38,485 nt of DNA from the IMG/VR virus record IMGVR_UViG_3300045741_000417, positions 1 through 38,485 of that record; one strand, written 5' to 3'. Under the pieces are notes generated by a model. The model did not search any database. It had not been told where the DNA came from and saw only the letters and a program-made list of their open reading frames with translations. The number at the start of each line of letters is the position of its first letter. Positions within the stretch are counted from its first letter, which is position 1. The translations under genes were made by a program, and so were the position numbers. Source of the DNA: a virus. Positions 1 through 38,485 of the stretch are shown piece by piece.

Positions 1-141
1 TCTAAAACGATTTCCACACAAATTTCCGCAAAAGTTAAAGCATATCCTGGCTTTCTTTTCGAATTGTTTTTGGGTGCAACTGTTACCGACGCGGGCGTGG
101 ACGCCGCTGGTACAGTAAGCGCGCTTACAAATGGACAAGGT
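1..141. repeat. Terminal direct repeat (circular overlap), left copy
   Basis: The first 141 bases match 38345-38485 at 138 of 141 positions. The three differences (127, 129 and 135 against 38471, 38473 and 38479) all lie in the last 15 bases. They change one codon from Thr to Ala and leave one Gly codon synonymous. Because the tail gene stays in frame across the joint, this is best read as the overlap of a circular or circularly permuted genome assembly with population variation. A true 141-bp physical terminal repeat is less likely. Confidence 0.9.
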
Positions 142-711
142 AGCACAATGTTTTCGGCCACAATCGGCGTGGCTTCTGTGTCGGTTATTCCGTCAACTGG
201 TGCGGCAAATTTAAAATTTGGTCGTTATGTAATTAAAGCGGTATCGGCCACCACATTCGATATTTATTTACTTTCTGATATTGATATTAAACGCGGAACG
301 GACGCGGTTTATCAAAATGATTCACTCAAAATCAGTGCAGCACCTCTTACTGTTACTTCGGGCGGAAACACCGACGACGCCACAACGGGCTTACGCTTTG
401 CGGGCGGCTCGGGAACTATCGCACTAGTAGCTGGTGACACAGCAATTTTTGACGTGTTCCCACCTTCTACAAAATCTAGTCGTATTTCTGTAGGCGGAAG
501 CGATACAAATTTACCAGCATTCGGCGCAGTTTTCTTAGCACAAAAGCGCGCAACTGGCGAAATGTTTGAAGTAGAGGCGTTTAACGTAGTAGCAAACGGC
601 TTGCCAATTTCAATGGCTGAGCTTGCCTACTCACAGCCAGAAATTAAAATGGTAGCGCTTTACGAATCAAGCGTAGATAAAGTTTTCGAAATTCGTCACA
701 TACTTCCATAA
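1..711 (+). CDS. Major tail tube protein, C-terminal part (gene continues from 38171)
   Basis: This is the downstream 236 codons of a gene that starts at ATG 38171. Joining 38344 to base 1 keeps the frame and gives a 294-residue protein. It lies between the tail terminator gene and the tail chaperone/tape measure genes, the standard place for the protein that polymerises into the siphovirus tail tube. The sequence is rich in small and beta-forming residues and has no catalytic motif. The middle (about residues 90-180 of the joined protein) looks like an added Ig-like domain, and the assembly variants fall at its start. The role rests mainly on gene order. A hairpin terminator follows the stop. 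Confidence 0.7.
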   Translation, partial: SKTISTQISAKVKAYPGFLFELFLGATVTDAGVDAAGTVSALTNGQGSTMFSATIGVASVSVIPSTGAANLKFGRYVIKAVSATTFDIYLLSDIDIKRGTDAVYQNDSLKISAAPLTVTSGGNTDDATTGLRFAGGSGTIALVAGDTAIFDVFPPSTKSSRISVGGSDTNLPAFGAVFLAQKRATGEMFEVEAFNVVANGLPISMAELAYSQPEIKMVALYESSVDKVFEIRHILP

Positions 712-739
712 TCTTGTCAGCACGGGACACTAGATAGGG

Positions 740-772
740 GCGTTAGCAGAAATGCTAGCGCTTTTATTTTTT
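740..772 (+). terminator. Rho-independent terminator after the tail tube gene
   Basis: Arms CGTTAGCA (741-748) and TGCTAGCG (753-760) form an 8-bp stem with one G-T pair around a GAAA loop, followed by a T-rich run CTTTTATTTTTT. It lies 29 bases after the tail tube stop and ends rightward transcription before the opposing small cassette. One arm contains the frequent GCTAGC hexamer. Confidence 0.75.
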
Positions 773-913
773 ATATGCCGCTACAGCATCCCTAATTAAT
801 TTGCTTACATTTCCGTCTGTATATTTGATTGATTTTGCTAGTAGCATTTGCAGTTCACTGGCTTTAAATTTAACAGCTACTAGCTGGCGTATAAGTTCCC
901 TTTGTGGCTTCAT
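764..913 (-). CDS. Ribbon-helix-helix-like small DNA-binding protein (49 aa)
   Basis: The 49-residue product begins MKPQRELIRQLVAVKF and ends in SKLIRDAVAAYKK. A short strand (LVAVKFKAS), then a helix (ELQMLLAKS), then a turn and a second helix (NVSKLIRDAV) matches the Arc/CopG ribbon-helix-helix pattern. Such proteins usually bind palindromic operators as dimers. It is the third gene of a reverse operon and its ATG overlaps the previous stop (GTATGA), which suggests translational coupling. A natural target is the palindrome at 1243-1259 over the operon's own promoter. The fold is assigned by eye, and the autoregulation is inference. Confidence 0.6.
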   Translation of the reverse strand: MKPQRELIRQLVAVKFKASELQMLLAKSIKYTDGNVSKLIRDAVAAYKK

Positions 914-1047
914 ACGCATCCGCCAATATAGATTGGTTCTACGTCTATGCTATCCCACCATTCTAATTTGCGGAATGCTTCTAAATATTGTTTGAAGCTT
1001 ATAGCGCCCAATTTTAATGCTAGCACCAGTTTATTTTCTTTATTCAT
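910..1047 (-). CDS. Hypothetical 45-aa protein of the reverse cassette
   Basis: The 45-residue product (MNKENKLVLALKLGAISFKQ..., ending in VEPIYIGGCV) is the middle gene of the three-gene reverse operon. Its ATG overlaps the stop of the zinc-ribbon gene and its stop overlaps the ATG of the ribbon-helix-helix gene. Both joints read GTATGA. Residues 5-33 look helical, with a WWD cluster. No family is recognised. Overlap at both ends and position inside a promoter-bearing operon are the main evidence that it is real. Confidence 0.5.
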   Translation of the reverse strand: MNKENKLVLALKLGAISFKQYLEAFRKLEWWDSIDVEPIYIGGCV

Positions 1048-1235
1048 ACTGTCCCCGTTTCGTCTTCGTCAAGTTTTAAACAATGTAAATTATGAGTGGC
1101 GTCGGTCGTTTGCCGCTCACAGCTATCGCAAACTCCGCGAACATTCTTATTTTCTATGGGTTTCTCGCTTTTAAGTAGCACGCGTTTTGTTTTTTTACAG
1201 CAAACGCATGTAAAATTGTAAATTCGTTTATTCAT
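1044..1235 (-). CDS. Small zinc-ribbon protein (63 aa)
   Basis: Two paired-cysteine knuckles are visible: CVCC near residues 10-13 (a further CxxC-type cluster) and CDSC near residues 36-39. With the basic stretch between them this fits a small zinc ribbon, a fold often used for nucleic-acid or protein binding. It is the first gene of the reverse cassette. A TATACT -10 box ends six bases before its ATG, and no Shine-Dalgarno sequence is present, so the transcript may be leaderless. Function is unknown; a host-takeover or regulatory role is possible. Confidence 0.6.
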   Translation of the reverse strand: MNKRIYNFTCVCCKKTKRVLLKSEKPIENKNVRGVCDSCERQTTDATHNLHCLKLDEDETGTV

Positions 1236-1241
1236 ATTTCT

Positions 1242-1269
1242 AGTATAACAAAGTTATACCAAAACGCAA
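1242..1269 (-). promoter_or_regulatory. Promoter with palindromic operator for the reverse cassette
   Basis: Read leftward, TTGCGT (1269-1264), a 16-base spacer and TATACT (1247-1242) form a sigma70-like promoter with a weak -35. The -10 ends six bases before the ATG at 1235. The perfect inverted repeat GTATAAC-AAA-GTTATAC (1243-1259) covers the -10 box, as a repressor operator would. The palindrome is seen directly; repression is inferred. Confidence 0.6.
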
Positions 1270-1297
1270 GTATTTTATTTGCTAGCAAAAATGCCTA

Positions 1298-1325
1298 TTT
1301 ACAAGCTACGCTATTGCGATATATG
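1298..1325 (+). promoter_or_regulatory. Candidate rightward promoter for the tail chaperone/tape measure genes
   Basis: TTTACA (1298-1303), a 16-base spacer and TATATG (1320-1325) lie 46 bases before the first gene of the tail morphogenesis run. The same TTTACA with a 16-base spacer occurs before the terminase small subunit gene. The -10 matches the consensus at four of six positions, so this is a moderate call. A new promoter is expected here because a terminator and an opposing operon lie just upstream. Confidence 0.4.
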
Positions 1326-1348
1326 ACATTATAAAATTGATTTAAAAC

Positions 1349-1360
1349 GCTTTATAAAGC
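1349..1360. promoter_or_regulatory. 12-bp perfect palindrome in the leader of the tail chaperone gene
   Basis: GCTTTATAAAGC is a perfect 12-base palindrome placed between the candidate promoter and the ribosome site CGGGGAAC. It could be an operator or a weak RNA structure. Nothing in the sequence identifies the binding protein. Confidence 0.4.
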
Positions 1361-1371
1361 ATCGGGGAACA

Positions 1372-1785
1372 ATGAAAAAAATAGGCTTAAAAATGGACGA
1401 CCTGGCGCCACAACGGGCGATGTTCCACTTATCGACGCTGCCGGGAATTGATTTAACGTTAAAAGTTTTCTCCCTGCGCGAACGCATTTATGTAAATCGC
1501 CGCTGGCCGAATGGTGAAGTAGAAAAAGTTTTTTCCGAAGTGCAAATAGAAGGAATTTCAGAAATTTGCTACCTTCTTTTAGAAGACGCATCAAAAATAC
1601 GGTTTAAAGATTATAACGATTTTTGTGAGCATGTTGTAGATCAAGATAAAGACGTGCTAGCAATCGTTAAAGCTGTGTTACAAACAATCGGAATAGGGGA
1701 GCCGCAACTAGAAAAAATTTCCGAAGCAATTGGTGAAGCCCCAAAGCTAATGCCCAATCAGAAGAAAACGAAGCGAAAGAAATAG
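1372..1785 (+). CDS. Tail assembly chaperone G (zero-frame product, 137 aa)
   Basis: The gene lies directly before the tape measure gene, the fixed place of lambda G-type chaperones that coat the tape measure during tail assembly. The product is 137 residues with a mixed fold and a lysine-rich tail (NQKKTKRKK). Start at ATG 1372 is supported by CGGGG eight bases upstream. The heptamer CCCAAAG sits 39 bases before the stop in the correct zero-frame phase for a -1 slip, and an open -1 frame follows, so this is the G part of a G/GT pair. No sequence family was recognised, so the call rests on position and the frameshift layout. Confidence 0.75.
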   Translation: MKKIGLKMDDLAPQRAMFHLSTLPGIDLTLKVFSLRERIYVNRRWPNGEVEKVFSEVQIEGISEICYLLLEDASKIRFKDYNDFCEHVVDQDKDVLAIVKAVLQTIGIGEPQLEKISEAIGEAPKLMPNQKKTKRKK

Positions 1786-2090
1786 ATTGGGCGAAGGTCT
1801 ACGATGCTTTCGCTTCCGAGTATAAATATTCTATAGATCAATTTTTAAGCTTAACGGCTAGGCAATTACACGCCCTAAGCGCGGTTATACAAAGACGACA
1901 TGGCGAAGAGTTTTATCAAGAATTAGTTATAGCTCTAACAAGCCGCGGCGCCCGCAAAATTCCTACTATAGAAGAAATACTGGGTTCCGATTATGCTGAA
2001 AATAAGGTAAGTTTTAGTAAAGAACAAGACGAAAAGCTAGAGGCTTACGCAAAACGACAGCTAGAAAAGAGTAAACTTGGCCGACAATGA
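1372..2090 (+). CDS. Tail assembly chaperone GT (-1 frameshift fusion, about 239 aa)
   Basis: Reading 1372-1746 in frame zero and then slipping back one base gives 125 codons of G plus 114 codons (1746-2087), ending at TGA 2088-2090. The -1 frame is closed upstream by TGA at 1734-1736, so the shift must fall between 1737 and 1785, and CCCAAAG is the only canonical X-XXY-YYZ heptamer there. The T part includes EIDWAKVYDAFASEYKYSID and an acidic, helical C terminus. It overlaps the tape measure start by 14 bases. In lambda the longer product binds the tape measure and the tube protein; the same role is inferred here. Confidence 0.75.
1740..1746 (+). other. Programmed -1 ribosomal frameshift site CCCAAAG
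   Basis: Zero-frame codons here are GCC CCA AAG, giving the heptamer C-CCA-AAG. After slippage the tRNAs re-pair with CCC and AAA. The heptamer is the only canonical one in the 49-base window where the shift has to happen. No strong downstream pseudoknot was evident by eye. Confidence 0.75.
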
Positions 2091-4332
2091 ACTGCTCATA
2101 AAAATTAATGCGGACACGTCGAACGCTGAAAAAAAGTTTGATTCAATAAAGAAACAAACTGAAAGTTTAAGCGACGCTTTGAAAGAAGTTTCAAAGGTAT
2201 CTGCTATTGCCTTCGCCACATTAACGGCTGAAATTGGTTTTTCTATAGCGGCTTACAAAGAGGCGGAGTCGGCAAGTAATTCTTTAACCGCTGCTTTGCA
2301 GTCACAAGGAATTTTTACAGTTGAGCTACGTGATAAATATAAAGGCTATGCCGATGAAATTGAACGCGCCACAGGCATTGATAACGACGCGATTATAGCG
2401 GCGCAAGCATTGGCGCAAAGACATATCGGGCAAATAGAAATTACCGAACGTTTAACAAAAGCAATTGTCGATTTTTCAGTAGCGCAAAAAGTAGATTTAA
2501 ATGAAGCAAGTAATTTAATTTCAAAGTCAATCGGTTCTCAAGTAAATGTGCTAGCGCGCTATGGTTTACAGCTTAATGATACCGCGACGCGTTCCGAACG
2601 TTACGCAAAAGTTTTACAATTTTTAGAAGGTAATTATGGAAAATCTGCGGACGCCGCGAATCAGGGTCTAGGTTCTTTACACGCGCTTGCGACAGCGTTC
2701 GGAGATTTACAAGAAGAAATTGGCGCGCGCTTCGCACCCGCTGTTTCCGCAGGCGCCGCAGCACTTACAAAAGTAATTAATGCGGCAAAAGACAATAAAG
2801 AACTTTTGAATTTTGGCGTGGCTTTAATTACAGCCGCAGGTGCCGTGGCTGGTTTAATTACTGGCGCTACATTACTGGCGCAAGCATTAATCACGGTTAG
2901 AGCCGCCGCAATCGCCGCCGGAATTGCTATCACGGGCACGCGCTTTGCTTTACAAGCGCTTTTAACCGCGACAGTAATCGGAGCAGTAATTGTGGCGCTT
3001 ACCGAATTAGCAATACATTGGAATACAGTTTTTCCAGCTATGGAAGCTACATTTAGAGCCTTCGCTAAGCATGTTTCCGACATTGCTGGCGGTTTAGCTG
3101 ATATTCTACAAGGAATATTTTTAGGGTTTCATCCCGAAAAAGTACAGGCTGGTTTTGCAAAACTTAAAGAAGTTTTTTCTAAAGGTTATGGGGAAATTCA
3201 GGACGATTTAAAAGCGAATCAAAAAAAGAATGATGAAATACAAAATGCGGGGCAGGCAGAAACTAGTGCTATTAATGAAAAGCAGCGTGTTGAGGAAGAA
3301 AATCGTCGTAAAACTGCGCAAGCCGCAAAGCTTTCCGCTTTAAAAGCCGAAGTAGATTTAGAAAATCAAACTGTAATTGATTCAAAACAAAAAGAAGCGC
3401 AAATAACGGAAGCCATTGCGCAAAATAAAAATGCAAATGAACTAGCGCTATTACAACAAAAATTAGAGCAGCAAAAGGCAATTACCGCGCAGGCCGAACA
3501 AGACCAATTAGATAGCCGCGCCGAATTCGCCGCCGCACAGGATGCAACGGACGCCGATTTGGCTGAGCAGCGCCTAGCAAATACAGAAATTTTAAATGCT
3601 CAGCAAATTCAAGCCGCCGAAAATCTTGCACAAAGTGAACTACAAATTTCGCAGAAAATTGCGAATGATAAATTAACAGAAGAAATTAAAGCGCATAATT
3701 TACTTATTGAGGAAAGAAAGCGCTACGGTATTGCTGTAGCCACGATTGATAAAGCGCTGCATAGTACAGAAATAGAAGGCGCAAAAAGTGTAAGTGGGGA
3801 ACTTGTAGCTTTGGCGCAATCAAAACAATCGACACTTAAAGCAATTGGTAAAGCTGCCTCAATTGCACAAATTACAATTGCTACGGCTGAATCGGCTGTG
3901 AATATTGCAAAAAGTGTTATCGCTGTGGTACCGTTTCCCTTTGCTATTCCCATCGCGGGCGCACTGGCCGCCGCGCGTATCGCATTCGGAGCAGAACAAA
4001 TTGCAAACGTAACAGCCGCCGCAAGTGGTGCATTGGTAGGCGGTTCGGGCAACGGCGACACACAGCCATTTTTATTAGAGCCGGGTGAATTAGTTGCACC
4101 GAAAAAGAATTTTGAAGAAGTAGTAGGCGCCGTAAATGCTTCACGAAATAATCGGGACGACGATATAGTAAATTTACTTACTTCGCTTAATGAAAAAAAT
4201 ACAGCGGGCGGTAGTACTATTGTGGTACAAGGCGACGTAATGGCTGAAAGCAGTTATATTGATAAACTTGTTACGCATATTTCGGATGCTTTAGAATTTA
4301 GAAATGCTAAACTTTTTGGGGTTAATACATAA
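2077..4332 (+). CDS. Tail tape measure protein (751 aa)
   Basis: This is one of the longest genes of the tail module and follows the G/GT chaperones. Residues 1-60 are charged and helical. A long hydrophobic, alanine-rich stretch at about 240-310 would form two or three membrane segments, typical of tape measures that help pore formation. Residues about 390-550 are a coiled coil rich in Glu, Gln, Ala and Lys, and the C terminus has a glycine-rich segment. At roughly 0.15 nm per residue the tail would be near 110 nm. The best start is TTG 2077, inside the GT gene with a weak AAGAG site upstream. The stop overlaps the next ATG (TAATG). Confidence 0.9.
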   Translation: MADNELLIKINADTSNAEKKFDSIKKQTESLSDALKEVSKVSAIAFATLTAEIGFSIAAYKEAESASNSLTAALQSQGIFTVELRDKYKGYADEIERATGIDNDAIIAAQALAQRHIGQIEITERLTKAIVDFSVAQKVDLNEASNLISKSIGSQVNVLARYGLQLNDTATRSERYAKVLQFLEGNYGKSADAANQGLGSLHALATAFGDLQEEIGARFAPAVSAGAAALTKVINAAKDNKELLNFGVALITAAGAVAGLITGATLLAQALITVRAAAIAAGIAITGTRFALQALLTATVIGAVIVALTELAIHWNTVFPAMEATFRAFAKHVSDIAGGLADILQGIFLGFHPEKVQAGFAKLKEVFSKGYGEIQDDLKANQKKNDEIQNAGQAETSAINEKQRVEEENRRKTAQAAKLSALKAEVDLENQTVIDSKQKEAQITEAIAQNKNANELALLQQKLEQQKAITAQAEQDQLDSRAEFAAAQDATDADLAEQRLANTEILNAQQIQAAENLAQSELQISQKIANDKLTEEIKAHNLLIEERKRYGIAVATIDKALHSTEIEGAKSVSGELVALAQSKQSTLKAIGKAASIAQITIATAESAVNIAKSVIAVVPFPFAIPIAGALAAARIAFGAEQIANVTAAASGALVGGSGNGDTQPFLLEPGELVAPKKNFEEVVGAVNASRNNRDDDIVNLLTSLNEKNTAGGSTIVVQGDVMAESSYIDKLVTHISDALEFRNAKLFGVNT

Positions 4333-5078
4333 TGGCTTTTAATATTCCGAAAATTGAATACGGCGGGTTTATTCCAACGGTTATTCTATTCGATTACCCA
4401 CCCATAGAAAAGAAGGGCGAAAGCTTTGATAGCAAAGAACGCGTTACAACGTCCCTTAGCGGAAAGCGCCAAGTTTCCGTTGATTATATTGAGGCGAAGC
4501 GCGCCTTGTCATTCGATTTTTTAAGCGAATCTATTTTTGCTGATTTAAAAGCTTTCTTTTTATCGCATGCTTTTTTAGGTAAAAGTTTTAAATATTTTGA
4601 TGATAAAAATTCGTCTAATTATGTTACCTATGAATTATTCGATTTAAAATTTAACCCTACAATTAAAAATGGTAAGGGCGCAAATTTATTTGTTTATGAA
4701 GTACCGCTAACTTTCCGACGAATTGTTGGGGAAACTACGAGTGACACAATGGAAGCTACTATAAATAATAACCAGGTAAGCGCGCTAGATATTACTGGAA
4801 TGCTTTTAGATTCTAGTAAATATAAATCAGCAAAAGTTTTCTTCGAACTTATTAGAAAAACTGATTCTAGCGAACGCGTAGCCAATGGTTATCTAACAGC
4901 AACATTTAAAGTTTCAACAAATTCTTGGGACGTTACACCAGGTGGTACTTACGACGGTGACACAACGGGCGTAACATTTTCTATTCTTGGAACCGGACAA
5001 ATTCAATATACATCGGATAATATGTCGGGAACAAATTACACAGGTAAAATTCGTTTTAAAGATTTTACTTTCGAATAA
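4332..5078 (+). CDS. Distal tail protein-like (248 aa)
   Basis: The gene starts at the TAATG overlap with the tape measure stop, where siphoviruses encode the distal tail (Dit-like) protein that joins the tube to the tip. Residues 1-135 carry FDSKERVTTSLSGKRQ and YEVPLTFRRI, a pattern seen in tail proteins of this position. Residues about 145-248 look like an added beta domain (GGTYDGDTTGVTFSILGTG), perhaps carbohydrate-binding. No enzyme motif is visible. The assignment rests on gene order and general sequence character. Confidence 0.6.
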   Translation: MAFNIPKIEYGGFIPTVILFDYPPIEKKGESFDSKERVTTSLSGKRQVSVDYIEAKRALSFDFLSESIFADLKAFFLSHAFLGKSFKYFDDKNSSNYVTYELFDLKFNPTIKNGKGANLFVYEVPLTFRRIVGETTSDTMEATINNNQVSALDITGMLLDSSKYKSAKVFFELIRKTDSSERVANGYLTATFKVSTNSWDVTPGGTYDGDTTGVTFSILGTGQIQYTSDNMSGTNYTGKIRFKDFTFE

Positions 5079-5088
5079 GGGGTATTTT

Positions 5089-6399
5089 ATGAAATGGCTT
5101 ATATTATTGGCGCTTTTAATTCCGCATAATGCGCTAGCAGCATTGCCTACGCATATTGACGGTGATTTAATTGTAGGTACAGTTACGCCAAAAACTACGG
5201 GCGCAGCGCTTGGTAGTTCAAGCTTTCGCTGGAACGCTTTTTTAAGCGCATTAAATATTTCTCTTTCTAGTGGTATTGCGCAGATTGACGGTGCGGGCGC
5301 ATTGTTTACTACCGCCGGAACACCTGTAATTACTACAAGACAAATTAATACTACTGCGCCCCTAACTGGCGGCGGCGATTTATCAGCCGATAGAACTATA
5401 GCTATTCCGAATTCTAGTATAAGTGTTGACGGATATTTAAGCGCTGTAAATTTTACAATTTTTAATAATAAAGAACCTGCAATAACGGCGACGACAACGG
5501 CGGACTATTATCGCGGTGACAAAACATTTCAAACGTTAAATACTGGCGCAGTACCAGAAAGCACAAATTTATATTATACCGCCGCAAGATTTAATACAGC
5601 GTTCGCGGGGAAAACCACAACCGATTTAACAGAAGGCACGAATCTTTATTTTACGAATGCTAGATTTAGTACGCAATTTGCTACAAAAACTACGACTGAT
5701 TTAACGGAAGGCGCGAATCTTTATTATACTACAGCTAGATTTAATACTGCTTTTGCGACAAAAACCACTACCGATTTGGCCGAAGGAACTAATCTTTATT
5801 ACACTACAGCAAGATTTTCGACGGCTTTCGCTACGAAAACTACGACCGATTTAGCGGAAGGTACAAATTTATATTACACAGATGCACGGGCGCGCGCGGC
5901 AATTTCTGCTACGTCCCCAATTAGTTATAACAATACTTCCGGCGTAATTTCGCATGCAGTAAGTGGCGTAACGGCTGGTAGTTATACGAATGCAAATATA
6001 ACTGTGGATAATACAGGTCATGTTACTGCGGCTTCAAATGGTTCGGCTGGTTCGGGCGGAACTATGTCGGCAAAATTTGACTTAGAAGGCACTGTAGTGC
6101 CGTTCACAGCATTCGGCGGAACGCATTACCAAGCTGGTACGCAATCACTTACGTCTGTAAATATTTCCATGCTTAATTCGGGAACAGCCGGAAGCACTGT
6201 GGTGCAGATAAATCAATATCGAAGCGGTTCTTTGCTAGCATCGGCCACAGCTTCTTTATCAGCTTCGTCGGGTAATCCCGCCGGAAGCGCGGCATCTTTA
6301 TCTGGCACGCTTTCACTTTTAGCTGGTGATATTATAACGGTCGATGTAAATTCGGTGCCAACTGCGGGAACGCCAGAAAATTTAACAGTAGAATATTAA
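5089..6399 (+). CDS. Tail fibre-like protein with Sec signal peptide and 25-aa repeats (436 aa)
   Basis: ATG 5089 follows AAGGGG by about seven bases. Upstream in-frame codons lie inside the previous gene and are less likely. Residues 1-17 (MKWLILLALLIPHNALA) form a clear type I signal peptide with an A-L-A cleavage site. Residues about 157-256 hold four tandem 25-residue units, each with a core like EGTNLYYTTARF, plus a fifth partial unit. This repeat is familiar from phage tail fibres. Further on, ITVDNTGHVTAASNG resembles fibre shaft or knob segments, and the end is a beta-rich domain. A signal peptide is unusual for a virion fibre. The protein may be exported by the host, or the hydrophobic N terminus may be an anchor. 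Confidence 0.65.
   Translation: MKWLILLALLIPHNALAALPTHIDGDLIVGTVTPKTTGAALGSSSFRWNAFLSALNISLSSGIAQIDGAGALFTTAGTPVITTRQINTTAPLTGGGDLSADRTIAIPNSSISVDGYLSAVNFTIFNNKEPAITATTTADYYRGDKTFQTLNTGAVPESTNLYYTAARFNTAFAGKTTTDLTEGTNLYFTNARFSTQFATKTTTDLTEGANLYYTTARFNTAFATKTTTDLAEGTNLYYTTARFSTAFATKTTTDLAEGTNLYYTDARARAAISATSPISYNNTSGVISHAVSGVTAGSYTNANITVDNTGHVTAASNGSAGSGGTMSAKFDLEGTVVPFTAFGGTHYQAGTQSLTSVNISMLNSGTAGSTVVQINQYRSGSLLASATASLSASSGNPAGSAASLSGTLSLLAGDIITVDVNSVPTAGTPENLTVEY
5557..5895 (+). repeat. Tandem 75-bp coding repeats (25-aa fibre units)
   Basis: Units begin at 5557, 5632, 5707, 5782 and 5857, exactly 75 bases apart, the last incomplete. At protein level each reads close to E-G-x-N-L-Y-Y-T-x-A-R-F-x-T-x-F-A-T-K-T-T-T-D-L. 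Codons vary between copies, so selection acts on the protein and the array is not a recent DNA duplication. Confidence 0.85.
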
Positions 6400-6409
6400 C
6401 GGGGGAAAT

Positions 6410-6982
6410 ATGAAAAAAATTATTAGTTTATTGATTGGTCTTTTTCTTATCACAAATAGCGCATTAGCGGCGACAAGCTCTAGCGCACAGGGCAGTACAT
6501 TTAATTCTGGCGGCGGCGGAAACTCTAGCGGCACGGGCGTTGCGGGCGGTGCTTTCAATTACCCAGTGGGGAGTGTAAGCGAAGTAATCACGCTTATTGC
6601 AGGTAGCTCAGGCGCGGCGGCGAATAATTTTGTGGCGTTTTATTTAGCCGGTTCAAATGGCGGAACACAATATCAAGTTACGTCCGGTAAAACTTTTTAT
6701 GTACTAAGTGAAACTTGCTATAATCAGCTAGCCGTAGCAGCGAACCAATTAGGTTATGGAACCGCAGCACTTGCCGCTGACCCTACAGCGACAGCGCCCA
6801 CAGGGGCAGTTTATTTCGGTAATCCAGCGCAAGCATTTGCGACACCTTTCTATAGTCCTACCGCGAGTACTTTTAGTTATTATCAAATACCGCTTAAATT
6901 TCCGGCGTCGTCTTATCCATTCATTAAAGTAAGTACTATAAACAATGCGATGGGTTGCGCGATTACTGGCTTTGAAAAGTAA
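6410..6982 (+). CDS. Secreted or virion-associated protein with signal peptide (190 aa)
   Basis: The start at ATG 6410 is supported by CGGGGGAAAT just upstream. Residues 1-20 (MKKIISLLIGLFLITNSALA) are a strong type I signal peptide with S-A-L-A before the cut. A Ser/Gly-rich linker (about 21-48) leads to a beta-rich domain with cysteines near residues 103 and 183, which could form a disulphide after export. No family is recognised. It sits between the other signal-peptide protein and the tail hub gene. Possible roles include a secreted adhesin or a superinfection factor; none is shown by the sequence. Confidence 0.6.
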   Translation: MKKIISLLIGLFLITNSALAATSSSAQGSTFNSGGGGNSSGTGVAGGAFNYPVGSVSEVITLIAGSSGAAANNFVAFYLAGSNGGTQYQVTSGKTFYVLSETCYNQLAVAANQLGYGTAALAADPTATAPTGAVYFGNPAQAFATPFYSPTASTFSYYQIPLKFPASSYPFIKVSTINNAMGCAITGFEK

Positions 6983-6985
6983 AAA

Positions 6986-8773
6986 ATGGCTGATTATTTT
7001 ACTGAATTAGCGACGAATAAAAATTTTATAGGAAATGTAATAATACGTTTTCTAGGGGTTTATATTTCGATTCGTGATGCGGATAGTGGCGTAACGATAG
7101 ACCACGATTATCGTGGTCTTGTTTCATCACTAGTAATTAATCCCACTAGCATTGACCCACGCCGCGTGGCCACGACGATAGCAAGTTATTCCTTTAAATT
7201 AATCGACAAAAATTTAGTAATTTCTAAACTAGTAAAAGAAAAAGGCGAAGACTTAATAGGCGAAAGCGTCGAAATATGGATAGGGCGCACAGGCGTGGGC
7301 ATGGACTTTGCTGATTATTATAAGCTACCAATAACTAGAATTAAAAAACTTTCTAGGCAAGATAATGGCTATTCATTTTCAACCACAGAAGAGACTGACC
7401 GAATGAATGCGCCAATTTATAGCGATATGTCGCGCCTACTTGGTGACGTTTTTAGCTTAACCACTACTTTCACAATGAAAGACGACATTAGCGGCTTTCC
7501 TTCTAGTGGTTTTTTAAAAATTGATAATGAAATTATAAGCTATACTTCTAAAAGTGATTCGTTAAAACAATTTTATGGATTGATTCGTGGTGAGTTCGGA
7601 ACTTTACCAGTAGCACATTCCGATAATGATACAATTTTTATTTGCGAACAAGTAACGGATAACCCACTAAATTTAATTTTGCGCCTACTTACTTCGGGTG
7701 GGGGCGGCGGTGCTTACGATAATTTAAAAGATGGGCTAGCAATTTCAAACACGCTTATTGATATTGCGGGAATAGAAGACCTACGCGACGGCTCTTTTTT
7801 CGGGCGTCAATTCACACTAGCTTTTTATAATATTACAAATGCTTTGCAGTATATGGAAAAACAGTTATTAGAAATTAATAACCTACGTTTTACCTATTCG
7901 CGGCAATCAAAATTAACATTAGCACTTTTAGATAAAGCTAAATTTGTTGATTCTACAGACGTAATCGACGAAGACACGCTAAGCGATTTTCCGCACTGGA
8001 ATGTGGACGAATCAAAAGTAGTGAATCAAATAAATATTGATTGGGATTATAACGAAGCCACTGGAAAATATGAGCAGTTAAGTCAATATGCAGATGCTAG
8101 CAGTATTGCGACTTATGGAGCAAAAACAGCTTTAAAATTTCAAATCAAGGGCGCAAAGGTAGCTCTAAATGGCCAGGCTATTGTAGACAGCTTTGCTAAT
8201 GAACTACTTGCGCGCCTGTCTTTTGCTACTCCCGAAATTGATGTAAAAACACAAATAGATAAAAGCCTTTTAAATATTGCTGATAAAACGGTGCTTGAAA
8301 GCTCTATGCTCCCCGACCAAAATGGCGCATTAAATTTTGCGGAAGAACTAGAAGTTATAAATCGCGCCATAAATTATCAAACGGGCGACGTTTCGTTAAA
8401 ACTGGCTTTTACAAGTTTTACGGGTATTCGGTCATGCTATATTTGTCCTAGTGATACTATCGCGCTAGTGAATTCACAAAGCTCCATTGATTTAGGGGCT
8501 GGCCGTGGTGATTTATGGCAACCTGGCTTTAAAGTTAAGCTTTGGAATAATTTAACAATGGCTTATGAGACTGACCCAGTGAATGAAATTCAAAGTATAA
8601 CCGCTGACACGCTAGTATTTACAACGCCATTCGTTACAACGCTTACAACCGACCATAGAATAAAATTCGCTGATTATGATAGCGCAGCGAAGTCACAAAA
8701 GCGTTATTGTTTTGTCGGTGATAATAGTTTAGATTTTCCAGACGGCGGAAAACGTTATAGTATCTTACCATAG
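6986..8773 (+). CDS. Tail hub / tip protein (595 aa)
   Basis: The gene follows the distal tail region and encodes a large beta-rich protein. IASYSFKLIDKNL near residues 66-78, a mid segment VTDNPLNLILRLLTSGGGGG and later WNVDESKVVNQINIDWDYN recall gp27/Tal-like tail hub proteins, which form the central tail-tip ring. The last 120 residues look like an added beta domain. No peptidase motif is seen. The start follows the previous stop by three bases with no strong ribosome site, so translation may be coupled. Hub identity is inferred from position and these segments. Confidence 0.6.
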   Translation: MADYFTELATNKNFIGNVIIRFLGVYISIRDADSGVTIDHDYRGLVSSLVINPTSIDPRRVATTIASYSFKLIDKNLVISKLVKEKGEDLIGESVEIWIGRTGVGMDFADYYKLPITRIKKLSRQDNGYSFSTTEETDRMNAPIYSDMSRLLGDVFSLTTTFTMKDDISGFPSSGFLKIDNEIISYTSKSDSLKQFYGLIRGEFGTLPVAHSDNDTIFICEQVTDNPLNLILRLLTSGGGGGAYDNLKDGLAISNTLIDIAGIEDLRDGSFFGRQFTLAFYNITNALQYMEKQLLEINNLRFTYSRQSKLTLALLDKAKFVDSTDVIDEDTLSDFPHWNVDESKVVNQINIDWDYNEATGKYEQLSQYADASSIATYGAKTALKFQIKGAKVALNGQAIVDSFANELLARLSFATPEIDVKTQIDKSLLNIADKTVLESSMLPDQNGALNFAEELEVINRAINYQTGDVSLKLAFTSFTGIRSCYICPSDTIALVNSQSSIDLGAGRGDLWQPGFKVKLWNNLTMAYETDPVNEIQSITADTLVFTTPFVTTLTTDHRIKFADYDSAAKSQKRYCFVGDNSLDFPDGGKRYSILP

Positions 8774-8785
8774 GGGAATTAAAAA

Positions 8786-10471
8786 ATGTTACCATATCCA
8801 ATTGTAGCCGCGCAAGTTGATGCAAAAAGCCCTGTCGATGAACAGTTGATGGATAGCATTCGCCTTGATCTTGATTATTTAGATACGCAACTTGGTTTAC
8901 AGGGTTCCTTTGATTATCAATTTAAACTTAATGGATATTTGCCAAATGTTCCCACAGTAAAAAGAAAACGTATTGACGGTGTTCTAATTTCTAAACCTGC
9001 CACATTTCAGCAATGCCGCGCATATTTAGAAGAACCGGGCGACGGCGGAACTTTAGAAATAGACGTGCGAAGAGTCACGCGCGTTGATGCAAAAATATCT
9101 GCTTTAACAAGACAATTTACCGGGGCAATTAATTCTATTGCGCGCGTTGGTTCACCAATTAATACGCAATCGGTTACGCGCGCGACCGCGCAAATTACTA
9201 CGCAATCAATTGTTGTGTGGAAGTCTACAATAAATATTTCTACGATTGTTTCGCTGGGTGATAATTTATGGCGTTATAATTTAGCAAGCGCGCCCGATTC
9301 GGATTGGAAAGTGGGCGACAGTGTTAAATTTGCTAGCGCTACAAGCGGGGCGAATAACGGAACTTTCGTAATTGTAAAAATTAATGACGACGGCGGCGCA
9401 AATATTGTTGTTGAAAATGCTAGCGGCGTCGAACAGTCAAGCGCTGCGGGTAATGCACAATTACAAGCCTTTCAATATAATTATATTAACCCAGTAAATG
9501 CACAATTCGTTGCGGGTGAAAAAGGATTATTCGCGGGGCACACAAGTGCGCTAAATGACGGAACACTTTTAATTTATGCAACAAATAATGCAGGAAATAA
9601 TGTAATCGTAAAAAACCCTATAGGTGTTACACAAGGCAGCGCCGCGGGAACGCTTGACGTATTACGATGGTTATTTTCTTTTACTGCGCCAGCGCCTTCG
9701 GATTACGTTGTAGGAGAAAAGGCGGAAACTTCCGGACACACAAGCGCAAATAACGACGGAAAATTTTTTATTCGCGCATTAAATACGGGGGGAAATAACC
9801 TTGTACTTTATAACGAAAACGGCGTTACTCAAGGGGGCGTGGCTGGTACTGTCAACACACTACGCTGGGGATACTTTTTCAGCACTGACCCTGCTAGCGG
9901 TTTTATTGCTGGCCAATTCGCCATAGTTACGGGCGCTACAAGCGCAGTAAATAGTGGAACTTTCGAAATTAAACAAGTAGACCGCACAACGGCTGATAAT
10001 TTAATTATTTATAATGAAAATGGAGTAGCGCAGGGCGGGGCGGCTGGTACATTAGTGCATAGACGAATGCTTGTAAAATTTGCTAGCGACCAATCGGCAA
10101 CGATTACGACCGATTCAAGAATGAAAATTTATGGTAGCGCCCAAGCATTAACCGACGGTGATTTTGACGTAGTAGAAGTAAATCGCGGGGGCGGTGCTAA
10201 TTATAATGCGGTTATCGAATCACCTTTGGGTGTTCCGCAAGTAGGCGCAGCGGGGCGCGTGGTTACTGAAAGCAAAAGTTTATTTGACACACGACCAAGC
10301 TTTATTATTCCGCCATTAAATACTGGTTTTTCTGATACTCACATGAAATTTTCTAGTAATGCAGTTTTTAATGCTACGAGAAAAATAGTGCCGTCGGACA
10401 CACTTGTAGAAATGGAATTGATAACAATTCCCGAAGGAAAACCAAAAAATTTAGTAGTGCAATTACTCTAA
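8786..10471 (+). CDS. Tail fibre protein with five repeated beta domains (561 aa)
   Basis: A strong AGGGGAATT site precedes ATG 8786. The first 130 residues probably bind the tail tip. From about residue 173, five copies of a domain of about 66 residues follow (starts near 173, 242, 308, 374 and 442). Each has the scheme VGEK...GHTSANNDGKF...NNLVLYNENGV...G.AGT, ending in a conserved Ala-Gly-Thr/Arg. The spacing is regular and the copies are well diverged. The architecture suits an extended fibre or receptor-binding arm. The C terminus is a short beta segment. The role is inferred from repeats and neighbours. Confidence 0.6.
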   Translation: MLPYPIVAAQVDAKSPVDEQLMDSIRLDLDYLDTQLGLQGSFDYQFKLNGYLPNVPTVKRKRIDGVLISKPATFQQCRAYLEEPGDGGTLEIDVRRVTRVDAKISALTRQFTGAINSIARVGSPINTQSVTRATAQITTQSIVVWKSTINISTIVSLGDNLWRYNLASAPDSDWKVGDSVKFASATSGANNGTFVIVKINDDGGANIVVENASGVEQSSAAGNAQLQAFQYNYINPVNAQFVAGEKGLFAGHTSALNDGTLLIYATNNAGNNVIVKNPIGVTQGSAAGTLDVLRWLFSFTAPAPSDYVVGEKAETSGHTSANNDGKFFIRALNTGGNNLVLYNENGVTQGGVAGTVNTLRWGYFFSTDPASGFIAGQFAIVTGATSAVNSGTFEIKQVDRTTADNLIIYNENGVAQGGAAGTLVHRRMLVKFASDQSATITTDSRMKIYGSAQALTDGDFDVVEVNRGGGANYNAVIESPLGVPQVGAAGRVVTESKSLFDTRPSFIIPPLNTGFSDTHMKFSSNAVFNATRKIVPSDTLVEMELITIPEGKPKNLVVQLL

Positions 10472-10481
10472 GGAAAAATTT

Positions 10482-11246
10482 ATGGCTAGCGCAATTAATT
10501 GGAATAAAAAAGTGTTTGTAACAAACGGAACGTTTAAAGTTCCCGATACTATTTCACGTATTTTTCTTTTCGGCGCAGGCGGTGGGGGCGGCGGTTCCGG
10601 CGGCGGAAATAGTGGTTCGGGCGGCGGCGGCGGCGGAAGTAGCGCGCATGCTCTAGTTGAAAAAGAAGTTACGCCGGGAGCATTGCTTACAATCGTTATT
10701 GGCGCGGGCGGAGCGGGCGGTAATGGAAATACGAACCCTTCGGGGGCGGGCGGTACTGGTGGGGACACTACCGTAACAAGTGACGTAGACGGATTGCTTT
10801 TAAAAATTAAAGGCGCGGGCGGGGGCGGTACAGTTCCCGACGGTTCCGGGGCGGCGCCTAATCCAGTAGGGTCGGCGGGCGCTGCGGGTTCTATGGGCGG
10901 CGCTGGCGGCGCGGGGGGTGCAGATGGCGGTACTGGTATTGCTCCTAGTGGTAATGCTGCTTTACATAATCCAATTTTTGACGGCGGTACAGGCGGCAAC
11001 GGGGGAACGGGTAACGCTGGTTTTGGCGGCGGCGGGGGCGGCGGCGGCGGCTCTAATTTCGGCGCTGGCGGTATAGGCGGAAATAAATCAAGCTCAGGCG
11101 GCCAAGCTGGTAATGCGCCCGCAAATGATGCTTACGGCGCTGGCGGCGGTGGGGGCGGCGGCGGTGATAACGGTTTTAATGGCGCTGCGGGCGCTGCGGG
11201 TATGAGTGGAATTTTAGAAATTTTTTACCTAGATTTACCATTTTAA
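10482..11246 (+). CDS. Glycine-rich adhesin-like tail protein (254 aa)
   Basis: After an N-terminal beta segment (NGTFKVPDTISRIFLFGAGG) the protein is dominated by runs of glycine, alternating with Gly-Ala, Gly-Asn and Gly-Ser stretches (about residues 30-245), and closes with a short strand GILEIFYLDLPF. This matches glycine-rich phage tip proteins whose cores pack as polyglycine-II helices, as known for T-even gp38-type adhesins. It is the last gene of the tail run, a common place for the host-range determinant. Receptor binding is inferred. The gene is strikingly GC-rich because of GGC/GGG codons. Confidence 0.6.
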   Translation: MASAINWNKKVFVTNGTFKVPDTISRIFLFGAGGGGGGSGGGNSGSGGGGGGSSAHALVEKEVTPGALLTIVIGAGGAGGNGNTNPSGAGGTGGDTTVTSDVDGLLLKIKGAGGGGTVPDGSGAAPNPVGSAGAAGSMGGAGGAGGADGGTGIAPSGNAALHNPIFDGGTGGNGGTGNAGFGGGGGGGGGSNFGAGGIGGNKSSSGGQAGNAPANDAYGAGGGGGGGGDNGFNGAAGAAGMSGILEIFYLDLPF

Positions 11247-11249
11247 CAC

Positions 11250-11279
11250 TTGCAATTATTTTGCTAGCGTGATTAGAAT
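11250..11279 (+). promoter_or_regulatory. Candidate lysis-cassette promoter
   Basis: TTGCAA (11250-11255), an 18-base spacer and TAGAAT (11274-11279; five of six consensus bases) lie 24 bases before ATG 11304, which also has an AGGAG site. The spacer contains a GCTAGC hexamer (11263-11268). It would give lysis genes their own transcription. Confidence 0.45.
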
Positions 11280-11303
11280 TTTGAAACAAGAATAGGAGTA
11301 TTT

Positions 11304-11564
11304 ATGGAACAAGCAGTAGTGGCATTCGTTTTAGGTTTAGCGCAGAAATATCCTTTAGCATTATCGGTGTTTTCTGTAGTGGGCGTTTTACGCGCAGTAT
11401 TTAAACCTATCGTATCAGGTTTACGCGCAGTTGCGGACGCAACGCCAAGCCCTAAAGACAACGCGCTTTTAGACAAAGTAGAAGGCGGAAAAGTTTTCAA
11501 AGCCGTTGCGTGGTTTATCGACTATATTTCGTCAATCAAACTCCCAGGCTACGACGTAAAGTAA
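11304..11564 (+). CDS. Small membrane protein, holin candidate (86 aa)
   Basis: ATG 11304 follows ATAGGAGTATTT, a good ribosome site. Residues about 3-33 (VVAFVLGLAQ...VFSVVGVLRAVF) form one or two weak membrane helices, and the rest is polar with a basic/acidic mix. The gene opens the block that ends with the M15 lysis peptidase, so a holin role is plausible. Size and layout fit a class II or III holin, but no family match was recognised. The downstream small gene is an alternative candidate. Confidence 0.45.
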   Translation: MEQAVVAFVLGLAQKYPLALSVFSVVGVLRAVFKPIVSGLRAVADATPSPKDNALLDKVEGGKVFKAVAWFIDYISSIKLPGYDVK

Positions 11565-11568
11565 TAGC

Positions 11569-11838
11569 ATGGGCGCTATAATTTCCAGTATTATTGCGGT
11601 AGCGAAAGCTGTTCCCATTGTGCAAACATGGCTAGAGCAGCTTTCCGTCGCTTATTACACGGCAATGTATTCAAATTTCAAAAAAGAGAATAAAGAAGCT
11701 TGCGACAAGGCAAAATATGAACATGACCAAAGGGCAATCGAAAAACAAATGGGTAGCGCGTTCGCTGGTAAACCTAGTGAAGAACAAGGTACTACTATTG
11801 ACGATTCTTTGCCCTCTAACATTAGCAAGCTGCATTAA
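11569..11838 (+). CDS. Small lysis-region protein, spanin/holin candidate (89 aa)
   Basis: The N terminus (GAIISSIIAVAKAVPIVQTWLEQL) is a moderately hydrophobic amphipathic helix. Residues 40-75 are charged and helical (FKKENKEACDKAKYEHDQRAIEKQ). The 3' part overlaps, in the +1 frame, a gene with a lipobox, as Rz overlaps Rz1 in lambda-like phages. That layout suggests an inner-membrane spanin, but the hydrophobic part is weak for a membrane anchor. The start has no strong ribosome site and lies four bases after the previous stop. Confidence 0.45.
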   Translation: MGAIISSIIAVAKAVPIVQTWLEQLSVAYYTAMYSNFKKENKEACDKAKYEHDQRAIEKQMGSAFAGKPSEEQGTTIDDSLPSNISKLH

Positions 11839-12106
11839 AAAAGCGGAAGTAAACGCCGCTGCATGGCTCGATAGCGGCTTACCGCCTGAATACTGCGAAC
11901 AGCACCCCGAAGTTCGCGCTTATGGCAAATACCGCGTTTTAGACGGTGGCCACGTTGAGCATCTAAGTTATTGCACACAAGTAGATATACAAAAGCCGGA
12001 CGGAACAATAGAAAAAGTTACTGCGGTGCAGCTTTATACTTCATTTTTAACTTCGAAAGTCAGCGAATGGCTTGACATTCTTTTTCCTAAACAAGATGCG
12101 CAATGA
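11777..12106 (+). CDS. Lipoprotein, outer-membrane spanin candidate (about 109 aa)
   Basis: From GTG 11777 the product begins MKNKVLLLTILCPLTLAS-C, a compact lipoprotein signal with lipobox L-A-S-C; the cysteine would be lipidated. Upstream in-frame ATG codons at 11717 and 11723 would add a 20-residue basic stretch, so GTG 11777 is preferred on signal-peptide grounds although its ribosome site is poor. The mature part has two Cys and no proline-rich linker. The first 62 bases overlap the preceding gene in another frame. With the M15 peptidase next door it may act as the outer-membrane spanin; other lipoprotein roles such as receptor blocking are possible. Confidence 0.55.
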   Translation: MKNKVLLLTILCPLTLASCIKKAEVNAAAWLDSGLPPEYCEQHPEVRAYGKYRVLDGGHVEHLSYCTQVDIQKPDGTIEKVTAVQLYTSFLTSKVSEWLDILFPKQDAQ

Positions 12107-12528
12107 AGCATGAAAATAACGGCGCCTGCGAGCGCTGCCAACAAATTATAAACCGTTACGCAAATTTTCATCCACAGTTAAGGGCATGGTTTGAAGCATT
12201 CCAAAAAAAGGTGCCTACGGCGCACGCAAGCTGCGCAGGACGGGGTGAATTAGATCAAGAAGAGTGCTTGCGTAGGGGCGCTTCAAAAGCGCACTGGACA
12301 AAATCGGCGCATAATTGGAATTGCGCCCTTGATATTTTTGAACTGGGCGGAAAATCGACGACAGACCTTTATGAATATGATTGGTACAAGCTTAATTTAG
12401 CCCCTAATTTAATACCCGAAATTGATTGGTATGGGGCACCAGGGGCGAAATTCCCCGAACTTCCCCACGTCGAATGGCGTGGCTGGCGAGAATTAGCTGC
12501 TAGCGGCGGCCTTTCTTTGGTCGTCTAA
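12103..12528 (+). CDS. M15-family peptidoglycan peptidase (endolysin, 141 aa)
   Basis: The sequence S68-A-H70-N-W-N-C-A-L-D77 fits the zinc-binding SxHxxGxAxD motif of VanY/M15 D-Ala-D-Ala carboxypeptidases, with Asn in place of the usual Gly. A downstream H122 in LPHVEW supplies the third metal ligand, with E124 close by as a possible catalytic residue. Family members cut peptide cross-links of the cell wall. At 141 residues with no signal peptide or binding domain it is a compact endolysin that needs a holin for release. The ATG overlaps the previous stop. Its last 29 bases overlap the end of the opposing nuclease gene. Confidence 0.8.
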   Translation: MKHENNGACERCQQIINRYANFHPQLRAWFEAFQKKVPTAHASCAGRGELDQEECLRRGASKAHWTKSAHNWNCALDIFELGGKSTTDLYEYDWYKLNLAPNLIPEIDWYGAPGAKFPELPHVEWRGWRELAASGGLSLVV

Positions 12529-12871
12529 TATGATTTTGTGATGGGGGTAATACCCAAAGAGGGAAACGGGCGGGCTTCCTGTCCGCGCCGTTTTCCAAGT
12601 ATCCGCGAATAAAATTAAAAATTTCATCAAAATTTTCTGGCGTAACAACAAAATTTTGCACACCGATGCGGTCTATCTTATTCAGTGTAACGTATTGAAT
12701 TTCAGAAAGTCTACTCGTAGTTTTTAATTCAAGAACAAAGCCGTATATGCCCACGAAGCCGATAATATCAGGCAAGCCGATTGTAGTACGGTCATTTAAT
12801 TTCGCCCACCATGATTGCGGAATGGTGCGCAGTTTCGCTAGCACTTTTCGTTGAAAATTAGCTTCTAGCAT
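12500..12871 (-). CDS. VRR-NUC domain nuclease (123 aa)
   Basis: The start at 12871 forms a TAATG overlap with the polymerase stop. A longer in-frame ATG at 12907 lies inside the polymerase gene and is less likely. The motif G-L-P-D35 followed by E48-L-K50 is the PD-(D/E)xK core of VRR-NUC nucleases, and Q59 fits the trailing helix. Stand-alone VRR-NUC proteins are common in phage replication modules and are thought to resolve or trim branched DNA. It closes the leftward replication operon. Confidence 0.8.
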   Translation of the reverse strand: MLEANFQRKVLAKLRTIPQSWWAKLNDRTTIGLPDIIGFVGIYGFVLELKTTSRLSEIQYVTLNKIDRIGVQNFVVTPENFDEIFNFIRGYLENGADRKPARFPLWVLPPSQNHIRRPKKGRR

Positions 12872-14781
12872 TATTCTAAGGGTAAGCCGTCTTCGAGTGC
12901 ATTCCAAGCTTTTTTTGAATAAGCCGCCCCGCTTGTAAGGGGCAATATTTTAGGTGTGTAAGTTTTTTCTAGTGCTTCGATAATTTTGGGCACTAAATCA
13001 AGCTCGCTTTTGTGAATATAAAACAGCAATTCGTCATGCACTTGTAGCACTAATTTTGATTTTTTACCTATGAGAAATGGAAAAAGATTCACCATTGCCG
13101 TTTTCATAATATCAGCGCACCCGCCTTGTATTATATGGTTTGACGCCCGCCATGACGTATCGCTATCAAAGTGTAATACCCGACCAAAAATAGAAAATAT
13201 AAAGCCTCTTTGTTTAGCGGTAGCGCGTACTTTGTCAATAAAACGCTTCACCCCTGGCAGGCGAATAAAATAACGTTTACGCAATTGCCCTGCCCCAAAT
13301 TCGGTAATGTTACCGATCATATTAGCAATTTTCGCAAGTCCCGCGCCGTAAAGAACTGCGAAATTTAAGTTTTTCGCATTATCTCGTTCCATGCCAACTT
13401 CGTCACCGATTGCCTGGTGGGGGTCTAGTTTGTCTTCATTAATTTTACGCGCTACTTCCGTTTCATTGGCATAATTAATCATTAAGCGGTATTCCATTTG
13501 GTTATAATCAAAGGAAAATAAATAATGATCGTCATCTAAATTTTTAAAAGCTGCGCGTATAGGAAAATCTTTTTCCTGTTTTTCATTACGTTTCGGAATG
13601 TTTTGTAGATTCGGGTTCCAACATGAAAAGCGGCCAGTATTGGCGCCAGCGGGCTGAAAATCAGGGTGTATAAAACCTTTTTCATCGGCCAATTCTAAAT
13701 AATTTTTAAAATAGGTATAGGCGCGTTTATAGTGATAACGATATTTTAAAATTCGTTTTGCTATTTCATGGTCAGTGTCGTCAAGTGTGTATTTTGTAAA
13801 TTGTGCCCTACCCGTTTTTGTTTTTCCATAAGGAATTTTTAAAGCGTCGAAAACCAGTGCTACGTCGTCGTTAGAATTAAAATTTGTGTTTGGTAATGCA
13901 GCTTCGCTAGCAATCTTTTGTAATTCTAAAAGTTCGCCGTAGGCTGTTTCTTTTTCATGATCGAATGCGCGGCTACAAAAAATTAAATCAATAGAAACAC
14001 CATGACGTTCCATTTCGAAAAGTACTTTCGTAAGAGCCATTTCATTTTGCGCAATGAATTCTATTCCACGCGGCTTTTTACCGTCGGGTGTATCTATAAA
14101 GGTATCGTCTTCGGAAAATATTTCAGCCTGCATTTTAGCGATTTCAGCGCGTTGCCATTTCGCTAGTTTATAACAAAGTTTCGTGTCTCTTATGCCGTAT
14201 TCAATAAGCATAGAAAGTGGGGCTTTATCAAAACAAAGCACTTTTTCTGGGTCTTGTGAATTGCTAGCAAAAGGGCTTTTAACTTCTATGTAATGCGTAT
14301 TTTCTTCTAAATAGGAAATAATGTCTATTTTTTCTTCGCCCAAATATTTTTTACAAAGTTCGTCTAGTTTTAAACTTCCCTCTTGATTATTTACTACGCG
14401 CGCCATTGCTTTCGTACACCATATCGCGCCCGTAATTGTTACACCATGATTCGCTAAATGGTGCATGTCAAATTTTGCGTTTGCAATATCCCATAAAATA
14501 TTTGGATTAGAAAAAAGTTTCCATTGCAAAATAGCCCAGTGAGTAGAATCTAAAATATCGTCGATAACTGAATGTTCACAGCCAAAATCAAAATAATAGC
14601 CGTATTCTTTTTCTTCATGCTCAAAATAAAGTTGTAATGAAAATACTCGCGGTTTACGCGGGTGCCACGGGGAATTCCACCAATGGATAGTCGTCGTTTC
14701 AGTATCGGCGCTAATTTCTAGTGGATTTATTTCCAAAATATCGGCTAAACATTGTTCAAAATTTTGTTTTGTTACTAGCAT
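12871..14781 (-). CDS. Family A DNA polymerase with 3'-5' exonuclease (636 aa)
   Basis: The exonuclease domain carries D26-T-E28 (Exo I), D105 in NAKFDMHHL (Exo II) and Y195-GIR-D199 (Exo III). The polymerase domain has TGRFSCWNPNLQNIP (382-396), motif A D425-YNQM-E430-Y-R432, motif B R466-DNA-K470-NLN-F474-AVL-Y478-G and motif C H582-D583-E584. All catalytic residues are present. There is no 5' nuclease domain. Phe at the position equivalent to E. coli F762 has been linked in the literature to virulent phages, whereas Leu is linked to temperate ones. No Shine-Dalgarno sequence precedes ATG 14781; a strong hairpin lies 12 bases upstream. Confidence 0.95.
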   Translation of the reverse strand: MLVTKQNFEQCLADILEINPLEISADTETTTIHWWNSPWHPRKPRVFSLQLYFEHEEKEYGYYFDFGCEHSVIDDILDSTHWAILQWKLFSNPNILWDIANAKFDMHHLANHGVTITGAIWCTKAMARVVNNQEGSLKLDELCKKYLGEEKIDIISYLEENTHYIEVKSPFASNSQDPEKVLCFDKAPLSMLIEYGIRDTKLCYKLAKWQRAEIAKMQAEIFSEDDTFIDTPDGKKPRGIEFIAQNEMALTKVLFEMERHGVSIDLIFCSRAFDHEKETAYGELLELQKIASEAALPNTNFNSNDDVALVFDALKIPYGKTKTGRAQFTKYTLDDTDHEIAKRILKYRYHYKRAYTYFKNYLELADEKGFIHPDFQPAGANTGRFSCWNPNLQNIPKRNEKQEKDFPIRAAFKNLDDDHYLFSFDYNQMEYRLMINYANETEVARKINEDKLDPHQAIGDEVGMERDNAKNLNFAVLYGAGLAKIANMIGNITEFGAGQLRKRYFIRLPGVKRFIDKVRATAKQRGFIFSIFGRVLHFDSDTSWRASNHIIQGGCADIMKTAMVNLFPFLIGKKSKLVLQVHDELLFYIHKSELDLVPKIIEALEKTYTPKILPLTSGAAYSKKAWNALEDGLPLE

Positions 14782-14792
14782 AAAATTAAGAA

Positions 14793-14819
14793 GCCCGCGG
14801 GTGTATTACTTCCGCGGGC
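14793..14819 (-). promoter_or_regulatory. Strong hairpin in the polymerase leader
   Basis: GCCCGCGG (14793-14800) and CCGCGGGC (14812-14819) form a perfect 8-bp GC stem with an 11-base loop. In the leftward sense the stem is followed by CTTCTTAATTTT and then the polymerase ATG. The T-run is interrupted, so it is a weak terminator at best. It could be an attenuator, an RNA stability element or a protein-bound translational operator that limits polymerase synthesis. Confidence 0.55.
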
Positions 14820-14863
14820 GAAGTGCCAGGAGTTCGCTATATGTTTGTTGCATTCCTATATAA

Positions 14864-15043
14864 TCAAACGCCCGTAGTTTTTGCTACATTTTTCTTTGAA
14901 AAAGCAGCGCAGCTACGTCGTACACTGTCTAGGTAGCGTTCCCCTGTTTCCCCTATTGATTCACCCCGTTTTTTTGCCTGCTTTGTAAGCCAAGCGTGTA
15001 AACTTGTATCTTTTACCCGAATAAAAATAACTTTCGCTGCCAT
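14864..15043 (-). CDS. Ribbon-helix-helix-like small protein (59 aa)
   Basis: The product begins MAAKVIFIRVKDTSLHAWLT. A strand (KVIFIRVKD), then a helix (SLHAWLTKQAKKRG) and a second helix (SIGETGERYLDSVRR) fit the ribbon-helix-helix fold. ATG 15043 directly follows the previous stop (TAAATG) and has GGCGGGGAATT upstream. It lies just before the polymerase hairpin, so it could regulate this operon. Function is otherwise unknown. Confidence 0.6.
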   Translation of the reverse strand: MAAKVIFIRVKDTSLHAWLTKQAKKRGESIGETGERYLDSVRRSCAAFSKKNVAKTTGV

Positions 15044-15787
15044 TTAAAATTCCCCGCCTTTAGCCCGCTCAATTGGCGCGGCTTCTACTGGTACTTCGTC
15101 CTGTTCGATAGCCTGCGCGTCCATAATTGGGAGCCACATTTGTAAAAGACCGTCTACGTCCTGTTTTACTTCTTTGGAAATATCTTTTACTACTGCGAAT
15201 GTCAATAGACCATATTTATCATCGGGGTGTTCTTTTGCCCATGTAACTTTCGTTTCAACGCCGCGAAAATGTTTTAATTTTTGTGTAAGATTTAGCAAAT
15301 AATTGTCTAGCGCTTTTAAACTGGTAGGAGTGATTAAAAGCATTTGCGGAATTGGTGACACCTTGCCGCCTTCTAAAATTTCAACAAAATACAAGGGGCG
15401 TAAGTCACGGCACGCCTTACCGCTTTCCATATTGTTCGAACCAAATTCATTTTGTGGGCACCCTTTACATTCTTTCGATTGTGGCGCCGCTATTTCTGGT
15501 GCTGGTTTTTTCCAATCATTTGAAAAACAATCTGGTAAAGTCACTTCGCCAGCTTTATAAGCTTTTTTATAATAGCTTTTTGTTTTCTTTGCATAGATCA
15601 AAACGCCTTGCATAGTTTTTGCTGGCTCAATATCTTCGCTAATTTGCAAACCGCTAGAGGTCGCTTTAATTCGCGGAATGCGAAAAGAACCAATAGCATT
15701 AATATTTTCGCGTAATTGTTCCATGACTTCGTTAAGCTCAGCGCTAATGGGAAGTGTTGTTTTTCTTAATTCTAAGGCGTTACTCAT
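15044..15787 (-). CDS. Phage replication-module protein with four-cysteine cluster (247 aa)
   Basis: The sequence LPDCFSNDWKKP, then KECKGCPQNEFGS, then GKACRDLRPLYFV (about residues 84-130) is a pattern seen in many uncharacterised phage proteins encoded near DNA polymerases. Four cysteines could bind zinc. The rest is mixed alpha/beta with a conserved-looking segment LLITPTSLKALDNYLLNL. The C terminus is acidic (DEVPVEAAPIE), as in single-strand DNA-binding proteins. A role as the phage SSB or a recombination mediator is my inference; no OB-fold was proven. The ATG overlaps the zinc-ribbon gene stop by eight bases. Confidence 0.5.
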   Translation of the reverse strand: MSNALELRKTTLPISAELNEVMEQLRENINAIGSFRIPRIKATSSGLQISEDIEPAKTMQGVLIYAKKTKSYYKKAYKAGEVTLPDCFSNDWKKPAPEIAAPQSKECKGCPQNEFGSNNMESGKACRDLRPLYFVEILEGGKVSPIPQMLLITPTSLKALDNYLLNLTQKLKHFRGVETKVTWAKEHPDDKYGLLTFAVVKDISKEVKQDVDGLLQMWLPIMDAQAIEQDEVPVEAAPIERAKGGEF

Positions 15788-15935
15788 TTTCTGACTCGCT
15801 TTCTTTTTTATCGTCTAAACCGTCTTCGTCATATATCACATATAAATCTGTATTACCACATTTAGGGCAAGTGCTAGCACCATTTTCGAACCAATTAAAG
15901 CGACACTTTTTGCAAGTATATTCGCAGCATGCCAT
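15780..15935 (-). CDS. Small rubredoxin-like zinc-ribbon protein (51 aa)
   Basis: The 51-residue product begins MACCEYTCKKCRFNWFENG and continues TCPKCGNTDLYVI. The pair CKKC (8-11) and CPKC (23-26) is a classical zinc ribbon. The tail is acidic (DEDGLDDKKESESENE). It overlaps both neighbours in the replication operon, so it is co-translated. Its role is unknown; it may be a replisome or transcription cofactor. Confidence 0.65.
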   Translation of the reverse strand: MACCEYTCKKCRFNWFENGASTCPKCGNTDLYVIYDEDGLDDKKESESENE

Positions 15936-16390
15936 TACTTTAAAAGCCTTATTTGCGTTTTGGCAAATATCGCCGCGCCGTGTTCTTTTAAAACTTCGTC
16001 GGCTTTAGCTTTTGCATCAATTTCGTCTATACCAGCTTCGTCCATAAATTTTTTCGTTAATTCTTTTTCGTGGTCTTTTAAAAAAGCGCCCAAAGTTCTA
16101 GGGTTTACGTCAAGCTTTAACAGGGCGCCGTTGCCGCTATCCTGTAAGTATTTATAAAATTTTTCTTTATTTTGCGCGTTTACTGATAGAAAACTAGAAC
16201 GTGCTAGCGAAATTTTACCTACCCCTTCTATATCAAACGAATTAATGCAATCGTCAATCATAGCTTGGATAAGTTCGGCTTCGCATTCGTCCCAAGCTTT
16301 ATTTATTAATTTTAGTTCGTCGTCTTTCGCTTCGGATTGGTCTTTTAGTGCGCGAAATTTTTTCCCTAATTCAAGCAAGGTTTGATTCAT
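15935..16390 (-). CDS. Hypothetical replication-operon protein (151 aa)
   Basis: The product is mostly helical. Residues 1-45 are charged coiled coil (LGKKFRALKDQSEAKDDELKLINKAWDECEAELI), residues 50-65 give a strand pair (SFDIEGVGKISLARSSFLSV), and the C terminus carries a helical LYS/GLU region. This resembles small phage proteins of unknown function found beside recombination or SSB genes. The ATG follows an AAAGGG site by about ten bases. No function is assigned. Confidence 0.5.
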   Translation of the reverse strand: MNQTLLELGKKFRALKDQSEAKDDELKLINKAWDECEAELIQAMIDDCINSFDIEGVGKISLARSSFLSVNAQNKEKFYKYLQDSGNGALLKLDVNPRTLGAFLKDHEKELTKKFMDEAGIDEIDAKAKADEVLKEHGAAIFAKTQIRLLK

Positions 16391-16679
16391 CGAACACCAG
16401 CCCTTTCTTTTCGCAGTACGTTTTTAACTCGCCTTTGATTCTTTCCTCAGTTTGCAGACGCATTGCCCGTTGTACGTCGTAACGTCGCTGCGCCACATTT
16501 AAAGCGGTATGCGCCTTAATTTCAATCGCCCTAGCTACAATAATTTGTTGCTTTAGCATTGCTAAAAAATCAGCCTCTTTCATTTTATCGACGGTAGTTA
16601 TCGCCTTTACCAAAACTTTTTTCGCTACTGCGTCTTTACGTTTGTATGGTTTTCGTTTAGGCCGGGTGTGGGTAGTCAT
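16371..16679 (-). CDS. Hypothetical basic coiled-coil protein (102 aa)
   Basis: The first 25 residues are very basic (RPKRKPYKRKDAVAKK) and the rest is a long helix with heptad character. ATG 16679 follows ATAGGAGAAACG, a good ribosome site. It overlaps both neighbours by about 20 bases. DNA binding through the basic tail is possible. No family was recognised. Confidence 0.5.
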   Translation of the reverse strand: MTTHTRPKRKPYKRKDAVAKKVLVKAITTVDKMKEADFLAMLKQQIIVARAIEIKAHTALNVAQRRYDVQRAMRLQTEERIKGELKTYCEKKGLVFDESNLA

Positions 16680-16929
16680 TGTGCGTTTCTCCTATTAAAT
16701 TTAATTGCCCCGTGTCTTCTGTCCAGGGGGCAATAATATCTAAATTACTTATATCGCCAGCGGTGTGCTGGCCTTCTAGTGTCCAATCGGTTTGCTTCCA
16801 TTCTTTACGAAAATCATTTTCAAAATATGCGCCGTGTACTGGATATTTTCCCCCGCGGTCTGTTCGATAAATTTCTATTTTTGTACCGTTACGCGTTTTG
16901 TACAAATTTCCGGCTTCTAGTTTAGGCAT
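16657..16929 (-). CDS. Hypothetical small beta protein (90 aa)
   Basis: The pattern LEAGNLYKTRNGTKIEIYRTD, then PVHGAYF, then WTLEGQHTAGDISNLDIIAPW is a compact beta fold shared by many small phage proteins of unknown role. It starts inside the 3' end of the helicase gene (eight-base overlap), so it belongs to the leftward replication operon. No enzymatic residue is visible. Confidence 0.55.
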   Translation of the reverse strand: MPKLEAGNLYKTRNGTKIEIYRTDRGGKYPVHGAYFENDFRKEWKQTDWTLEGQHTAGDISNLDIIAPWTEDTGQLNLIGETHNDYPHPA

Positions 16930-18364
16930 TTTTTAACCTCTCCAAAATATTTTTGCTAAAGTCTTCTTTGCTTTCTACCGCTGCTAGCACTTCACTGTCA
17001 AGCGTTTCTATCGCTTCAAATTCAATTTTTATAATATTGGAAAATTTTTCGCTACCGCCCCGGCGCGTGCGCCCGTCCGATTGTGTTTTACTTTCTAGTG
17101 AATAATCGCGGGTATACCTTATCGAATAATTTGTAGCGTGTTGTAAACCGTCAACGCCCACGCCCCCCGCTTTGGGATTGCCATACATTACGCGTTTGCT
17201 AGCATCGTTTACAAATAAGTCGATTTGCCCTTGCTTATCTTTTGTTTCCCCGGTAAGGGCGCAAAAACCTATCCCAAGTTCGTTACAAATGTCTTCTATA
17301 TCACGGTAAGTTTCGGTAAAAGTAGCCCACACTACTACTTTATGCTTTGGCGTTAGCATTTCTAAAACTTCTTTTAAGCGGTCTTTACGCGGGTTATCTT
17401 TAAACCGCACTATGGTTCCGTCGTCTAATTTCAAATGCCCCGATATAATTTGCATTAAACGCATTACGCCCACCAAAGCATTAGACGCCGTTGCCTCTTT
17501 TGTTTTCACATAGGTAACTAAATTATTATACATTTCGTCATACGCTTTTTGCTGATCTGTCCCAAGTTCTACAGGCTCTTTTTTTGTTATAATAGGCGGC
17601 AAATCTAAACATGAATCAGCGTCGATGCGTGATGCGTAGAGCGCAATTTTTTCCATTATTTCATTTTCGCTGCCTGGTATTGGTTCCCAGGCGGGGAAAT
17701 AAACCGCTTTAGGCATGCCCGCATTCTTATCAATAAAATATTTGTTACGAAAATGCGCATAAAAATTTGTTCCAAGCAGGCGCCCACCGTCTAAAAATCG
17801 GTACTGCGCCCAGATATCCATTAGATTCGTCGCGCTTATCGGCGTTCCGGTTAGAATCATTTTAAAAACAGCACTATCGGAAAATGTTAATAATTTTTTA
17901 AATTGTTCACTTTTATAATTTTTTATTGTCTGTGATTCGTCGGCAATAATTATTTTAAAGCCGCGCGCTTTTAACGCTTTATTAAAATCTTTAATGCGCA
18001 GGGCTTCCCAGTTTACTATAAATATAGATTTTTTCGGGTCGCGTAGCATTTCTTTGCGCTTATCGCCAGAAAGTTTTGTTTTACCTTTACCATATAAGAC
18101 GCAAACTTTTTCGTATACTGCGGGCGGGCTATTCTCTTCTATAGCGCGTGCCCAGTTCCAACACACGCCCGTTTTTGTCAAAATTAAAGTGGATATGATA
18201 CTGCTAGCTGTATTATATTTAACACGCGCCAAGCCTATAGCGGTTTTTGTTTTGCCCGTCCCTACGTCCCATAATAATGCGGCTTGCTGTTCGCTAGCAA
18301 AACGTAAAATATCTTTTTCCTGATGCTTCCAAAGAGGGCGCGAAAATTTTGGTACGATTGACAT
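16922..18364 (-). CDS. SF2/SNF2-like DNA helicase (480 aa)
   Basis: Walker A is D-V-G-T-G-K39-T near residues 33-40. Motif II is D142-E-S-Q145, motif III LTGTPI is at 171-176, and motif VI QSDGRTRRGG is near 430-439 with its arginine fingers. The order and spacing fit SNF2-type superfamily 2 ATPases found in many phage replication modules, where they probably unwind or remodel DNA at forks. It is the first gene of the leftward replication operon. No Shine-Dalgarno sequence precedes ATG 18364. A TTGACA-type promoter ends seven bases before it. Confidence 0.9.
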   Translation of the reverse strand: MSIVPKFSRPLWKHQEKDILRFASEQQAALLWDVGTGKTKTAIGLARVKYNTASSIISTLILTKTGVCWNWARAIEENSPPAVYEKVCVLYGKGKTKLSGDKRKEMLRDPKKSIFIVNWEALRIKDFNKALKARGFKIIIADESQTIKNYKSEQFKKLLTFSDSAVFKMILTGTPISATNLMDIWAQYRFLDGGRLLGTNFYAHFRNKYFIDKNAGMPKAVYFPAWEPIPGSENEIMEKIALYASRIDADSCLDLPPIITKKEPVELGTDQQKAYDEMYNNLVTYVKTKEATASNALVGVMRLMQIISGHLKLDDGTIVRFKDNPRKDRLKEVLEMLTPKHKVVVWATFTETYRDIEDICNELGIGFCALTGETKDKQGQIDLFVNDASKRVMYGNPKAGGVGVDGLQHATNYSIRYTRDYSLESKTQSDGRTRRGGSEKFSNIIKIEFEAIETLDSEVLAAVESKEDFSKNILERLKNA

Positions 18365-18371
18365 AATGCTA

Positions 18372-18401
18372 GAAATACGACAAAAAACTTTACTTTGTCA
18401 A
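18372..18401 (-). promoter_or_regulatory. Promoter of the leftward replication operon
   Basis: Read leftward, a perfect TTGACA (18401-18396), an 18-base spacer and TATTTC (18377-18372) lie seven bases before the helicase ATG. The -35 is consensus and the -10 is weak. The distance predicts a transcript starting at or next to the AUG. It overlaps the opposite promoter for the HNH gene. Confidence 0.5.
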
Positions 18402-18418
18402 TGTTCTAATTTTATAAA
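18389..18418 (+). promoter_or_regulatory. Promoter of the HNH endonuclease gene
   Basis: TTTACT (18389-18394), an 18-base spacer and TATAAA (18413-18418; five of six) lie seven bases before ATG 18426. The seven bases between include GCTAGC (18420-18425). No Shine-Dalgarno sequence is present, so the message may be leaderless. It is divergent from, and overlaps, the helicase promoter. Confidence 0.45.
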
Positions 18419-18425
18419 TGCTAGC

Positions 18426-18791
18426 ATGGTGGGGAAATATATTGAGCTTACAAAAGGCTTCCATGCTTTAGTTGACGCGGACGATTTTGAGCGCCTTAAT
18501 AAATATAAATGGTATGCGACAATAAACCCGGACGGGCGCCCCGGTAAAAATAGCGTTATGAAAGTTTATGCGCGTCGAACTACGAAAAGAAAAACAAGCA
18601 TTTATATGCACAGAGAAATTCTAGGCTGTAGAGGTCGGCATGATATTGGCGACCATATTAATGGATATGATTTAGATAACCGTAAAGAAAATTTAAGAAT
18701 CACCGATTATTCAACTAATGTAAGTAATAAAACTAAAGTAAAGTTAACCGCGGAAATTCGCGCGTGCTATCCAAAAAACTGGTTTGACTAA
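18426..18791 (+). CDS. HNH homing endonuclease (121 aa)
   Basis: ATG 18426 is preferred over ATG 18366 because YIELTKGFHALVDADDFERL is the usual start of this family and the -10 box lies between the two. The nuclease core runs H62-R-E (MHREILG), D76-H77-INGYDLD-N85-RKE-N89-L, matching the HNH_3-type free-standing homing endonucleases of phages, which nick or cut DNA and spread themselves. It sits in the divergent gap between the replication operon and the early region, a typical insertion place. Confidence 0.85.
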   Translation: MVGKYIELTKGFHALVDADDFERLNKYKWYATINPDGRPGKNSVMKVYARRTTKRKTSIYMHREILGCRGRHDIGDHINGYDLDNRKENLRITDYSTNVSNKTKVKLTAEIRACYPKNWFD

Positions 18792-18812
18792 TTGCTAGCA
18801 ATACCGTATAAC
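18784..18812 (+). promoter_or_regulatory. Early-region promoter
   Basis: TTGACT (18784-18789; five of six), a 17-base spacer and TATAAC (18807-18812; five of six) form one of the best sigma70-like promoters in the genome. It ends seven bases before ATG 18820. The spacer holds a GCTAGC (18794-18799). It probably drives the rightward run of small genes. The -35 overlaps the end of the HNH gene. Confidence 0.65.
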
Positions 18813-18819
18813 CTTACGC

Positions 18820-19167
18820 ATGTCAAACGTTCAAGATGCAAATACAAATAGCGCAATAGTACAAATACATAAATTTATCCATGAGGAAATAGAAAAGGGT
18901 ATTTTATTAAAATGCCCGCGCGAATGGAAGCCCGTAGTTGATATGCTTCACGCATCACTAAAAGAAAAAAATAAAGACCTGCTAGCATTGCGCACAGCCG
19001 TTGCAAAAGCGGACACGGTAGCATATACATGGGGCGAATTTTGGAAATTCTACACAACAATGGACTTTAGAAATGCGCTTGATAACGCAAAATATAAGGG
19101 TTATTTAGTCGAATTAGGGCAAAAGTTAGATGCTTTCGAAGACGTAAGGGAAACGATAATTTTATGA
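18820..19167 (+). CDS. Hypothetical early protein (115 aa)
   Basis: A helical, charged protein; residues 15-45 (IVQIHKFIHEEIEKGILLKCPREWKPVVDMLHASL) and 85-110 look amphipathic. It is the first gene after the strong promoter at 18784-18812 and has no Shine-Dalgarno sequence. First position and small size suggest an early host-interaction protein, which is inference. Its stop overlaps the next start (ATGA). Confidence 0.55.
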   Translation: MSNVQDANTNSAIVQIHKFIHEEIEKGILLKCPREWKPVVDMLHASLKEKNKDLLALRTAVAKADTVAYTWGEFWKFYTTMDFRNALDNAKYKGYLVELGQKLDAFEDVRETIIL

Positions 19168-19376
19168 AAAAATTTTACTGGTTCTTAGGTTTTTTGTGGT
19201 TCGGTGTACTACGAAGAAAAACGCAAAAGCTTCCGCCGCAATATCTTGCGCGTATTAAAGATTGGCATGCGAAGCACGGCAAACATGCGCCGCCGATAGT
19301 TAAAGGAAAAAATGGGCTAGCGCAATGGTTAAATAGGTCGGAGCGTCGCCGTTTAGGTTTTAAGGTGAAGCAATAG
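19164..19376 (+). CDS. Hypothetical basic protein with hydrophobic N terminus (70 aa)
   Basis: Residues 1-17 (MKKFYWFLGFLWFGVLR) are hydrophobic and could be a short membrane anchor. The remainder is strongly basic (RIKDWHAKHGKHAPPIVKGK, RSERRRLGFKVKQ). It overlaps the previous stop by four bases. No family was recognised. Confidence 0.45.
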   Translation: MKKFYWFLGFLWFGVLRRKTQKLPPQYLARIKDWHAKHGKHAPPIVKGKNGLAQWLNRSERRRLGFKVKQ

Positions 19377-19543
19377 TGCAAATGGTAGCAACAATTTGTG
19401 GGCAGCGCTATAACGTGCCTACTGGTAAATCGTTTAAAAGTGATTTTAAAGAAAGGAACTATATGACAAAAACAGAGGCAATCAAATTAACAAAAGAACT
19501 ACGCGGTTTAAATATTTCGTGGGAAGACTGCGCAAAACTGTAG
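19376..19543 (+). CDS. Very small early ORF (55 aa from GTG, or 26 aa from ATG 19463)
   Basis: GTG 19376 overlaps the preceding TAG and opens a 55-codon frame. An internal in-frame ATG 19463 has a better ribosome site (AAAGAAAGGAAC) and would give MTKTEAIKLTKELRGLNISWEDCAKL. The 26-residue product has a helix-turn pattern. Which start is used cannot be settled here. No function is evident. Confidence 0.35.
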   Translation: MQMVATICGQRYNVPTGKSFKSDFKERNYMTKTEAIKLTKELRGLNISWEDCAKL

Positions 19544-19553
19544 TAACGAAATT

Positions 19554-19688
19554 ATGAAAGAATTTTATAATAAGCATAAAGAAGAAATTAGTGAAACGCT
19601 TAAAGCAATAGAAAACGGTGAAAAAGAATTAGAACGTTTACATATTAAACTTCATGCGCATAAAATTACTTTGGATAGACTAAAATGA
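19554..19688 (+). CDS. Very small coiled-coil protein (44 aa)
   Basis: The product starts MKEFYNKHKEEISETLKAIE and is one continuous charged helix with leucines at heptad-like spacing. Its stop overlaps the next ATG (ATGA). It is short enough to be missed by length cut-offs. The overlap supports it as a real gene. Confidence 0.45.
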   Translation: MKEFYNKHKEEISETLKAIENGEKELERLHIKLHAHKITLDRLK

Positions 19689-19891
19689 AACACCCGATTT
19701 TAGTAGCTAGTCTTGTTTTAATTTGCGTCTTTGCTATAAGCTTTTGCATTGGCGCATATTGCTATAAAGAAACATATAGAACTATATACCACAGGGTTAC
19801 GTGCTTTCCTAAAAGTGCTAGCAGGTGCGAGTGTATCGACGTAGGTAATCGAGTAGATACTGTATTTTTAGATTGTGTGGTATCAAAATAA
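19685..19891 (+). CDS. Small membrane protein with cysteine-rich tail (68 aa)
   Basis: Residues 4-27 (PILVASLVLICVFAISFCIGAYCY) form a membrane helix or uncleaved signal. The outer part has several Cys (TCFPK, RCECID, DCVVSK) that could form disulphides in the periplasm. Topology suggests an inner-membrane protein facing the periplasm. A superinfection-exclusion role is possible, as is common for such early phage proteins, but it is only inference. Confidence 0.5.
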   Translation: MKHPILVASLVLICVFAISFCIGAYCYKETYRTIYHRVTCFPKSASRCECIDVGNRVDTVFLDCVVSK

Positions 19892-19908
19892 TTTCCGCAA
19901 GGAAAGCT

Positions 19909-19984
19909 GTGGGTGTAGTTTAATGTATAGAATGCTCGTTTTCTAAACGAGAAGGTACTGGTTAGAATCCGGTCACCCACGCCA
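19909..19984 (+). tRNA. tRNA-Arg (anticodon TCT)
   Basis: A full cloverleaf of 76 bases is visible. The acceptor stem is GTGGGTG (19909-19915) with CACCCAC (19974-19980), then discriminator G and an encoded CCA (19982-19984). The anticodon stem is CTCGT/ACGAG (19935-19939, 19947-19951) around loop TTTCTAA, giving anticodon TCT for AGA codons. The T arm is ACTGG-TTAGAAT-CCGGT with one wobble pair. The D stem is weak, with two G-T pairs. Confidence 0.92.
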
Positions 19985-20009
19985 AACAGCAGCTTTTAGA
20001 AACGAGGGG

Positions 20010-20201
20010 ATGATGAGTAGAAAAAGATACAGCGTACAAATAGAAATTAAAATGCAGCTTTCTGTTCAAGTAAACGCTGAAAGTCTAGAGGATGCAATTA
20101 TTAAAGCGCGTGATTATAAAAGGCATGAGCTTATTACTACAGTAGACGATAAAGACTGTTTAGATTGGGATGAAATAGAAGTTATAGGAGCAATGAAGTG
20201 A
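20010..20201 (+). CDS. Hypothetical small protein (62-63 aa)
   Basis: Two adjacent ATG codons (20010, 20013) follow GAGGGG; spacing favours 20013. The sequence YSVQIEIKMQLSVQVNAESLEDAIIKARDY reads strand-strand-helix, with a second strand at DEIEVIGAMK, resembling small antiparallel alpha/beta folds. The gene overlaps the next start by four bases. Function unknown. Confidence 0.5.
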   Translation: MMSRKRYSVQIEIKMQLSVQVNAESLEDAIIKARDYKRHELITTVDDKDCLDWDEIEVIGAMK

Positions 20202-20446
20202 CCGCCGAAGCAATACCACTGCTGGAAAGCGATGGATGGAAAACGCATGACTGGTTTTACCACAAAGACGATAAGTTTAGATGCTGTAAAAAATGCGGAG
20301 TAATTGAACGCCACGACAAACAGAATCGAATGTGTAAAGGAAGAACAAGAATTAAATTCAGAGAGGCGGAAGTGGTAGACGATTGCTTAAGTGATTTAGC
20401 GTATTCGATGCAAAGAGGAATGATTATAGATGGAAAAAAGTGTTAA
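20198..20446 (+). CDS. Hypothetical small zinc-binding protein (82 aa)
   Basis: The start is GTG 20198, overlapping the previous TGA. CCKKCG near residues 29-34 with C46 could bind zinc, and the surrounding residues are basic (ERHDKQNRMCKGRTRIKFRE). Similar one-domain proteins occur in early regions of lambdoid phages. No function is assigned. Confidence 0.5.
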   Translation: MTAEAIPLLESDGWKTHDWFYHKDDKFRCCKKCGVIERHDKQNRMCKGRTRIKFREAEVVDDCLSDLAYSMQRGMIIDGKKC

Positions 20447-20455
20447 GGAGACCAC

Positions 20456-20923
20456 ATGACCGACAAGAATAAGAAAGCTAGATCATGGAAATTAGAGTGG
20501 AAGGATGGGCCAGGTGGATTTTGTCAATGGTGGGTCGATGGGCCGCCATCGTCTGAGCAGCATGAAGTGGTATTTTTGATGGAAGGTCACACCGCAAACC
20601 TCACCGCGCTGCCTAGTAGGGATGAGTTGGCGGAGAAGTATGCGGCCATAAAATATGAACAAACTCCTGGTTTTCCGTCTGAAAAAGAATGGGTAGCGTT
20701 ATGTAGTAATTATGGATTTAGAGCTGGCTGGGACGCTCGCAATGAACAGGTCACCGCGCTGGAAGAAAAGCTAGCGGCGGCTAAAGAAGCTTTGGAAAAA
20801 TGTGCAAGAGCTAGAGAATGCAAGGACACATTTGAATATTTTCCGACATTCAGTCGCGTTGATATTGAAGCAATAGCAAAGCAAGCGCTGGAAAAAATTG
20901 GTAGCTTGGCGGGGGATTTGTGA
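20456..20923 (+). CDS. Hypothetical Ea22-like early protein (155 aa)
   Basis: The N-terminal half is variable. The centre has FPSEKEWVALCSNYGFRAGWDARNEQVTALEEKLAAAKEALEKCA, a W-A-R-N core followed by a coiled coil, as seen in early-region Ea22-type phage proteins of unknown function. AAGGAGACCAC precedes the ATG. Codon choice here (CTGG, GCGCTG) differs from the AT-rich late genes, hinting at separate origin. Confidence 0.45.
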   Translation: MTDKNKKARSWKLEWKDGPGGFCQWWVDGPPSSEQHEVVFLMEGHTANLTALPSRDELAEKYAAIKYEQTPGFPSEKEWVALCSNYGFRAGWDARNEQVTALEEKLAAAKEALEKCARARECKDTFEYFPTFSRVDIEAIAKQALEKIGSLAGDL

Positions 20924-21124
20924 ATGAATAACGATGATTGGATTAAGAGCCTGGGCGAGTTAATTTTCGATGCTGGTGTTGACCTCACATTGGATGGCGG
21001 GGAAACTTGGCTAGTAAGACATGTGGGCTGTAATTACTTTGCCTTAGACCGAACCGTTTGTAATAAATGTGGCGATTATGTAAAGCGTGAAACAAAGGAA
21101 ACCAAAGACCCCGAAGCAAGATGA
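20924..21124 (+). CDS. Hypothetical small protein with CxxC (66 aa)
   Basis: The ATG comes one base after the previous TGA, with GGGGGATTTG upstream. VCNKCGDYV provides one CxxC knuckle, and further upstream GCNYF may supply another ligand. N-terminal residues are acidic. Function unknown. Confidence 0.45.
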   Translation: MNNDDWIKSLGELIFDAGVDLTLDGGETWLVRHVGCNYFALDRTVCNKCGDYVKRETKETKDPEAR

Positions 21125-21141
21125 AGGGAAGGAGTGAGAGG

Positions 21142-21453
21142 ATGAATCATTTTAATAATCTAACACCAGCAGAGCTAGAGCGATTAGCGTTACTTAGTGA
21201 AGAACTCGGCGAAACACAACAGGCAATAGGTAAAATATTACGCCACGGTTTTGATAACTATGATCCAGAAAAACCAGACACCAACAATAGAATGGATTTG
21301 CATAAAGAAATTGCAGATGTGCAAGTTGCGGTAGATATTATGCTTAACAATGGTGATTTAAAAAATAGCCAACTATCGCTTTTTCGACGAGTAAAGAGAG
21401 ATAAGGTTTTTAAGTTTATGCACCATAATAAAGAACCGGATTATATTAAATAA
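21142..21453 (+). CDS. MazG-like nucleotide pyrophosphohydrolase (103 aa)
   Basis: The pattern L-L-S-E20-E21-L-G-E24, then K...RHGFDNY, then L-H-K-E56-IA-D59-V-Q-V-A-V-D-I matches the metal-binding ExxE...ExxD core of all-alpha NTP pyrophosphatases (MazG family). These hydrolyse NTPs or dNTPs to monophosphates. In phages they are proposed to tune (p)ppGpp or modified nucleotide pools. ATG 21142 follows AAGGAGTGAGAGG; the in-frame ATG 21121 lies in that ribosome site and is unlikely. Confidence 0.75.
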   Translation: MNHFNNLTPAELERLALLSEELGETQQAIGKILRHGFDNYDPEKPDTNNRMDLHKEIADVQVAVDIMLNNGDLKNSQLSLFRRVKRDKVFKFMHHNKEPDYIK

Positions 21454-21482
21454 CCCACCCAAGCAAACTAGGAGAAGGTAAG

Positions 21483-21749
21483 ATGAGTGAAAATATAGCT
21501 AGGCGTGATGAAATTGTTAGTGCTGCAATGGATGATACAGACTATTATCCTCAAGAGTATTTACGCATGAAAGACTTAGCAATACGAACATATAACGCTG
21601 CAATCCAATCCGAACGCGCCAAGGCAGAGAAGCTTTTGAAATGGCTAGAATTAATGGCGTGTGAGCCTGCTTTTAATTGTGCTGTTGGTGAAGGAAATCT
21701 TAGAGCCGCCGCTAAAAAAGCAATAGCAGAATACGAGGACACAAAATGA
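21483..21749 (+). CDS. Hypothetical helical protein (88 aa)
   Basis: TAGGAGAAGGTAAG precedes the ATG. The product is all-helical with a repeated-looking ending (GNLRAAAKKAIAEYEDTK), similar in style to Ea22-type C termini found in early phage regions. Its stop overlaps the ATG of the next 28-residue gene. Function unknown. Confidence 0.5.
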   Translation: MSENIARRDEIVSAAMDDTDYYPQEYLRMKDLAIRTYNAAIQSERAKAEKLLKWLELMACEPAFNCAVGEGNLRAAAKKAIAEYEDTK

Positions 21750-21832
21750 AAAAGTTACTTAAAAAAATATACACTAAACTATGCGCTATATACGATTGGT
21801 TTATTGATAAAATTACTACGGTGAGCAAATGA
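21746..21832 (+). CDS. Micro-gene (28 aa)
   Basis: MKKLLKKIYTKLCAIYDWF plus nine residues makes a cationic amphipathic helix. Both ends overlap neighbouring genes by four bases (ATGA), which argues for real translation despite the small size. Membrane or RNA contact is possible. Function unknown. Confidence 0.4.
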   Translation: MKKLLKKIYTKLCAIYDWFIDKITTVSK

Positions 21833-22047
21833 CCGCAATTCTAATAATCTGGGCGGCTTGTGCTGGGGTAAACGGAGTGTATGCGTTTTTGTTTGCTGAT
21901 GAAATTAGGGTTAGTGATATTTTCTGGCCGATTTTTTTAGCGCCGCTAGTAACATTTTGTATTGTTTTATCTATTCTCGAAGCTTTGTATAATTTTATAG
22001 ATTTGGATAAGTTTCTAAAAATAGTACTCTGGAAGCGAAACAAATAG
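21829..22047 (+). CDS. Small two-helix membrane protein (72 aa)
   Basis: Residues 3-22 (AILIIWAACAGVNGVYAFLF) and 32-52 (FWPIFLAPLVTFCIVLSILEA) are membrane helices, followed by a basic tail (KIVLWKRNK). Two short helices with a polar loop would also fit a holin, but the gene is in the early region far from the lysis block. It is coupled to the 28-residue gene by a four-base overlap. Confidence 0.5.
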   Translation: MTAILIIWAACAGVNGVYAFLFADEIRVSDIFWPIFLAPLVTFCIVLSILEALYNFIDLDKFLKIVLWKRNK

Positions 22048-22071
22048 CGCCTACGGGCAGGAAAGGTATGT

Positions 22072-22233
22072 ATGTGGGTATTATTAATATTTTGGTGGGG
22101 AGACTTTGCTGGTCAACTAACAAAAGTAGATGGATTTCATAGTAAAAAAGCGTGTTTAGAATTTGTGGATAAAATCAAAGATGAGGCATCTGTGGCTGGC
22201 AGTAGAAGATTTTTTTGTGGTGAAATTAAATAG
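22072..22233 (+). CDS. Very small protein (53 aa)
   Basis: GGAAAGG lies five bases before ATG 22072. The product begins MWVLLIFWWGDFAGQLTKVD, with a hydrophobic start and a strand-helix pattern (GFHSKKACLEFVDKIKDE) plus a late Cys. Two cysteines could pair if exported. It resembles other tiny early phage proteins. Function unknown. Confidence 0.45.
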   Translation: MWVLLIFWWGDFAGQLTKVDGFHSKKACLEFVDKIKDEASVAGSRRFFCGEIK

Positions 22234-22253
22234 CGCCAGGCGAGGAGGTGTTT

Positions 22254-22496
22254 GTGAGTAAAGAACTTTTTAAAATAGAAAAACCTGATTTTAAAAAACA
22301 AGCACACATGCTCGCGCATCGTTATGAGGTTAGTGCATTTACCGATGTTGAGTGGCTAGAAGGAACGCTAGAAAAGCAATTCGGCGAAATATGGGACAAA
22401 GCAATTAGATTTGAAAATGAACGATGCAATGAAATTCTACAGAAATATGGTGACTTTAAACTCCCACGGCCTGAGCAGGGTAAATCGACTACATGA
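22254..22496 (+). CDS. Hypothetical protein (80 aa)
   Basis: GTG 22254 lies six bases after GGAGG, so it is preferred over GTG 22248. The product is helical with Trp residues (DVEWLEGTLEKQFGEIWDKAI) and a single Cys. It is the last gene of the main early run. Function unknown. Confidence 0.5.
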   Translation: MSKELFKIEKPDFKKQAHMLAHRYEVSAFTDVEWLEGTLEKQFGEIWDKAIRFENERCNEILQKYGDFKLPRPEQGKSTT

Positions 22497-22588
22497 CCAG
22501 GATTGCTGTTCGCTGTAACAATCTGCTCATTTTATAGTGAAAAGTTATAAGTTTGTTACATACTCCTATAGGCATGCCATATTTTGCG

Positions 22589-22617
22589 TTGACAAACGGG
22601 CGGAAAAAATAAACTAT
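22589..22617 (+). promoter_or_regulatory. Candidate promoter with consensus -35
   Basis: A perfect TTGACA (22589-22594) is followed after 17 bases by AACTAT (22612-22617), or after 15 by TAAACT. The -10 is poor. ATG 22626 is eight bases on, with no Shine-Dalgarno sequence. Upstream, TGTAACA and TGTTACA form a widely spaced inverted repeat in the otherwise gene-free 22497-22588. Confidence 0.45.
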
Positions 22618-22625
22618 TAGCGTGA

Positions 22626-22826
22626 ATGCAATTAGTTCAAAAAATATGCGCCTGCGGCTGTGGCCGCAAATTCAAAGCGCTAGCGACTAGCCTACAAGTT
22701 TATTACTCTTATTATGAATGCGACCCCAAAGGGCTAAAACCACAGCTACACAAGCTAGAATTCGCTGCGCGCGGTTTTAATTTGCTTTTTAAGCCGTCTA
22801 CTTCCCCGAAGCTTCGTAAGGTTTAA
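22626..22826 (+). CDS. Hypothetical small cysteine-containing protein (66 aa)
   Basis: The N terminus ICACGCGRKFKAL resembles half of a zinc knuckle (CxCxC), and another Cys occurs at YYECDPKG. The remaining sequence is basic. The gene is preceded by its own promoter. Its last 29 bases overlap the end of the opposing gene. Function unknown. Confidence 0.5.
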   Translation: MQLVQKICACGCGRKFKALATSLQVYYSYYECDPKGLKPQLHKLEFAARGFNLLFKPSTSPKLRKV

Positions 22827-23061
22827 TATGCAGCGCACCTTCGATATTCGCTAGGCGGCGGTCGATATTTTGCAGGCTTTCGTCCGTTTTACTTAGTTTA
22901 CTTTCTTGCTTCGATACGTCGCTTTTAGCATTCTCGGCGGTATTGGCAACGTTTGAAAGCCACAGCATCGCTGTCATTGCCAAAATTAATGCCCCACCAC
23001 TACAAGAAAGAAGTGCGAAAACCCACCCGATTGGAACGCTGGTTTTTTCTGTTAGCTTCAT
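22798..23061 (-). CDS. Membrane-anchored coiled-coil protein, XhlA/holin-accessory-like (87 aa)
   Basis: Residues 10-36 (PIGWVFALLSCSGGALILAMTAMLWL) are one membrane helix. The rest (SDVSKQESKLSKTDESLQNIDRRLANIEGAL) is a heptad coiled coil. This architecture is common in small phage membrane proteins linked to lysis (haemolysin XhlA-like). It is not beside the endolysin, which weakens the lysis link. The ATG overlaps the preceding stop. Confidence 0.5.
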   Translation of the reverse strand: MKLTEKTSVPIGWVFALLSCSGGALILAMTAMLWLSNVANTAENAKSDVSKQESKLSKTDESLQNIDRRLANIEGALHIKPYEASGK

Positions 23062-23384
23062 AATCTAAAGTTATCTCCCGCTACAATTCGCAAATGGTCG
23101 CTCGGATTATCAACTAAATGTAAAAGTTTTTTATGCACGGCAAGCGGCGTCCCACCGCATTCATTCATAAAGGCGATAAAAGACGAATCTTTTTTTCCAT
23201 TACGAACTAACCAGCGGAGTGCTTTTTCTAGTTTGTCTTTGGGGAAATGTGCGTAAAGGTGATACAGCACGTTAGTTATACGCTGGTGCGGCTGGTAGCC
23301 ATTCCACACTTTAAGCATGAGTACACGTTCATTGTCGTGCATCGTTTTTATAAATTGGTCGCCTTCTTTTTGTGTAATAAGCAT
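23058..23384 (-). CDS. Hypothetical protein (108 aa)
   Basis: A helical basic protein with YQPHQRITNVLYHLYAHFPKDKLEKALRWLVRNGKKDSSFIAFM, suggestive of a compact helical nucleic-acid-binding domain. ATG 23384 follows AAAGGGCTTACT. It heads a leftward two-gene unit between the early region and the second fibre cassette. No family was recognised. Confidence 0.45.
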   Translation of the reverse strand: MLITQKEGDQFIKTMHDNERVLMLKVWNGYQPHQRITNVLYHLYAHFPKDKLEKALRWLVRNGKKDSSFIAFMNECGGTPLAVHKKLLHLVDNPSDHLRIVAGDNFRL

Positions 23385-23407
23385 AGTAAGCCCTTTATGC
23401 TATATTA

Positions 23408-23436
23408 TTGTCAAAATTTCAAATTTGCACTAAGTT
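23408..23436 (+). promoter_or_regulatory. Candidate promoter of the second fibre cassette
   Basis: TTGTCA (23408-23413; five of six), a 17-base spacer and TAAGTT (23431-23436; weak) end six bases before ATG 23443, and there is no Shine-Dalgarno sequence. The geometry matches other short-leader promoters in this genome. Confidence 0.4.
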
Positions 23437-23442
23437 AAATTA

Positions 23443-23778
23443 ATGAGCAGGTCAAGAATACCACAGGCGGGTAGTTTAGAAGAAAACTGGTTTAGCGCCA
23501 TTTTTATTGACGATAGCGCGTCGAACCATGAAAAAATTTCTTTTACGAACGCAAACGTACAGGGGAGCGCAGTACCAGCAGGCGTGTCAGTAGCAAGGCT
23601 TGTGGCGTCTAAAGATTGTTTTGTGAGTTATGGTAGTAACCCCACAGCGGCAAATACAAAAATGTTTTTACCTGCTGGTGTTATTGAATATTTTGGCGTA
23701 GACCCCGGCAAAAAATTTGCGGCAATTCGAGATACAGCAAACGGAACACTTTACATTTCTTATGGGAGTAGTAACTAA
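23443..23778 (+). CDS. Hypothetical beta protein of the second fibre cassette (111 aa)
   Basis: A beta-rich protein with VARLVASKDCFVSYGSNPTAANTKMFLPAGVIEYFGVDPGKKFAAI. This pattern recurs in small phage virion-associated proteins near fibre genes. It has no export signal or enzyme motif. It starts the 23.4-26.6 kb rightward cassette. A structural or fibre-base role is inferred. Confidence 0.45.
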   Translation: MSRSRIPQAGSLEENWFSAIFIDDSASNHEKISFTNANVQGSAVPAGVSVARLVASKDCFVSYGSNPTAANTKMFLPAGVIEYFGVDPGKKFAAIRDTANGTLYISYGSSN

Positions 23779-24045
23779 ATGGGCTTAATGGGTAGCGGCG
23801 TCGCCACAGAAATTTTAACAGAGGAACTTGCCGACATTCTTAATGATTTAGTCGCACCTGTTAAGGCTACATTTTTACGTTTGCTTAAAATTCAAACAGA
23901 TAGTATTTTTAAAATCGAACAAGGCGCGGTAGCAAGAATTGTAAGGGGCACTTATCCAAGCGCTTTTCAGGTTATCGGTATTATTAAAGTTGATTTAGGC
24001 GGGAAGCTTATTATTACTGCAAACGCCCGTGGTACAGCAATTTAA
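23779..24045 (+). CDS. Hypothetical protein (88 aa)
   Basis: The ATG follows the previous stop with no gap. Residues 10-45 are helical (EILTEELADILNDLVAPVKATFLRLLKIQ), and the rest is beta (AFQVIGIIKVDLGGKLIITANARG). It is probably co-translated with the preceding gene and may form part of the same structure. Function unknown. Confidence 0.45.
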   Translation: MGLMGSGVATEILTEELADILNDLVAPVKATFLRLLKIQTDSIFKIEQGAVARIVRGTYPSAFQVIGIIKVDLGGKLIITANARGTAI

Positions 24046-24057
24046 GGGGAATAAATT

Positions 24058-25707
24058 ATGGCAGACGCATCGGCACTCGAACTAACTAAAGGCGCGGAAC
24101 CCGCCGCCCCCGCCGCTAATGATTATTTAATTTATGTAGATCAAGCCGACGGCGCGTTAAAAAAGAAAAATAATGCTGGCGATGTAATTAATTTAGAAGC
24201 CGCAGTAACTCATATTGCTGGCGACTATACCGCCGCGCAAATTGATAATGTTCCCGCCGGAAATATTATTTCTACAAATGTTCAGGCCGCAATTAATGAG
24301 CTTGACGCGGAAAAAGCCCCAAGTACGCATGTGGGCGCTAATGGTGTCAGCGAGCATGCTCTAGCTACTGGCGCCGCCGCTGGTTTTATGTCGCCGAGTG
24401 ATTTTACGAAACTTGCGGGCGTTGCTACTGGTGCCACAGCAAATGATACCGACGCAAATCTAAAAGCGCGCGCGAATCACACGGGGACGCAGCTTGCTAG
24501 CACTATTTCTGATTTTAATAGTGCGGCTGATACTAGAGTAACGCTAGGAATTCTTGCGCACGAAGCCGCGAGCGACCCGCATTCTGTTTATGCAACAGAT
24601 GCCGATTTAGCAACGGGTTTAGGAACAAAATCAAATGTAGGACACACGCATGTTTCGACAGATATTACAAACTTTGATGAGGCGGCGCAAGACGCAATTG
24701 GCGGTGCTCTTGCTGATACTGCTAGTATTGATTTAAGTTATAATGATTCATTAAATCAAATTAGTGCGGATGTAAAACCCGCGGGCGTTGACCATAACGC
24801 ACTAGCAAATTTTAGTGCTAATAAACATGTTGACCACACCACTGTACAAATTGCTACCGCGGCTACTAGCGGTTTGTCGGGCGGCGGTGATATTTCTGCC
24901 ACAAGAAATTTAAGCTTAAATATTGATGGGCTTACTGCGCAAACAGAAAGAATTGCTAGCGGTGATGAATTGGCTGTTTACGACATATCGCAAACTGCGC
25001 ATAGAAAACTTACTTTGCAGCAATTATTAGGGCAGCGTCGTAGTTTAATCGACGTGATTTATGCGGAAGCGGAAGACTTTATTCGTGACTCACTCGGTGC
25101 GCTTACGGCGGCGGGCGCTGGTACTGGTAATAGTACACAAGTAGGAACTTATGGGCAAGACACGACAGAAAACGCAATAGGAATTTCTGAAAGTGACACG
25201 GGAACTACTACGACAGGACGACGCACAGTAAGTTCCGCGCTTGGTTCTTTAATGTCCACACTAGCAAAATTTCGCTTCGGTGCGCGCATTGCTTTAGAAG
25301 CATTGTCTAATGGTACTGATACCTATACGTCTTATATTGGTTTCTTTGATAACTCAGCAGCTGGCGACCAAAATAACGGTGCATATTTTCGCTATACGCA
25401 TAGTGTAAATGGCGGAAAATGGGAAGCCGTTACCGCAAAAGCTGGCGTAAGAACCGCTACAGATACAGGCGTCGCCGCAAACATTCTTTACGATATTTTC
25501 GAAATTGAAATTGCGCAAGACGGTGCCAGCGTACTTTTCTATATTAACGGCACACTCGTTGCTACCAATACGACAAACATTCCTATAGCGACAGCGGCGC
25601 AGACATTTGGTTATGGCTGGAAAATTGAAAAATCAGCGGGCACAACTGCTAGCGCTATAAGTGCAGACTATTACTATTATGAGCATAGTAGAACAGGGGC
25701 AAGATAA
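24058..25707 (+). CDS. Second tail fibre / spike protein (549 aa)
   Basis: AGGGGAATAAATT precedes the ATG. Residues 24-50 (DYLIYVDQADGALKKKNNAGDVINL) are a common N-terminal fibre segment. Residues 60-300 contain typical shaft phrases such as NVQAAINELDAEKAPSTHV, KARANHTGTQLASTI, HEAASDPHSVYATD, KSNVGHTHVSTDITNF and SGLSGGGDISATRNLSL. Residues about 340-549 resemble a jelly-roll or lectin-like tip (YIGFFDNSAAGDQNNGAYFRYTH, VLFYINGTLVATNT), suited to carbohydrate binding. It is separated from the main tail module by 13 kb, so it may be a second receptor-binding fibre. Confidence 0.75.
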   Translation: MADASALELTKGAEPAAPAANDYLIYVDQADGALKKKNNAGDVINLEAAVTHIAGDYTAAQIDNVPAGNIISTNVQAAINELDAEKAPSTHVGANGVSEHALATGAAAGFMSPSDFTKLAGVATGATANDTDANLKARANHTGTQLASTISDFNSAADTRVTLGILAHEAASDPHSVYATDADLATGLGTKSNVGHTHVSTDITNFDEAAQDAIGGALADTASIDLSYNDSLNQISADVKPAGVDHNALANFSANKHVDHTTVQIATAATSGLSGGGDISATRNLSLNIDGLTAQTERIASGDELAVYDISQTAHRKLTLQQLLGQRRSLIDVIYAEAEDFIRDSLGALTAAGAGTGNSTQVGTYGQDTTENAIGISESDTGTTTTGRRTVSSALGSLMSTLAKFRFGARIALEALSNGTDTYTSYIGFFDNSAAGDQNNGAYFRYTHSVNGGKWEAVTAKAGVRTATDTGVAANILYDIFEIEIAQDGASVLFYINGTLVATNTTNIPIATAAQTFGYGWKIEKSAGTTASAISADYYYYEHSRTGAR

Positions 25708-26084
25708 TGTCATACCTTGATTATTTAAGCGACCCAAAAGCATACGCCGATTTAGCTGAAAGAAAAATGTTTCTTAATAAACTCATGCTAGCAATGAAAG
25801 CAAAAAATATTGGTGAAGGTGTAAATATTTTTCAATATTTAAACATGATGCAAAAGATTAAAAACTGGGCTGTTACAATTCCTAATGGCTACCCATACGC
25901 GGGGACAGTTTACACGATTAATCTACTCGATTGCTGCTTTACAGGTGATATTGAATCGCTAGCAAAGGCACTTGATTGGGGGCGTTCTAACTGCGACGAT
26001 ATGTCTCAATCATACCATTTCTTAAGTGAAGCACGACTCGATTGGATATTAAGCGAATTAAAAGCTTATTTGGGGTGGGCATGA
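25707..26084 (+). CDS. Hypothetical fibre-cassette protein (125 aa)
   Basis: It starts at a TAATG overlap with the fibre stop and ends in an ATGA overlap with the next gene. The product is mostly helical with aromatic residues and a CDDMSQSYHFLSEARLDWILSEL tail. Position right after a fibre gene suggests a fibre chaperone or attachment factor, which is inference. No family was recognised. Confidence 0.45.
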   Translation: MSYLDYLSDPKAYADLAERKMFLNKLMLAMKAKNIGEGVNIFQYLNMMQKIKNWAVTIPNGYPYAGTVYTINLLDCCFTGDIESLAKALDWGRSNCDDMSQSYHFLSEARLDWILSELKAYLGWA

Positions 26085-26581
26085 TTTTTTATTGGGTCAA
26101 AAATAATAAAATTGGCTCAAAATTAATCAGGTGGGGAACAAGCGGTAAAGCGTCGCACTTCGCTGTAGAGTTTGATAAAAAAGTTATTCTCGAATCGACG
26201 ATGCTCAGTGGCGTTCGCCTTAACACAAGTTTTGAATTTAAAAAGCATAATGATATTGTTTACAGTTTAGAAATTACTTGTAGCTTGGAGCAAGAGGAAG
26301 AAATTTATCAGGCGATGATTAAGGGTATTGTTGACAAATATCGCTATGACTATGCGGCAATTCTTTACTTCACCTATCGGGTGTTTTTAAAAAAGATTTT
26401 CAATAAGCCAATACCGGAAGAAAATAAATATGACGATGTACACGCCTACATGTGCATAGAAATTGCAAAGGAATTTCCCGATTTTGTTTTTGGTAACGCG
26501 AAAAAACCAAAGAGCCTGGCCATGTTTTCACCCGACAATTTGTATTGGTTACTTTTTATTGGCAGGCAAAGCTTGACATAA
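26081..26581 (+). CDS. Permuted papain-fold (NlpC/P60- or YiiX-like) protein (166 aa)
   Basis: ATG 26081 overlaps the previous TGA and follows GGGGTGG. H26 in ASHFAVEF near the N terminus, and C125 in HAYMCIEIAKEF near the C terminus, fit the circularly permuted NlpC/P60 (YiiX/LRAT-like) arrangement, where His precedes the catalytic Cys. Known members cut amide or ester bonds, for instance in peptidoglycan or lipids. Linked to a fibre gene, it could act on the host envelope. The fold call is by motif only. Alternative: an inactive relative. Confidence 0.55.
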   Translation: MIFYWVKNNKIGSKLIRWGTSGKASHFAVEFDKKVILESTMLSGVRLNTSFEFKKHNDIVYSLEITCSLEQEEEIYQAMIKGIVDKYRYDYAAILYFTYRVFLKKIFNKPIPEENKYDDVHAYMCIEIAKEFPDFVFGNAKKPKSLAMFSPDNLYWLLFIGRQSLT

Positions 26582-26600
26582 AAACAAAGCCCTTGATAAA
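26573..26600 (+). promoter_or_regulatory. Promoter of the primase-helicase gene
   Basis: A perfect TTGACA (26573-26578), a 16-base spacer and GATAAA (26595-26600; four of six) lie 32 bases before ATG 26633, which has a GGGGAATT ribosome site. The -35 overlaps the end of the preceding gene. Confidence 0.5.
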
Positions 26601-26632
26601 GTCCATTTTGCAATCGCTTTACAGGGGAATTA

Positions 26633-29047
26633 ATGGCTTATCAAATACTATCGCTTCGCCCGAAAACCTATATTCGTGGCGGTAAAGAAATTACTAAACT
26701 TACAGACGACGAACACTACCACGCGCGCTGGCGTTTTGACGACGTAGCGGAGCTTTTTAGCAATCCCAAGGGCATACTAGACCGCAATAACGTGCCCATA
26801 GAGCAGCGCTATAATCTATTCTATACAGTCTCAAATTGCGGCGAAGGCAAGCGTCTTTTCGGCTCGCAAATTTTACTCCCGCTTGATATAGACGGAATTG
26901 ACCGTGACAAATTAGACACTTACGAAAATGTCGTTTTCGATACGTTAAAACTTGACCGCGATAAAACAGCGGTAGTTTCTAGCGGCAATGGCTTGCACTT
27001 TTTAATATTGCTAGCAGCGCCGATACTCAGTAAAGACTATTTCGAAAATTGGCGCCCACAATATAAGGCTGTATGTAAACGCCTTGATAGAGCTTTTGAA
27101 CGCGAAAAATTACCAGGCAAGCCAGATGCTAGCATATTTGACGCCGGAAGAATTCTACGCTTCCCTGAAACGGATAACATAAAACAAGACAAAAAGACCG
27201 GGGAAATTAATAAACGTCGCTGCGTCGTTCGTCGTTCTACGCTTTTACCGCAGGTTATTGACCTGGAAAAACTAAGCCTTTTACCAAAAGTGGGTGCGAG
27301 TGACGCCGTCCCCGATGAGCAGTACAAGCGCATGCGCGTGAGTGACGGCCACGCGGCTTTCGAAGCCTGCGGCTTTCTACAGCATGCCAAGACGAATGCG
27401 GAAAATTTAACAGAGCCAGAATGGTACGCCGCTGCATCTATTATTGGCCGTTTTCGTGGAGGCAAAGAACTATTCCATGAAATAAGTAAGCCCCACCCAC
27501 ATTATAATGAATCGGAAACAAATTTTAAATTAGAGCAGGCGCTAAATAATTCCGGCGCGCGCACCTGCTTAAACATAAATAACTTGTGGGGCAAATGCGG
27601 CGAATGCCCACACTTTCGTAAAATTTCTAGCCCCATTGTTATCATATCTAAAGAGGTCATTCCCAGTGAAGCGATTGGTTTTTGCCTTCCCAAAATTGGT
27701 AACAATGGGGCACCTAATCCCAACGCCGCACCAGTACCGCAGTACAATGATTTACTGCGCGCATTTAAACGCGATTTTAATTATTTTGTGGACGTGGTAC
27801 GAGAAAAAATTGTTGTTTTTGAAAAAACACACTGGGTTGATTTTTCCGATTTACAAGTATGTAATTGGATAAATAGCGTCATGGTTCCAATACCAAAAGA
27901 AAGTATACGACAAGAATTTATCCATTTAGTTAAAGCCGAGAATCATAAAAAGCCGGAAGAAATAGAGCATTTCTTTTTTGAAACTGTAAAAGGTTTTGTG
28001 AATTTAAAAAATGGAATGATAAAAGTCGAAACAATGGAACTTTTGCCACACAATCCGGAAATAGGTTTTACTTATGTCCTGCCTTATAATTACGACCCGG
28101 AAGCAAAAACACCACACTTTGATAAATATTTAGAACAGGTAACAATGGGGCGCCAAGATTTAAAGGAAACCCTACTTGATTTTATGGCTTATTGTTTTGT
28201 TCCTGAATATACCGACCATTGCTTTTTATGGTTGGCTGGTAGTGGACGCAATGGTAAATCAACGTATTCTGAATTGCTGCAAGCTTTAATGGGTAAACAA
28301 AATGTATCGAATGTAATGTTAGATTTTTTTGAAAAAGAAACGTCACTAGCTTTAATGAATCGCAAGCTTTTAAACTGTGGCGAAGAATCAGACAATAAGC
28401 GCATATCCGGTACAATTATGGGAGTACTTAAAGCACTTAGTAGTGGCGCTAGCGTGACTGTCGCACAAAAGTATGAAATTGGTTTTAATATGCGACCCAC
28501 CGCAAAACTTTTATTTTCTTCTAATGTAAAGCCACATATTGAGGGCGTTAATCAAGCTGTAGAATCGCGCTTTATCCTTGTACCTTTCGATATGCGCTTA
28601 GAAGAGGGCGAAAGGAATGATATAGACCCGACTGTAAAAATAAACGTGCTGGCAGAGGCTAGCGGCGTTTTAAATATAGCACTTTCGCGTTTAAAAGGAC
28701 GTTTTCATAACTTTAAGGTACATCGTTCCAAAATTGGAAAAGAGGAAATGCGACAAATTTTAAGAGATAGTGACAGCGTGTTAGAATTTATCGAGGAATG
28801 TTTGTGCGTTGCGGAAGGCGTCGAAACGTCATTAGATGATTTGTATAGTCATTATAAATTATTTTTAAGTGAGACACGGGGAGAAGAAGAAGCCGAAAAA
28901 TTCAAAACTTCTACTGTTTGGTTTGCTCGAAAAATAAGAGATAAATTTAGCGGCCAAGTAAAAACAATTCGTAAGCTTGGAAGCGGTGGGTTACGCTTAA
29001 CGCACTTTGTCGGAATTAAAATAGTCAGGAATAAATCAGAGTTTTAA
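26633..29047 (+). CDS. AEP primase / SF3 helicase, D5-like (804 aa)
   Basis: The N-terminal primase carries D85-I-D87 in LLPLDIDGID and S-S-G-N-G-L-H122, the DxD and GxH signatures of archaeo-eukaryotic primases, followed by RILRFPETDN. A Cys cluster C-GEC-PH lies near residues 315-325. The C-terminal D5-type SF3 helicase has Walker A AGSGRNGKST near 535-543, a downstream acidic box NCGEESDN and TAKLLFSSN as the SF3 motif C. The protein should prime and unwind DNA at the phage origin, which lies immediately downstream. A copy of the iteron CCAAGTAAA is embedded near its 3' end. Confidence 0.92.
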   Translation: MAYQILSLRPKTYIRGGKEITKLTDDEHYHARWRFDDVAELFSNPKGILDRNNVPIEQRYNLFYTVSNCGEGKRLFGSQILLPLDIDGIDRDKLDTYENVVFDTLKLDRDKTAVVSSGNGLHFLILLAAPILSKDYFENWRPQYKAVCKRLDRAFEREKLPGKPDASIFDAGRILRFPETDNIKQDKKTGEINKRRCVVRRSTLLPQVIDLEKLSLLPKVGASDAVPDEQYKRMRVSDGHAAFEACGFLQHAKTNAENLTEPEWYAAASIIGRFRGGKELFHEISKPHPHYNESETNFKLEQALNNSGARTCLNINNLWGKCGECPHFRKISSPIVIISKEVIPSEAIGFCLPKIGNNGAPNPNAAPVPQYNDLLRAFKRDFNYFVDVVREKIVVFEKTHWVDFSDLQVCNWINSVMVPIPKESIRQEFIHLVKAENHKKPEEIEHFFFETVKGFVNLKNGMIKVETMELLPHNPEIGFTYVLPYNYDPEAKTPHFDKYLEQVTMGRQDLKETLLDFMAYCFVPEYTDHCFLWLAGSGRNGKSTYSELLQALMGKQNVSNVMLDFFEKETSLALMNRKLLNCGEESDNKRISGTIMGVLKALSSGASVTVAQKYEIGFNMRPTAKLLFSSNVKPHIEGVNQAVESRFILVPFDMRLEEGERNDIDPTVKINVLAEASGVLNIALSRLKGRFHNFKVHRSKIGKEEMRQILRDSDSVLEFIEECLCVAEGVETSLDDLYSHYKLFLSETRGEEEAEKFKTSTVWFARKIRDKFSGQVKTIRKLGSGGLRLTHFVGIKIVRNKSEF

Positions 29048-29067
29048 AGTTATGTATTTATGCGTTA

Positions 29068-29340
29068 AATCAGCGTCGATGCGTCGCGCTGTGGATAACT
29101 TTTGCTTTTTTGTGGATAAATCGGCCAAGTAAACCAAGTAAAAAAAATACCTGGCCGATACCTGGCCGCAATTAAACACCTGTTTTTGTTTGCATTTTTT
29201 TAATAAGCCAAGTAAACCAAGTAAAATAGGGTATACATAAAGATTATTATTTTTTAAAAAAGTACTAGGGGGGGTATATGATTTTTAATATTTTCTAGAA
29301 CTTTAATGAAAATACTTGGCTTTACTTGGTTTAGCTGGGC
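29068..29340. other. Probable replication origin (DnaA boxes plus iterons)
   Basis: After the primase-helicase gene lie two consensus DnaA-box sequences in reverse orientation (TGTGGATAA at 29090-29098 and 29111-29119). Next come tandem 9-mers CCAAGTAAA at 29125-29142, an 11-bp tandem repeat ATACCTGGCCG at 29147-29168, a second CCAAGTAAA pair at 29208-29225, an AT-rich stretch (29226-29310), then the inverted form TTTACTTGG at 29321-29329 with a near copy at 29311. This is the typical make-up of an initiator-dependent origin. Binding by DnaA or by a phage initiator is inferred. Confidence 0.7.
29125..29329. repeat. Iteron-like array CCAAGTAAA
   Basis: Exact copies are at 29125-29133, 29134-29142, 29208-29216 and 29217-29225, with an inverted exact copy at 29321-29329 and a 7/9 inverted copy at 29311-29319. 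A further exact copy lies at 28954-28962 within the primase gene. Pairs are spaced exactly nine bases apart, about one helical turn. Confidence 0.85.
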
Positions 29341-29341
29341 G

Positions 29342-29527
29342 TCATAAATTTTCGTTGATACCAAAAACGCGCAAAAATAGCTTGGCTTCTTCACGCGCTT
29401 CTTCGATTATTTGTAGCCTATTTTTCGCACCGTGTCCGCCAATTGAAATATTATTTGCGGTTCTTTCTAATTCCGATTTTAAATAAAAAATTAAGGTTAA
29501 AGTTTTAATATTTATAATTTGGGTCAT
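29342..29527 (-). CDS. Hypothetical small protein (61 aa)
   Basis: From ATG 29527 the product reads MTQIINIKTLTLIFYLKSEL onward, strand then helix, with a charged C-terminal helix (LQIIEEAREEAKLFLRVFGINENL). A longer start at 29551 would sit upstream of the -10 box and is rejected. It is a lone leftward gene beside the origin with its own strong promoter. It may regulate replication or packaging genes, but this is inference. No Shine-Dalgarno sequence. Confidence 0.5.
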   Translation of the reverse strand: MTQIINIKTLTLIFYLKSELERTANNISIGGHGAKNRLQIIEEAREEAKLFLRVFGINENL

Positions 29528-29533
29528 TGCTGC

Positions 29534-29561
29534 ACTATACCAATAAAACAAAATTAGTCAA
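29534..29561 (-). promoter_or_regulatory. Strong promoter for the leftward gene beside the origin
   Basis: Read leftward, TTGACT (29561-29556; five of six), a 16-base spacer and TATAGT (29539-29534; five of six) end six bases before ATG 29527, predicting a leaderless message. Confidence 0.6.
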
Positions 29562-29582
29562 CTATTAAATTGTTAAAAATTA

Positions 29583-29610
29583 TTTACAATCATGTAACGC
29601 GACATTTAAA
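29583..29610 (+). promoter_or_regulatory. Candidate promoter for the head/packaging genes
   Basis: TTTACA (29583-29588), a 16-base spacer and TTTAAA (29605-29610) lie 41 bases before the terminase small subunit. The -35 and spacer equal those of the candidate at 1298-1325, so both could be late promoters. The -10 is weak. Confidence 0.35.
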
Positions 29611-29651
29611 GTTAGCTTTTCTTAACAAAATAAAATAACATAAACTTTATT

Positions 29652-30044
29652 ATGCCATTTCCTAAAGGAAAAGCGAACCCAGGTGCAGGACGCCCGAAGG
29701 GCGCAAAGAATAAAAACGAATCACCGCTGGCAATTAAAGCACGCGAGCTTGGCGTAGACCCGTTCGAAATTCTTTTACTATTTGCTAAAGGCGATTATGA
29801 GGGGCTTGGCTACAAAAGCGAAAGCCGCGTGGTGGGTTACACAAAAGCGGGCGAAGAAATTTTAGAAGAGTATTGTACGCCCACACTGAGACAAAAATCA
29901 GCGCGCGACGCTGCGGAATATCTTTACCCTAAACTTAAATCAGTAGAGCTTACAGACCCCGAAGGTAAAAACCCATTTAAAACATTTGCCGAATTTATGT
30001 CTGGTGCGCTACAGTCGGGCAATGACGGAAGCGATAATAGCTAA
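29652..30044 (+). CDS. Terminase small subunit-like protein (130 aa)
   Basis: The N terminus PFPKGKANPGAGRPKGAKNK is a basic, Gly-rich DNA-binding segment typical of small-terminase-like proteins. A helical region with TLRQKSARDAAEYLYPKLKSVEL follows. It lies directly before, and overlaps by 23 bases, the large terminase gene. The small subunit recognises the packaging start site. No strong ribosome site is visible before ATG 29652. The identity rests on position and the N-terminal motif. Confidence 0.7.
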   Translation: MPFPKGKANPGAGRPKGAKNKNESPLAIKARELGVDPFEILLLFAKGDYEGLGYKSESRVVGYTKAGEEILEEYCTPTLRQKSARDAAEYLYPKLKSVELTDPEGKNPFKTFAEFMSGALQSGNDGSDNS

Positions 30045-31599
30045 GAAGTTTCAAAAACAACCTGCATTTTATATTACAAATGTACTTGGCGCGAAGCTAG
30101 AAAACTATCAAACAAATATTTGTGCAGTAGTCGAAGCTAATGAACGCACAGCAATCAAAGCTTGTCATAGCGTTGGCAAATCTTTTATTATGGCACGAAT
30201 TGTTTTGTGGTTTGCTAGTTGCTTTCCATACTCGAAAGTAATTACTACCGCGCCCACTGGGCGCCAGGTGCGAACTATTTTATGGTCTGAAATTCGCGCG
30301 GGTTACAGTCGTGCGAAATATCCACTCGGCGGAAAGATGCTATCTACCGAATGGCAATTGACTGAGGAAAAAGATTGGTTTGCAATTGGCTTTAGTCCGA
30401 AAAGCGAAGGCGGTTTAAGCGACGAACAAGGAACGCAATCAAGTTTTCAGGGCTTCCATGCTTCGGACATTCTTGTAGTGTTTGACGAAGCGACGGGTAT
30501 CGCTCCCGGCGTTTGGAAAATGGTCGAAGGCTTACTAACTACTGGCCGAGTAAAATTTGTTTGTATCGGGAATCCCACAAGCCGCGCTAGTAATTTCTTT
30601 AATTGTTTTCGGTCGGGTGCCTGGGCAAATATAACATTATCGTGTTTCGTATCGCCGAACTTGATAGCAAACGGAATTACTGACAAAGAAAAATTAGAAG
30701 CTGAATTTAATTTGCTTCGTAGTATGCCGGAAGTAGATGCGCGAGAGCGAATCAAAAATTATAAATGTCCGGTGCCGCATTTGCTTTCTTTGTCGTGGGT
30801 AATGAGTTATGCGCTAGAGCTTGGAAGTCTTACGCACCCGTTATTTGTTTCAAAAGTTTTAGGCGAATTCCCCGAAGAGGGTGAAAACATTGTTGTGTCT
30901 TTGGGCACTGTCGAAGCTGCGCAGTTACGTGTTTATTACCCCGTTGAAAGCGACAGGCGAAGTATGGGCGTGGACGTTGCCCGCTATGGAAGTGACAGCA
31001 CAGTACTAACGTATTTGCACGGTAAAAAGTTTGTTGGTAAAAAACGTTTTAGTAAAATAGGAAACATGGAAGTAAGCGGGGAAGTAATAAGTTTTTGTGA
31101 AGACGCTGGTTATCCCGATGTAATTAATATCGACGAAACTGGAGTGGGCGCGGGCGTAGTGGATGCGCTTCGGGACGCGCAGCTAACAAACATTAAGTTA
31201 CAGCGTGTAATAATTAACGGCGTGCAATTCGGAGCAAGCGTAAAATGTGAAAATAAAGATTGCGACCACAAGACTTGTCAAAAATTTAAATATGTAAATA
31301 TTAAAGCGCGCATGTTTGATTTACTCGGTAACGCTTTGCGTGATGGGCTTTGCCTTCCAAGTGATGATATTTATGAAAAAGAATTACCTACGATACTTTA
31401 CAAATACGATAAAACTGGCAGGTTATACATTGAATCGAAAGACGAATACAAAAAAAGAACTGGCCGCGGGTCGCCAGATCACGCCGATTCTTTAGCGTTG
31501 GCAAATTATGGCTTTTACGATAGCTTGGAAATTGGAAGCTTTACCGACGCATTTAATTATAGCGCACCTACGCATAGCGGGAGCATGGGGAATTATTAA
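30022..31599 (+). CDS. Terminase large subunit (525 aa)
   Basis: ATG 30022 (MTEAIIAKKF) is preferred to ATG 29986, which lies deeper in the small subunit gene. The ATPase part has Walker A A-C-H-S-V-G-K53-S and Walker B L-V-V-F-D155-E156. The RNase H-like nuclease part has D318 (MGVDVARYGSD), D371 (INIDETGVGAG) and the late DHADSLALANY acid. All are needed for DNA translocation and cutting during head filling. A small CxxxxCxxxxC cluster (CENKDCDHKTC) in the nuclease domain is unusual and may bind zinc. The stop overlaps the portal ATG. Confidence 0.95.
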   Translation: MTEAIIAKKFQKQPAFYITNVLGAKLENYQTNICAVVEANERTAIKACHSVGKSFIMARIVLWFASCFPYSKVITTAPTGRQVRTILWSEIRAGYSRAKYPLGGKMLSTEWQLTEEKDWFAIGFSPKSEGGLSDEQGTQSSFQGFHASDILVVFDEATGIAPGVWKMVEGLLTTGRVKFVCIGNPTSRASNFFNCFRSGAWANITLSCFVSPNLIANGITDKEKLEAEFNLLRSMPEVDARERIKNYKCPVPHLLSLSWVMSYALELGSLTHPLFVSKVLGEFPEEGENIVVSLGTVEAAQLRVYYPVESDRRSMGVDVARYGSDSTVLTYLHGKKFVGKKRFSKIGNMEVSGEVISFCEDAGYPDVINIDETGVGAGVVDALRDAQLTNIKLQRVIINGVQFGASVKCENKDCDHKTCQKFKYVNIKARMFDLLGNALRDGLCLPSDDIYEKELPTILYKYDKTGRLYIESKDEYKKRTGRGSPDHADSLALANYGFYDSLEIGSFTDAFNYSAPTHSGSMGNY

Positions 31600-33977
31600 T
31601 GGCTAAAAAGAAAAATTCTAAAACAATTAAACTAGCGGAACCCCCTGCGACCGATGAGCAAGGCATGCAAAACATTGCTGATTCGGGTACACGCATTTCG
31701 AAAATGGCGTTTGGTAATAGCGGAACGCGAATCTATGGTGGACAATTTGACGAAGACTATTTACCAGAACTTTTAGGACATAAAGGCTCTGACACGTTTG
31801 ATAAAGTTCGTCGAAGCGAGTCACAAGTAGCGATGCTCATGGGAGCGGTTTACAATCCAATTAAATCGGCGACGTGGGACATGCAGGCGGACGATGAGAA
31901 TAATGCAGATCAAGTTTTACATCGTGATTTTATCAAGCATATTTTATTCGAAACATTACCGCGCGGCTGGCCAGCATTTTTAAATGAAGCGCTTAGCTGC
32001 ATACCATTTGGTTTTTCAGTTTTCGAAGTAGTCCACAATGTAGTTTTTAATCATGCAAAATTTGGAACTTATAACGGCTTGGCTAATCTTGGCTTTAGAA
32101 AGCAGCGTTCTATTTTTCGTTGGAACCTAGAAAGAAAAACAGGCAAACTTTTATCAGTTGAGCAGCAAGAAAGTAGCGACGTAGCGGACAATGCGGTAAT
32201 CCCCGGAGAATTTATTTTAACATTTTCAATAAATCGTGAAGGCGATAATTTTGAGGGTATTAGTGCGCTTCGCCCTATGTACGGCGCTTATAAACGTAAA
32301 CAATTATATTTAAAACTCACCGCTATCGGAGTGGAAAAATATGCTTACGGTATTATTTTAGGCACCGTACCGTCTGGTAAAGAAAAGTCACCCGAGTTCA
32401 AAAGCTTCGTTGACCATTTAACAGCGTATACAGCAAACGAAAAAAGTTTTCTGATTCGCCCCGCCGGATGGGACGTGGATATAAAAAGCAACGTGTTTGA
32501 TGCGCAAAAAATGGTAGAGCTTTTAAAATTTGAAAATACCGAAATGATTAATGCAATGGTAGCGAACTTTCTTGCCCTTGGTATGCACTCAACTGGCGGA
32601 AGCTACGCGCTCGGACAGGACTTATCTGATTTTTTCTTAGGCGGCATTCAGGCTTATGCGAATTTAATTTGTGAAGAGTTAAACCGCGTACTTATTCCGC
32701 AACTAATTAAAATGAATTTCGGTGAACAGCCGATTTATCCAAAAATTAAATGCTCTGGTATCAATGATAATGCGGGCAAAGAATTGGCGGAAACACTCAC
32801 AAGCTTGCTTGGTTCTAAAGCATTGACGGCTGATAGCAAGCTAGAAGAGTATTTGCGCAAACTTTACAAATTACCAACACAAGACGAATCGACAGCAAGA
32901 CAGCAAACACCGCCCGCGGTTTCCGGCGCGCCTACAGCGTCGCCAGTTACAAAACTAAAAGAAGTAGAAAAAACTTTTAAACTTGCTGAAAACTCCGCCC
33001 GCTACCGTAAACAATGGGAAGAAAATAAAGCCGCAGTTAAAGAAACAATGCAAAAAGGCCTGCGAAAAATAGCAGACAGTATGCTAGCAAATTTGAAAAC
33101 AAATTTTAATAATGCTGTCGGTTCTAATTATATTAAAGCAGCAAACAATTTAAAATATTCTGGTGTACAAGAATATGTAAGCGTGCTTAAAAATATGTTT
33201 GCATCTATTGCGGTAGAAGCAATTAACGAAGCGAAAAAAGAAATTCCAGGCGGTAAAAATATCAAACTTGCGGAAGACGTAAAAACGTTTAAGTTTGGTG
33301 ACTACGAAACATTACCGCCCTTTTTAAAAGCGCTTGTAGATACAGCCGCTAAAAATATGGAAGCACAAGTAGGCGACGTGGAAAAACTTGTTACGTTCCA
33401 ATTCGGTAATAGCGCCGTATCGACGGACAATTTTGATATAATCGAAAATGATATAAACCAAAAAGTAAATGCGATGCTTGACGGGTCTACAGCAAGCGGC
33501 GCGAGCATCGACGCCGCGGCGGGCAATGTTACTTCTTTCATTACGCAAACAGGGCGTAATGAATTATTTTTTAGCCCCGACGTTTTAAGTGGTATTGAAA
33601 GTTTTACGTTTACAAACGAAGACCCGGTAAGTCCTATTTGTCAAGACTTGGCGGGCACAACATTTTCAGCAAATGACCCGGAAGCTGATAGATATTTTCC
33701 GCCATTGCACCATAACTGTAAAAGTCGTTTAGTGCCTAATATGGTAGGCGATTCTAATAATCCAGAAATTGACCCGAATGGTTTACAGCCTTCGCGCGCA
33801 AGCTTGGAAAAATATATAACGCTTAGCGAATATAAAAAGCCTGTTAAATTAGCGGGTGACCTTTCCGCCTGCGTAGCAGGGTGGATGCCAGAATTAATGG
33901 CAAAAGGGCATTCGCAAGAACAAGCACTAGCTATTGCATATAGTAAGTGCGGCGAATCGGCGCCAGCTAAAAAGTAA
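31599..33977 (+). CDS. Portal protein fused to MuF-type minor head protein (792 aa)
   Basis: Residues about 1-430 form a Mu gp29-like (DUF935) portal: VAMLMGAVYNPIKSATWDM, FGFSVFEVVH, KFENTEMINAMVANFLALGM and LICEELNRVLIPQLI. Residues about 450-715 are a MuF-like head morphogenesis domain ending in DPVSPICQDLAG (near 676) and PPLHHNCKSRLVP. The last 40 residues have CVAGWMPELMAKGHSQEQALAIAYSKCG, a motif also seen at the ends of other phage head proteins. In Mu, portal and MuF are separate genes, so this is a fusion. Portal dodecamers form the DNA channel, and the MuF part would lie inside the head. Confidence 0.88.
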   Translation: MAKKKNSKTIKLAEPPATDEQGMQNIADSGTRISKMAFGNSGTRIYGGQFDEDYLPELLGHKGSDTFDKVRRSESQVAMLMGAVYNPIKSATWDMQADDENNADQVLHRDFIKHILFETLPRGWPAFLNEALSCIPFGFSVFEVVHNVVFNHAKFGTYNGLANLGFRKQRSIFRWNLERKTGKLLSVEQQESSDVADNAVIPGEFILTFSINREGDNFEGISALRPMYGAYKRKQLYLKLTAIGVEKYAYGIILGTVPSGKEKSPEFKSFVDHLTAYTANEKSFLIRPAGWDVDIKSNVFDAQKMVELLKFENTEMINAMVANFLALGMHSTGGSYALGQDLSDFFLGGIQAYANLICEELNRVLIPQLIKMNFGEQPIYPKIKCSGINDNAGKELAETLTSLLGSKALTADSKLEEYLRKLYKLPTQDESTARQQTPPAVSGAPTASPVTKLKEVEKTFKLAENSARYRKQWEENKAAVKETMQKGLRKIADSMLANLKTNFNNAVGSNYIKAANNLKYSGVQEYVSVLKNMFASIAVEAINEAKKEIPGGKNIKLAEDVKTFKFGDYETLPPFLKALVDTAAKNMEAQVGDVEKLVTFQFGNSAVSTDNFDIIENDINQKVNAMLDGSTASGASIDAAAGNVTSFITQTGRNELFFSPDVLSGIESFTFTNEDPVSPICQDLAGTTFSANDPEADRYFPPLHHNCKSRLVPNMVGDSNNPEIDPNGLQPSRASLEKYITLSEYKKPVKLAGDLSACVAGWMPELMAKGHSQEQALAIAYSKCGESAPAKK

Positions 33978-34051
33978 CAAAATAAACACCTGCGCAAAAA
34001 AGTGGTAAATTTGTTACTTGAATTTTTCTTAATATGGTTTAGGTTAAAAAT

Positions 34052-35044
34052 ATGCGTTCGGACTTCTTAGGCACTATTAAATTACAAGATGGCACTACGC
34101 CCGGTCATGACCGTTCGCCTATCGTACAGGTTTTGCGTGTAACAAAATTTGAACACCCGACTTACGGAACCGTGGAAATAACGCCACAAATTTTGCAGCA
34201 ATTTAAAGAAAACTTTGAAAAGAACGTTAGACGCCAACAAATTCCTATTGATTACTTTCACGATAATGAAGGTGTTGCCGCGGGCTGGATAAAAGAGTTA
34301 TTTTTTTCGGACAGTTCTAACCAAGAATTATGGGCGCGTGTAGATTGGACAAAAAACGCGCTGCAAAAACTTAATGAAAAAGAATTAAAATATTTTTCGC
34401 CTGAATTTGCTTTTAAGTGGACAGACCCGGAAACTCAGGTAAGTTATGAAAATGTACTGTTCGGCGGCGGCTTAACGAATCGACCACAAGTTAAGGATAT
34501 GGCACCGATAGTTTTGAAAGAATCTAAGGGGGAAATTTTAATGGACGCAAAAGTAAAAGAATTAGAAGCGCAAGTAAAAACACTTAACGAACAAGTGCAA
34601 CAATACCAAGCCGCGGCACCAGTAGCCCAGGCCGATATGCAATCGAAAGACGCAAAAATCGTTGAGCTAGAAAAGAAAATTGCTGACCTTCAAGCGCAAT
34701 GCGACGCCATGAAGTCACAAAATACGCAAATGATGGCTGATAATAATGCGATGAAAGATAAAATCGCATGCAGCGAAAAAGAAAAAGAATTTAATATCCT
34801 TTTAACAGAAGGCAAAGCATGCGCCGCGCAGAAAGATGCTTTCATTAAAGGCGATATGGCCGAGTTCATTAAGAATGCCGCAAAAGTAAATCTTGCTGAA
34901 AAAGGCAATGGCGAAGGTAATGGAACAAAAGGCGCAAAAGACGAAGACGCTGAAATTTTAGAGTTAGCTGAAAAAATGGTAAAGGATGAAAAAATTAAAC
35001 TTCCGGACGCCATTTCTAAAGTTATGAAGGCACGCAAGAAATAA
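34052..35044 (+). CDS. Mu gpI-like prohead protease with C-terminal scaffold (330 aa)
   Basis: The N-terminal 160 residues carry IPIDYFHDNEGVAAGWIKEL, LWARVDWTKNALQKLNEKELKYFSPEF and GGLTNRPQVKDMAP, the signature of Mu protein I-type proteases. The His in DYFHD and Ser in FSPEF are candidate catalytic residues. Residues 164-245 form a coiled-coil scaffold, and the C terminus is charged and helical. An in-frame ATG with its own ribosome site at 34541 would make the scaffold alone. The protease matures the prohead by cutting the scaffold. Confidence 0.88.
   Translation: MRSDFLGTIKLQDGTTPGHDRSPIVQVLRVTKFEHPTYGTVEITPQILQQFKENFEKNVRRQQIPIDYFHDNEGVAAGWIKELFFSDSSNQELWARVDWTKNALQKLNEKELKYFSPEFAFKWTDPETQVSYENVLFGGGLTNRPQVKDMAPIVLKESKGEILMDAKVKELEAQVKTLNEQVQQYQAAAPVAQADMQSKDAKIVELEKKIADLQAQCDAMKSQNTQMMADNNAMKDKIACSEKEKEFNILLTEGKACAAQKDAFIKGDMAEFIKNAAKVNLAEKGNGEGNGTKGAKDEDAEILELAEKMVKDEKIKLPDAISKVMKARKK
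34541..35044 (+). CDS. Nested scaffold protein (internal start, 167 aa)
   Basis: ATG 34541 is codon 164 of the protease gene and is preceded by AAGGGGGAAATTTTA, matching the genome's own GGGGAAT-type ribosome sites better than the protease start does. The product begins MDAKVKELEAQVKTLNEQVQ, a coiled coil. Mu gpZ and lambda Nu3 are known examples of a scaffold made from an internal start in the protease gene. Use of this start is predicted from sequence only. Confidence 0.7.
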   Translation: MDAKVKELEAQVKTLNEQVQQYQAAAPVAQADMQSKDAKIVELEKKIADLQAQCDAMKSQNTQMMADNNAMKDKIACSEKEKEFNILLTEGKACAAQKDAFIKGDMAEFIKNAAKVNLAEKGNGEGNGTKGAKDEDAEILELAEKMVKDEKIKLPDAISKVMKARKK

Positions 35045-35068
35045 ATTTTTTAAGAGGGGGAATACACA

Positions 35069-35428
35069 ATGGCAGCTTATTTACAACCGGATTTTGTAGC
35101 ACTTAAAGCAGACGGCGCTCTATCAGCGTTTTTGTTTGTTAAACTTGGCTCTGATGCCGACCACGTTACTAACGTAGGCGCTGGCGGTCTTGCTCTTGGG
35201 ATCAATATGAATGCGTCAAGCGCAGCGGAAGACGTTTTAGAAGTAGCATACAGCGAAGCTGGTAAGCTAAAACTTGCCGGAACAGTGGCCGCAGGCGGAC
35301 AAATTGCATCCGACGCCGCTGGTAAAGGTGTAGCTGCTACTACAGGCGATTATGTAAATGCGCAAGCATTGGAAGCTGGTGTAGCTGGCGACATAATCAG
35401 TGTTAAACAAGTTAATTACAAAATTTAA
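35069..35428 (+). CDS. Head decoration / capsid cement protein (119 aa)
   Basis: GAGGGGGAATACACA precedes the ATG. The product is a small beta protein with repeated Gly/Ala turns (TNVGAGGLALGINMN, GTVAAGGQIASDAAGKGVAAT), as in DUF2190/gpD-like capsid stabilising proteins, and sits between protease and major capsid genes. Such proteins bind the expanded shell from outside. Confidence 0.75.
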   Translation: MAAYLQPDFVALKADGALSAFLFVKLGSDADHVTNVGAGGLALGINMNASSAAEDVLEVAYSEAGKLKLAGTVAAGGQIASDAAGKGVAATTGDYVNAQALEAGVAGDIISVKQVNYKI

Positions 35429-35450
35429 TTAGGAAACGGGGGAATTTAAA

Positions 35451-36386
35451 ATGTCATTTCTAAAAGCACAAGTAGACAAGTTACTCACTAACGTGAGTAA
35501 TGCGTATGTACCAGAGGGGTATATTTCCGAAGCGATTTTACCCGTTCTTAACGTAGTTCAAAGCTCCGGAAAAATCGGAAAGTATGGTAGCGACCATTTA
35601 AGAATCGTGCCAACGATTATGGGCGGACGTGCGGGCGCAAAACGCCTTGACGTAACTGCACGTAGTTCGACACTTTACCTTATTGAGAGTCACGGCCTTT
35701 CTGACTTGGTAACGAAAGAAGACTACCGCAACGTAGAACAACCTTTCGACGCTGAAAAAGATAGTGTAATGACACTTACAAATGTATTGTGGCTTGGTAA
35801 AGAAAAAGCATTAGCAGATAGCTTGCGCTCTACTTCTATCATCACACAAAACGTGACGCTTTCGGGAACTTCACAATTTAACGATTACACCAATAGTGAC
35901 CCTATTGCCGTATCGGTAACTGCTAAGAACACCATTCGCGCGGCCTGTGGTAAAGCGCCCGACACTATTATTATGGATTGGCAATTAGCGGAGACACTTC
36001 GCTATCATCCAAAAATCGTTCGTAACTTAGGTTATGCAGATAACCGCGCTGGTTCTTTGACCAACGACGAACTTGCTAAAGCTTTGGGTGTACGACGCTT
36101 GCTAGTTGCAGACGTTGTTTATAACTCGGCGAAAGAAGGTCAATCGGATAGCTTGTCACCTCTTTGGGGTAAAGACATGATTTTCTGTGTTGCGCCTGAT
36201 TCTCCAAGCAAAATGCAAAAATCACTTGGCTATCGTTTACAAATTGCTGGCGAAGGCGCTCGCAAGGTGTTCAAACAGCCAGTATTTAACCCACCAGATG
36301 CTACTGAAATTTTGGTGCAGGACGAATACGACATGCTTCTAGTAGAAACAGCATGCGCGTATCTTGTGAAAAATGCGATGGCATAA
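35451..36386 (+). CDS. Major capsid protein (311 aa)
   Basis: The strong site GGGGGAATTTAAA precedes the ATG. At 311 residues the size fits an HK97-fold shell protein. Segments include YVPEGYISEAILPVLNVVQSSGKIGKY, the long helix DAEKDSVMTLTNVLWLGKEKALADSL, PDTIIMDWQLAETLRYHPKIVRNLGY and a C-terminal DEYDMLLVETACAYLVKNA. It follows protease and decoration genes and is followed by a terminator, as expected for the most highly expressed head gene. The fold is inferred from order and pattern. Confidence 0.85.
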   Translation: MSFLKAQVDKLLTNVSNAYVPEGYISEAILPVLNVVQSSGKIGKYGSDHLRIVPTIMGGRAGAKRLDVTARSSTLYLIESHGLSDLVTKEDYRNVEQPFDAEKDSVMTLTNVLWLGKEKALADSLRSTSIITQNVTLSGTSQFNDYTNSDPIAVSVTAKNTIRAACGKAPDTIIMDWQLAETLRYHPKIVRNLGYADNRAGSLTNDELAKALGVRRLLVADVVYNSAKEGQSDSLSPLWGKDMIFCVAPDSPSKMQKSLGYRLQIAGEGARKVFKQPVFNPPDATEILVQDEYDMLLVETACAYLVKNAMA

Positions 36387-36408
36387 AACACCATTGTGTG
36401 ATTAAAAT

Positions 36409-36447
36409 AAAAGCGCTGCGGGGAAACTCACAGCGCTTTTATTATTT
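36409..36447 (+). terminator. Rho-independent terminator after the capsid gene
   Basis: AAAAGCGCTG (36409-36418) and CAGCGCTTTT (36431-36440) form a perfect 10-bp stem with a 12-base loop, followed by ATTATTT. It lies 23 bases after the capsid stop and probably reduces, rather than blocks, transcription into the connector genes. Confidence 0.85.
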
Positions 36448-36466
36448 AAACTAGGAGAAACTCACA

Positions 36467-36655
36467 ATGGCTGTAATGAATAAAAACGTAGTCCACAATG
36501 GTAAACATTTGGTAAAGGGTTCCGAATGTCCGAAAGAGTTTTTAGAGGCAATGCAAAAGCAAGGGCACGTTGGTAAAGACGTGGAAGAAAAAGTAGAAGT
36601 TTCTTTAGCGCCTAAAAAAGAAGGCGGCTTGCAAGGTGAAGCAGACGAAGAGTAA
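36467..36655 (+). CDS. Small structural-region protein (62 aa)
   Basis: TAGGAGAAACTCACA precedes the ATG; the loop of the terminator shares GAAACTCACA with this leader. The product has a basic beta start (MNKNVVHNGKHLVKGSECP) and a very acidic tail (LQGEADEE). Small proteins of this kind, near Mu gp35 in place and size, lie between capsid and connector genes. The role is unknown. Confidence 0.55.
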   Translation: MAVMNKNVVHNGKHLVKGSECPKEFLEAMQKQGHVGKDVEEKVEVSLAPKKEGGLQGEADEE

Positions 36656-36668
36656 AGGGGAATTATAA

Positions 36669-37115
36669 ATGGCGTATAGTACAAATGCGGAAGTAGCTAG
36701 CGAATTTAAAAGCATCGACTTTGCAGCGACTAATGCCATTATTACAGCCGCGTCTGTAGATCAATTTATTATTGAAGCAGACGCGCTTGTAAATTCTTTT
36801 GTGGGGCAAAGATACGAAACGCCCTTAGTTAGCGGCGAAGGTTTGCAGCTTTTAAAAATGTTTTCTCGCTTACTCGTAGCAGAGAGAATCAGAAAAATTT
36901 TAGAAGTGAAAGACCCTAAAGCTAGCGAGCAGGCGCAAAACCCACGCGGTGTTTCATTATCAACAAAAGATATTATGGCAACACTAAAGCAAATAGCCGC
37001 TGGCGAACAAGTGTTAGCTGGCGCCATTCCATTACTTACTGGTGGGGCATTCTTTTCGAACGCGGTAGTAGACCAGGACAAACCTATTTTTGAAAAGGCA
37101 AAGGATAATTGGTAA
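36669..37115 (+). CDS. Head-tail adaptor, Mu gp36-like (148 aa)
   Basis: AAGGGGAATTATAA precedes the ATG. The pattern VASEFKSIDF...IITAASVDQFIIEADALVNSFVGQRYETPL is that of gp36-like (DUF1320) connector proteins, all-helical rings that bind below the portal. Length is typical. It directly abuts the next gene with no gap. Confidence 0.8.
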   Translation: MAYSTNAEVASEFKSIDFAATNAIITAASVDQFIIEADALVNSFVGQRYETPLVSGEGLQLLKMFSRLLVAERIRKILEVKDPKASEQAQNPRGVSLSTKDIMATLKQIAAGEQVLAGAIPLLTGGAFFSNAVVDQDKPIFEKAKDNW

Positions 37116-37646
37116 ATGGCTACGGCTAGTTACACGATAGAAAACGACGCCGTATTCAAGCGCGGGCTTGATAGAACCATGTCGGAAATTCAAGACCTGC
37201 GAATACCGTTTGGATTAATTTTACAAGACTTCTATAAATCAGAGCGCGCAATTTTCCAATTAAAAAGCGCCGGAAAATACCCTGATTTTCAGGGCGAAAA
37301 ATCGCCCGCAGGTTTTACAAAATATAAATGGCGCAAAATTAAACGCTATGGTTTTGCATACCCACTTTTAAAAGCAAGCGGTAAGCTAGAAAAATCAATA
37401 ACAACGCCCAATAGTGAAGGCTCGATAGCTAATATTTCTCCATTATCTTTGATCTTTGGCACACAAATTCCCTATGCGATTTATCACCAGAGTGATGCGC
37501 CACGTTCCAAAATTCCACTTCGAAAATTTATTTTTATCGGCGCAGAAGCGCCACGATTCGCCACAAGCGAACAGCAAGGCCGCTTAGAGCGCTGGCTAAA
37601 TATTTTAAACGATTATGTATTAAAGACGCTGGCTAGGAGAAAATAA
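37116..37646 (+). CDS. Virion morphogenesis / neck protein (176 aa)
   Basis: The ATG follows the previous TAA directly. LRIPFGLILQDFYKSERAIFQLKSAGKYPDFQ, ASGKLEKSIT and FGTQIPYAIYHQSDAPRSKIPLRKFIFIG are typical of the phage virion morphogenesis (Mu gpG / HK97 gp10-like) family. Members form the neck or head-completion ring and link to tail completion. Confidence 0.8.
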   Translation: MATASYTIENDAVFKRGLDRTMSEIQDLRIPFGLILQDFYKSERAIFQLKSAGKYPDFQGEKSPAGFTKYKWRKIKRYGFAYPLLKASGKLEKSITTPNSEGSIANISPLSLIFGTQIPYAIYHQSDAPRSKIPLRKFIFIGAEAPRFATSEQQGRLERWLNILNDYVLKTLARRK

Positions 37647-37648
37647 GT

Positions 37649-38152
37649 ATGGCTGTAATAATGTATGACGTAGAGCGGCTTTTAACTGATTTAAAAGATA
37701 TTTTAACGACGAAATTAAACGCTAAGCTTACAGACATTTCAAACGAGAAAACAACACTGGGCGTCCCATTAGACTTGCCACAAATAGGCGTAGATGGGTT
37801 TTTCTTCCAGACTTGGGACGATGCTATTCTCAATCAAAAGGTGGGCATTTTATACGGTTTAAAAGAAAGCATTGCCGACGGTGCATGGTCTTCTACAGCC
37901 GAAAAGGTGACGCTTTTCGTCGAAGTTTACTATCCGAACCCAATGAATGAAAAGGACGACGGTAGCGGCGTGCGACGCATTTTGCGCTACACGCGGGCGT
38001 TAAAAGAAATTATGCAGGAAAACTTTGACGAAAATGAGATACGGTCTAAAATAAAAGTAAAGACAATTGCACCGTTATCATTTAGGTTAGAACAAGATAC
38101 GAGCGCCGACATAAAAGTAGGCGGAATCGAGCTTGAAACGGCGCTAGTTTAA
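37649..38152 (+). CDS. Tail terminator / tail completion protein (167 aa)
   Basis: It lies between the neck protein and the tail tube gene. The fold pattern is alpha then beta: an N-terminal helix (DVERLLTDLKDILTTKL), a beta sheet region (VTLFVEVYY) and a helix (RRILRYTRALKEIMQENF), ending in IKVGGIELETALV. This matches tail terminators that cap the tube. Ribosome site AGGAGAAAATAAGT precedes ATG 37649. Confidence 0.65.
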   Translation: MAVIMYDVERLLTDLKDILTTKLNAKLTDISNEKTTLGVPLDLPQIGVDGFFFQTWDDAILNQKVGILYGLKESIADGAWSSTAEKVTLFVEVYYPNPMNEKDDGSGVRRILRYTRALKEIMQENFDENEIRSKIKVKTIAPLSFRLEQDTSADIKVGGIELETALV

Positions 38153-38170
38153 TTTAGGGGGAATTTAAAA

Positions 38171-38485
38171 ATGTCACTTTCTCAAGATAGAATTATTTTT
38201 GGTATTCATTCTTTCACACCATATCGACGCAGCGACAAACTGCCCTATGGAATTTTAAAGGTTATCGGGTCTTCCGACATTGCGCTTACCTCTGAGCAAG
38301 AATTGCTTTACGCGGGTTCTAACAAGTTCCCATGGGCGGCTGAATCTAAAACGATTTCCACACAAATTTCCGCAAAAGTTAAAGCATATCCTGGCTTTCT
38401 TTTCGAATTGTTTTTGGGTGCAACTGTTACCGACGCGGGCGTGGACGCCGCTGGTACAGTAAGCGCGCTTGCGAATGGCCAAGGT
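38171..38485 (+). CDS. Major tail tube protein, N-terminal part (continues at base 1)
   Basis: AGGGGGAATTTAAAA, a very strong site, precedes ATG 38171. The product begins MSLSQDRIIFGIHSFTPYRR and is open to the end of the window. Codon 59 (38345) equals base 1, so the gene continues there to the stop at 709-711. A high-copy tube protein fits the strong ribosome site. The last 141 bases are the repeated overlap and carry the alternative allele (GCG and GGC codons). Confidence 0.7.
   Translation, partial: MSLSQDRIIFGIHSFTPYRRSDKLPYGILKVIGSSDIALTSEQELLYAGSNKFPWAAESKTISTQISAKVKAYPGFLFELFLGATVTDAGVDAAGTVSALANGQG
38345..38485. repeat. Terminal direct repeat (circular overlap), right copy
   Basis: Matches 1-141 with three mismatches at 38471, 38473 and 38479. 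Together with the uninterrupted tail gene this shows that the window is circular. Confidence 0.9.

Follow-up and report, generated by a model that had tools for sequence, protein, structure and literature searches.

Phage morons occur in tail regions, HK97 gp15 being an example. Closer in architecture to the locus described here are the acr-aca operons, whose regulators (Aca1-Aca10) are helix-turn-helix proteins, whose core promoters carry inverted repeats and for which auto-shut-off has been proposed (PMC9410906). The Fc02 exclusion genes lie on opposite strands in the lysogeny region (PMC9936078) and were set aside as a counterpart on account of that location and of a layout that is not homologous. 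No report of a ribbon-helix-helix (RHH) gene at the tail-tube/chaperone site was found in the literature.

The window (the whole 38,485-nucleotide stretch of DNA that was analysed) comes from an uncultured virus of bacteria, whose relatives form a large uncultured siphophage group. Its genome is probably complete (terminally redundant or circular), since the contig ends are nearly identical: positions 1-141 and 38345-38485 overlap with 138/141 bases the same and 3 mismatches. Large terminase, portal, protease, major capsid and replication genes were found on the contig. A protein like PHROG 1128 (enoyl-CoA hydratase-like, moron/AMG class) is encoded at 26042-26581, directly before the primase gene. 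The features of the tail region are as follows.

1..711, plus strand: 3' part of the tail tube gene, whose ATG lies near 38171, within the terminal redundancy on the right.
732..769, plus strand: forward terminator-like hairpin with a T-run, downstream of the tail tube gene; most close relatives have a hairpin in this position.
764..913, minus strand: third gene of the cassette, 49 aa, RHH (NikA-like), proposed autorepressor, with orthologues at the same site and support from fold and profiles.
910..1047, minus strand: second gene, 45 aa, cargo, overlapping each neighbouring gene by 4 bases; codon usage native-like, no family match.
1044..1235, minus strand: first gene, 63 aa, cysteine-bearing (CVCC...CDSC), cargo, an open reading frame (ORF) with no family match.
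1241..1268, minus strand: putative leftward core promoter TTGCGT-16-TATACT, 8/12 consensus matches, with the operator in its spacer and over its -10.
1243..1259, no strand assigned: operator candidate GTATAAC-AAA-GTTATAC, an exact 7-3-7 palindrome, single copy in the 38.5-kb genome.
1372..1785, plus strand: tail assembly chaperone gene, divergent neighbour of the cassette, with a -1-frame open extension to 2090.
2077-4332, after the chaperone gene: tape measure gene (PHROG 3336, E=3.2e-5).

The tail tube gene, which had no PHROG or Pfam match, was identified from its position and its relatives, and the chaperone gene from its position and its -1-frame extension. Siphophages use G/GT programmed frameshifts, and the extension (window 1372-2090), near AGAAGAAAACG, resembles these. 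No chaperone relatives were retrieved from viral contigs by the pattern method.

The cassette is best read, with a probability of about 0.62, as a leftward operon under its own RHH autorepressor, with swappable cargo. A sequence-only reading had described reverse-oriented genes of 63, 45 and 49 residues with two GTATGA overlaps, and the ORF coordinates agree. At both junctions (GTATGA) stop and start share 4 bases (ATGA); an alternative in-frame ATG at 919 would lengthen the 49-residue protein to 51. A chain of three ATG ORFs, each of at least 45 aa and with overlaps of 1-4 bases, arose in 0/3000 dinucleotide shuffles of the region. Codon usage was phage-like for the 45- and 49-residue ORFs and neutral for the 63-residue ORF, and rival ORFs on the opposite strand scored clearly worse. 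The 63-residue gene is possibly leaderless, because its start lies only 5 bases past the putative -10.

The 49-residue protein is predicted to be a NikA-like RHH protein from family profiles, an AlphaFold model and Foldseek, so that the fold suspected earlier for this repressor-like protein is supported. AF2 with a 26-sequence family alignment gave an extended N-terminus and helices at 18-31 and 36-46 (pLDDT 87) for the monomer, the N-terminal strand of RHH proteins being formed only in the dimer. The top Foldseek matches were RHH folds (NikR, ArtA, Arc and MazE-mt1), with E-values that are weak for so short a chain. Pfam NikA-like was matched by 19/26 family members (best 1.1e-6); the window protein alone matched only Pfam RHH_1, at E=0.02, below the cut-off. 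Its best PDB sequence match was NikA (2ba3, E=0.02), and three family members matched TacA1 weakly.

For the comparison with relatives, a search with the tail tube protein gave seven viral loci, and a profile of it raised the number to 56. With the window included, the 57 loci formed 42 tail-tube clusters at 90% identity, 40 of them long enough to judge. An iterated RHH profile placed a minus-strand RHH gene between tail tube and chaperone in 40/57 loci (window included), and at this junction in 31 of the 40 judgeable clusters, about three quarters. Apart from the clusters with cargo described below, RHH is in most of these the sole leftward gene and diverges from the chaperone gene. Among the nine clusters without RHH, the chaperone gene directly follows the tail tube gene in five (L015, L029, L033, L034 and L060), rightward ORFs occupy the junction in two (L024 and L040), and the junction layout is ambiguous in the last two (L030 and L052). 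In L024/L026 and L040/L041, rightward ORFs over 1.2-1.5 kb replace RHH, which marks the junction as a general insertion point. When ENLN-type RHH proteins were used for a reverse search, 18 loci came up, of which 16, among them the newly found contig L077, have the gene at the tail site. The two exceptions are RHH relatives elsewhere, in L081 (3001-3099) and L082 (1855-1956), the L081 copy adjoining a ParB-like nuclease/methylase-type gene.

RHH pairs showed pN/pS values of 0.08-0.24, that is, purifying selection. Distances between RHH proteins followed those between tail tube proteins (Mantel r 0.61; 0/5000 permutations as high). The conserved site, the low pN/pS and the co-divergence with the tail tube argue that RHH belongs to the tail module by vertical inheritance and was not inserted there recently. 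The cassette had been called an accessory moron unit, and its presence or absence in related phages had been proposed as a check. This description suits the 63- and 45-residue genes, the small genes other than RHH being variable; it does not suit the RHH gene, which is kept in 31/40 clusters and inherited vertically.

About 8 of the 31 RHH clusters, the window included, carry variable small genes in the RHH operon. The window has two such genes, L009 has cysteine-rich and other small proteins, L043 has one gene, L010 and L004 encode small proteins, and L011, L014 and L012/L056 encode lipoprotein-like proteins, those of L011 and L014 being related (56% identity). The lipoprotein-like genes head the leftward operon, and their products have a signal, a SAC lipobox and a Ser/Gly-rich linker. 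Judged by these sequences, the lipoproteins are candidates for superinfection exclusion. Cargo proteins checked against Pfam, PADLOC and PHROGs gave no convincing family match, and the pattern method found no relatives of the 63-residue protein in viral contigs. A zinc ribbon had been suggested for this protein; that assignment is a guess from the CVCC...CDSC motif, with no family match and a poor, low-confidence single-sequence model. The cargo is exchangeable, and its most likely targets are the host or competing phages.

The palindrome described earlier over the -10 box is exact at 1243-1259. By itself it is not significant, 297/2000 shuffles of the AT-rich intergenic stretch containing one of that size; it is credible because its half-sites recur in relatives. 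The half-site GTATnAC or its complement occurs in two copies beside the first cassette gene in 5/6 close relatives (window counted), and L009 is without a strict half-site. Ten GTATnAC sites were seen in 480 bp against 0.17 expected from the rest of the loci (P about 5e-15), a figure to be read with the fact that these loci were also the source of the motif, a bias that the permutation control (all 180 same-letter arrangements, next best with 4 hits) offsets only partly. The arrangement of the pairs varies: inverted at 10, 13, 14 and 33 bp, and direct at 23 bp.

In the ENLN subgroup, no part of the intergenic region is better conserved than the palindrome TTGTGATnACAA with the A-tract after it, which occurs once in most contigs, one mismatch allowed. 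It lies 57-63 bp from the chaperone start and 17-199 bp from the RHH start, and leftward -10-like sequences directly follow it in the aligned ENLN sequences. An operator inside the leftward promoter would thus fit both subgroups; the constant distance from the chaperone gene would also permit rightward regulation. A second palindrome, GTATAAC-N7-GTTATAC, was seen in L064 at 2046-2066 (L011 contig 34545-34565), immediately ahead of a rightward terminator-like hairpin, with a 75-residue ORF and a large ORF downstream. It may be a further target of RHH or belong to a short RNA gene.

By consensus the leftward promoter is weak and was missed by a 9-of-12 scan. A TTGNNT-16/18-(-10) layout is readable in most close relatives with mediocre promoter matches (7-9 of 12), and the promoter that had been proposed for the cassette is supported as promoter-like, though with only 8/12 matches. 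The forward terminator upstream, likewise described before, is present as the 732-769 hairpin and has a similar counterpart in most close relatives; hairpins of such stringency are also common in shuffles. No good leftward terminator was found, the 732-769 hairpin facing rightward.

The half-sites common to relatives also support the self-regulation that had been proposed: the RHH protein may bind its operator at the promoter half-sites and probably switches its own operon off. Because the operator would still be unoccupied when the phage DNA enters, the sigma-70-like promoter (about 1241-1268) is presumed to be active at that time. The leftward transcript would then yield the 63- and 45-residue cargo together with the RHH protein in an early burst. 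RHH dimers would bind the half-sites in the spacer and the -10 (1243-1259) and shut the promoter, which would keep antisense transcription from reaching the tail tube gene once rightward late expression sets in. The RHH gene and its operator would form an old, vertically inherited core with exchangeable cargo. In this model, whose sequence of unrepressed promoter, burst and self-repression follows published acr-aca logic, we infer DNA binding, repression, early timing and cargo function.

An RHH protein that solely regulated cargo would be purposeless in most relatives, where it stands alone, and this speaks against the autorepressor reading. The leading alternative is that RHH mainly controls the divergent chaperone/tape-measure promoter, in timing or in amount relative to the tail tube, with autoregulation and cargo secondary. 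It is possible, if on the unlikely side. It would account for the many lone RHH genes divergent from the chaperone gene, for the near-constant distance of the ENLN palindrome from the chaperone start beside its variable distance from the RHH start, for the few or no further operator copies in ENLN contigs and for the co-divergence of RHH with the tail module; moreover, with a forward terminator after the tail tube gene in many loci, downstream genes may need their own promoter. The window palindrome, however, lies 113-129 bp from the chaperone start yet overlaps the leftward -10, in five clusters RHH is missing and the chaperone gene follows the tail tube gene immediately, and a constraint acting solely on the forward promoter could explain the fixed spacing. 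More doubtful is a combined proposal, in which a conserved backward RHH switch would order transcription so that leftward cargo precedes the divergent chaperone/tape-measure genes, and the leftward promoter would be a landing site for changing, undescribed anti-host or superinfection-exclusion proteins.

The autorepressor reading includes, as a subset, an anti-CRISPR operon with RHH in the Aca role. Variable small genes, a conserved DNA-binding gene and an inverted repeat in the core promoter reproduce the acr-aca layout (PMC9410906), but all ten Aca families in that work are helix-turn-helix and no cargo was tied to a known Acr (the libraries compared contained no dedicated Acr set), which makes this narrower version improbable. 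RHH antitoxins are common, and the weak TacA1 matches of three family members would suit a toxin-antitoxin pair with RHH as antitoxin. This was nevertheless rejected as very improbable: no toxin family was found among the partners, which are unrelated between relatives and absent in most, so that there is no stable pairing. The earlier suggestion of a toxin-antitoxin or immunity system is accordingly unsupported, RHH being alone in most relatives. Searches of GTDB (about 85,000 bacterial and archaeal genomes) with the tail tube and RHH proteins returned nothing, which argues against a prophage-immunity role within the reach of the pattern method, that is, moderately close relatives only. Least credible of all is that the ORFs are spurious and the leftward strand silent; the neutral codon usage and missing relatives of the 63-residue ORF would agree with it, against the conservation and low pN/pS of RHH and an ORF chain that no shuffle reproduced.

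Across very divergent phages a regulator is maintained at a single tail-gene junction and faces the opposite way to the late operon, which suggests that tail expression involves a control step absent from textbook phages. The turnover of small genes in its operon also makes RHH a useful bait in guilt-by-association searches for new host-acting phage proteins. If the reading as switch and landing site holds, the locus would parallel the acr-aca principle with an RHH protein and help to locate counter-defence genes in genomes. A comparison of 50,697 named phages with tail tubes from three subgroups and with two RHH proteins revealed no relative of the site in a cultured phage.

With NikA-like (PF21983) and Arc-MetJ-CopG RHH proteins, the 49-residue protein has in common the sequence profile and the predicted helix-helix fold. 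NikA acts in relaxosomes, whereas the RHH proteins here are stand-alone and phage-encoded; NikA/MobC relaxosome accessory proteins are relaxase-linked, and no relaxase was found among the window proteins scanned (a set that covered the small ORFs in part). As in acr-aca operons, variable small cargo is combined with a conserved small protein, here predicted to bind DNA, at the operon end or close to it and with an inverted repeat in the core promoter, here 1243-1259 over the putative -10 together with the half-sites of relatives. Unlike in acr-aca operons, the regulator is RHH in place of helix-turn-helix and often alone, the unit lies on the reverse strand in the tail module, and no prophage or cellular homologue was found. 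Since the regulator is predicted to be RHH and not helix-turn-helix, it is not classed as an Aca. Lipoprotein genes, which superinfection-exclusion loci may carry, occur in the cassettes of some relatives. Tail-region morons such as HK97 gp15 share the form of an autonomous small unit at a tail-gene junction, with cargo present or absent between relatives; in contrast to morons, the regulator of this cassette is conserved and vertically inherited rather than sporadic, and the unit reads against the late operon.
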